Of a DNA stretch of 39,746 bases, positions 1 through 39,746 are shown piece by piece (positions within the stretch are counted from its first letter, which is position 1; each line of letters begins with the position of its first letter). Origin of the DNA: an uncultured Elusimicrobia bacterium (GTDB lineage: Bacteria; Elusimicrobiota; Elusimicrobia; Elusimicrobiales; UBA9959); the NCBI GenBank assembly GCA_903879915.1, contig CAIRNJ010000074.1, positions 1 to 39,746 on the forward strand. Reading direction: 5' to 3'. The notes under the pieces are model-generated. The model had not been told where the DNA came from. It saw only the letters and a program-made list of their open reading frames with translations, and did no database searches. The translations under genes and the position numbers were made by a program.

Positions 1-4
1 GACC

Positions 5-92
5 CCCTCGGCATGCTCCGAGACGGCCCTCGGCTTGGCCCGAGACACCCCTCGGCATGCTCCGAAACGCCCCTCGGCTTGGTCCGAAATAC
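5..92. repeat. Four 22-bp tandem units (two alternating types)
   Basis: Four consecutive 22-bp units start at 5, 27, 49 and 71. Each begins CCCTCGGC and carries a CCGA core. Units 1 and 3 share CATGCTCCGA; units 2 and 4 share TTGG(C/T)CCGA, so the array is really a 44-bp dimer repeated twice. Divergence grows in the last unit, as expected at the edge of an array. The array may continue beyond the left end of the window. It overlaps the open 5' end of the first reading frame. Function unknown. Confidence 0.8.
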
Positions 93-513
93 GCACTATG
101 CAGCGTACTTCCATGTTAATTATGTGGAAAAGGCTCAGGATTGGACTAATGCGGTAAATAACACTATTGGATTCTTTGCTGAATACCCTAAGTTAGGAAA
201 AGCATATCTGTTATACAATTTACACCTAACAGGGTTTGGCGTAATCTCGCTATTGATTCTTAGATTTTCAGATAGAACATCTAGCTCACCCATCACGTAC
301 TGCCGATGTACTGGTCTCATATTTGCAGGCATAGTTATGCTTTTGTCTACTTTTATAGGATATGTTGGGATGTTTGCTTCTAAGGGGAGTACGTCTGGCC
401 TAGCTATTATGTTCATTCCCCCTGTAGCATTACTACTAGCAATCCCCGCATTTATAATAGGATGGCTTTGGGGGCGCTGGAGAATTAGAACGGAAGCTAG
501 AAAAAGGGAATAG
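13..513 (+). CDS. Small multi-pass membrane protein, unknown function (5' end uncertain)
   Basis: No family recognised. The frame encodes up to 166 residues, but the first 26 or so are only translated 22-bp repeat and are probably not native protein. A GTG at 124 would give a 130-residue product. Three hydrophobic segments are visible (about residues 62-84, 98-122 and 129-150), ending in a basic tail rich in R, K and E, so an inner-membrane protein is likely. No clear Shine-Dalgarno site precedes either start, and the frame is open to the left edge, so the true start could lie outside. The DNA is clearly AT-richer than the rest of the window, which suggests acquired DNA. It could also be a degraded gene fused to the repeat. 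Confidence 0.45.
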   Translation: MLRDGPRLGPRHPSACSETPLGLVRNTHYAAYFHVNYVEKAQDWTNAVNNTIGFFAEYPKLGKAYLLYNLHLTGFGVISLLILRFSDRTSSSPITYCRCTGLIFAGIVMLLSTFIGYVGMFASKGSTSGLAIMFIPPVALLLAIPAFIIGWLWGRWRIRTEARKRE

Positions 514-661
514 GGGACGTATTTGACTTATTGACTATTTATCTGATGCCCTTGAATTGTTGTTAAATCAGTGAATAGTTTCATGTTGTCCCACACAAAA
601 GAGAGGGGACAGTAACTATATATTTTGTTGGCCAAAGTGAATAGTAGTTCGTGTGAATTTC

Positions 662-1486
662 ATGAATGACAATTTCTTTGTAAAGAAAATTGTTGTGGGT
701 TTGATGGTAGGTTTGTGGATTTTTGCTTTTGCTGCTTCCAGCTGTTTTGCCGGGCAGCTGGATGATTTCGAAAAGGCGGCTGTTCAAAAGAAAGAGAACG
801 ATAAAGACAAGAACAGGGAAAAATCAGACAAATCAGGCCGTTACCAGAGTATCGATCCCTCTTCGAAAGAGGATGACGATTCCGGCGGGATATTTGCTGA
901 TGTTGTTTCTTTGCTTATTGCCTATCCTGGCGTGGCCACTATGGCCCGTGTTAGAAGATCCCCGGATCCGGCTTTCGCGGATAGTGAAATGCGGGAAATA
1001 GGCGCTCCCGACATCCCGATAATAAGGGCTGACCTTAATTACCAGCAGATTAATTCTCATATCTTCGGTGTTGACGGCCGGTTGCTGGCCGGATACGGCC
1101 CTTTTGGCGTTCAGTATCGTCAGACGCATTATTCTGAGGATGCGGCTGGGGATTCTCTGGAACTTATACAGATCCACGGGTTGTACCGTGTCTCGATGAA
1201 TAAAAAATTTGAGTTCGATATGGGTTTTGGCGGGCTTATCCTTGACGGGAATGCGCAGACCAGCGGTTTTTCTATGACCTACCCGATAAGCGTTTTCCCT
1301 TCCCGGCATTTCGGCTTGAATGTTACGCCGACCTGGAGCTGGTTAAGCGGCAATCTGGTCAGTGACTATGACTGGTCCGCTTCGTTTATACGAAAATTTT
1401 ATTCTGTCCGCCTGGGCTACAGGCGAAACAGGGCCGGCGGTGAAAAACTCACCGGTCCATATTTCGGTGTTTCCTGTCATTACTGA
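662..1486 (+). CDS. Exported beta-barrel-like protein, unknown function
   Basis: No family recognised. From ATG 662 the product is 274 residues; a GTG at 653 would add three. An N-terminal hydrophobic segment ending CFAG looks like a signal peptide cut after FA. A Cys lies just before that site, so a lipoprotein cannot be wholly excluded. Next comes a charged, Lys/Asp-rich linker (about residues 40-75) and then about 150 residues of alternating polar and hydrophobic strands rich in Y, F and G, ending in Tyr, the pattern of an outer-membrane beta-barrel. It stands alone, with an AT-rich 140-bp spacer upstream. Exported outer-membrane protein is inferred from sequence pattern only. Confidence 0.6.
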   Translation: MNDNFFVKKIVVGLMVGLWIFAFAASSCFAGQLDDFEKAAVQKKENDKDKNREKSDKSGRYQSIDPSSKEDDDSGGIFADVVSLLIAYPGVATMARVRRSPDPAFADSEMREIGAPDIPIIRADLNYQQINSHIFGVDGRLLAGYGPFGVQYRQTHYSEDAAGDSLELIQIHGLYRVSMNKKFEFDMGFGGLILDGNAQTSGFSMTYPISVFPSRHFGLNVTPTWSWLSGNLVSDYDWSASFIRKFYSVRLGYRRNRAGGEKLTGPYFGVSCHY

Positions 1487-1525
1487 TGAACAGGTAAATG
1501 GGGGCAGGTGCTGACTACGCGCGCC

Positions 1526-1568
1526 TTGACAGGGCAGGTTTTATGCTGTATCTTATTAGTAGGATAAG
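1526..1568 (+). promoter_or_regulatory. Promoter and possible operator of the AbrB-PIN operon
   Basis: TTGACA (1526-1531), a 17-bp spacer and TATCTT (1549-1554) form a good sigma-70-type promoter. The inverted repeat CTTAT (1552-1556) / ATAAG (1564-1568) overlaps the -10 and the expected start, where an autoregulating AbrB-type antitoxin would bind. A GGAGGAG ribosome site follows just before the ATG at 1584. The operator role is inferred. Confidence 0.6.
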
Positions 1569-1583
1569 TAAGACGGAGGAGTT

Positions 1584-1847
1584 ATGCAAAATTTCGATGT
1601 AACGCGGATGTCCGTAAAAGGCCAGGTGGTTATCCCGGGCGATATCCGCCAGGCCCTGGGCCTGACGGCCGGAACGAAGTTCGTTGTTGCCGGCGAAGGG
1701 GATACGGTCATTCTGAGAAAGATCGGCCGGCCGGCTCTGGAAGAGGCTGAGAGGCTCTTTGGTGCAAGCCGGAAGTTCGCTAAGCGGGCTGGACTGAAGA
1801 AGGCTGACGTTAAAAAGACCATTCAAAAATCCCGGGCTGATAAATGA
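1584..1847 (+). CDS. AbrB/MazE-type antitoxin, DNA-binding
   Basis: 87 residues. The first 50 are a swapped-hairpin AbrB/SpoVT domain: VKGQVVIP, then IRQALGL and a short strand-turn-strand with TVILRK. The basic C-terminal half (about residues 50-87, many Lys/Arg and Ala) is the usual toxin-binding tail. It precedes, and overlaps by 4 bp (ATGA), a PIN-domain gene, the standard layout of a type II toxin-antitoxin operon. Members of this family bind their own promoter and neutralise the partner. A strong GGAGGAG site supports this start. Confidence 0.88.
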   Translation: MQNFDVTRMSVKGQVVIPGDIRQALGLTAGTKFVVAGEGDTVILRKIGRPALEEAERLFGASRKFAKRAGLKKADVKKTIQKSRADK

Positions 1848-2248
1848 AAGTCGTCCTCGATGCCAATGTGGTAATTTCCGGGATCTTCTGGGGGGGTCCG
1901 CCGCAGCAGATATTAAAGCACTGGCTTGAGGGAAAACTGACGCTTGTAATGACTGCCCCGGTCCTGGCCGAGTACCAGGACGTTCTCCGCAGGATGACCG
2001 GCAGCCACGGCGCTGATATCTACGCAAAGTGGAATCATTATCTGACAGAGCTTGCCGAGTTTGTAGAGCCGCTGCAGGTTGCCGCAATCTGCCGCGACAC
2101 TGGGGACCAGAAGTATCTTGAAGCGGCGGCTGGCGGCCGGGTCCAGGCGCTTGTCTCCGGAGATAAAGACCTGGTGGTTCTGAAAGTAATTGATGGAATT
2201 CCGATCCTGCCCCCGAGGGCGTTTCTTCAAAGCCTCAAAATCCAATAA
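1844..2248 (+). CDS. PIN-domain toxin (COG1569-like putative endoribonuclease)
   Basis: 134 residues, the usual size of the PIN family often annotated as putative toxin of a type II system. The N-terminus VVLDANVVISG carries the first catalytic Asp (D6). A conserved Glu follows in LAEYQDVL, and Asp residues lie in the RDTGDQK and SGDKDL segments near the C-terminus, matching the four-acid PIN site. PIN toxins of this type are expected to cleave RNA with Mg2+ or Mn2+. Its start overlaps the antitoxin stop, so translation is probably coupled. Direct substrate unknown. Confidence 0.85.
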   Translation: MKVVLDANVVISGIFWGGPPQQILKHWLEGKLTLVMTAPVLAEYQDVLRRMTGSHGADIYAKWNHYLTELAEFVEPLQVAAICRDTGDQKYLEAAAGGRVQALVSGDKDLVVLKVIDGIPILPPRAFLQSLKIQ

Positions 2249-2330
2249 CCGCACAGAGCCCTCACCAGTATCAGCAAAGTGCTGCCCGCGCGAAATAGCG
2301 GGGAACTCCGCGTCAGGGATGCCGGCGAAC

Positions 2331-2951
2331 TCAAGCCCTAAGTTGTTCTATTTCTTTTTTAATGGCGGGCGGGATCCGGTTGTTGCGCCCCAGCTCCGTG
2401 CTGGTAATGAGCCCGCGCTGAAACGCCTGCTTCACCGCTTGCTGCATGTGGTCCATCTGGACAGTTTGACCGACCAGAAGATCCGCGATAGTTTTAAGCG
2501 GCCGGGTTACTTTAACACCGAATCTTTTCTCGATATCGTCTTTGTGTATGCTGGCACGGTGAAGGACCGGGAGTTTAGACGGAGTACCCCTTCTCCGGAA
2601 AGAGCGAGGTACGGTCATATGCAGCTTGGCCGGATTAATATCCGATAGCTCATAAATACTCAGCGCTGTTTCGTGCGAATAGACCCCTTGCGGTTCGTCA
2701 TTATTATTGCGCGACCACAGCCACCAAAACATGAGGTCAGGCCGTTCGGTGAGGGGAAACTTGGAAAGGCGATAGATTCCGCGGCGCTCCCTGATCCAAT
2801 TGCCCATCTGCACATGGTAGCTATGGTTTTTCCTGCTGAACCCCGCCGCCTCTGCCTGTTTGGGGGTGAAATAACCATCTTGCCCCTCAGCGATAGTGTA
2901 TAGGCGCTCAAATGTTTCTTTATAACTGTGCAGATTTTTAGACATACGCAA
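2331..2951 (-). CDS. AbiEi-family antitoxin/transcription regulator (no AbiEii partner seen)
   Basis: 206 residues; a second ATG two codons in is equally possible. The N-terminal winged-helix segment (GYFTPKQAEAAGFSRKNHSYHV, read as two halves) is followed by GIYRL, then SHETALSIYELSD and HMTVPRS, the hallmarks of the AbiEi antitoxin family. The rest matches the C-terminal domain with R-P-L-K-T-I-A-D-L. AbiEi represses its own promoter and counteracts the nucleotidyltransferase toxin AbiEii. Here the downstream side is occupied by the convergent PIN gene 82 bp away, and no AbiEii frame is present. It may be a solitary regulator, the remnant of a lost pair, or act with a toxin encoded elsewhere. 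Confidence 0.8.
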   Translation of the reverse strand: MRMSKNLHSYKETFERLYTIAEGQDGYFTPKQAEAAGFSRKNHSYHVQMGNWIRERRGIYRLSKFPLTERPDLMFWWLWSRNNNDEPQGVYSHETALSIYELSDINPAKLHMTVPRSFRRRGTPSKLPVLHRASIHKDDIEKRFGVKVTRPLKTIADLLVGQTVQMDHMQQAVKQAFQRGLITSTELGRNNRIPPAIKKEIEQLRA

Positions 2952-2954
2952 ATA

Positions 2955-2999
2955 CCTTACATTCTAAGGCTATTGTATCATAAAACAGGAGAAAGTCAA
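2955..2999 (-). promoter_or_regulatory. Promoter and operator-like inverted repeat of the AbiEi gene
   Basis: On the minus strand TTGACT (2994-2999), a 16-bp spacer and TACAAT (2972-2977) form a good promoter. Between the -10 and the gene lies CCTTA (2955-2959) / TAAGG (2965-2969), a perfect 5+5 inverted repeat with a 5-nt spacer. Known AbiEi proteins bind inverted repeats in their own promoter, so autoregulation is a reasonable inference. Confidence 0.6.
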
Positions 3000-3007
3000 G
3001 GGGTTGT

Positions 3008-3064
3008 AATGGGGTCAGGTCTTGCATTTCAAATTTTTTTTGAAATGCAAGACCTGACCCCATT
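3008..3064. repeat. Perfect 26-bp hairpin, REP/MITE-like palindrome
   Basis: Arms 3008-3033 and 3039-3064 are perfectly complementary around a 5-T loop. The GGGGTCAGGTCTTGCATTTC core resembles, from memory, the terminal palindromes that flank REP-associated tyrosine transposase (TnpA-REP) genes in many genomes. No transposase gene is present in the window. The right arm ends 20 bp before the -10 of the microcompartment operon. As RNA it would also be a very stable stem, with a T-rich loop but no T-tract after it, so it is not a canonical terminator. Confidence 0.85.
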
Positions 3065-3110
3065 GCATTAGCCTCAAGATTTGTATAATATTTTTATTGT
3101 TAACTAGGAG
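3063..3110 (+). promoter_or_regulatory. Probable promoter and ribosome site of the microcompartment operon
   Basis: A consensus TATAAT lies at 3084-3089, 35 bp before the first gene. The best -35 is TTGCAT (3063-3068) at a short 15-bp spacing; its first two bases are the last bases of the hairpin arm. AGGAG at 3106-3110 is a well-placed ribosome site for the ATG at 3119. The -10 is convincing, the -35 weak, so an activator or the hairpin itself may influence expression. Confidence 0.5.
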
Positions 3111-3118
3111 AACCACAA

Positions 3119-3898
3119 ATGGCTTCAACTAAACGGACACCCCTTATTGCCGGTAACTGGAAGATGCATCTGAATTCCAAGGAGGCCGCCGACCTGGCCG
3201 CCGCTATTAAGAAAGGCATGGACCCCGACCTTAAGCACGAAGTTTTGCTGGCCCCCACTTTTACCAATCTGCACGCTGTTAAAGCGGTGCTCGCCGGCTC
3301 TAAAATATTCCTTTCTTCGCAGGACGTGGCGTGGGAAGAAAAAGGCGCTTTCACCGGCGCCGTTTCGCCTTCGCAGATCATTGACGCGGGCTGCACGCAC
3401 GCCATCATCGGCCACTCTGAGCGCCGCAAGATCTTCCTGGAGACCGACGAGGTCGTGAACAAGAAAGTAAAAGCCGCCATAAAGGCGAACCTCGTGCCCG
3501 TGCTGTGCATAGGTGAAACCCTCGAGGAGCGCGAAAGCCAGAGAACCTACCGCGTGCTCGAAACCCAGCTTAACGGCGCTTTCGCCGGCATCACCGCCGC
3601 CGAGGCCGTCAAAGTAGTAATAGCTTATGAGCCCGTCTGGGCCATAGGCACCGGCAAAACCGCCACGCCCGACCAGGCGCAGGACGCCCATGTTTTCGTG
3701 CGCAAGCAGATGGAGCGCATTTACGGCAAGCCCTACTCCGAAGCCGTGCGCGTGCTGTACGGCGGTTCGGTGAAAGCCGACAACGTGGACGAACTGATGG
3801 CGCAGCCCGATATCGACGGCGCGCTCGTCGGCGGGGAAAGCCTCAAGGCCGACAAGTTCCTGCGCGTGATCCATTTCCAGCCCGTGCTGGCGAAGTAA
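3119..3898 (+). CDS. tpiA: Triosephosphate isomerase
   Basis: 259 residues, close to the usual 250. It interconverts glyceraldehyde-3-phosphate and dihydroxyacetone phosphate. Catalytic signatures are intact: N13 and K15 in AGNWKMH, H99 in IIGHSERR, E171 in AYEPVWAIGTGK, the phosphate-binding loop with YGGSVK, and GALVGGESLKA. It is the first gene of the microcompartment operon, 30 bp before pduL. In SPU-type loci this enzyme would draw off the glyceraldehyde-3-phosphate made by the DeoC aldolase. No encapsulation-peptide-like extension is seen, only five or so extra residues at the N-terminus, so it may act outside the shell. It could also be the cell's only glycolytic copy, which the window cannot decide. 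Confidence 0.95.
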   Translation: MASTKRTPLIAGNWKMHLNSKEAADLAAAIKKGMDPDLKHEVLLAPTFTNLHAVKAVLAGSKIFLSSQDVAWEEKGAFTGAVSPSQIIDAGCTHAIIGHSERRKIFLETDEVVNKKVKAAIKANLVPVLCIGETLEERESQRTYRVLETQLNGAFAGITAAEAVKVVIAYEPVWAIGTGKTATPDQAQDAHVFVRKQMERIYGKPYSEAVRVLYGGSVKADNVDELMAQPDIDGALVGGESLKADKFLRVIHFQPVLAK

Positions 3899-3928
3899 AC
3901 TAACGATAAACATCAGAGGTAAACAACA

Positions 3929-4564
3929 ATGGACGAAAAGATCGTAAAAGAAATGGTTGAAGACATTAAGCTCCGCCAGGAGCGCTCAGAAAAGTCAGTG
4001 CCCATAGGCATTTCCAACCGCCACGCGCATTTCACCAAAGAAGCGTTCAAAACGCTGTTCGGCGCCGACGCGGAAGCCACGCTGCACAAGAACGTGAAGC
4101 AGCCCGGCCAGTACGCCTGCAAAGAGCTGTTCACCATAGAAGGCCCCAAGGGCTCCATTAAAGACGTGCGCATGATAGGGCCCTACAGGAGCTACAACCA
4201 GGTGGAGATCTCGGCCGCCGATGCGCGCAAACTGGGCGTGGAGCAGCCTCCCATACGCGACTCAGGCAAACTGGCCAACACCCCCGGCATAAAGCTGGTA
4301 GGCCCCAAGGGGACAGTAACGCTGCCCAGCGGCCTGATAATGTCGAAGCGCCATATCCATTTCCAGACCAAGGAAGCTGAGACCTTCAAGGTGAAGGACG
4401 GCCAGGAAGTGCGCGTGCTGTGCGGCCGCGGCACCGAACGCGAGACCATCTACGAGCGCGTGCTGTGCCGCGTTTCCGACCAGTTCGCGCTGGAGCTGCA
4501 CCTGGACGTGGACGAAGCCAACGCCGCGGGCATGAAGAACAACGACGCCGCGTTCATAGTCTGA
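3929..4564 (+). CDS. pduL: PduL-type phosphate acyltransferase
   Basis: 211 residues with two PTAC half-barrels. It transfers the acyl group of acetyl-CoA to phosphate, giving acetyl-phosphate and freeing CoA for the aldehyde dehydrogenase. Zinc-ligand motifs are both present: NRHAHF (H32, H34) and KRHIHF (H142, H144), plus H191 in ELHLDVDEANA. The first 18 residues (MDEKIVKEMVEDIKLRQE) form an amphipathic helix of the type that targets PduL to the shell lumen. Gene spacing and an AGAGGT ribosome site fit co-transcription with tpiA and the BMC-H gene. Confidence 0.94.
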   Translation: MDEKIVKEMVEDIKLRQERSEKSVPIGISNRHAHFTKEAFKTLFGADAEATLHKNVKQPGQYACKELFTIEGPKGSIKDVRMIGPYRSYNQVEISAADARKLGVEQPPIRDSGKLANTPGIKLVGPKGTVTLPSGLIMSKRHIHFQTKEAETFKVKDGQEVRVLCGRGTERETIYERVLCRVSDQFALELHLDVDEANAAGMKNNDAAFIV

Positions 4565-4604
4565 TACGCTTTTGCTGAATCTTAACTAGTTATTGGAGGA
4601 TACA

Positions 4605-4889
4605 ATGGACGCACTTGGAATGATAGAGACGAAGGGCCTTGTGGCCTGCGTGGAAGCGGCCGACGCCGCCGTAAAATCGGCCAACGTAAGGATAGTCGGC
4701 TACGAAAAGATCGGCTCGGGGCTGGTGACCATCCTTTTCAGGGGCGAAGTTGCGGCCTGCCGCGCCGCCTGCGACGCCGGCGGCGCCGCCGCGCAGAAAG
4801 TAGGGGAGCTGGTGAGCGTGCACGTGATACCGCAGCCTCACGGCGACCTGGAAGGCAAACTTCCGATCAGCGAGAACAAGAAGAAATAA
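4605..4889 (+). CDS. BMC-H hexameric shell protein (first copy)
   Basis: 94 residues, a single BMC domain. The start LGMIETKG, the GYEKIGSG pore-loop segment and the [11 protein letters not shown] strand are diagnostic of BMC-H proteins, which form the hexagonal facets of the shell with a central pore. The ATG at 4605 is preceded by GGAGG (4595-4599), so an upstream TTG in the same frame is unlikely to be used. The C-terminus is short and ends in basic residues. A second BMC-H lies at 9466, similar but not identical, so mixed facets are possible. Confidence 0.96.
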
Positions 4890-4894
4890 TCAAG

Positions 4895-4988
4895 AATCGG
4901 GAATCGGGGATCGAGGATCGGGAGAACCGAGTTTAAGTTTTTCCGCGCCTCAGATCCTCGATACTTGATACTTGATTCTCGATTGCCG
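4895..4988. repeat. Degenerate 7-bp tandem repeats in inverted clusters before the first BMC-P
   Basis: Two clusters of 7-bp units. At 4895-4929: AATCGGG, AATCGGG, GATCGAG, GATCGGG, AGAACCG. At 4954-4988, in the opposite orientation: ATCCTCG, ATACTTG, ATACTTG, ATTCTCG, ATTGCCG. ATCGAGGATC (4910-4919) is exactly complementary to 4953-4962, so the transcript can fold into a hairpin with a 33-nt loop. The spacer between the BMC-H and BMC-P genes is 113 bp, far longer than most other gaps in the operon. Function unknown; see also 7752-7786, 8136-8170 and 32361-32388. Confidence 0.8.
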
Positions 4989-5002
4989 TTTTCGGAGGAA
5001 CT

Positions 5003-5308
5003 ATGCTATTCGCACGAGTAGTGGGCAATGTGGTGTGCACCCGCAAGGACGATAAACTTGTGGGGACCAAGCTTTTAATGGTGCAGCCCGTGGGGCTGGA
5101 CGACAAGCCGCGCGGCAATACGCTGGTAGCCATCGACGCCGTGGGCGCCGGTACCGGCGAACTGGTGCTGCTGGTGCAGGGCTCCAGCGCGCGCCAGACC
5201 TCGAAGACCGAGAATACGCCGGTGGACTGCACGGTGTTCGCCATAGTGGACACCATAGAGAAAGAAGGCAGGACGGTGTTCACGAAATCCACCGATAAAA
5301 TGCTGTAA
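5003..5308 (+). CDS. BMC-P pentameric vertex protein (EutN/CcmL family), first copy
   Basis: 101 residues, the usual length for the EutN/CcmL family. It starts MLFARVVGNVVCTRKDDKL, has the GTKLLMVQP strand, an AVGAGTGELVLLVQGSSAR core and an AIVDTI C-terminal strand. These proteins form pentamers that cap the vertices of the polyhedral shell. A GGAGG site lies just before the ATG, unlike the other two BMC-P genes in the operon. It is separated from BMC-H by the 7-bp repeat spacer and from the aldehyde dehydrogenase by only 11 bp. Confidence 0.95.
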   Translation: MLFARVVGNVVCTRKDDKLVGTKLLMVQPVGLDDKPRGNTLVAIDAVGAGTGELVLLVQGSSARQTSKTENTPVDCTVFAIVDTIEKEGRTVFTKSTDKML

Positions 5309-5319
5309 GCGGAGTTCAT

Positions 5320-6726
5320 ATGCCCATCAGCGAACAAGACTTGCAGAAAATAGTGGCCGAGGTGGTACGCAACCTGGCGCCGGGCGCCGCCTCCGCCGTT
5401 ACCGGCGGGCCGGTGTTCGACAGCGTGGACGACGCCGTGAGCGCCGCCAAGCTCGCCCAGCCCGCTTTCCAGGAACTGGGCCTGGTGGCGCGCGAAAAAA
5501 TAATAGCCGCCATCCGCGAAGTTTCCCGCGCCAACGCCCGCCGCTGGGCCGAAATGGCCGTGGCCGAGACCGGCATGGGCCGCGTGGAAGATAAAGTTAT
5601 CAAGAACATGGTGTGCATAGACAACACCCCCGGCGTGGAGGACCTGCGCGCCGTGTCCTACACCGGCGACAAAGGCCTGACCCTGGTGGAATACGCGCCT
5701 TTCGGCGTGGTGGCCGCCATCACCCCTTCCACCAACGCCGTGGCCACCATCATCAGCAACGCCATAGGAATTTTATCCGCGGGCAACGCGGTAGTGTTCT
5801 CGCCGCACCCGGCCGCCAAGGGCTGCGTGGCCGACGCCGTGCGCATCCTTAACAAAGCCATAGTGGACGCCGGCGGCCCGGCCAACATCGTGTGCGCCAT
5901 GGGCAAGCCCACGCAGGAAGTTACCAAGCAGCTGCTGTCCCACCCGGACACCAACATGAACATAGTCACCGGCGGCCCGGCCATAGTAAAAGTGGCCATG
6001 ACGTCGGGCAAGCCCTGCAAGACCATAGCGGCCGGCCCCGGCAACCCGCCCATAGTGGTGGACGAGACCGCCGTGTTCCCGGACTGCGCGCAGGAAATAA
6101 TTTACGGCTGCGGCTTCGACAACAACGTGCTGTGCATAGCCGAGAAAGAAGTCATCGTGGTGGAAGCCGCCCGCGCGCGCTTCCTGGCCGCCATGCGCGC
6201 CGACGCGCGGGCCTACGAGCTGAGCGGTGCGCAGATGGACCAGCTTTCTAAGCTGGCCATACTCGAGCCCGGCCGCGAGCCCAAAGTGAACCGCGATTTC
6301 ATCGGCAAGAACCCGTCGGTGATAGCCAAAGCCATCGGGCTGAACCTGTCCGACGATATCCGCGTGCTGTGGGCGGAAGTGCCCAACGACCACCCTTTCG
6401 TGGTTAGCGAACAGCTCATGCCGGTGCTGCCGGTCACTTTCAGCAAAGACATAGACTCGGCCATAGAGCTGGCGCGCTTCGTTGAGGGGGAGAACCACCA
6501 CTCGGCGGGCATGTACTCCACCAACATCAAGAACATGACCAAAATGGGCCGCCGCATGGCCTGCTCCATCTTCGTGAAGAACGGCTGCACGCTGCACGGG
6601 CTGGGCCTGGGCGAGGGCTACGCCTCCATGTCCATCGGCACCCCCACGGGCGACGGCATAACCAAGACCAGCCATTTCGCGCGGCCGCTGCAGTGCAGCG
6701 TAGTCGGTGACCTCAGGATAGCGTAA
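5320..6726 (+). CDS. CoA-acylating aldehyde dehydrogenase, microcompartment type (PduP/EutE-like)
   Basis: 468 residues, the normal length. It oxidises an aldehyde (here presumably acetaldehyde) with NAD+ and CoA to the acyl-CoA. The catalytic Cys is C272 in DNNVLCIAEKE. ITPSTNAVATI and the GGP/AGPGNPP glycine-rich segments fit the family. Residues 3-20 (ISEQDLQKIVAEVVRNLA) form an amphipathic helix followed by a Gly/Ala/Pro-rich linker, a classic encapsulation peptide very like that of the DeoC in the same operon. It sits between a vertex and a trimer shell gene. PduP versus EutE substrate preference cannot be read, but an aldolase partner points to acetaldehyde. Confidence 0.94.
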   Translation: MPISEQDLQKIVAEVVRNLAPGAASAVTGGPVFDSVDDAVSAAKLAQPAFQELGLVAREKIIAAIREVSRANARRWAEMAVAETGMGRVEDKVIKNMVCIDNTPGVEDLRAVSYTGDKGLTLVEYAPFGVVAAITPSTNAVATIISNAIGILSAGNAVVFSPHPAAKGCVADAVRILNKAIVDAGGPANIVCAMGKPTQEVTKQLLSHPDTNMNIVTGGPAIVKVAMTSGKPCKTIAAGPGNPPIVVDETAVFPDCAQEIIYGCGFDNNVLCIAEKEVIVVEAARARFLAAMRADARAYELSGAQMDQLSKLAILEPGREPKVNRDFIGKNPSVIAKAIGLNLSDDIRVLWAEVPNDHPFVVSEQLMPVLPVTFSKDIDSAIELARFVEGENHHSAGMYSTNIKNMTKMGRRMACSIFVKNGCTLHGLGLGEGYASMSIGTPTGDGITKTSHFARPLQCSVVGDLRIA

Positions 6727-6735
6727 GGAGAATTT

Positions 6736-7284
6736 ATGCTTTCAAATATAGCGCTCGGACTTGTGGAACTTTCTTCGATAGCCAAAGGCATCGAAACCCT
6801 GGACGCCATGTGCAAGGCGGCCGGGATAAAGCCGGAAGTGCACCAAGCTATTTCCAAGGGGAAATATATCATCGTGATCTCCGGGCCCATAGGGGAAGTT
6901 GAATCCGCGCTGGCCAGGGGAGCGGACATCGGCGGCAATGCCATTATCGCGCGCCACATCATACGCAACGCGCATACCGGCGCGCTGGCCGCCCTGAACA
7001 AAAAAGTGAAGGCCGACAAGATAGAGGCCGTGGGCATTGTGGAGACCAAAGAGGCCCTGCCCGCGCTGTTCGCAGCCGACGCGGCCGCCAAAGCCGCCTT
7101 CGTACACGTGTCCGAAGTGAACACCGGCAAAGGCATAGGCGGCAAGGGTTACTTCACCGTGGTGGGCGAGCCGGGCGCCGTGCGCACCGCCGTTACCGCC
7201 GGCGTGAAAGCCATAGGCGAGGACGCCGTAGTGAGCCGCATAGTTATCCCCAACGCGCACCATCACATAGGCGCGGCGATATAA
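6736..7284 (+). CDS. BMC-T trimeric shell protein (tandem BMC domains)
   Basis: 182 residues made of two BMC domains (about 1-90 and 95-182). The second begins AVGIVETKEALPAL, the same motif as the BMC-H proteins, and holds GYFTVVGEPGAV and RIVIPNAH. Such proteins form pseudohexameric trimers with larger, sometimes gated pores for metabolites or cofactors. The only Cys is C26 and no Cys sits at the expected pore position, so a PduT-like iron-sulfur cluster is not supported. AAGGAG overlaps the end of the dehydrogenase gene, showing tight coupling. Confidence 0.94.
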   Translation: MLSNIALGLVELSSIAKGIETLDAMCKAAGIKPEVHQAISKGKYIIVISGPIGEVESALARGADIGGNAIIARHIIRNAHTGALAALNKKVKADKIEAVGIVETKEALPALFAADAAAKAAFVHVSEVNTGKGIGGKGYFTVVGEPGAVRTAVTAGVKAIGEDAVVSRIVIPNAHHHIGAAI

Positions 7285-7303
7285 GCTTAACAGGAGAAAT
7301 TTT

Positions 7304-7750
7304 ATGAGACTAGTAATAGGCGCCGACCACGCGGGTTTTGAAGCCAAGGAAAAGCTGAAGAAATTCCTCCAGGGCCTGGGCCACGACGTGGCCGATTTCG
7401 GCTGCTACTCGCTGGAGCCGGTGGATTTCCCCGACATTGCCCTGCTGGTCAGCGAGGCCGTGCGCAAGAAAGAATTCGACCGCGCCGTGCTGGTGGACGG
7501 CTTCAACGGTGCCATGCCGCTGGCCGCCAATAAAGTGCACGGCATCCGCGCCGTGGCCGCCTACGACACTATTTCCGCCCGCTTCGCCGCCGCCCACGAG
7601 GACTGCAACGTGCTGTGCCTGGGCGGCAAAACGCACGGCGAACTGGCCCTGCAGGAAATGATCAAGGTCTGGCTGAACACCCCTTTCGAAGGCGGTAAGT
7701 ACCAGAAGCGGCTGGATAAAATAACCGCCATAGAAGAGCGCTGCTGTTAA
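7304..7750 (+). CDS. RpiB/LacAB-family sugar-phosphate isomerase homologue with altered active site
   Basis: 148 residues, typical RpiB length. The fold signature is clear: MRLVIGADHAGFEAKEKL, AANKVHGIRAV, HEDCNVLCLGGK and a C-terminal GGKYQKRLDKI. The catalytic loop differs: the canonical C-G-T-G-I-G-M-S-I-A-A-N-K reads D-G-F-N-G-A-M-P-L-A-A-N-K, so the base Cys is Asp (D65) and the anion-hole residues change. A phosphate-binding Arg near the C-terminus appears as Lys (K132). H9 and H98 are kept. Ribose-5-phosphate isomerase activity is therefore doubtful. It may act on a different sugar phosphate or with a different base. Its place between shell genes links it to the compartment. The family is certain, the reaction is not. 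Confidence 0.85.
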   Translation: MRLVIGADHAGFEAKEKLKKFLQGLGHDVADFGCYSLEPVDFPDIALLVSEAVRKKEFDRAVLVDGFNGAMPLAANKVHGIRAVAAYDTISARFAAAHEDCNVLCLGGKTHGELALQEMIKVWLNTPFEGGKYQKRLDKITAIEERCC

Positions 7751-7751
7751 G

Positions 7752-7786
7752 AATCGGGTATCGAGAGTCGAGGGTCGGGAGTCGAG
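7752..7786. repeat. Degenerate 7-bp tandem repeats before the second BMC-P
   Basis: Five units in the 70-bp gap after the RpiB-like gene: AATCGGG, TATCGAG, AGTCGAG, GGTCGGG, AGTCGAG. They have the same orientation and consensus (NRTCGRG) as the first cluster at 4895. The sequence continues into CGTAGCGAG and then a poor ribosome site. Confidence 0.75.
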
Positions 7787-7820
7787 CGTAGCGAGACTAT
7801 CTTGTCTCGGATAAGAGTTT

Positions 7821-8120
7821 ATGAAACAGGCAAAGGTCATCGGCCGGGTGTTCTGCTCACGCCAGTGCTGCGGCATGGAGAGCAAGACCCTGCTGCTTAT
7901 ACAGCCTTTGGACTGGGAAACGGATAAGCCGGCCGGCGACCCGCTGGTGGCCGGGGATACCGTGGGAGCCGGCGCGGGAGAAACCGTATTCTTCGTGGCC
8001 TCCCGGGAAGCCATCCTGGCCTTCGAAGGCTGGGAGGGCGAGACGGCCGTCGGCACGCCGCTGCCGCCGGTGGACGCCGCGATAGTAGGTATAATCGACG
8101 GCAAGAATTTAAAAGTTTGA
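7821..8120 (+). CDS. BMC-P pentameric vertex protein (EutN/CcmL family), second copy
   Basis: 99 residues. It opens QAKVIGRVFCSRQCCGM, then TLLLIQPLDW, AGDTVGAGAGETVFFVASREA and a C-terminal AAIVGIIDGKNLKV, all in register with the EutN/CcmL fold. The hairpin after the first strand carries three Cys (C12, C16, C17), absent in the other two copies. Only a weak AAGAG ribosome site lies before the ATG, and a 7-bp repeat cluster fills the upstream gap, so low translation is likely. This would fit a protein needed at about 60 chains per shell. Confidence 0.92.
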   Translation: MKQAKVIGRVFCSRQCCGMESKTLLLIQPLDWETDKPAGDPLVAGDTVGAGAGETVFFVASREAILAFEGWEGETAVGTPLPPVDAAIVGIIDGKNLKV

Positions 8121-8135
8121 TTTAGAGTTTTCGCG

Positions 8136-8170
8136 ATTCTCGATTCTGGATTCTTGATTTTAGGTTTCGG
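8136..8170. repeat. Degenerate 7-bp tandem repeats (reverse orientation) before the third BMC-P
   Basis: Units ATTCTCG, ATTCTGG, ATTCTTG, ATTTTAG and GTTTCGG fill the 59-bp gap between the second and third BMC-P genes. They read as the reverse complement of the clusters at 4895 and 7752 and match the orientation of 4954-4988, so RNA from this gap could pair with the upstream cluster across the second BMC-P gene. Confidence 0.75.
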
Positions 8171-8179
8171 ATTGACTAT

Positions 8180-8473
8180 ATGTTCATAGCGAAAGTTATC
8201 GGTAACGTCTGGGCCACGCGCAAGCACGCGGGGCTGAAGAACGCCACGCTGCTGCTGGTGAAGGCCGTTGACCCGCTGGACAAGAACAAGCTGACGGGCG
8301 AGGCCACGCTGGCGCTGGACGGCCACCAGGGCGCGGGCGTGGGCGACACGGTTTTGATAGTGGACGAAGGCGGTTCGGCGCGGAAGATCTTGAAGAATTC
8401 CAAAGCCCCGGTACGCACGGTGATAGCCGGCATTGTGGATACGGTCCACATAACAGGAGAGAAAACCATATGA
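8180..8473 (+). CDS. BMC-P pentameric vertex protein (EutN/CcmL family), third copy
   Basis: 97 residues. Signature segments are [51 protein letters not shown] and [11 protein letters not shown]. It resembles the first copy (5003) more than the second. The ribosome site before the ATG is poor, and the gap upstream holds 7-bp repeats. Its stop overlaps the DeoC start (ATGA at 8470-8473), and the DeoC ribosome site lies inside its last codons, so translation of DeoC is probably coupled to this gene. Confidence 0.94.
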
Positions 8474-9450
8474 ACGACGAAGATATTAAAAAAATAGCGG
8501 CCGAAGTGGCCCGGATAATGAAAGGCGGCGGCCAGCAGGCCCCCAGGCAGACGCTGGGCGATTCCGTGAACATCGGCTCCGCCGGCAAGGTTTTCCAGCA
8601 CCCGCTGGTGAACAACCAGGGCGCGGCCCCGGCTAAACCCTGCTCCGCGCAGGGCGACTGTCGGCTCGAGGAGAACACCTGCAGTTCCTCCTGCCAGAAA
8701 TGCAACCCGCTCTCCAATTATACGGCCCAGCAGGTGAAGGCCAGCGCCGACCGCGTGAGCTTCTGCAACCCCAACGAGGCCAGCACCTCCATTGCCGGCA
8801 TGATAGACCATACCCTGCTCAAGGCCAACGCCACGCAGGAAGAGATAGGCAAATTGTGCGAGGAAGCCCGTAAATACCGCTTCGCTTCCGTCTGCGTGAA
8901 CCCCGGCTACGTGGCCATGTCCGCCCGGCTGCTCAGGGGCAGCTGCGTTAAGGTTTGCACCGTTATCGGCTTCCCGCTGGGTTCGACCACCCCCACGGTA
9001 AAAGCTATAGAAGCCCGCGACGCCATAGCCAACGGCGCTGAGGAAATAGACATGGTGATAAATATCGGCGCCTTGAAATCCGGCAACGACCAGCTGGTGC
9101 TGGACGATATAAAGGCCGTGCGCGAAGCCACCCGCGGCAAACTGCTTAAAGTAATTCTTGAAACTTCGTACCTGACCAAGGACGAAAAGATCCGCGCCTG
9201 CAAAATGTCCAAGCTGGCGCAGGCCGACTTCGTGAAAACCTCCACCGGCTTCGGTTCCGGCGGCGCCACGCCGGAAGACGTGGCCCTGATGCGCGAGACC
9301 GTGGGCCCCGAGATGGGCGTGAAAGCCTCCGGCGGCATCAAGGACGCCAAGATAGCCGAGGCCATGATAAAGGCCGGCGCCAACCGCCTGGGCACCAGCG
9401 CGAGCATCGCCATAATTTCCGGCGGCGAGGCCGCGAAGGGGCAGTACTAA
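8470..9450 (+). CDS. deoC: Deoxyribose-5-phosphate aldolase with encapsulation peptide and Cys-rich linker
   Basis: 326 residues, about 105 more than a standard DeoC. It cleaves 2-deoxyribose-5-phosphate to glyceraldehyde-3-phosphate and acetaldehyde by a Schiff base. The catalytic domain (about 108-320) keeps D194 in [14 protein letters not shown], Schiff-base K256 in [12 protein letters not shown] and K285 in GVKASGGI. Residues 1-20 are an amphipathic helix ([13 protein letters not shown] core) followed by Gly/Gln/Pro, an encapsulation peptide matching that of the aldehyde dehydrogenase. Residues 58-78 hold five Cys (58, 64, 71, 75, 78), ending C-x3-C-x2-C, which could bind zinc or an iron-sulfur cluster or form disulfides. 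It is the signature enzyme of the locus. The role of the Cys region is unknown. Confidence 0.95.
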
Positions 9451-9465
9451 GTATAAGGAGCGAAT

Positions 9466-9762
9466 ATGTCAGAACCCAAAGAAGCGCTTGGAATGATAGA
9501 GACCAAAGGTTTCATAGGCATGATAGAAGCCTCTGACGCCATGAGCAAGGCCGCCAAGGTGCGCCTGCTCGGCTACGAGAAGATAGGCTCGGGCTACGTC
9601 ACCACGCTGTGCGTGGGCGAAGTGGGCGCCGTGCGGGCCGCCGTGGAAGCCGGCGCCGCCGCCGCGCAGAAGGCCGGGGAGCTGGTGGGGATGCACGTGA
9701 TACCGCGCCCCTCCGACGACCTGGACAAATATCTGGCCAAGATCTCGGTGAAAGTAAGTTAA
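9466..9762 (+). CDS. BMC-H hexameric shell protein (second copy)
   Basis: 98 residues, one BMC domain: [19 protein letters not shown], then [27 protein letters not shown] and [13 protein letters not shown]. It differs from the first copy in the segment after the pore loop ([11 protein letters not shown] versus [11 protein letters not shown]), which adds a Cys and removes an Arg, so mixed facets with distinct surface properties are possible. An AAGGAG site precedes the ATG. It closes the run of shell genes and is followed by a hairpin. Confidence 0.96.
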
Positions 9763-9773
9763 GAACGCCGGAC

Positions 9774-9814
9774 GGCCGGACGGTTTTTAAGGCGTACGCC
9801 TTAGCCGTCCGGTC
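9774..9814. promoter_or_regulatory. Hairpin in the gap before the small terminal gene
   Basis: CCGGACGG (9776-9783) pairs with CCGTCCGG (9805-9812), extendable by two pairs to 9774 and 9814. The loop contains AAGGCGTACGCCTT (9789-9802), itself a perfect palindrome. It starts 11 bp after the BMC-H stop and ends 5 bp before the next ATG, where no ribosome site is visible. It could stabilise the upstream mRNA end, attenuate transcription or mask the start. There is no T-tract after it. Confidence 0.65.
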
Positions 9815-9819
9815 CACCC

Positions 9820-10065
9820 ATGCTCACCAAAGGCGCGATAGAGGACCTGATAGCGGAGCACCTTTTCCGGGGAAAACCGGGAGGGGCCGCGCCTGCGCCT
9901 AAGAAGGTTCCGGAGCTTGAACACAGGGTGTTCCTCAGCGATTTCGAGCTCAGGGCAATGATAACGGCGGGGGGCAGGTCAATAAAAGTCCCGGCCAACG
10001 CCATAATCAGCCCGTTGGCGCTGGATTGGATAGAGTATAACGGCATAGAGCTGATCCGCGGATAA
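9820..10065 (+). CDS. Small microcompartment-associated protein: helix plus EutQ/EutT-N-like segment
   Basis: 81 residues, function unknown. Residues 2-17 (LTKGAIEDLIAEHLFR) form a short amphipathic helix followed by a Gly/Ala/Pro-rich linker (18-31), the layout of an encapsulation peptide. Residues 36-79 read R-V-F-L-S-D-F-E-L-R, then a Gly-Gly turn, I-K-V-P, and A-I-I-S-P-L-A-x-D with N-G-I-E-L. This resembles, from memory, the N-terminal segment of EutQ and EutT (pattern hydrophobic-T-x-x-D-I-R ... I-I-T-P-x-A-R). No cupin or adenosyltransferase domain follows. It is the last gene of the operon, lacks a visible ribosome site and follows a hairpin. A scaffold or shell-cargo adaptor is a guess. 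Confidence 0.7.
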   Translation: MLTKGAIEDLIAEHLFRGKPGGAAPAPKKVPELEHRVFLSDFELRAMITAGGRSIKVPANAIISPLALDWIEYNGIELIRG

Positions 10066-10144
10066 GGCGCGGGGGCGCAGTTACGGCGGGCGTTCCCGCG
10101 GCAGGGGGTAGCAGTTGATTTCCGCCGCATTCAGGAGGAGAAAG

Positions 10145-11572
10145 ATGAGCAGGTATAAAATGTTCGCAGCGCTGCCTTTTTTAGCGGTTTCGTTCTCCGG
10201 CTTTTTCGCCGCCGCCGCTTCTGCGCAGCAGCAGATGCCGCCGGAGATGGCCGCCGCAGCCTCTACCCAGATAGAGCCGGTGCTGTCAGAGTCGCCAGAG
10301 AAGCCGCTGGAACAGCCCCTCGCGGCCGCCGCCGCCGAGGCCGCTCCGGCAGCCCAGCCCGCCGCGGCGCCGGCGGAAGCAGCCGCTTCCGCTCCCGGCA
10401 TAGCCGCCGTAGAATGGGATTTTCTGAAGCTTAACGGCGAAAACAAGGACGAGGACGTTCTGGAAGCCCTGCTGCCACAGGTGGCGGCCTGGCTCAGGAC
10501 CTATCCGGACAATGAAGCCGCGGACGAAGCCCTGCTGCTGAAAGCGAACCTGCACCTGAAGCTGGGCGACCACAGAGCGGCCATACTCGACCTCGGCAAG
10601 CTGCTGCAGGAGTATCCCGGTTCCAAAGCCAGCCCGGCGGCCCTCCAGCTGCTGAGCATCACCGCCGACAAGAAGCTGAGCAAGCGGGAAAAAGCCCTGC
10701 TGCTGGAGATAGCCAAAGCTTCCAAAGGCGGCGGCAAGGCCGATAGGCTCGCTGCTTTCCTCGGCGAAATGGCCGCCAGGTTCGGGCAGGAATTCTATGC
10801 GCCGCTGACCGCGGAATTCAACGACTTCTTCGAAAGGTTCCCCGGTTACGCCGGGCGGGACGCGCTGGAGCTGACCCTCGGAACGCTTTATTCCCAGAAA
10901 AAAGAGTTCGTGCAGGCCAGGCTGGCATACGAGAAGCTGATCCATATTTACCCCGACAGCGCCCTGATAGCCCGCGCCAAGCGGCTGCTGGGCGACGTGC
11001 TGGCCGAGGACCTCAAGGAATATTTCGCCGCCATAAAAGTGTACAGGGACATAACCGAAAGGTTTCCCGGCACCGACGAGGCGTGGGCGGCCTACGCCCA
11101 GCTGCCCAGGCTTACCGAGCGGCAGAAACAGTACACCCTGGCCGTGGAGGTGTACGAGAACATCATAAAGCTTTACCCGGAGAAGCCCGAGGCGCGCAGC
11201 GCCTATAAGTCGGAGGCGCGCGTGCTGCGCGAAGAGATGTCCAAGCCCGCCGAGGCCATAGCCGTGCTCAACCGGCTGGCCGACAAATACAAGGACGAGA
11301 GCGCGGTAGAGGAGCTTTACCTGGCCGCCGAAATAGCTAGGAAGGACTCGAAGGACCTGGAGACCGAGGTGAAGATGTACGACCGCATAGCGGCCGATTA
11401 TGCCGGCGGCAAGGAAGCGCCCAAGGCGCTGCTGGCGGCCGGGCAGGCTTTCGAGAAAATAAAGAACACGGATAAAGCCAGGGAATATTACGAGAAGATA
11501 GTTAAAGATTATCCCGAGGATCCGCTGGCCAAGAAGGCGCAGAAATATATAGACGCGCTGTTAAAGAGCTAG
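10145..11572 (+). CDS. Exported TPR-repeat protein, unknown function
   Basis: 475 residues from ATG 10145, chosen because AGGAGGAG lies 4 bp ahead; upstream in-frame starts lack it. A signal peptide (about residues 1-27, ending AAAASA before QQQM) is followed by a long Ala/Pro/Glu-rich disordered stretch (to about 95), then tetratricopeptide repeats to the C-terminus with recurrent A-x-x-x-Y-x-x-I and Y-P-x-x patterns, as in YbgF/BamD-like periplasmic scaffolds. It probably acts in the periplasm or at the outer membrane as a protein-protein adaptor. It is followed by a strong terminator. Whether it is co-transcribed with the microcompartment genes is unclear, since no terminator was seen between them. 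Confidence 0.82.
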   Translation: MSRYKMFAALPFLAVSFSGFFAAAASAQQQMPPEMAAAASTQIEPVLSESPEKPLEQPLAAAAAEAAPAAQPAAAPAEAAASAPGIAAVEWDFLKLNGENKDEDVLEALLPQVAAWLRTYPDNEAADEALLLKANLHLKLGDHRAAILDLGKLLQEYPGSKASPAALQLLSITADKKLSKREKALLLEIAKASKGGGKADRLAAFLGEMAARFGQEFYAPLTAEFNDFFERFPGYAGRDALELTLGTLYSQKKEFVQARLAYEKLIHIYPDSALIARAKRLLGDVLAEDLKEYFAAIKVYRDITERFPGTDEAWAAYAQLPRLTERQKQYTLAVEVYENIIKLYPEKPEARSAYKSEARVLREEMSKPAEAIAVLNRLADKYKDESAVEELYLAAEIARKDSKDLETEVKMYDRIAADYAGGKEAPKALLAAGQAFEKIKNTDKAREYYEKIVKDYPEDPLAKKAQKYIDALLKS

Positions 11573-11595
11573 CCGGAACCAGCGCGTTGTCGGAT

Positions 11596-11633
11596 GACCG
11601 CCGCCCCCCCAAAGGGCGGCGGTCCTTTTTTTT
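11596..11633 (+). terminator. Rho-independent terminator after the TPR gene
   Basis: GACCGCCGCCC (11596-11606) pairs perfectly with GGGCGGCGGTC (11614-11624) around a 7-nt loop, then C and eight T. A textbook terminator that ends the run started at 3119 or at the TPR gene. Confidence 0.95.
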
Positions 11634-11669
11634 GCCCTGTTGGGCCCGGGTCTCTGGGCCTTTTGACAC

Positions 11670-11703
11670 TTACCGCTTTCACCGGGGCCTGTTACACTAT
11701 AAC
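11670..11703 (+). promoter_or_regulatory. Possible promoter of the secreted-protein pair
   Basis: GTTACACTATA is present with TACACT (11693-11698) as -10 and a weak TTACCG at 11670-11675 as -35 (17-bp spacing). The same GTTACACTAT core appears in the small-RNA promoter at 17045. A perfect TTGACA at 11663 lies 24 bp from the -10, too far for normal use. The site falls right after a terminator, which supports a new transcription start here. Confidence 0.45.
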
Positions 11704-11718
11704 CAGCAAAAGGCAATT

Positions 11719-12978
11719 ATGAAAAAAACAATTCTGGCGGTAACGGCGGCACTGATGGTCCCGATGGGCGTCCTGGCCGGCGGCTTCGATCTGAATTCGA
11801 TGAACCTTTCCAGCCTGAAGGCTTCACAGCCCGAAGCCGTGGAAATGAGCATGCCGGTACCGCAGGAAATAGCCGGCTTCAACAAATCCCCCAATATCCC
11901 CGCTGCCGCGCTGGATATGACCATAAAGCTGCCGTTCAAAGCCCTTGGCGAGCGCCTTTACGGGCTGACGGACGTTAAGATAGCCCCCCTGGACGCTTCC
12001 GCCCCGGTGCTTTACCGCCAGGGCGGACATATAGCTTTCAGCAACGTGTCGGTGGACTATAACGGCATCGTGGTAGAGCCTACCGTGCTGATGAAGATCT
12101 ACTTCGAAGGCAACAACAGGCTGGCCATTACGGTCGTCAGCGTAGAGGCCGATATGGTCTTCGGCCCCAAGAGCGTGATAAACAAAGACGAACTGATGGA
12201 AATGCTGATGACCAAGATCACCAACGGCATGACCAGGGCCATGGACGCCGCTTTCACCGCCAATAAAGTGAAGCTCCGCGCCGCGGACGTGCTCCGGTTC
12301 GCCTACGACAGGAAAAGCTGGACCATGCGCGCGGCCGTCACCCCCAATTTCGTGGCCCCGCTGCTGCCCGGCCTTATATCGGATGTTAACCTTACCGCTT
12401 TCACCTTCGACGGCACCGGCTTCGCCCTCAGCGTGAAGTCGGGCTCCGCGGCGTCCATAGCGCAGCTGCCCGGCTATAACCTGGCCATTTCGGACGGCCT
12501 GATAACCAACTTCGTGGCCCAGTACACCAAGGGCTCGGATTTCAACCTGAAGCCCGAAGGCCGCGACGGCGGCGTGAAGTTCCGCGGCGACGCCCGCATG
12601 GAAGTGGCCGGCAAGGCGCTGGTCACCAGCCTGCCGCTGAAGCCCAACGTGTATTTCAAGGCCGAGATGCTGCCCACGCTCGTCCGCCAGAACGTGATAA
12701 CCCTGCGCTTCGAGAAAATTACCGTGGACAAGGCTTACGGCATAGGCGTGCCGGGCTTCGTGAGCAACTGGCTGCAGGGCACTATGATCTCCGGCGTGAT
12801 GGATACCCTCCTTACCAACGCCGACCTGGCCAAAGTGGTAACCGCCCGCAAGCTGGACGACAAGACCGTGGAGCTGACGCTTAAGAACAGCGCTTTCCTG
12901 CCCTCTTTCGCCAAAGGCGCGCTGATAAAGAACCTTAAGATAGGCAACGGCCTGCTGTACCTCGGTTTCGAGCTGTAA
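11719..12978 (+). CDS. Secreted protein, unknown function (long paralogue)
   Basis: 419 residues from ATG 11719. A frame extends further upstream but through the terminator, so that extension is rejected. MKKTILAVTAALMVPMGVLA is a signal peptide. The N-terminal half (about 65-250) matches the next gene: L-D-M-T-I-K-L-P-F-K-A-L, F-S-N-V-S-V-D-Y-N-G-I-V, and a closing G-F-A-L-S-V-K. The C-terminal half (250-419) is unique to this copy and also beta-rich. The long alternating hydrophobic strands recall periplasmic lipid-binding or TULIP-like folds, but no motif proves this. Probably periplasmic. It forms a two-gene unit, 18 bp before its paralogue. Confidence 0.75.
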   Translation: MKKTILAVTAALMVPMGVLAGGFDLNSMNLSSLKASQPEAVEMSMPVPQEIAGFNKSPNIPAAALDMTIKLPFKALGERLYGLTDVKIAPLDASAPVLYRQGGHIAFSNVSVDYNGIVVEPTVLMKIYFEGNNRLAITVVSVEADMVFGPKSVINKDELMEMLMTKITNGMTRAMDAAFTANKVKLRAADVLRFAYDRKSWTMRAAVTPNFVAPLLPGLISDVNLTAFTFDGTGFALSVKSGSAASIAQLPGYNLAISDGLITNFVAQYTKGSDFNLKPEGRDGGVKFRGDARMEVAGKALVTSLPLKPNVYFKAEMLPTLVRQNVITLRFEKITVDKAYGIGVPGFVSNWLQGTMISGVMDTLLTNADLAKVVTARKLDDKTVELTLKNSAFLPSFAKGALIKNLKIGNGLLYLGFEL

Positions 12979-12996
12979 GGCACGGAGACTAAATTT

Positions 12997-13773
12997 ATGA
13001 AAAAAACCATCCTTCTTACCATGACGATAGCGGCGGCGCTGGCCGCGCGCGCTTCGGCTTCGGATTTCAGCCTGGACGGCTTCCGGGCCGCCGATATACC
13101 CGCCGGGGGCTACAGCTATAAGGCGGCGGCTCCGCAGCCGGCCGGGGACGACCTGATAGGCGTGGATATGACGGTGCGCGTTCCTTTCAAGGCCCTGAAA
13201 AAAGGCGTCGAGCATATGGCCGCCGGCGTGAGCGGGCTGACCATAATAGATCCCGCCGCGCCCGTGTTCACTAAGTCCGGCGAATTCCTGAAAATAAGCA
13301 ATATCCGGGTGGACGTTAACGGCATAGTTACGATCCCCGTGATAACGGCGAAGCCCTACCTTGAAAGCAAGGACCACGTGGCCGTACGCATACAGAAAGT
13401 GCAGGTGCACGCCTCCCTGGCCCCCGACGCCGGTACTTCCCCTAACTTCAAGCCCCTGGGCGACAGCCGCGCCGATGGCGATACCTGCGGCACCGAGCTC
13501 AACCAGGAAGAGATAATGATCATGGTCAGCAACGTCCTGATACAGAGCGCCTATGACGCCATCAACGAGGACCTGAGGGAAAAGAAGATCCCGCTGAAAG
13601 CGCAGCAGGTCATCAATATGAAGTATAACCCGAAAGATTGGACCATCCGCGCCACCGTGTCGGCCAAGATAGTGGATTACTTCATCCCCGCCGGCATAGT
13701 GGGGGAGTTCCACCTTACCGGCGTCGCCATGGGCGCCACCGGGCTGGTGCTGAGCGTCCAGACCGCGCAATAA
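12997..13773 (+). CDS. Secreted protein, unknown function (short paralogue)
   Basis: 258 residues with a signal peptide ending ARASA before SDF. It is homologous to the first half of the preceding gene: V-D-M-T-V-R-V-P-F-K-A-L-K, I-S-N-I-R-V-D-V-N-G-I-V, W-T-I-R-A and the ending G-L-V-L-S-V-Q. A segment with one Cys and acidic residues (about 145-165) is inserted relative to the longer copy. The pair looks like a tandem duplication in which one copy gained or the other lost a C-terminal domain. A strong bidirectional terminator follows. Function unknown; periplasmic binding or structural role is a guess. Confidence 0.75.
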   Translation: MKKTILLTMTIAAALAARASASDFSLDGFRAADIPAGGYSYKAAAPQPAGDDLIGVDMTVRVPFKALKKGVEHMAAGVSGLTIIDPAAPVFTKSGEFLKISNIRVDVNGIVTIPVITAKPYLESKDHVAVRIQKVQVHASLAPDAGTSPNFKPLGDSRADGDTCGTELNQEEIMIMVSNVLIQSAYDAINEDLREKKIPLKAQQVINMKYNPKDWTIRATVSAKIVDYFIPAGIVGEFHLTGVAMGATGLVLSVQTAQ

Positions 13774-13787
13774 CCTCCTGTTAGCGG

Positions 13788-13824
13788 AAAGAAACGCCGG
13801 CCCCCGGGCCGGCTTTCTTTTTTT
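13788..13824. terminator. Rho-independent terminator after the paralogue pair
   Basis: GCCGGCCC (13796-13803) pairs with GGGCCGGC (13806-13813) around a tight 2-nt loop, extended beyond one bulged C by AAAGAAA/TTTCTTT, then a run of T. The A-rich left flank means it could also act on the other strand. Confidence 0.92.
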
Positions 13825-13843
13825 CCGCCGGAAAAAACGCAAA

Positions 13844-13852
13844 TGGTATAAT
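13844..13852 (+). promoter_or_regulatory. Extended -10 promoter of the Pif1 helicase gene
   Basis: TGG directly followed by TATAAT (13847-13852) is an extended -10 element. No good -35 is seen at 16-18 bp. The ATG is only 21 bp downstream, so the leader would be about 14 nt, and no ribosome site is visible in it. Confidence 0.55.
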
Positions 13853-13873
13853 TGCCGTTCCCAGAATAATTAT

Positions 13874-15427
13874 ATGCCCGGATTCGAAATAGAATTCACT
13901 CCGCAGTTCTCGAAAGCCCTCTATATGATGGAGAACGGCACGCGCAGCGTTTTCGTTACCGGCAAGGCCGGCACCGGGAAGTCCACCCTGCTGCGCTACT
14001 TCCGGGACCATACCGCCAAGAAGATAGTGGTGCTGGCCCCCACCGGCGTGGCGGCGCTCAACGTCGGCGGCGAGACCATCCATTCTTTTTTTTCTTTCCA
14101 GCCCGATATTACGGCCGCCGCCGTTAAGAAGGTCAGGGGCAAATGGGCGCAGATCTATAAAGAGCTGGACGCGCTGGTGATAGACGAGGTTTCCATGGCC
14201 AGGGCGGACCTGATGGACTGCGTGGACGCGTTCATGCGGCTGAACGGTAAGGACCCCGCCCTGCCTTTCGGGGGGGCGCAGCTTATCCTGATAGGCGACC
14301 TTTACCAGCTGCCGCCGGTGGTGACCGGCGCGGAGCGGGGGCTGTTCTGCGGTTTTTACGACGGGCCGTATTTTTTCAGCGCCGCGGCGTTCAAGGAGCT
14401 GGAGCTGGAATTCGTGGAACTGGAGAAGATCTACCGCCAGACGGATTCGGGTTTCATCGCCATCCTTAACGCCATCCGCAACAACAATATAACGGCGGCG
14501 CAGCTGGCCGCGCTCAACAGCCGCGTGGGCGCGCCCCAGAAGGCCGGGCTGGGCTGCGCGGTGCACCTGCTTACCACCAACGCCGCCGCTTTCACGGTGA
14601 ACCACGACCGCCTGGAGGAACTGCAGGGGAAGGAATACCGCTACGCGGCCGAAATAGACGGCGATTTCACGCGGGATTCCTACCCGGCCGAGCAGCATCT
14701 GCGGCTGAAGCGGCGCGCGCAGGTGATGATGCTTAACAACGACCCCGACGGGCGCTGGGTGAACGGCACCATGGCCGAGGTGGCCGAGGTGATACGCGGC
14801 ATAGGCGGCGAGCCCGACACCGTGCTGGTGCGGCTGCCGGACGGCGGGCTGGAGGGCGTGCAGCCGCACGACTGGGAGCTGTTCCATTTCACTTTTAACC
14901 ACGAGGCGGGCCGCATAGAGGCCGAGACGGCCGGGACTTTCCGGCAGTACCCGCTGAAGCTGGCCTGGGGCGTGACCATCCATAAAAGCCAGGGCAAGAC
15001 GTTCGACCGCGTTACGCTGGACCTGGGCGACCGGGCTTTCGCGGCGGGGCAGACCTACGTGGCCCTCAGCCGCTGCGTTTCGCTGGAGGGGCTCAGCCTT
15101 ACCCGGGCGGTGCGGCCGGGGGACGTTATTACCGACCGGCGCATAGTGAAGTTCGTCACCGGGCACCAGTACCTGCTCAGCGACCGCGCGCTGCCGCTGG
15201 CCCTGAAAGTGGAGCTGATAAACAAGGCCATAAAAGAAGGGCGCTGCCTGGGCCTTACCTACCTCAGGGCCGGGGACGAGAAAAGCCGCCGGAAAGTGCG
15301 GCCGCTGGCGGTGGGCGAGCGCAGCTATATGCAGGTTTCGTTCATCGGGCTGGACGCGCATTGCCTGGAGCGCGGCAAGGACAGGCTGTTCCGCGTGGAC
15401 CGCATTCTGGAGCTGGAAATTATATAG
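13874..15427 (+). CDS. Pif1-like superfamily 1B DNA helicase with C-terminal WYL-like domain
   Basis: 517 residues. ATP-dependent 5'-3' helicase expected to unwind DNA, including structured forms such as G-quadruplexes. Motifs in order: Walker A GKAGTGKST (about 31-39), APTGVAALNVGG, Walker B VIDEVSMA, GDLYQLPPV, the KIYRQ segment, and TIHKSQGKTF with YVALSRC near 375-405. The last 60 or so residues, with S-R-R-K-V-R-P-L, then a hydrophobic strand and F-R-V-D-R-I-L, match the end of WYL domains. Such a fusion is known from Thermotoga elfii Pif1, where the WYL domain binds single-stranded DNA. It starts a new transcription unit and runs into the PAS gene 8 bp later. Confidence 0.9.
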   Translation: MPGFEIEFTPQFSKALYMMENGTRSVFVTGKAGTGKSTLLRYFRDHTAKKIVVLAPTGVAALNVGGETIHSFFSFQPDITAAAVKKVRGKWAQIYKELDALVIDEVSMARADLMDCVDAFMRLNGKDPALPFGGAQLILIGDLYQLPPVVTGAERGLFCGFYDGPYFFSAAAFKELELEFVELEKIYRQTDSGFIAILNAIRNNNITAAQLAALNSRVGAPQKAGLGCAVHLLTTNAAAFTVNHDRLEELQGKEYRYAAEIDGDFTRDSYPAEQHLRLKRRAQVMMLNNDPDGRWVNGTMAEVAEVIRGIGGEPDTVLVRLPDGGLEGVQPHDWELFHFTFNHEAGRIEAETAGTFRQYPLKLAWGVTIHKSQGKTFDRVTLDLGDRAFAAGQTYVALSRCVSLEGLSLTRAVRPGDVITDRRIVKFVTGHQYLLSDRALPLALKVELINKAIKEGRCLGLTYLRAGDEKSRRKVRPLAVGERSYMQVSFIGLDAHCLERGKDRLFRVDRILELEII

Positions 15428-15435
15428 GGGGGAAA

Positions 15436-15843
15436 ATGCTTTTGGACAATATGGACCCGGAAATGGTGAAGGCCGTGATAGAGACTATCCCGGCCGAACT
15501 TACCGTGATAAACGCCGCCGACGAGGTGGCTGGCTGGAACAAGCACGAGACCCGGCTTTTCAAGCGGCCGATGTCGGCCATGGGCATGAACTTCAGGCAA
15601 TGCCACCCGGAGAAAAGCCTGGCCATGGTGGAGAAACTGATAGCCGAAATGAAAGCCGGCACGCGCGAAAAAGCCGTTTTCTGGATAGACCTTCCGGTGG
15701 CCAAGGACGGGCCGAAACATAAGATCTTCATAGAGTTCCACGCCCTGAGGGACGCCAAAGGCGCGTACCTGGGCTGCATGGAATTCACGCAGGACGTTAC
15801 CGCGATACGCGCCCTGGAAGGGCAGCGGCGGCTGATGGATTGA
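15436..15843 (+). CDS. Single-domain PAS protein (DUF438 C-terminal type)
   Basis: 135 residues, all one PAS-fold domain. An ATG at 15436 follows GGGGGG, a usable ribosome site; an earlier in-frame ATG lies inside the helicase gene and is rejected. The segment ETIPAELTVINAADEVAGWN, the later FRQCHPEKSLAMVEKL and the ending MEFTQDVT are typical of the PAS domain at the C-terminus of DUF438 proteins. It has no output domain, so it may sense a ligand, heme or redox state and act through partners. Two Cys are present (the CHP motif and LGCMEF). Terminator follows at once. Ligand unknown. Confidence 0.8.
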   Translation: MLLDNMDPEMVKAVIETIPAELTVINAADEVAGWNKHETRLFKRPMSAMGMNFRQCHPEKSLAMVEKLIAEMKAGTREKAVFWIDLPVAKDGPKHKIFIEFHALRDAKGAYLGCMEFTQDVTAIRALEGQRRLMD

Positions 15844-15866
15844 CGGAAGTTCCTGTCAGCGGGAAG

Positions 15867-15897
15867 GGCCGGATATCGGGGGATATCCGGCCTTTTT
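15867..15897 (+). terminator. Rho-independent terminator after the PAS gene
   Basis: GGCCGGATATC (15867-15877) pairs perfectly with GATATCCGGCC (15882-15892) around a GGGG loop, followed by five T. It separates the rightward helicase-PAS unit from the leftward lipoprotein unit, with which it converges. Confidence 0.93.
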
Positions 15898-15903
15898 ATC
15901 GCC

Positions 15904-16533
15904 TTATTTTATGGTCAGCGCCGGCCAGATGGGGGACAGCGAAGTGGTGAAAGCGTCGGCTATTTCCCGCATGGCCGTGCTCAGGTCGAAGCCTTCGTAG
16001 GACATCGACCCCGACCAGAGGATGGAGCCGGTCTGGGCGTCCACCATGCGCGCCACCAGCGACGCGTTGGCGGTGGTGCTGAGCAGCTGGGAATTGGGGA
16101 GCCCGGCCACCGTGCCTTCCGAATAGAGGGAGCTGTTCGACACCCGCGTGACGTCCGTGATAAGGTTGCCCTGGGAGGTGCTTACCAGGTATTTCCCGGC
16201 CGGGCTGCTTTCCGCCACGGTGCCCACGAACAGCGCGTCCACGCCCAGCAGCTTGCCCAGCTGCTTGGCGGTGGCCTGGTCGAAGTAAGGCGAGGCGGTA
16301 AGGGAATGTTCCTGTATCACGGCGTTGAGCTTCTGGCGCTCGATGACGTCGGCGCCGCGCATCAGCAGGCTTTGCGTGAGCAGGTCGGCGGCGAGATCGC
16401 CGTTAGCGCCGCTGAAGCTGAGCACGGCCACCCGTTTTACGGTGGAGAAGTCGGCGTGCTGGTTTATGGCCACCTGCGGCGAGACGCAGGCCGCCAGCAG
16501 GGGCAGGACGAGGAATAAAAGGTTTTTTTTCAT
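15904..16533 (-). CDS. CsgG/LpoB-like outer-membrane lipoprotein
   Basis: 209 residues. Start set at 16533 because MKKNLLFLVLPLLAAC is a signal peptide ending in a lipobox (L-A-A-C, C16). An upstream in-frame start would place this signal in the middle. The body has a CsgG-family core: KRVAVLSFSGANGD, then LLTQSLLMRGADVIER, KLNAVIQEH and KQLGKLLGVDALFVGTV. Relatives export curli or, as LpoB-like proteins, contact peptidoglycan synthases or sense envelope state. A Gly at position +2 is absent and Val follows the Cys, which in enterobacteria would not block outer-membrane sorting. Four bp separate it from the TPR gene upstream, so the two are one operon. Confidence 0.85.
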   Translation of the reverse strand: MKKNLLFLVLPLLAACVSPQVAINQHADFSTVKRVAVLSFSGANGDLAADLLTQSLLMRGADVIERQKLNAVIQEHSLTASPYFDQATAKQLGKLLGVDALFVGTVAESSPAGKYLVSTSQGNLITDVTRVSNSSLYSEGTVAGLPNSQLLSTTANASLVARMVDAQTGSILWSGSMSYEGFDLSTAMREIADAFTTSLSPIWPALTIK

Positions 16534-16537
16534 GATG

Positions 16538-16951
16538 TTAGTGGTGCGAAAGGTGGTGGATGTGCCTGCCGGCGGTATTGCGCATGCGGGGGTCACTGGT
16601 GCTCTCAAGGCAGGCTTTCCAGGCGGCCAGCGCCTTGTCCCGCATGCCTTTCTTCTCGTAGATCAGCCCGAGCATATAATGGGCGTCGGCTTTTCCGGGG
16701 TCCAGGTTCACGGCGCCTTCGAAAGCCCGCTGCGCGTCGTCGGCCTGCTCCAGCCGGGAGTAGGTGAAGCCCAGCCGCATATAAAGCTCGATATTCCCCG
16801 GGCTGGCTTTCACCTTCGCCTCAAGGGCCGCGGCTTCCGTTCTTAATTGGTTCTTTATTTCCGGCGTGTCCCTCGGCTCCGGGAAAGAAGGGGGCTCCGC
16901 GGCCAACAGGGCCGGGGCGAACAGTAATGCCGCTAACAGGAAAGATTTCAT
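16538..16951 (-). CDS. Exported small TPR protein
   Basis: 137 residues from the ATG at 16951, supported by GGAGG 5 bp ahead; an earlier frame start has no such site. The N-terminal MKSFLLAALLFAPALLAAE is a signal peptide. Three tetratricopeptide-like helices pairs follow (about 45-115: Y-M-R-L-G-F-T-Y, A-H-Y-M-L-G-L-I-Y, K-A-L-A-A-W-K). The C-terminus is His-rich (H-I-H-H-L-S-H-H), possibly metal binding. With the lipoprotein encoded next it likely forms an envelope complex. A weak promoter, TTTAAA-17-TATGGT, can be traced upstream on this strand but is only suggestive. Confidence 0.78.
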   Translation of the reverse strand: MKSFLLAALLFAPALLAAEPPSFPEPRDTPEIKNQLRTEAAALEAKVKASPGNIELYMRLGFTYSRLEQADDAQRAFEGAVNLDPGKADAHYMLGLIYEKKGMRDKALAAWKACLESTSDPRMRNTAGRHIHHLSHH

Positions 16952-17022
16952 ATTTGCCTCCGCTGCATACCTAATACCATAACACATTTCAGGCCGGTTT
17001 TAAAGGGGGGAGAGGCGTGGGG

Positions 17023-17051
17023 TTGACAAGTCAAGGCTTTTCTGTTACACT
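17023..17051 (+). promoter_or_regulatory. Strong sigma-70-type promoter of a small RNA
   Basis: TTGACA (17023-17028), a 17-bp spacer and TACACT (17046-17051). It points rightward between two leftward genes, where no reading frame starts, which is why an RNA gene is proposed downstream. Confidence 0.8.
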
Positions 17052-17056
17052 ATGCA

Positions 17057-17135
17057 TGGTCGTCCGCATCATACGGACCACCAACTGAGACTCCCCCTCG
17101 TGGGGATGCGAAAACCCGCCAAAGGCGGGTTTTCT
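17057..17135 (+). ncRNA. Candidate small structured RNA, about 78 nt
   Basis: Starting 6 nt after the -10 at 17046-17051, the sequence folds into three hairpins: TGGTcGTCCG (17057-17066) with CGGACcACCA (17074-17083), nine pairs and one C-C mismatch; CCCC (17094-17097) with GGGG (17102-17105) on a TCGT loop; and the terminator AAAACCCGCC/GGCGGGTTTT (17111-17133). The linker ACTGAGACT is single-stranded. No ATG-led frame or ribosome site is seen. No known RNA family is recognised. It may regulate other mRNAs by pairing, bind a protein, or encode a short leader. Confidence 0.65.
17111..17133. terminator. Bidirectional terminator hairpin
   Basis: AAAACCCGCC (17111-17120) and GGCGGGTTTT (17124-17133) form a 10-bp stem with an AAA loop. 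On the plus strand it ends the candidate RNA (TTTTCTCATTT follows). On the minus strand it lies 1 bp after the stop of the M28 peptidase gene and ends that transcript with a short TTTT. Confidence 0.85.
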
Positions 17136-18124
17136 CATTTACCGTCCGCCAGCGCGGTCAAAGCCGGCTCCAGGCCGGCTATCAGCCCGGCCATATAGCC
17201 GTAGTTGAGCGTTGCCGGGGTGTCCGAACTTTTGTGGTAATTCGGGTTCCTGTAAAAAGCGGTGTCCGTGAACATCACCGCCGGGCAGCCTGTCTTCCAG
17301 AAATTACGGTGGTCGGAGTAATCCACCCCCGGAATTACGGAAGGCAGTACTATGGTGAGCAGCGGCAGGGTAGAATTCTTTTTGAATTCCCGGTCGAGGG
17401 TCCCGGCCAGGCCGCGCGAGGCGAAATCGCTTACCTGCGCTATGAAATTCCCTTTATTGGGCCGGAACGGCCCTATCAGCGGAGGGTATTTCTGCGATAA
17501 GGGCCGTTCGCTGAAATAGCCTATCATCTCGAGTATTACCGCTCCTTTGATCTTTTCTTTGCGCGCGGCGGCGGCCTTGGCCCAGACCGCGCTGCCCATG
17601 TAGTCCGTCCTGAAAAAAGGCGGCTCTTCATTGGCGAAAGCTATGAATTTCAAGGTTCTGGCAGGGCGCGTTCCAGCCATCAGCCGGGCCAGGGTAAGCA
17701 TGCCGGCCACGCCGCTGGCGTTGTCGTCGGCCCCGGGATTTTCGAAAGTATCGTAATGGGCGCCCACCAGCACCGTTTCGTCCGGCTTCCGGGCGCCGGT
17801 CCTGACGGCGGTTATATTCCTGGCCGTTGTACCGGCTGCCCTGTATTTCTGTATTTCCACTTTGTAGCCGTAGCTTTTAAGCCGGAAGATTATATATTCC
17901 TCCGCGGCCTTAAGTCCCGGCGCATTGTTGCGGAAGATATCGCGCTGCCCTATTTCGCCGGCCAGCCTGGTCACATGGGCGCGCAGGTCTCTGGCGGTTT
18001 CCTCCGAACCGCCTCCCTGGTAGCTGCCGCTCCATGAATTCCAGCCAAAAGTAGTGGTTTTAACTGCAATATAGGTGGTTATGGCCAGCAAAATAAGCCT
18101 TAAAACCTGTTTTATCAGCGGCAT
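17135..18124 (-). CDS. M28-family zinc aminopeptidase, membrane-anchored
   Basis: 329 residues from ATG 18124; a longer frame exists but lacks a ribosome site and begins without hydrophobic residues. A hydrophobic stretch at residues 5-22 (KQVLRLILLAITTYIAV) is an uncleaved or cleaved signal anchor, so the enzyme should face the periplasm. Zinc-ligand motifs of M28 are clear: GAHYDTF, GADDNASGVAG, ANEEPPFF and YHKSSDTPATLNY. It removes N-terminal residues from peptides. A TATTAT box 8 bp before the ATG, with no ribosome site, suggests a leaderless mRNA. Substrate preference cannot be read. Confidence 0.88.
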   Translation of the reverse strand: MPLIKQVLRLILLAITTYIAVKTTTFGWNSWSGSYQGGGSEETARDLRAHVTRLAGEIGQRDIFRNNAPGLKAAEEYIIFRLKSYGYKVEIQKYRAAGTTARNITAVRTGARKPDETVLVGAHYDTFENPGADDNASGVAGMLTLARLMAGTRPARTLKFIAFANEEPPFFRTDYMGSAVWAKAAAARKEKIKGAVILEMIGYFSERPLSQKYPPLIGPFRPNKGNFIAQVSDFASRGLAGTLDREFKKNSTLPLLTIVLPSVIPGVDYSDHRNFWKTGCPAVMFTDTAFYRNPNYHKSSDTPATLNYGYMAGLIAGLEPALTALADGK

Positions 18125-18171
18125 ATGCGCTAATAATACCAAAAACCGGGCATTTCCTGTTGAAGTAGTGG

Positions 18172-18201
18172 TTGTCCAGCCTTTATTATCCTTTGTATAA
18201 T
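18172..18201 (+). promoter_or_regulatory. Promoter of the histidine-utilisation run
   Basis: TTGTCC (18172-18177), an 18-bp spacer and TATAAT (18196-18201). A leader of about 50 nt follows, with CCGGGACCCGG able to fold, and ends at GGAGGA before the FtcD start (18259). No HutC-like repressor gene or clear operator is visible in the window. Confidence 0.65.
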
Positions 18202-18258
18202 TATATATATACCGGGACCCGGATCGTTCAGCCCGGAAAGCTGTTCTATGGAGGAACA

Positions 18259-19752
18259 ATGGGAAAATTTGTGGAATGCGTGCCGAATTTCAGCGAAGGC
18301 AGGGATGTAAATAAGATAAACGCGATAGTGGCCGCCGCCAGTTCCGTGCCGGGCGTGCTGGTGCTGGACGTGGAAAAAGACGCCGACCATCACCGAACCG
18401 TTCTTACTTTCATAGCGCCGCTCGAGACCGCCGTGGAGGCCATGGTGGCCGTCACCAAAAAAGCGGCCTCGCTGATCGACCTCAACCTGCATAAAGGCGA
18501 GCATCCCCGCATGGGCGCCACCGACGTGGCCCCGTTCATCCCGATAATGGATACCACCATAGAGGAATGCATAAAACTGGCGGAGCAGACCGGCGAGCGC
18601 ATAGGCCGGGAGCTGGGCATACCGGTATACCTCTACGACCGCGCCGCAAAATTCGAGCACCGCAAAGACCTGGCCAAGGTGCGCAAGGGGCAGTTCGAAG
18701 GCCTGCGCGAAGAGATAGGCAAAAACCCGGAGAAAACTCCGGATTTCGGGCCCAACCAGATCCACCCCACCGCCGGCGCCATGGCCGTGGGCGCCCGCAA
18801 CCAGATAGTGAACTTCAACGTGAACCTGGCCACCACCGACATGGACTTCGCCAAGGCCCTGGCCAAGAAAATACGCACCTCCGGCGGCGGCCTGCCGGCG
18901 CTGCGCGCCAAGGAGATCTTCCTGGAATCCAAGGGCCAGGTGCAGATGTCCACCGTGCTCACCGACTACAAGACCACCTCCATAAAGCGCGTCATGGACG
19001 AGCTGAACAAGGAGCTGGCGCCGAAGAATATCGCCATCACCGGCACCGAACTGATAGGCCTGACCACGCAGGACGCGCTGACCGACTACGCGGTGGAAGC
19101 GCTGCAGGTGAAGGATTTTAACAAGGATACGCAGGTGCTGGAGACGAAGCTGCTGAAGCTGCTCAGCTCCTGGCAGGCCGGGGCCGGCCTGTTCGTGGAC
19201 GCGCTGTCCAACACCGAGCCCACGCCCGGCGGCGGCTCGGCGGCCGGCGTCAACGGCGCCATGGGCTGCGCGCTGGGCCAGATGGCCATAGGCATCACGC
19301 TGCGCGGCAAGAAGCTCGACGAAGCCAAGCGGCCCGCGCTGCGCACGCTGTTCGGGCTGCTGGGCGGGCATAAGGCCGAACTGCAGGCCTGCGTGGCCGA
19401 AGACTCGGCTTCTTTCGACGTGTTCATGGCGGCCATGAAGATCCCCAAGGACAACCCCGAGCGCAAGGTTAAGATGCAGGCCGCGCTGAAGCACGCGGCC
19501 GAGGTGCCGCTCAAGACCGCGCGCCTGGCCTCAGAGGCCATGGCCGGGCTGCGGGTGTGCGAGGCCCTGGTGTCGCCGCACGTGATGAGCGACTACCGCA
19601 GCGCGCGCTACCAGCTGGAGACCGCCATCCGCTGCGCGGCGGAGAACGTTTTCATCAACGCGGAGGGCCTGGAGGACAGGGTTTTCGCGGAGAAGATAAC
19701 AGCGGAGATAAAAGAGTACCTTTCGGCCTGCGAAGCGGTAAAAACAGCTTAA
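18259..19752 (+). CDS. ftcD: Bifunctional glutamate formimidoyltransferase / formimidoyl-THF cyclodeaminase
   Basis: 497 residues from ATG 18259, with GGAGGA directly ahead. It completes histidine degradation: formiminoglutamate plus THF gives glutamate and 5-formimino-THF, then ammonia and 5,10-methenyl-THF. The N-terminal transferase part begins KFVECVPNFSEGRD and carries HKGEHPRMGATDVAPFIP and NQIHPTAGAMAVGARN. The C-terminal cyclodeaminase begins about residue 310 with FVDALSNTEPTPGGGSAAG. Full-length fusions in animals are about 540 residues. It heads the run and is followed after 10 bp by the acyl-CoA dehydrogenase. Glutamate and one-carbon units are the outputs. Confidence 0.95.
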   Translation: MGKFVECVPNFSEGRDVNKINAIVAAASSVPGVLVLDVEKDADHHRTVLTFIAPLETAVEAMVAVTKKAASLIDLNLHKGEHPRMGATDVAPFIPIMDTTIEECIKLAEQTGERIGRELGIPVYLYDRAAKFEHRKDLAKVRKGQFEGLREEIGKNPEKTPDFGPNQIHPTAGAMAVGARNQIVNFNVNLATTDMDFAKALAKKIRTSGGGLPALRAKEIFLESKGQVQMSTVLTDYKTTSIKRVMDELNKELAPKNIAITGTELIGLTTQDALTDYAVEALQVKDFNKDTQVLETKLLKLLSSWQAGAGLFVDALSNTEPTPGGGSAAGVNGAMGCALGQMAIGITLRGKKLDEAKRPALRTLFGLLGGHKAELQACVAEDSASFDVFMAAMKIPKDNPERKVKMQAALKHAAEVPLKTARLASEAMAGLRVCEALVSPHVMSDYRSARYQLETAIRCAAENVFINAEGLEDRVFAEKITAEIKEYLSACEAVKTA

Positions 19753-19762
19753 GGAGTTCTTC

Positions 19763-21403
19763 ATGGCAAGCATGGACGCTATTTCGCGCAATCTGATGCT
19801 GGACAGCCTGAGGGAGTACGCCAAAAGGCGCATCCCCTTCGACCTGATCCGCGAGCTGGACGAGAAGAACGAATTCCCCGCCGATATTCTCAGGGAAATG
19901 TACGACCGGGACACCCTGGGCGTGCACCTGCTGATGATCCCCGAGGAATACGGCGGCGTGTCCGGCGGCACCTTCGACATTTACCGCATCTGCGAGGCGC
20001 TGGCCCGCATAGACCTGGGCATAGCCACCGGAGTTTTCGCCACTTTCCTGGGCACCGACCCCCTCAACCAGGGCGGCACCGAGGAGCAGAAGGAGAAATG
20101 GCTGCGCCGCATAGCGTCCGAGAACCTGCTGGTGGCCTACGGCGCCACCGAGCCCGACGCCGGCTCCGACCTGGTGAACCTGCGCACGCGCGCCGAGCAC
20201 GTGGTTAAGAACGGCAAGATCGCCGGCTACCGCATCACCGGCAACAAGCAGTGGATCTCCAACGGCGGCGTGGCCGACATCCATACCATACTGGCGCTGG
20301 CCCCGGGCGGTCCGTCCTGGTTCCTGGTGGAGAAGACCATGGAAGGTTTTTCCGCCAACAAGCACGAGGACAAGCACGGCATAAGGCTTTCCAACACCGC
20401 CGGGCTTTCGCTGGACAACGTTTACGTGCCCGCCGAGAACCTGATAGGCATGGAAGAGGGCAAGGGCCTGCTGCAGGCGCAGGCCGTGTTCGGCTACACG
20501 CGCGTGATGGTGGCCGCTTTCGGCCTGGGCGCGGGCGCCGAGGCCATGGAGATCGCTATCCGCTACAGCCAGCAGCGCATCCAGGGCGGCGGCCCGCTGT
20601 CCGAGAAGCAGGGCTACACCCACAAGCTGATAGTGCCGAATTACGTGCGCCTGGAAGGCGCGCGGTCCTATATCGAATATACCGCCCTGCGGCTGGATTC
20701 CGGCGAGCACGGGCTGCAGACCGAGGGCGCCATAGCCAAGTACGGCGCCTCCGAATGGGGCAACAAAGCGGCCGACGACGCCATCCAGGCGCTGGGCGGC
20801 TACGGCTACACCAAGGATTTCCCCGTGGAGAAGATCAAGCGCGACATCAAGATCACCTGCATCTACGAGGGTACCAGCGAAGTGCTGGAGATGACCATCT
20901 ACCGCGGCCGCTGGCAGGAGCACCTGAAATCGCGCGGCCGCTATTACCTGGACATGGCCGACAGGCTCGACGAGGTGCACGCCAAAGAGCCCAAAGCCGG
21001 GGCGCACGCCGCGGCGCTGGCGCTGCGGGCGCTGGCCGCGGTGCTGGAGGAGTGCCGCGTGCACAAGCTCACCCGCCACCAGCACGTTACTTTCAAGCTG
21101 GGCAAGTTGATCTGCGCGGCCGAGACCGCCGCCATTTTCTCGACGGCGGCCGCCGCCCAGAAGTACAGCGAAACGGTGCGGTTCGACCGCGAAGGCTGGC
21201 AGGCCATGGCGCGGATCTTCGCCCGCGAAGCCGCCCTGAACACCGCCATGGAAGGCCTGGCGCTGGTGCTGGGCGCGGTGGAGTCCGACGGCAGCCTCGC
21301 CGACGCGGTGAACATAGAGGCTATCCAGACCGAGCAGCGGGGCATGATGGCCGATATGGACCTGGTGGCCCTGAAACTGAAGCAGGCGTTCAAGGCGAAA
21401 TAA
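19763..21403 (+). CDS. Acyl-CoA dehydrogenase with C-terminal extension (probable ETF partner)
   Basis: 546 residues, about 160 longer than butyryl-CoA dehydrogenase. FAD and substrate motifs are clear: GATEPDAGSD, ITGNKQWISNG, QALGGYGYT, and the catalytic base E369 in CIYEGTSEVLEM. The extension (about 385-546) is helical and Ala-rich, as in longer members of the family. It is followed by EtfB and EtfA, spaced and arranged like the bifurcating Bcd-EtfAB and caffeyl-CoA reductase modules. Such enzymes reduce an enoyl-CoA (for example crotonyl-CoA) with NADH while reducing ferredoxin, or run as ordinary dehydrogenases with ETF. Substrate cannot be read. Ribosome site AAGGAG. Confidence 0.9.
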   Translation: MASMDAISRNLMLDSLREYAKRRIPFDLIRELDEKNEFPADILREMYDRDTLGVHLLMIPEEYGGVSGGTFDIYRICEALARIDLGIATGVFATFLGTDPLNQGGTEEQKEKWLRRIASENLLVAYGATEPDAGSDLVNLRTRAEHVVKNGKIAGYRITGNKQWISNGGVADIHTILALAPGGPSWFLVEKTMEGFSANKHEDKHGIRLSNTAGLSLDNVYVPAENLIGMEEGKGLLQAQAVFGYTRVMVAAFGLGAGAEAMEIAIRYSQQRIQGGGPLSEKQGYTHKLIVPNYVRLEGARSYIEYTALRLDSGEHGLQTEGAIAKYGASEWGNKAADDAIQALGGYGYTKDFPVEKIKRDIKITCIYEGTSEVLEMTIYRGRWQEHLKSRGRYYLDMADRLDEVHAKEPKAGAHAAALALRALAAVLEECRVHKLTRHQHVTFKLGKLICAAETAAIFSTAAAAQKYSETVRFDREGWQAMARIFAREAALNTAMEGLALVLGAVESDGSLADAVNIEAIQTEQRGMMADMDLVALKLKQAFKAK

Positions 21404-21434
21404 AAAGCCCGGGTATATTTTCAAGGAGAAGCAC

Positions 21435-22226
21435 ATGAATATCGTAGTCTGCGTCAAGCAGGTGCCCGACAGCACCGAGGTCAAAATAAATCCCGAGACC
21501 GGCCACCTTATCCGCGCCGGGGTGCCCAGCATCATCAACCCCTACGACCACTTCGCGCTGCAGACGGCGCTGGAGCTGAAGAAGAAGCACGATTTCAAAG
21601 TGACGCTGGTCTCCATGGGCCCGCCACAGGCGAAAAGCGTGGTGCAGCTGGGCCTGGCGCTGGGCGCCGACGAGGGCATACTGCTCTCGGACATGGCCTT
21701 CGCCGGCTCCGACACCTGGTCCACTTCCTACGCGCTGGCCAGGGCCATAAAGAAGCTGGGAAAGATAGACCTGATCCTGGCCGGCATGCAGGCCATAGAC
21801 GGCGACACCGCCCAGACCGGCCCCGGGGTGGCGCAGCAGCTGGGCATGCCGCAGGTGACCTTCTGCGAGCACGTGGACGTGGACGGGCGCAGGATAATAG
21901 CCCGCAAGCTCATAGACGGCGGCTACGAGATAGTTGAAGCCAGGCCGCCGGTGCTGCTTACCATGATAATGCATAAGGATTACGTGCCCCGCTATCCCTC
22001 TTTCCTGGCCGTCAACGCCTCGCTCAAGAAGCCGTTCCACGTGTGGAGCGCGGCGGACATAGGCGCCGAGCCGCAGTTCCTGGGCCTGAAGGGCTCGCCC
22101 ACGCAGGTGGACAAGATCTATCCTCCTCCCCAGCGGGAGAAGGCCGCCATGTTCTCCGGCTCGGGCCAGGAAGGGATGGCGAAGATACTGCAGATAATGA
22201 AGGCCGAACATTTCATAGAAGAGTAG
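21435..22226 (+). CDS. etfB: Electron-transfer flavoprotein beta subunit
   Basis: 263 residues. It forms the EtfAB heterodimer that passes electrons between NADH, ferredoxin and acyl-CoA dehydrogenase. It starts MNIVVCVKQVPDSTEVKIN and carries the AGMQAIDGDTAQTGPGVAQ nucleotide-binding signature, present in all EtfB. The C-terminal 60 residues with YPPPQREKAAMF are typical. AAGGAG 10 bp ahead of the ATG. Bifurcating ETFs carry FAD here as well; sequence alone does not prove bifurcation, but the ferredoxin-fused partner favours it. Confidence 0.95.
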   Translation: MNIVVCVKQVPDSTEVKINPETGHLIRAGVPSIINPYDHFALQTALELKKKHDFKVTLVSMGPPQAKSVVQLGLALGADEGILLSDMAFAGSDTWSTSYALARAIKKLGKIDLILAGMQAIDGDTAQTGPGVAQQLGMPQVTFCEHVDVDGRRIIARKLIDGGYEIVEARPPVLLTMIMHKDYVPRYPSFLAVNASLKKPFHVWSAADIGAEPQFLGLKGSPTQVDKIYPPPQREKAAMFSGSGQEGMAKILQIMKAEHFIEE

Positions 22227-22275
22227 GCTGGCCCGCCGGGGTTCCGGCGGAAGATTTTTTCAAGGAGAAGCGCTC

Positions 22276-23469
22276 ATGATAGAAGTTTCCAAAAAATGCA
22301 TAGGCTGCAACAAGTGCGTGCCGGTCTGCCCTTTCGCGGCGATAAACATGGTGGACAAGAAAGCCGTGATGAACGAGGCCTGCACCCTGTGCGGCGTCTG
22401 CGTGCAGGTCTGCCCCGTGCAGGCCATCACGATAACCCGCGAGGAAGCCTCGGCCCGGGACCTGTCCGGCTACAAGGGCGTGTGGGTTTACGTCGAGCTT
22501 AACGAGACCGGCGACCAGCCGCAGGCCAAAAAGATCAAGCAGGTCACGTTCGAGCTGCTGGGCGCCGGCCGTAAGCTGGCCGACGAACTGGGCGAGGACC
22601 TGTGCGCGGTGCTGCTCGCCGACAAGAACCATAATTACGACAAAGAGCTGGGCGCTTACGGGGCCGACAAGGTGTACATGGTGGAGCACGACGAGCTGTT
22701 CGAGTACAACACGGACATCTTTTCCACCGTGATAGTTTCTCTGGTTACCCGGCACAAGCCGTCCGTCATGCTCTACGGCGCCACCATACAGGGCCGCGAC
22801 CTGGCCCCGCGCGTGGCTTCCACGCTGTACGTCGGGCTGACCGCCGACTGCACGGCGCTGGCCATCAAGGACGGCCTGCTGCTGCAGAGCCGGCCCGCCT
22901 TCGGCGGCAATATCATGGCCGACATCCTGGCCCCGAAGTCCAGGCCGCAGATGTCCACCGTGCGCCCCAACGTGATGAAGATGAACGAGCCGGTGCACGG
23001 CCGCGCGGCGCTGGTGGTGCGCGAATCGGCCAAGCTCGACAAAAGCCTGCGCCGCGTGAAGGTGCTGGAGCGCAGGATCTCGCACGACGGCGGCGGCGTG
23101 AGGATAGACAACGCCAATATCATAGTTTCCGGCGGCCGCGGCATGAAGTCCAGGGAGAAGTTCAGGCAGCTGGAGGAGCTCTCGAAGCTGCTGGGCGGCG
23201 TGGTGGGGGCTTCCCGCGCGGCCGTGGACCTGGGCTTCAAGGAAAAAGCCCACCAGGTGGGCCAGAGCGGCACCACCGTTTCGCCCAAACTGTATCTTTC
23301 TTTCGGCATTTCCGGCGCGGTGCAGCATATCGTGGGCATGAAGGCCTCCGACGTGATAATAGCCGTGAACAAGGACGCCGGCGCCCCCATTTTTAACGTG
23401 GCCAAGTACGGCATCGTGGGGGACGCGCACGAGATAGTGCCGAAGCTGATAGAAGCGCTGAAGAAGTAA
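22276..23469 (+). CDS. etfA: Electron-transfer flavoprotein alpha subunit with N-terminal 2[4Fe-4S] ferredoxin
   Basis: 397 residues. The first 60 are a bacterial-type ferredoxin with two C-x2-C-x2-C-x3-C-P clusters (C8, C11, C14, C18 and C36, C39, C42, C46). The rest is EtfA with the FAD-binding region SGGRGMKSREKF, GASRAAVDLGF and GQSGTTVSPKLYLSFGISGA. This architecture is known from CarE, the alpha subunit of caffeyl-CoA reductase of Acetobacterium woodii, and from lactate dehydrogenase ETF, both electron-bifurcating. It supports energy coupling in anaerobic metabolism. AAGGAG before the start. It is followed by an 87-bp gap and then the histidine kinase. Confidence 0.95.
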   Translation: MIEVSKKCIGCNKCVPVCPFAAINMVDKKAVMNEACTLCGVCVQVCPVQAITITREEASARDLSGYKGVWVYVELNETGDQPQAKKIKQVTFELLGAGRKLADELGEDLCAVLLADKNHNYDKELGAYGADKVYMVEHDELFEYNTDIFSTVIVSLVTRHKPSVMLYGATIQGRDLAPRVASTLYVGLTADCTALAIKDGLLLQSRPAFGGNIMADILAPKSRPQMSTVRPNVMKMNEPVHGRAALVVRESAKLDKSLRRVKVLERRISHDGGGVRIDNANIIVSGGRGMKSREKFRQLEELSKLLGGVVGASRAAVDLGFKEKAHQVGQSGTTVSPKLYLSFGISGAVQHIVGMKASDVIIAVNKDAGAPIFNVAKYGIVGDAHEIVPKLIEALKK

Positions 23470-23556
23470 GGAGCGAAGTACGCGGGGTTGGAAGTCCGAG
23501 CGGCAGGCTTCGGGGGCAGCTGACCCCGCGGCCGGGCCTTCGGCCTTGATTATAAC

Positions 23557-25572
23557 GTGACTTTATTGAACCGACTGCTGCTGGTGCTCTTCGGAGCCGG
23601 ACTTATACCCATAGTCCCGGCGGGCTTTTTTCTTTTTTATTACCAGTCCCAGTCCAAGACCAACATAACCGCCCTGCAGCAGAGCGTTTCCCAGATGGCC
23701 GCCCTGATGACGGAGCGGGAAACGCAGGACCTTTCGCGCCGGCTGGAGCGCATGTGGGCGCCGGGCACGAAATACGTCGATCCCGCCAACCTTGAGCGCG
23801 CGCTCAAGGCCAACCCTGAATTCCTTTACATGGCCTTCACCGGGGCCGACGGCCGGGAGGTCCTGAGCGGCGGCGCGCCCGAACTGCGGCGGTTCTTCGG
23901 CTTTCTCGACATCGGAGACACCCGGCTTTTCCGCACGGCCGCCGAGGGCGGGCGCCTCGCCATCGGGCAGTTCGAAATGCTTTACGACATGCCCCTCTGC
24001 CGCATGGTCTACCCGCTGGGCGGCGGCTATTTCGCCTTCGCGGCGGTGAACCTGCGCGACCTGGTGGAGAAGCTGCATTCCCAGCGGCTGGGCGCCACGG
24101 GCGGCCTGCTGCTGGCCGACGCCGAGGGCGGCTCGCTGGCCTTTTCGCGGTCGCTGGAGAAATTCGACCGCCAGGCCGTCAGGAGCATGACGGCCCTCGG
24201 GCCGGTCTTCGAGTTCGAAGGCGCCCGCGGGGTGTACGTGGGCGCGGCGGCGCGGGTGCGCGGCTTCGACCTTTACGCGCTGGCGCTGGAAGAGCGCGCC
24301 GAGGCGTTCTCCGGCATCAACCGCATTATCTGGCTGATGGCCTTCCTGCTGCTGGGCGTGGCCACGGCTTTCTATTTCTCGGCGCTGGCCTTCACCCGCA
24401 GCCTGGCGGCGCCGGTGGGCGCGCTGCTGGCGGGGGCCGCCCGGGTGTCCGGCGGCGATTTCAGGACGGCGGTGGCCGGCGGCGCGCAATTCTCCGAACT
24501 CTCCGAGCTGATAACGGCCTTCAACTCCATGATGCGCGAGGTGGAGCGCTACCACGGCATCCAGGTGGAGAAGGTGTTCGAGGAAAAACAGAAGCTCGAA
24601 CTGCTGGTAAGCCTGATCCACGACGCGATCATCCTCTGCGATTTCCGCGGCGAGCTGCTTTACGCCAACGCCGCCGCCGAGGTGCTGCTGGGAGTGAACG
24701 AGCCCCAGGCGCCGAAAGGCCCCACGCTGCGCCGGAAGGTGGCCGACCTGGTCTATCTGAAGTCCGAGGCCGGCGACGGCGTCATAGGGTACGATACTCC
24801 CGCGGGTAAAAAATATTTCCAGGTGAACCTGCAGACGCTGGCCGCCAAAACCCAGCGCCCGGCCGTGTTCATGGTGCTGCGCGACGTTACGCTGGAGCGG
24901 GAAGTGCAGAAGGTCAAGGAAGAGTTCTTCCATTCCGTGGCGCACGACCTGCGCGCGCCGCTGCTTACCATGCAGGGCTATATCAACCTCCTCGAGCGCG
25001 AGTTCGCGCCCGGCGCCAAGCAGGCCGGCTACGTGAACAGCGTGCGCGCTTCCAGCGACCGGCTGTTCAAGATGCTGGAGAACATACTGGATATCTCAAG
25101 GATGGAGGCCGGCCATCTGAAGCCCGACCTGCGCAAGCTCAACGCCGCCGAATTCCTCGCCGCCTCCGCCGAAAGCTTCAGGGCGCTGTTCGAGGAGAAA
25201 GGCGTGGCGCTGAACGTGGACGCCGCCGGCGCCGGCGCGGCCGAGTTCTCGGCCGATTCAGCTTTGCTGCGCAGGGTGATGGAGAACCTGCTTTCCAACG
25301 CCTGGAAGTTCACGCCGCCGGGCGGCAGCGTTACCGCTTCGGCCCGGGCGGAGAACGGCGGCGTGGTATTCACCGTGGCGGATACCGGCCCCGGCATACC
25401 GCCGGACCAGCTGGAAGCGGTCTTCGAGCGGTACAAGCGCCTTAAGACGGGCGAGGGCGAGGCCGGCTTCGGCCTGGGCCTGGCCATAGCGCGCAAGATC
25501 GTGCAGCTGCACGGCGGGCAGATCTGGGCGGAAGGCGGGCCCGGCGGAGTGTTTAAATTTTCGGTGAAATGA
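23557..25572 (+). CDS. Membrane-bound sensor histidine kinase (HAMP-PAS-HisKA-HATPase)
   Basis: 671 residues from a GTG start with no strong ribosome site, so the start is uncertain. Order: TM1 (about 5-29), periplasmic sensor region (30-255), TM2 (256-278), HAMP (279-332), PAS (345-445), HisKA with phospho-acceptor H463 in SVAHDLRAP, HATPase with N-box ENLLSNAWKFTPPGG, G1 DTGPGIPPDQ and G2 GFGLGLAIA. It autophosphorylates and passes phosphate to a response regulator. No response regulator gene lies nearby, so it is an orphan kinase. The periplasmic part is not a family I recognise; a Cache-like sensor is possible. Its link to histidine use is only positional. Confidence 0.92.
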   Translation: MTLLNRLLLVLFGAGLIPIVPAGFFLFYYQSQSKTNITALQQSVSQMAALMTERETQDLSRRLERMWAPGTKYVDPANLERALKANPEFLYMAFTGADGREVLSGGAPELRRFFGFLDIGDTRLFRTAAEGGRLAIGQFEMLYDMPLCRMVYPLGGGYFAFAAVNLRDLVEKLHSQRLGATGGLLLADAEGGSLAFSRSLEKFDRQAVRSMTALGPVFEFEGARGVYVGAAARVRGFDLYALALEERAEAFSGINRIIWLMAFLLLGVATAFYFSALAFTRSLAAPVGALLAGAARVSGGDFRTAVAGGAQFSELSELITAFNSMMREVERYHGIQVEKVFEEKQKLELLVSLIHDAIILCDFRGELLYANAAAEVLLGVNEPQAPKGPTLRRKVADLVYLKSEAGDGVIGYDTPAGKKYFQVNLQTLAAKTQRPAVFMVLRDVTLEREVQKVKEEFFHSVAHDLRAPLLTMQGYINLLEREFAPGAKQAGYVNSVRASSDRLFKMLENILDISRMEAGHLKPDLRKLNAAEFLAASAESFRALFEEKGVALNVDAAGAGAAEFSADSALLRRVMENLLSNAWKFTPPGGSVTASARAENGGVVFTVADTGPGIPPDQLEAVFERYKRLKTGEGEAGFGLGLAIARKIVQLHGGQIWAEGGPGGVFKFSVK

Positions 25573-25627
25573 ACGGCGGCGGGGGAACCCGTCCGTTCCG
25601 ACCGGCATAAAAGGGGTGTGGCTGATT

Positions 25628-27847
25628 ATGGCGACTAAAATAAAAACCGCGTCTTCGCGCAGCAAGGGGCTGGTGATCGGCATAGCGCTTTTTTCTGTTA
25701 TCTGGCTCCTGTTCGCCGTTTTTCTGCCTTCTACCCAGAGGCTGAACTATATCTGGGATAATTTCGTCCTGAACCTGCCCGGCAAGCTTTACTCGGCCGC
25801 CTTCTTCATTACCGAAAAGGACAGGGGCGCCGATTATATGGGCAACACCTATTCTTTCGGTGAATATATCACGAAACCGGCCAACCCGAAGATACTCATC
25901 TGCGCCATAGACGACCTTACCCTTGAGGAATACGGCTGGCCCATCCCGCGCAGCTATTACGGCGATATCATAGAAAAACTTAACAAGTACGGCGCCAAGG
26001 GAATAGTTTTCGATATTATAATTTCCAAGAGCAAGCGGGATAAGGACGCCGACAACAGCCGCTTCGTCGCCGCCGTGGCCAAAGCCGGCAATGTGGCGAA
26101 CCTTGTTACCAAGGGGACCGGTTCCGAGGCGGTCATCTACCCCATTAAAGGCCTGTCCGCGGCCAGCGCCATCATGGCCCAGCCGAACGTGGACGCCGGC
26201 CTGGACGCGGACGGGCAGATCCGGCGCTATATGCCTTTCTGGGGGATCTTCCCTCCTTTGCCCGCTCTGCTGGGGTACGAAGGCGAAAAATTCATCACCT
26301 ACGGCCAGACCGAGCTTAAGACCACGGCGCTGGGCCGCGAATTCCCGGAGCTTGCTATCCCCTCCATAGGCATCGCCGGCTACGCGTTCTATTCCGGCAA
26401 ACACCTTTCCCAGCTGTTCTACGAGTACCGGTACGGAAAAATACTGAACTACAGGAATTTCGTGTCGTGGAAGAAGCATCCCGGCTGGGATAAAGATCCC
26501 GCCTTCGTGGGCCTGGGCAGTTTCCGGCATGTTTCCTTCGCGGACATCCTCAGCGGGCGGCTCAGCAAGGAGGAGAAAGAGGCTTTAAAAGGCGGCATAG
26601 TGCTGATAGGTTCCACGGCCATGGGGGCCTACGACCATTCCCCCAGCCCTTTCTGCGGGCAATTCCCGGGCGTGGAGGTGCACGCCACCTTCGTGGACAA
26701 CGCCATAGCCGGCGATTTTCACACTCCCGTTCCTACCGCGCTGGTAGTGCTGCTGGTGCTGCTGCTGCCCTGGCTGCCGGTGGTGCTGCGCAAATATTCC
26801 CTGGCCCTGCTGGTCTCGGTCTGTTCCGGGGTGCTGCTGGCGCTGGCCGTCGTCTACGTAGTGCTGCTGGCCAATTGCCTGCTGCTGCCTTTCGCTACCA
26901 TCTCCATAGCGCTGCTGCTGCCTTTCGCCTACATAACGGTGGACAAGGGCCTGGCCGAGGGCCGCGAGAAGAAGTGGATCAAGAATACCTTCGGGCAGTA
27001 CCTGTCGCCCAAGGTGGTGGACCTCATCACCAAGGACCCGTCCAAGCTGTCCCTGGGCGGCGAGAAGCGCGACATGACGGCTTTCTTCCTGGACCTGGCG
27101 GGCTTTACGACCATGTCCGAAAAGCTGTCGCCCGAAGAGCTGACCGCCATGCTGGTAGAGTACCTGTCGGCCTTTACCGACGTGATCCTGAAGTACGACG
27201 GCACGGTGGACAAGTACATCGGCGACTGCATAGTGGCCTTCTGGAACGCGCCGCTGGACCAGGCCGACCACCGCAAGCTGGGCGTGCTGGCGGCCATAGA
27301 CTGCCAGAAGGAGATGACGCGCCTCAACGAGTCGCTGACGCAGTTCACGATAAAGCCGAAATGCCGCGTGGGCGTGAACTCCGGCCCGATGGTAGTGGGC
27401 AACATGGGCTCGCGCACCAGGCTTTCCTACACGGTGATGGGCGACTCGGTGAACATGGCCTCGCGCATGGAAGGCGCTAATAAGTTCTTCGCCTCCAAGA
27501 TCATGACCAGCGAGGCCACTTTCGGGGACCTGAAGGAGTTCTTCGATTACCGCTACCTGGGCAGCATCCGGGTGGTGGGAAAGCTCATCCCGGTGAAGGT
27601 GTACGAGCCTTTCGCGCGCAAGGGGGAAGCCACGGCGGACGTGCAGGCCATGCTCAGGCATTACGAGGCCGGCATGGAAAAGTTCTACGCCGGGGATTAC
27701 GCCGGCTCGCTGCCTGATTTCAAGGCCGCGCTGGCGGCCCGCCCGGGCGACGGGCCCTCGCAGTACTACATTGATACGGCCGAGCAATATATCAAGGAAC
27801 CGCCGAAAGATTGGGACCAGTCCTTCAATCTTACGTCAAAGGGCTAA
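25628..27847 (+). CDS. CHASE2-domain adenylate/guanylate cyclase (class III)
   Basis: 739 residues from ATG 25628, with AAGGGG 11 bp ahead. TM1 (about 14-33), a large extracytoplasmic CHASE2 sensor (about 40-350, with the KILICAIDDLTLEEYGWPIP start typical of CHASE2), three further TM helices (370-438), a class III cyclase (about 478-665) and a C-terminal TPR-like helix pair. Metal-binding Asp residues lie in FFLDLAGFT and DKYIGDCIVAFW. Substrate specificity is read as ATP from the Lys before the IGD and MGDSVNMASRME, but is not certain. It makes cAMP in response to an unknown outside signal. It lies between the kinase and the DUF3307 gene. Confidence 0.92.
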   Translation: MATKIKTASSRSKGLVIGIALFSVIWLLFAVFLPSTQRLNYIWDNFVLNLPGKLYSAAFFITEKDRGADYMGNTYSFGEYITKPANPKILICAIDDLTLEEYGWPIPRSYYGDIIEKLNKYGAKGIVFDIIISKSKRDKDADNSRFVAAVAKAGNVANLVTKGTGSEAVIYPIKGLSAASAIMAQPNVDAGLDADGQIRRYMPFWGIFPPLPALLGYEGEKFITYGQTELKTTALGREFPELAIPSIGIAGYAFYSGKHLSQLFYEYRYGKILNYRNFVSWKKHPGWDKDPAFVGLGSFRHVSFADILSGRLSKEEKEALKGGIVLIGSTAMGAYDHSPSPFCGQFPGVEVHATFVDNAIAGDFHTPVPTALVVLLVLLLPWLPVVLRKYSLALLVSVCSGVLLALAVVYVVLLANCLLLPFATISIALLLPFAYITVDKGLAEGREKKWIKNTFGQYLSPKVVDLITKDPSKLSLGGEKRDMTAFFLDLAGFTTMSEKLSPEELTAMLVEYLSAFTDVILKYDGTVDKYIGDCIVAFWNAPLDQADHRKLGVLAAIDCQKEMTRLNESLTQFTIKPKCRVGVNSGPMVVGNMGSRTRLSYTVMGDSVNMASRMEGANKFFASKIMTSEATFGDLKEFFDYRYLGSIRVVGKLIPVKVYEPFARKGEATADVQAMLRHYEAGMEKFYAGDYAGSLPDFKAALAARPGDGPSQYYIDTAEQYIKEPPKDWDQSFNLTSKG

Positions 27848-27849
27848 TA

Positions 27850-28569
27850 ATGATAATACTCTGGAGAATGTTCCTGTCGCACCTGCTGGCGGATTTCACG
27901 CTGCAGTTCGACGTGGTGAACCGCATGAAGCGCAAGAACGTGTGGGGGATGCTCGTGCATTGCTTCACGCATTTCTTCGTGTCCGTCGCGCTGACCTCCC
28001 AGTTCCTGAACCAGACCTGGGTCACCATAGGGCACTATCCCGTAAGCGGGTGGGGCTCGCTGGTAATAATGCTGGTGCTGCACTTCGTCATAGACCAGCT
28101 GCGCGTTTTCGGCATGAAGCGGATGCGTTTCAAGGACGGCACCGTGAGCTTCCTCGCGGACCAGTTCCTGCATCTGTTCGTGCTGTTCATGGTCTCGCCC
28201 ATCGACTTCCCCGGCGGGGATTCCTTCCTGGCCGAAAAATGGACCGCGATAGCGTGCATGTTCGTGCTGGTCACGCATGTCTCCACCGTGCTGATCTATT
28301 TCGTGGAGAAGGAGATCTTCGGCAAGGATTTCCCCACTTTCGACGAGAAATATTTCCTGATGTTCGAGCGCCTGGTGCTGTGGGCCTTCTTTTTCGTCGG
28401 CGGCTGCTGGTGGCTGCCGGTCACCGCGCTCTGGCTGGCGCAGCTGTTCTACGTGCGCAAAAAGCGCATCATAGACCTGTCCACCGTCAATATTTCGCTC
28501 AGCCTGGCGATAACGCTGGCGCTGGGCCTGTGGACGAGATATATCTATTACGGTTCCCTGTGCTGGTAG
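27850..28569 (+). CDS. DUF3307-family integral membrane protein
   Basis: 239 residues from ATG 27850, 3 bp after the cyclase stop, so coupled translation is likely. N-terminal LWRMFLSHLLADFTLQ and MKRKNVWGMLVHCFTHFF are typical of DUF3307, a family of multi-pass proteins of unknown function. The second half carries at least four hydrophobic helices. Family members often sit beside regulatory or stress genes, but their role is not known. It could be a partner of the cyclase. Confidence 0.82.
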   Translation: MIILWRMFLSHLLADFTLQFDVVNRMKRKNVWGMLVHCFTHFFVSVALTSQFLNQTWVTIGHYPVSGWGSLVIMLVLHFVIDQLRVFGMKRMRFKDGTVSFLADQFLHLFVLFMVSPIDFPGGDSFLAEKWTAIACMFVLVTHVSTVLIYFVEKEIFGKDFPTFDEKYFLMFERLVLWAFFFVGGCWWLPVTALWLAQLFYVRKKRIIDLSTVNISLSLAITLALGLWTRYIYYGSLCW

Positions 28570-28585
28570 CCGCGGCGCGAGCAAC

Positions 28586-29185
28586 ATGAACGACACCCTT
28601 GAAAGAGCGAAGCTGGACGAGGCGGTGTTCACTTTTATCGACGTAGAGACTACGGGGCTTTCGCCGCGCACCGCCCGCGTCTGCGAAGTGGCCGCCATAA
28701 GCTTCCGGGGCGGGGAAAGGCTGGGCACGCTGGCCGAACTGGTGAACCCGGGCTGCCCGATACCGCCCGAATGCACGCGCGTGCACGGCATCACCGACGC
28801 CATGGTGAAGGATTCGCCGGCTTTCGGGGCCGCGGCCCCGCGGCTGCTGGCCATGCTGGAAAATTCCGTGCTGGTGGCGCACAACGCCGAGTTCGACATG
28901 GCTTTCCTCCGGATGGAACTGGAACGGATAGGCCTCAGGCTGCCGGCCGTGCCGGTGCTGGATACGCTGGCCATAGCCAGGAAAGAATGGAAGTTCAAGA
29001 GCAACCGGCTGGGCAACATAGCCGCCGAGCTCGGCATCCCCAACGAGAACTGGCACCGCGCGCTGAGCGACGTGGAGATGACGCGGAAGATCTTCGAACG
29101 TTTCATAGAGGCTTTCAAGCGGGCCGGAGCGGTCACTTTGAACGATATCTTAAAGGACAAAAAATATGCTGAAAAAAAGTTTTAA
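28586..29185 (+). CDS. DnaQ-like 3'-5' exonuclease
   Basis: 199 residues, a single DEDDh exonuclease domain. Motifs: Exo I FTFIDVETTGL (Asp, Glu), Exo II VAHNAEFDMAFL (Asp), Exo III HRALSDVEM (His, Asp). It removes nucleotides from DNA 3' ends, as the DNA polymerase III epsilon proofreading subunit does, or acts in RNA turnover like RNase T. The length, about 200, matches stand-alone DnaQ homologues rather than the PolC fusion. Its last 20 bp overlap the HutH start in another frame. Nothing ties it to histidine metabolism except position. Confidence 0.9.
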   Translation: MNDTLERAKLDEAVFTFIDVETTGLSPRTARVCEVAAISFRGGERLGTLAELVNPGCPIPPECTRVHGITDAMVKDSPAFGAAAPRLLAMLENSVLVAHNAEFDMAFLRMELERIGLRLPAVPVLDTLAIARKEWKFKSNRLGNIAAELGIPNENWHRALSDVEMTRKIFERFIEAFKRAGAVTLNDILKDKKYAEKKF

Positions 29186-30683
29186 CCTCGGAACGGCGCC
29201 GCGCATAGAGGATTTCGCCGAAGTTTCCTACGGCTACAGGAAAGTGGCCGTGCCGCCCCGCGCGCTGAAGCTGGTGGCCGCGCGCCGCCGCCGCCTGGAG
29301 GCCCTGCTGGCCGGGGACCGCGTGATGTACGGCATCAACACCGGCTTCGGCGAGCTGGCCAGCCAGCGCGTTTCCGCCGAGAACCTCAAGGCCCTGCAGG
29401 TGAACCTGATACGCAGCCACGCCTGCGGCGTGGGCGAGCCGCTGGAGGACGCCGAGGCCGTGGGCCTGATGTTCGCGCGCGTCAACGAGCTGGCCATGGG
29501 CAACTCGGGCGTGCGCCCGGTGATCATCAAGAAACTTGCCGAATTCATCAACAAGGGCATAATCCCTTTTATTCCTTCCAAAGGCTCCGTAGGGGCCAGC
29601 GGCGACCTTGCCCCGTCGGCGCATATGGCGCTGGTGCTGATAGGCGAGGGCATGGCCCGGCGTATCGGCGACGATAACTGGAAGCCGGCCTCCGCGGTGC
29701 TGAAAAAAGCCGGCATCAGGCCCGTAGAGCTGGCCGAGAAAGAAGGCCTGGCCCTGATAAACGGCACCCAGGCCATGAAAGCCGTTGGGGGCCTCGCGCT
29801 GTTCGAGGCGATGAACCTTTTTTCGTCGTCGGTGATGGCCGGCGCCATGAGCCTGGAGGCGCTGAAAGGCACGCCCGGGGCTTTCGACCGCCGCATACAC
29901 GCGCTGAAGCCGCATCCCGGCCAGGTGGAGGTGGCGGCCAAACTGGAAGCGCTGCTCAAAGGCAGCAAGATACGCGCCTCGCACCGCAGCGCCGACAAGC
30001 GGGTGCAGGACCCCTATTCGCTGCGCTGCATGCCGCAGGTGCTGGGAGCGGTGCAGGACACGCTGGAACACGCCCTGGCCGTTTTCGAGACGGAGCTCGC
30101 TTCGGTGACGGATAATCCGCTGGTGGTCAGCTCCGGCGCGGGCGGCGGCATAGACGTGGTCTCCGGCGGCAATTTCCACGGCCAGGCCGTGGCTTTCGCG
30201 GCCGACTTCGCGGCCATAGCCGTTACCGCCCTGGGCAATATCTCCGAGCGGCGCATAGCCCAGCTGGTCAGCGATTTCAAGATCCTGCCGCCTTTCCTGG
30301 CCCGCAACCCGGGGCTGGAATCCGGCTTCATGATAGCGCACGTGACGGCGGCCGCGCTGTGCAACGAGAACAAGATCCTCAGCCACCCCGCCAGTTCGGA
30401 TTCCATCTCCACCTCGGCCAACAAAGAGGATTTCGTGAGCATGGGCATGAACGCCGCGCTGAAGCTGAGCACCGTGGTGAGGAACGTCGCCAGGATCACG
30501 GCCATAGAGCTGATGGCCGCCGGAGAAGGCGTGGAATTCCACCGCCCGTTGAAGTCCAGCAAAGCGCTGGAAGCGGCGCTGGCGGGCCTGCGGAAGATCT
30601 CCCCTGCCTTCAAGGGCGACGAGGTTTTCTCGGACCGCATAGAGAACGTGGCCGAAGCCGTTTTGACGGGATATTTTCTTTGA
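29166..30683 (+). CDS. hutH: Histidine ammonia-lyase
   Basis: 505 residues. It converts L-histidine to trans-urocanate and ammonia. The MIO cofactor triad is A144-S145-G146 in [13 protein letters not shown]; the substrate-binding Tyr is Y55 in MYGINTGFG. Later segments [19 protein letters not shown] and GGNFHGQ are typical. The start overlaps the preceding exonuclease by 20 bp, with no strong ribosome site visible, so re-initiation or coupling may set its level. It is the first enzyme of the pathway, although it lies after ftcD. Confidence 0.96.
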
Positions 30684-30700
30684 GCGACGGAGGATATTCA

Positions 30701-32359
30701 ATGAATTCAGCCGGAACTGACATACGGGCGCCGCGCGGCAACAAGCTTTCATGCAAGGGCTGGCAGCAGGAAGCCGCCCTGCGCATGCTGATGAACAACC
30801 TGGACCCCGAAGTGGCCGAGCGGCCGGAGGACCTTATAGTTTACGGCGGGCGCGGCAAGGCCGCCCGCAACTGGGACTGCTATAACGCGATAGTTTCTTC
30901 GCTGCGCGGGCTGGAGAACGACGAGACGCTGCTGGTGCAGTCCGGCAAGCCCGTCGGTATCCTGCGCACGCACGAGCACAGCCCGCGCGTGATCATAGCC
31001 AACTCCAACCTGGTAGGCAACTGGGCCAACTGGGAGGTTTTCGACGAGCTGGAGAAGAAAGGCCTGATGATGTACGGCCAGATGACGGCCGGCTCCTGGA
31101 TCTATATCGGCACGCAGGGCATACTGCAGGGCACTTACGAAACCTTCGCCGCCTGCGCGCGCAAGCATTTCAAGAGCGACCTGGCCGGCAGGCTCGTGGT
31201 CACCGGGGGCTTGGGCGGCATGGGCGGCGCCCAGCCGCTGGCCGTCACGATGAACGGCGGCGTGGCCATAGTGATAGAGGCCGACGAGACGCGCATACGC
31301 AAGCGCCTGGAGACCGCCTACGTGGACACGATGGCCCGCAGCCTCGACGAGGCGCTGATCATGGCGCAGAAGGCCCTGAAGGCCGGGGAGCCGCTTTCGA
31401 TAGGCCTGCTGGGCAACTGCGCCGAAGTGCTGCCCGAGATGGCGCGGCGCGGCGTGAAGATAGACGTGCTGACCGACCAGACCTCCGCGCACGACCCGCT
31501 GAAAGGCTATATCCCCAAAGGCTACAGCGTTAAGGCGGCCGACGAACTGCGCCGCAAAGACCCCAAAAAATATCTGAAACTTTCCATGGAGTCCATCGCC
31601 ATTCACGTAGAGGCCATGCTGAAGCTGCAGAAGGCCGGCGCCGTCACTTTCGACTACGGCAATAATATCCGTACGATGGCCTTCAAGCAGGGCGTAAAAA
31701 AAGCCTACGACTTCCCCGGCTTCGTGCCGGCCTACATCCGCGACCTGTTCTGCGAGGGTAAAGGGCCTTTCCGGTGGGCGGCGCTGTCGGGCGACCCGAA
31801 GGATATAGCCGTTACGGACAAGCTGGTGCTGGACCTGTTCCCCAGGGACGAACACCTGCGGCGCTGGATGGATATGGCCACGAAAAAAGTGAAGTTCCAG
31901 GGCCTGCCTTCCCGCATCTGCTGGCTGGGCTACGGCGAGCGGCACCTGATGGGCATGCGCATTAACGACCTGGTAAAGAAGGGGAAGATCTCAGCGCCCG
32001 TCGTGATAGGCCGCGACCACCTGGATTCGGGCTCGGTGGCGAGCCCCTTCCGCGAAACGGAATCTATGAAGGACGGCTCCGACGCGATAGCCGACTGGCC
32101 TATCCTTAACGCGCTGATCAACACGGCTTCCGGCGCCAGCTGGGTGTCTTTTCACCACGGCGGCGGAGTGGGCATGGGCTATTCGCTGCACGCCGGGCAG
32201 GTAACGGTGGCCGACGGCACGAAGGAGATGGGCCTGCGCCTGGAGCGCGTGCTCACCAACGATCCCGCCATGGGCGTGCTGCGCCACGCCGACGCGGGCT
32301 ACAAGATAGCCTCGGATTTCGCCAAGAAGAAAGGCGTGAAGATACCGATGATGAAGTGA
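30701..32359 (+). CDS. hutU: Urocanate hydratase
   Basis: 552 residues from ATG 30701, with GGAGG 7 bp ahead; the open frame extends upstream through HutH and is rejected. It hydrates urocanate to imidazolone propionate using bound NAD+. Signature segments are [28 protein letters not shown] and [19 protein letters not shown], and the length is normal for the family. It directly follows hutH by 17 bp. A cluster of 7-bp repeats fills the gap behind it. Confidence 0.96.
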
Positions 32360-32360
32360 A

Positions 32361-32388
32361 AGTCGGGGGTCGGTGGTCGGGAGTCTGA
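32361..32388. repeat. Degenerate 7-bp tandem repeats between hutU and yajQ
   Basis: Units AGTCGGG, GGTCGGT, GGTCGGG, AGTCTGA directly after the hutU stop. Same consensus and orientation as 4895 and 7752, showing the repeat family is not confined to the microcompartment operon. Confidence 0.7.
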
Positions 32389-32435
32389 AGAAAATAACTC
32401 CCGGGCAGCTAAATAAATCCTGGAGGATATGAATT

Positions 32436-32933
32436 ATGGCTTCTGAATTCAGTTTCGACGTGGTTTCGAAAGTGGAGTACACCGTGGTGGACGAGGCTAT
32501 CGCCATCGCCATGAAGGAAGTGATCAACCGCTACGACTTCAAGGACTCGAAGTCGGAGATCAACTTCGACAAAAAGGCCAACACCATAATGCTGCAGTCG
32601 TCGGACGCCTACAAAGTGAAGGCCCTTTACGACGTGCTGCTGATGAAGATCTCCAAGCGCGGCCTGCCGGTGAAGAATTTCGAGCCGCAGAAGATAGAGA
32701 GCGCGCTGGGCGGCACGGCCAAGCAGGCGATAAAGGTGCAGCAGGGCATACCGCAGGAGAAAGCCAAGGAGATAGTGAAGGCCATCAAAGAGCAGAAGCT
32801 CAAGGCCAACACGTCGATACAGGGCGACACCCTGCGCGTCACTTCGAAGTCCAAGGACGAGCTGCAGAACGTGATGACGCTGCTGCGCGGCGGGGATTTC
32901 GGCCTGACCCTGCAGTTCGAGAACTACAGGTAG
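32436..32933 (+). CDS. YajQ-family nucleotide-binding protein
   Basis: 165 residues, the full YajQ length. Begins ASEFSFDVVSKVEYTVVDEA, then INRYDFKDSKSEI, ALYDVLLMKISKRG and a C-terminal IRVTSKSKDELQ-like strand (L-R-V-T-S-K-S-K-D-E-L-Q) with LRGGDFGLTLQFENYR-type end. Known members bind c-di-GMP or tRNA/GTP and act as small regulators. It has its own GGAGGA ribosome site and sits between hutU and hutI, separated by the 7-bp repeats. A metabolic link to histidine use is not shown; it may be a passenger. Confidence 0.93.
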   Translation: MASEFSFDVVSKVEYTVVDEAIAIAMKEVINRYDFKDSKSEINFDKKANTIMLQSSDAYKVKALYDVLLMKISKRGLPVKNFEPQKIESALGGTAKQAIKVQQGIPQEKAKEIVKAIKEQKLKANTSIQGDTLRVTSKSKDELQNVMTLLRGGDFGLTLQFENYR

Positions 32934-32975
32934 AGCGGGCGGCGGGTCCGGGGAAATTCGCCTTGCGGCGAGCTT

Positions 32976-34232
32976 ATGGCTATACTTTTTACTGGCATCA
33001 AACAGCTGCTGACCTTCGCCGGGGATAACGCCCCGCGCGCGGGGGCGGCCATGCGCGAGACCGGGCTGGTGACGAACGCCGCGGTGCTGGTGGACGGCGG
33101 CATTATCGCGGCCGCCGGGCCGCGCGCCGCGGTGGCCCGCCACCGCCTGGCAAAAAAAGCGCGGAAGATAGAAGTGAACGGGGTCTGCCTGCCCGGTTTC
33201 GTGGACAGCCATACCCACGCGGTGTTCGCGGAGCCGCGCCTGAAGGATTTTTCGATGCGCACCGCCGGCGCCTCCTACCAGGAGATAAAGGCCGCCGGCG
33301 GCGGTATTATTTCGAGCATAGGGGCGGTGCGCAGACAGCCGCTTAAAGCCATGGCCGGCCAGCTGGCCGCGCGGGCCGCGCGCTTCCTGGACTGCGGCAC
33401 CACCACCGCCGAGGTGAAGAGCGGCTACGGCCTGACGCTGGAGTCGGAGCTTAAAATGCTGCGGGCCGTGCGGGCGGCCGCGCGGCTGACGCCGCTGGAA
33501 ATGCTGCCCACCCTGCTGGCCGCGCACAGCGTGCCCCCGGAATTCAACGGCGACGCGCAGAAATACCTGGACTATGTTACGGCCGTGATCCTGCCGAAAG
33601 CGGCGGCCGAAAAACTGGCCGTTTTCGCCGATATCTTCTGCGAAAAGGGCTATTTCACTCCGGAGCAGACCACGAGCTATCTGAAAGCGGCCCGCCGGCT
33701 GGGCCTGCTCCCCAAGGTGCATTCCGAACAGCTTTCCAACTACGGCGGTACGCGCGCCGGGGCCGCGGCCGGGGCCGTCAGCGCCGACCACGCCGACCAT
33801 GTTTACGCCGGGGATATCGGCGCCCTGCGCGACGCCGGGACCATTGCGACGCTGCTGCCGGCCTCTAATTTCTATCTTGGCCTTGCAAAATACCCGCCGG
33901 CGCGCGAGCTGATAGCCGAGGGCGTGCCCGTGGCGCTGGCCACCGATTTCAACCCCGGCACCTGTCCCTGCTGGAACATGCAGTTCGTGCTGGCGGCCGC
34001 CTGCACGCATTGCGCCATGACGCCGGAGGAGGCGCTGTGCGCCGCCACGGTGAACGGCGCGTGGGCGCTGGGCATAGGCGACCGGGCGGGCTCCGTGGCG
34101 CCGGGCAGGCAGGCCGACCTGGCTTTCTTCGCCGCCGGCGATTACAGGGAGCTTTGTTATTACTTCGGCGCCAACCAGTGCGTGCTGACGGTAAAGAAAG
34201 GGAAGATAGTGCAGAAAGGAAATACGGCATGA
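32976..34232 (+). CDS. hutI: Imidazolonepropionase
   Basis: 418 residues. It hydrolyses imidazolone propionate to formiminoglutamate, the FtcD substrate. Amidohydrolase motifs are present: FVDSHTHAVF for the metal ligands, KVHSEQLSNYGG, the SADHADHV segment and LATDFNPGTCPCWNM. No clear ribosome site is seen before the ATG. Its stop overlaps the following HAD gene by 4 bp (ATGA). With HutH, HutU and FtcD it completes the route to glutamate. Confidence 0.96.
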   Translation: MAILFTGIKQLLTFAGDNAPRAGAAMRETGLVTNAAVLVDGGIIAAAGPRAAVARHRLAKKARKIEVNGVCLPGFVDSHTHAVFAEPRLKDFSMRTAGASYQEIKAAGGGIISSIGAVRRQPLKAMAGQLAARAARFLDCGTTTAEVKSGYGLTLESELKMLRAVRAAARLTPLEMLPTLLAAHSVPPEFNGDAQKYLDYVTAVILPKAAAEKLAVFADIFCEKGYFTPEQTTSYLKAARRLGLLPKVHSEQLSNYGGTRAGAAAGAVSADHADHVYAGDIGALRDAGTIATLLPASNFYLGLAKYPPARELIAEGVPVALATDFNPGTCPCWNMQFVLAAACTHCAMTPEEALCAATVNGAWALGIGDRAGSVAPGRQADLAFFAAGDYRELCYYFGANQCVLTVKKGKIVQKGNTA

Positions 34233-35074
34233 AGATCATCCTTTTCGACATAGACGGCACGCTGGTCAACGCGGGAGGCGCGGGCGCGCGGGCGCTCAAT
34301 CACGCGGTGGAAGCCATGACCGGCCATCCGGAGGCCTGCCAGTCCTTCCAGCTGCAGGGCGCCACCGACAAGGCCAATTTCGAGAACGCTTTCAGGGCCG
34401 GCGCCGGCCGCAAGCCCTCTAAAAAGGAACTGGCCGAGCTCACGCGCAGGTACGTGGCCCGCCTGCCGGCCGAAGTGCTGGCTTCCGTAAAGGCCAGAAA
34501 ATACATGAAGGTCAAGGGTGTTGAAAAGTTCCTTGGAAAACTTTCCGGCCGCAGGAACGTTATGGTAGGCCTCGGCACCGGCAACCTTAAAGAGGGGGCC
34601 TTCATAAAACTGGAGCCGTCAGGCCTGCTGAAGCATTTCGCTTTCGGCGGCTACGGCTGCGATTCTCATCACAGGAGCCTGGTGCTGGAAAAGGCGGTGG
34701 AGCGGGCGTCGAAAATAGCCGGGACGGAGATAAAGAAAGGCGAGGTTTACGTTATAGGCGACACGCACAGGGACGTGGAAGCCGCCAAAGAGGCCGGCTA
34801 CCATTCCGGGGCCGTGCTGGACGGGTTCGGGGACGAACGGGAGATAATGCGTTCGAACCCTGAGCTGATAGCAAGGAATTTTTCGGATATGAGCCCCTGG
34901 TTCATCTGGCTGGGCCTTGAAAAAGACCCCAAAGGGGTGCGCCGCGGCACTTATATCTGCCCGGATTCGCCCATAGAGCACGCCCATTACGGGCGCACCG
35001 GGGCCGACCTCAAGGATATAGACGACCGGATGAAGCAGCTGCGGAACGCTAAAAGGAAAGTTACAGGCCGGTAA
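34229..35074 (+). CDS. HAD-superfamily phosphatase (phosphoglycolate phosphatase-like)
   Basis: 281 residues from ATG 34229, overlapping the hutI stop. Motif I is FDIDGTLV (nucleophile D7, general acid D9), motif II LGTGN, motif III Lys, and motif IV VIGDTHRDVEAAKEAG. Phosphoglycolate- or sugar-phosphate-type dephosphorylation is expected. About 60 C-terminal residues beyond the usual fold (from about 220) are rich in charged residues and hold DSPIEHAHYGRTGADLK, not recognised. Coupled to HutI and followed after 12 bp by the SIS protein, so a sugar-phosphate salvage step is plausible. Confidence 0.85.
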   Translation: MKIILFDIDGTLVNAGGAGARALNHAVEAMTGHPEACQSFQLQGATDKANFENAFRAGAGRKPSKKELAELTRRYVARLPAEVLASVKARKYMKVKGVEKFLGKLSGRRNVMVGLGTGNLKEGAFIKLEPSGLLKHFAFGGYGCDSHHRSLVLEKAVERASKIAGTEIKKGEVYVIGDTHRDVEAAKEAGYHSGAVLDGFGDEREIMRSNPELIARNFSDMSPWFIWLGLEKDPKGVRRGTYICPDSPIEHAHYGRTGADLKDIDDRMKQLRNAKRKVTGR

Positions 35075-35086
35075 ACGGCTGAATTT

Positions 35087-36091
35087 ATGAAAATAGAAGA
35101 AACACTCACCGCAAAGGATATCCGGGAGATACCTGAGCTGCTGGAAAAGTTCTCGGCCGGGGCCGGCAGCCTGAAGGCTTCGGCCATACGCTCCAAAGAC
35201 AAGGTGGTTTACCTGGTGGGCCGCGGCTCTTCCGGCAACGCCACTCTCTTCGCGAAATATATATGGGAAACTTACGCGGGAACTATAACTAACTTTATCC
35301 ACCCGCATTCTATCTTTGAGGCGGCCAGGCCGCTTAATTTCAAAGGCCAGGCCGTGTGGGCTTTTTCCCAGTCCGGGAAAAGCCCGGATATAGTGGCCTG
35401 CCTGGAAAAACTGACCGGTTGGGGGGCCCGCGGCACAGCCGTCACCAATGAGGCGGATCTTTCCAAGAATCCCCTGGCGCGCCTGGCCGGCCGCCATATC
35501 CTGCTGTCGGGGTCGCCCGAACTGCCGGTGGCCGCCACGAAAAGCTTCATACTGCAGCTCTGGGCCGTGCTTTGGACCGCCCAGGTCTGGAGCGGCTGTT
35601 TCAAGGACAGTGATTTCACGGATACCGTAAAACTGGCCAGGAAACTGGTAAACGCCCCTTTCCGGCAGGCTTCTCAGGGTTTTTTTAAGCAGGTTAAGAA
35701 GGCGCAGATGATAGGTTTCGTGGGCCGCGGGCCATATAACGCCGTAGCCGACGATTCCGCGCTTAAGTTCAGGGAAATGGCGAAGGCTCACGCGCTGGGG
35801 TATTCCGCGGCGGAATTCCTCCATGGCCCCGTGGGCGCCTATACCCGCAGGGACTTCGTTTTCCTGCTGAACCCGGGCGGAGCCCTGCCGGAAGACCTGC
35901 TGAAGGTCAGAAAAGCGCTGGATGAGCGGGGTACCCCGTACCGGATAGTTACGCAAAAAAGGGGTAAATACCCCTTTAATTGCCTGCTTACGGATATAGA
36001 GTTTAAGCTCCTGGCGCTTAACCTGGCCCAAGCGCGCGGTTTGAACCCGGACAGGCCGAGGGGCCTGAAAAAAGTGACGCTGACGTTTTGA
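35087..36091 (+). CDS. SIS-domain sugar-phosphate isomerase/deaminase-like protein
   Basis: 334 residues with two SIS domains (about 25-160 and 195-310), the arrangement of the GlmS C-terminal half and AgaS/FrlB-type proteins. Key segments are VGRGSSGNATLFAKYIWE, FSQSGKSPDIVACLE and EFLHGPVGAY, the last carrying the Glu and His typical of ketose/aldose isomerisation and deglycation. There is no glutaminase domain. It may act on an amino- or keto-sugar phosphate, for example deglycating fructosamine phosphates. The HAD neighbour would fit. Substrate unknown. Confidence 0.85.
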   Translation: MKIEETLTAKDIREIPELLEKFSAGAGSLKASAIRSKDKVVYLVGRGSSGNATLFAKYIWETYAGTITNFIHPHSIFEAARPLNFKGQAVWAFSQSGKSPDIVACLEKLTGWGARGTAVTNEADLSKNPLARLAGRHILLSGSPELPVAATKSFILQLWAVLWTAQVWSGCFKDSDFTDTVKLARKLVNAPFRQASQGFFKQVKKAQMIGFVGRGPYNAVADDSALKFREMAKAHALGYSAAEFLHGPVGAYTRRDFVFLLNPGGALPEDLLKVRKALDERGTPYRIVTQKRGKYPFNCLLTDIEFKLLALNLAQARGLNPDRPRGLKKVTLTF

Positions 36092-36096
36092 CTTTT

Positions 36097-36135
36097 GGCG
36101 GTGATAACACGCTAAAACGCGTGTTACTAGCCGCC
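36097..36135. terminator. Hairpin between the SIS gene and the next promoter
   Basis: TAACACGC (36105-36112) and GCGTGTTA (36119-36126) form an 8-bp stem with a TAAAAC loop; outside an internal loop, GGCGG (36097-36101) pairs with CCGCC (36131-36135). No T-tract follows, so it may end transcription weakly or protect the 3' end. It directly adjoins the TTGACA of the next promoter. Confidence 0.6.
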
Positions 36136-36137
36136 TC

Positions 36138-36165
36138 TTGACATAACTATAATATCACTTATAAT
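36138..36165 (+). promoter_or_regulatory. Near-consensus promoter of the giant repeat protein
   Basis: TTGACA (36138-36143), a 16-bp AT-rich spacer and TATAAT (36160-36165). Both hexamers are perfect. It is the strongest promoter in the window and drives the gene starting at 36299. Confidence 0.85.
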
Positions 36166-36171
36166 ATACGC

Positions 36172-36298
36172 AACGTGATTAACGGGCACACGGAGAGCCG
36201 CGCCTGTTATCTTGTTTGCTCTGCCATTCTGACAGGTATCGTGCGGAATCCGGGAAATAGAATTTTCTACAGTGATCTGAGTCATTCCAGGAGGTTGT
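36172..36298 (+). promoter_or_regulatory. Long 5' leader of the giant repeat protein
   Basis: About 127 nt separate the expected start from the GTG. AACGGGC (about 36180) can pair with GCCTGTT about 15 nt later (seven pairs, one G-U). CAGGAGGT (36288-36295) is a very strong ribosome site 3 nt from the GTG. The leader shows no recognised riboswitch. It may hold an RNA-level control element. Confidence 0.45.
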
Positions 36299-39200
36299 GT
36301 GCCGCGCAGGGAGGATACCTCTTTTTCCGAAGAACCGGGCAGCGGGCCCGGGTCCGGAGGGGTGCGTCTTCCCGGCAGCGGCGGCTGCATCTCCAGGGGC
36401 AGGGAGCTGCTGCGCCGCTTCGGGCTCTGGCGGACGCTGTGTGTTATTGTCACCTGCTTCTTCGTGCTGTCCATCCTTCCGCCCGGCTTCTCTTCGGCCG
36501 GCCTTCATTTCGGCCTCATTTCCGCCGTTAAAAGCAAAGTCAAGGAGCTCGGGAAAAAGGTCAGGGCCCATACGACCCCCGGTTTCCTGGCCGCGGTCGC
36601 TCTTTCTACCGGTTCCATACAGCTGACCTGGCAGGATACCGCCAAGGACGAGACCGGCTTCGGCATAGAGCGTAAGACCACCGCTTCGGGAACCTATGCC
36701 CAGATCACCATCACTCCGCCCAATACGGTCGGCTATATCGACAAAGGGCTGAGCGAAGGGACCACCTACTACTACCGCGTCCGGTCCTATACGCCGGTAG
36801 GCTGGTCCAATTATTCCAATGAAGCGGCGGCCACCACCAAGCGCAAGGCAGGAGGCGGAGGGAATGGCGGCGGCGACAAGCCGGCACCGCAGATAAGCTC
36901 CCTTACCGCCGACCCGATGGTGATCTCCACAGGAGGCGTTACCACCGTAACCTGCAGCGCCTCCGACCCGGACGATAACGATCCGCTGTTCTACACCTGG
37001 ACGGCCGCGGACGGCGCTTTTTCCAACACCGACAAATATCAGACTGTCTGGACCGCGCCGATAGTGATAGGGACCTACACCATAAGCTGCGAGGTTTCCG
37101 ACGGCGAGGGGGGGACGACGCAGGCCGCCGTTACCGTCTGGGTGGCCACCGGGCCCGTGATAATGTCGCTCACTCCCGACCCCTCCAGGGTGCAGACCGG
37201 GAATACTTCCAAGGTAACGTGCTCCGCCCTTTCTCCCGCGCCCGGAGACCTGACGTACACCTGGTCGGCCACGGGCGGACAGGTGGGAGGTACGGACTCC
37301 AAAGCGGTATGGACGGCGCCGAACTCTACCGGGACCTACTCAATAACCTGCAAAGTGACCGACAGCAGGAACAGTTCGGTGTGGGAGAGCACCACCGTAG
37401 TGGTGAATAATCTGTCGATAACGTCGCTGACCGCCGATCCGGTCGGCGTCTATCCGCTGGCTGTTTCTACCATAACCTGTTCAGCTACCGACAACGGCGA
37501 CCCCGCGGACCTGGAATATACGTGGACGGCTACCAGCGGCACGATAACCGGCAGCGGCCCGGAAGTGAAATGGACCGCGCCGGCCTCGACGTTCACGTTC
37601 AGCACGTACAGCATCACCTGCCAGGTGGACGACCATGCGCCCGGCGGCAAGCAGAGCAAGAACGTGGACGTCTGGGTAGCCAGCGCCCCGGTCATATTCA
37701 CTGTCATCCCCGGTAAGGCCAGGGTCTCTACCGGCACCTTAACGAACATAGTGTGCGTGGCTACTACGCCGGCGCCAGGCCTGCTGACGTATGACTGGAC
37801 GGCCACGGGCGGGACCGTGGGTTCCTCCAGTTTCCACACTTCCACCCTTTCCTGGATCGCGCCCGACTCTACCGGCACATACTACGTAACCTGCGCGGTG
37901 ACGGACACCAATGGCGGCACGGTGTGGCAAAGCACGCGCATAGTGGTGAACAATCTGATGATAACGTCGCTTACCGCCGATCCGGTCGGCGTCTATCCTC
38001 TGGCCGTCTCTACCGTGACCTGCCTCGTCAACGACCTGGGCAATCTCAGCGATCTGACGTATACGTGGACGGCCACCAGCGGCACGATAACCGGCAGCGG
38101 CTCCGTGGTGAAATGGACCGCGCCCGATCCCGGCATAGCGTACAGCACCTACGGCATTACCTGCCAGGTGGACGACCATGCGGACGGCGGCATGCAGAGC
38201 AAGAACGTGGACGTCTGGGTGGCCAGCGCCCCGGTGATAGAGTCGGTCACGCCCAATAAGCTCAGGGTGTCTACCGGAACTTTGGTCACCGCGGTGTGCG
38301 TGGCCAGCTCCCCGGCGCCCGGCCCGCTGACGTACAGCTGGTCGGCTGCCAGCGGCACGCTCAGCGGCACCGGCAAGACCTTCGCCTGGACGGCGCCCAC
38401 GTCTACCGGTACCTACGACCTTACCTGCAGGGTGACGGACCTCAATGGCGGCGAGGTATGGCAAAGCACGCGCGTCGTGGTCAACAACCTGGTGATAGTT
38501 TCGCTGACGGCCAAGCCGGTGGGCGTAGTGCCTTTCAACGTGTCCACTGTAACGTGCGTGGCCAAGGACCTGGGCGACCTCGGCCGGCTGACCTATAAAT
38601 GGACGTATACCGGCGGCACGGTCAGCGGCAGCGTCAGCAGCTCGACGCTGTACTGGACGGCGCCCGATCCCGGCGTGGCGTACAGCACCTACGGCATCAC
38701 CTGCCAGGTGGACGATCACGAGCCCGGCGGCATGCAGAGCAAGAACGTCGACGTCTGGGTGGCCAGCGGCCCGGTCATAGATTCCGTCACGCCCGATAAA
38801 CCCAGGGTGTCTACCGGCACTTTGGTCACCGCGGTGTGCGTTGCCACCTCGCCCGTTGCCGGCCTGACGTACTCCTGGACGGCTACCGGCGGCACGGCCA
38901 GCGGCAGCGGCGATACGTTCGCCTGGACGGCGCCAACGTCTACCGGCACTTACGACCTTACCTGCACGGCGACGGACGGCAATAACATTACTGTGTGGAA
39001 GAGCACGCGCGTCGTGGTGAACAATCTGGTGATAGTTTTGCTGACGGCCAAGCCGCCGGGCGTGATGCCTTTGGACGTATCCACCATAACGTGCGTGGCT
39101 AAGGACCTGGGCAACCTCGGCCGGCTGACCTACACCTGGACCTACAGCGGCGGCACGGTGAACGGCAGCTCTACCACTCCGACGCTGTACTGGGTGGCGC

Positions 39201-39746
39201 CCAATCCCGGCGTGGCGTACAGCACCTACGGCATCACCTGCCAGGTGGACGACCATGAGCCCGGCGGCATGCAGAGCAAGAACGTGGAAGTCTGGGTGGC
39301 CAGCGGCCCGGTCATAGATTCCGTCACGCCCGATAAACCCAGGGTGTCTACCGGCACTTTGGTGACCGCGGTGTGCGTGGCAACCTCTCCGGCGGCCGGC
39401 CCCCTGCTCTACGAGTGGACGGCCACCAGCGGCACCGCCAGCGGCACCGGCGACACGTTCGCCTGGACGGCGCCAACGTCTACCGGCACCTACGACCTTA
39501 CCTGTACGGTGACCGACGGCAACGGCAATAAAGTCTGGCAAAGCACCACCGTGGTGGTGAATAATCTGATGATAGTTTCGCTGACGGCCAAGCCTACGGG
39601 CGTGGTGCCTTTGGACGTATCCACCATAACGTGCTCGGCCAAAGACCTGGGGGATATGGGCCGGCTGGTCTACAGCTGGACCTACAGCGGCGGCTCGGTC
39701 AACGGCAGCGTCAGCAGCCCGACGCTGTACTGGGTGGCGCCGGATC
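36299..39746 (+). CDS. Giant secreted/surface protein: FnIII plus Ig-like repeats (3' end outside window)
   Basis: At least 1149 residues, open at the right edge. Start is GTG 36299, next to the AGGAGG at 36289; an in-frame stop lies at 36278. Order: Gly/Arg-rich head (1-45), a hydrophobic signal or anchor segment (about 46-70), a fibronectin-III domain (about 100-180 with ITPPNTVGYIDKGL and TYYYRVRSY), a Gly-rich linker (KAGGGGNGGGDKP), then repeated beta-sandwich domains of about 90 residues. These alternate between two types, one with VSTGTLVTAVCVA, the other with STYGITCQVDDHE and QSKNVDVWVAS. Each domain keeps two Cys. Likely extracellular adhesion or a surface fibre. Confidence 0.9.
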   Translation, partial: MPRREDTSFSEEPGSGPGSGGVRLPGSGGCISRGRELLRRFGLWRTLCVIVTCFFVLSILPPGFSSAGLHFGLISAVKSKVKELGKKVRAHTTPGFLAAVALSTGSIQLTWQDTAKDETGFGIERKTTASGTYAQITITPPNTVGYIDKGLSEGTTYYYRVRSYTPVGWSNYSNEAAATTKRKAGGGGNGGGDKPAPQISSLTADPMVISTGGVTTVTCSASDPDDNDPLFYTWTAADGAFSNTDKYQTVWTAPIVIGTYTISCEVSDGEGGTTQAAVTVWVATGPVIMSLTPDPSRVQTGNTSKVTCSALSPAPGDLTYTWSATGGQVGGTDSKAVWTAPNSTGTYSITCKVTDSRNSSVWESTTVVVNNLSITSLTADPVGVYPLAVSTITCSATDNGDPADLEYTWTATSGTITGSGPEVKWTAPASTFTFSTYSITCQVDDHAPGGKQSKNVDVWVASAPVIFTVIPGKARVSTGTLTNIVCVATTPAPGLLTYDWTATGGTVGSSSFHTSTLSWIAPDSTGTYYVTCAVTDTNGGTVWQSTRIVVNNLMITSLTADPVGVYPLAVSTVTCLVNDLGNLSDLTYTWTATSGTITGSGSVVKWTAPDPGIAYSTYGITCQVDDHADGGMQSKNVDVWVASAPVIESVTPNKLRVSTGTLVTAVCVASSPAPGPLTYSWSAASGTLSGTGKTFAWTAPTSTGTYDLTCRVTDLNGGEVWQSTRVVVNNLVIVSLTAKPVGVVPFNVSTVTCVAKDLGDLGRLTYKWTYTGGTVSGSVSSSTLYWTAPDPGVAYSTYGITCQVDDHEPGGMQSKNVDVWVASGPVIDSVTPDKPRVSTGTLVTAVCVATSPVAGLTYSWTATGGTASGSGDTFAWTAPTSTGTYDLTCTATDGNNITVWKSTRVVVNNLVIVLLTAKPPGVMPLDVSTITCVAKDLGNLGRLTYTWTYSGGTVNGSSTTPTLYWVAPNPGVAYSTYGITCQVDDHEPGGMQSKNVEVWVASGPVIDSVTPDKPRVSTGTLVTAVCVATSPAAGPLLYEWTATSGTASGTGDTFAWTAPTSTGTYDLTCTVTDGNGNKVWQSTTVVVNNLMIVSLTAKPTGVVPLDVSTITCSAKDLGDMGRLVYSWTYSGGSVNGSVSSPTLYWVAPD
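37403..39746 (+). repeat. Tandem 534-543 bp super-repeats encoding paired Ig-like domains
   Basis: Super-repeats begin at 37403, 37946, 38480, 39017 and 39557 (the last cut by the window). Lengths are 543, 534, 537 and 540 bp, all multiples of three, giving 178-181 residues. Each starts at the V-V-N-N-L boundary. The copies at 38480 and later are closer to each other than to the first two (for example LTAKP in place of LTADP), pointing to recent duplication towards the right. Confidence 0.92.

Follow-up and report, generated by a model that had tools for sequence, protein, structure and literature searches.

Results

Gene content of the SPU microcompartment locus

The window, by which we mean the whole 39,746-nucleotide stretch of Elusimicrobia DNA that was analyzed, carries a microcompartment (BMC) locus of the sugar-phosphate utilisation (SPU) type, and all of the genes described here for the locus lie on the plus strand. 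The genes located 5' of the gene under study encode a triosephosphate isomerase (TIM; 3119..3898; PF00121), a PduL-type phosphate propanoyltransferase (3929..4564; PF06130, NF011652), a BMC-H shell protein (4593..4889; PF00936), a BMC-P shell vertex protein (5003..5308; PF03319), an acylating aldehyde dehydrogenase (AldDH) with an N-terminal encapsulation-peptide-like helix (5320..6726; NF011927, 564 bits) and a BMC-T shell protein whose tandem BMC domains match PF00936 in two stretches (6736..7284). They are followed by the gene of interest, which encodes a 148-aa homologue of ribose-5-phosphate (R5P) isomerase B, RpiB (7304..7750; Pfam PF02502, LacAB_rpiB, E=3e-43). Directly downstream of it lies a second BMC-P gene (7821..8120; PF03319), and then an open reading frame for a third, BMC-P-like vertex protein (8180..8473), homologues of which come after the second BMC-P gene in Elusimicrobiota SPU loci. 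The deoC gene (8470..9450) encodes an aldolase (DeoC, or DERA) with an N-terminal encapsulation-peptide-like helix and a Cys-rich linker; it scored 293 bits against the TIGR00126 deoC equivalog, over the cut-off, and both lysine motifs, VKTSTGF and VKASGG, are present. An open reading frame for a second BMC-H protein (9466..9762), with homologues conserved in the loci, and a gene for an 81-aa protein (9820..10065) complete the set.

The DeoC-type aldolase, the PF02502 protein, the BMC shell genes and the AldDH together identify the locus as SPU. DeoC, an RpiB-type protein, acylating AldDH, PduL, TIM and BMC-H/T/P proteins are all shared with the SPU loci described in two BMC catalogues (Axen 2014, PMC4207490; Sutter 2021, PMC8217296). 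A second rpiB gene of the same genome lies on another contig and is of the ordinary type, with the catalytic Cys in the loop VCGSGVGACVAANK. The genome also holds a deoB-like gene (contig C109), the score of which is under the family cut-off. Upstream of the SPU locus (1584-2951) we noted by eye an AbrB-like/PIN-like pair and a minus-strand AbiEi-like gene, and the related loci L117, L119, L139, L140 and L142 have an extra BMC-T gene upstream of TIM.

An RpiB homologue with Asp at the catalytic Cys site

The protein belongs to the RpiB/LacAB superfamily, with a score of 147.5 bits against PF02502 (cut-off 24.7) over profile positions 2-138 of 138. Its structure was predicted with a pLDDT of 95 and a pTM of 0.90, and the best Foldseek match of the model was C. 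thermocellum RpiB (3he8; TM 0.98, rmsd 0.7), with which the protein is 38% identical. The score passed the cut-off of the subfamily PRK05571 and, at 129.9 bits, fell short of the 138.65 bits required by the NCBIfam TIGR01120 rpiB equivalog. We rejected membership in LacA, LacB or EryI as the scores were far under the cut-offs, at most 85.8 bits for the LacA/LacB equivalog models (cut-off 164) and 63 bits for the EryI model NF051858 (cut-off 240). EryI, the D-erythrulose-4-phosphate isomerase, is likewise an RpiB homologue, acting on another sugar phosphate. LacA and LacB were further compared through their description in the LacAB paper (PMC3755991). LacAB galactose-6-phosphate isomerase is of the same superfamily and is made of two unlike subunits, with the catalytic Cys65 retained in LacB. 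The window lineage, by contrast, has a single Asp-type gene, and adjacent unlike copies occur only in other Elusimicrobiota lineages.

We aligned the window protein with six solved RpiBs (3he8, 3ph3, 1o1x, 6fxs, 6fxl and 1nn4). All six have C-G-T/S-G at the loop, and their catalytic Cys stands opposite Asp65 of the window protein (codon 7496-7498), where the loop D65-K77 (7496..7534) reads DGFNGAMPLAANK in place of CGTGIGMSIAANK. A sequence-only reading of the window had placed a replaced Cys loop at 7490-7545 and had named H9 and H98 as retained; the alignment bore out both statements, and its doubt that the protein carries out ordinary R5P isomerisation stands as well. Compared with RpiB (PF02502; C. 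thermocellum 3he8, E. coli 1nn4/2vvr), the protein shares the fold, the length, the AANK end of the loop and the canonical residues Asp8, His9, His98 and Arg136, and differs by Asp for Cys, Phe for the usual Thr/Ser at position 67, a rearranged glycine loop and the SPU shell and DERA context. His98 (7595..7597) is the conserved ring-opening histidine, a role taken from H96/H99 of LacAB and E. coli RpiB (PMC3755991). Neither of the two bases known for RpiB is present: Asp65 occupies the Cys site, and Met71 or Pro72 lies, by approximate placement, near the position of Glu75, the base of M. tuberculosis RpiB (2vvo, 1usl). The latter enzyme resembles the Asp-type in having a carboxylate instead of Cys, but this carboxylate sits elsewhere in the loop, and the reaction of the enzyme is R5P isomerisation (PMC3755991). 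We found no report of the Asp loop in a proven RpiB.

Distribution of the Asp-type among BMC loci

Among the 341 Elusimicrobiota genomes searched, matches split sharply into a SPU type of at least 51% identity and ordinary RpiBs of about 40-46%. Every Elusimicrobiota SPU locus examined in which the RpiB was readable had an Asp-type copy. The scan of GTDB contigs gave the same picture for Bacillota and other lineages, where the SPU loci all had Asp, with loops such as DGAGVGSAIAANK, and the non-BMC RpiBs all had Cys. To avoid bias, BMC loci of Chloroflexota, KSB1 and Acidobacteriota were fetched via the shell protein PF03319 regardless of RpiB; again the RpiBs beside shell genes were all Asp-type, including that of a Planctomycetota locus (L256/L427). 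The alignment with RpiBs of other SPU loci that had been proposed from the sequence thus yielded an Asp-type copy in every SPU locus with a detected RpiB, and the Asp swap occurred in at least six phyla, so it is no peculiarity of this species.

After removal of identical sequences, the BMC-linked RpiBs (n=124) comprised 110 Asp and 14 Cys copies, and the unlinked RpiBs (n=103), some of which were seen with a 1.5-kb flank only, comprised 102 Cys copies and one Asp copy. The sole unlinked Asp copy (L230/L423) lies beside deoC and AldDH, near a contig end. These counts agree with the earlier suggestion that the change is specific to the compartment. They refer to sequences and not to independent events, since a tree built from 137 columns with the loop left out showed two Asp groups and needed two changes. 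Separate origins in Elusimicrobiota and in the other phyla were considered, but a single Asp clade was not rejected (p-AU 0.88, the tree constrained to one clade being the better one), and one origin of the Asp-type is possible. The striking point is the retention of Asp over deep divergence.

Each of the 14 BMC-linked Cys copies was found in tandem with an Asp copy. Such pairs are seen in the Elusimicrobiota SPU loci L092-L102, L109, L126 and L138. They raise the possibility that the original form was a LacAB-like heteromer, to whose composite site the Asp-type and the tandem Cys-type each contributed, and that the window lineage is derived and has lost the partner. The pairs occur in 19 of 19 loci with a BMC-linked Cys copy (some of these loci are copies of one another), LacA and LacB do form such a composite site (PMC3755991), and the Cys partners in L096-L099 are without the Arg113 region (ICF-SED). 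Moreover, Thr67 is kept in 10 of the 14 Asp copies with a partner, compared to one of the 96 without. However, most SPU loci have no partner, including those of all other phyla examined, and the partners do not group together in the tree, a pattern that repeated recruitment or fast evolution could produce. We regard a heteromeric origin as very improbable.

Residue signature of the Asp-types

Asp65 and His98 were present in all 110 non-identical BMC-linked Asp-types, and D8, H9 and the phosphate residue R136 were conserved throughout (positions 8 and 9 were unreadable in one sequence). The invariance of Asp65 in 110 homologues from several phyla argues that the swap is neither chance nor a sequencing error. 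A further difference is at position 67, where Thr/Ser was found in 101 of the 102 unlinked Cys-types but in only 11 of the 110 Asp-types, ten of these 11 having a tandem Cys partner; the remaining 99 have Phe, Ala, Val or Ile. In LacAB, O1 of the substrate is held by Cys65 and the Gly70 amide, Thr67 contacts O2 and is the proposed shuttle of the enediolate proton, the ring is opened by His96', and D8 and H9 are essential (PMC3755991). Given the contact of Cys65 with O1, an Asp at position 65 would lie near the anomeric oxygen. The pattern in the Asp-types, which lose the O2 contact and keep the ring-opening and phosphate residues, is the one predicted for a 2-deoxy substrate, which has no O2.

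Two further candidates for the signature were dropped. The window protein has K109, K132 and Y133 at phosphate-binding positions (7628..7702) where most RpiBs have Arg, Arg and His, and this pattern is lineage-specific. The Arg to Lys change pointed out in the sequence-only reading is indeed there as K132, but 69 of the 110 Asp-types have Arg at this position, which puts the change outside the core signature. Likewise, the change of Asn99 to Glu/Asp does not separate the types, as Asp is found at this position in 34 of the 102 unlinked Cys-types as well, and Asn persists in 30 of the 110 Asp-types. In Asp-types of Chloroflexota and KSB1 (L334, L344, L347-L351 and L356-L365) the Arg113 equivalent is lost, with LGAG or LGGG replacing LGxR.

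On these grounds the PF02502 protein almost certainly represents a distinct RpiB subfamily that has Asp permanently in place of the catalytic Cys and provides SPU microcompartments with their signature enzyme.

Conservation and selection within the genus

Both the SPU copy and a canonical RpiB were present in 30 of 32 genomes of the genus; the remaining two genomes had one each, and one of the two is 84% complete. The loop was invariant in the 31 SPU copies and the Cys was invariant in the 30 canonical copies. Mean amino-acid identity was 92% among SPU copies and 78% among canonical copies, and median dN/dS was 0.073 and 0.190, respectively. Strong purifying selection thus acts on the Asp-type protein, which is more constrained than the housekeeping RpiB. 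We rejected a sequencing error, a pseudogene or chance as the source of the altered loop, as the loop was the same in all 31 SPU copies and dN/dS was 0.07.

Association with DERA and encapsulation

All five deoC-bearing KSB1 loci (L356, L358, L359, L363 and L365) encode a single protein of about 470 aa in which an Asp-type RpiB is joined through an encapsulation-peptide-like helix to DERA. An aldolase-isomerase fusion is mentioned for Marinimicrobia in the earlier catalogue (Axen 2014, PMC4207490). The RpiBs of L196 and L208 end in an encapsulation-peptide-like helix followed by a domain resembling the 81-aa protein of the window, and the RpiB of L181 has a longer C-terminal extension ending in the same domain type. 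The resemblance of the 81-aa protein to the extensions in these three loci came from a profile match in a three-sequence search (E=6e-6 to 5e-5); the 81-aa protein also has a weak TIGR02536 match, as does the L208 RpiB. Possibly it serves RpiB as an adaptor for encapsulation. The KSB1 fusion and the C-terminal encapsulation-peptide-like helices would place the Asp-type RpiB inside the compartment, beside DERA.

The loss of the catalytic Cys raises the question of whether the protein has little or no catalytic activity and serves as a sugar-phosphate-binding, regulatory or scaffolding subunit of the compartment. The C-terminal extensions in L181, L196 and L208, with the encapsulation-peptide-like helix in two of them, would suit such a role, and catalytically defunct copies are described for other BMCs (GRM1 AldDH) in the same catalogue (PMC4207490). 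Against this, residue 65 has stayed Asp across at least six phyla with no drift, D8, H9, H98 and R136 are conserved, dN/dS is 0.07, and a mere binder need not have swapped Cys for Asp and never for anything else. A non-catalytic role is improbable.

Proposed function of the Asp-type protein

The sequence-only reading had held that a second substrate is implied. This was not upheld: the KSB1 fusion, the constant deoC neighbourhood and the hydrophobic residue at position 67 fit 2-deoxyribose-5-phosphate (dR5P) itself as the substrate, if the reaction is ring opening and not C1-C2 isomerisation. As reported, dR5P is 99.8% furanose, and DERA needs the open chain and is without a catalytic ring-opening His (PMC5975929). 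Our leading reading, which we put forward tentatively, is that the SPU Asp-type RpiB is a dR5P ring-opening enzyme (an aldose anomerase) rather than an aldose-ketose isomerase. In the proposed mechanism the substrate would be that of DERA, 2-deoxyribose-5-phosphate. The ring oxygen would receive a proton from His98 of one subunit, and Asp65 of the other subunit, in the presumed subunit arrangement, would deprotonate the anomeric hydroxyl (O1-H). Galactose mutarotase has a Glu/His pair similar to Asp65/His98. The open-chain aldehyde, the only form that DERA can use, would then be handed on to this enzyme, whether fused or co-encapsulated.

The strongest argument against ring opening is that phosphorylated pentoses open fast on their own (40-100 /s for R5P), a step not expected to limit DERA (PMC5975929), so that a dedicated ring-opener may be unnecessary. 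We estimated the demand from the DERA kcat/KM of 1.3e5 /M/s and an assumed enzyme concentration of about 1 mM in a crowded lumen; the resulting value of about 130 /s is comparable to the spontaneous opening of R5P. Also counting against ring opening are the naming of the SPU PF02502 enzyme as R5P isomerase in the BMC catalogues (PMC8217296) and the retention of Thr67 in the ten Asp copies with a tandem Cys partner.

Asp65 might instead be an alternative general base, the enzyme still being an aldose-ketose isomerase of R5P or of another sugar phosphate; in the R5P version, pentose phosphates derived from both RNA and DNA would be handled. Glu75 of the M. tuberculosis enzyme indicates that a carboxylate can be the isomerase base in the RpiB fold (PMC3755991), which also weighs against ring opening. 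The protein is like RpiB in its fold (TM 0.98 to 3he8) and at most other positions of the active site, promiscuity of RpiB is cited in the earlier catalogue (PMC4207490), and the Asp-types of L167, L365 and L208 pass the TIGR01120 rpiB equivalog cut-off. On the other hand, Thr67 as the proposed O1/O2 enediolate proton shuttle is lost in 99 of the 110 Asp-types and kept in 101 of the 102 Cys-types, fusion to DERA brings an R5P isomerase no obvious gain, and a separate Cys-type RpiB is found in the window genome and in nearly all genomes of its genus. An isomerase with Asp65 as base is, in our assessment, rather doubtful, and the little probability that is left falls to other chemistry.

Returning to ring opening, the PF02502 enzyme of SPU loci could, guardedly put, be no R5P isomerase but a dR5P ring-opener feeding DERA, an activity new to the superfamily and spread over at least six phyla. 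The accepted name, ribose-5-phosphate isomerase, is probably wrong for the SPU enzyme, given the Asp swap in every checkable SPU compartment of at least six phyla. The catalogues already describe SPU loci with their RpiB-like gene (PMC4207490, PMC8217296); what may be novel is the activity. In main-text passages of both catalogues the PF02502 member is given as R5P isomerase, and the missing catalytic Cys is not mentioned there; neither the Asp-type RpiB of SPU loci nor its missing Cys was found reported in a search of open-licence papers. Automatic annotation now passes some Asp-types, those of L167, L365 and L208, as ribose 5-phosphate isomerase B. Should the isomerase base be absent from this signature enzyme throughout, an entire class of organelles is misannotated, and the real step, perhaps the making of a reactive open-chain sugar inside the shell, becomes open to direct testing on a single small soluble protein or on the RpiB-DERA fusion that occurs in nature.

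The Cys-rich linker of DeoC

In the N-terminal region of the window DeoC (8470-8800), the linker that connects the encapsulation-peptide-like helix to the aldolase domain is rich in Cys. A Cys-rich motif, such as CxxCGxC or CPHC, recurs in the SPU DERAs of Elusimicrobiota, Bacillota, KSB1 and other lineages and is missing in some; a metal or Fe-S site in the linker is possible.
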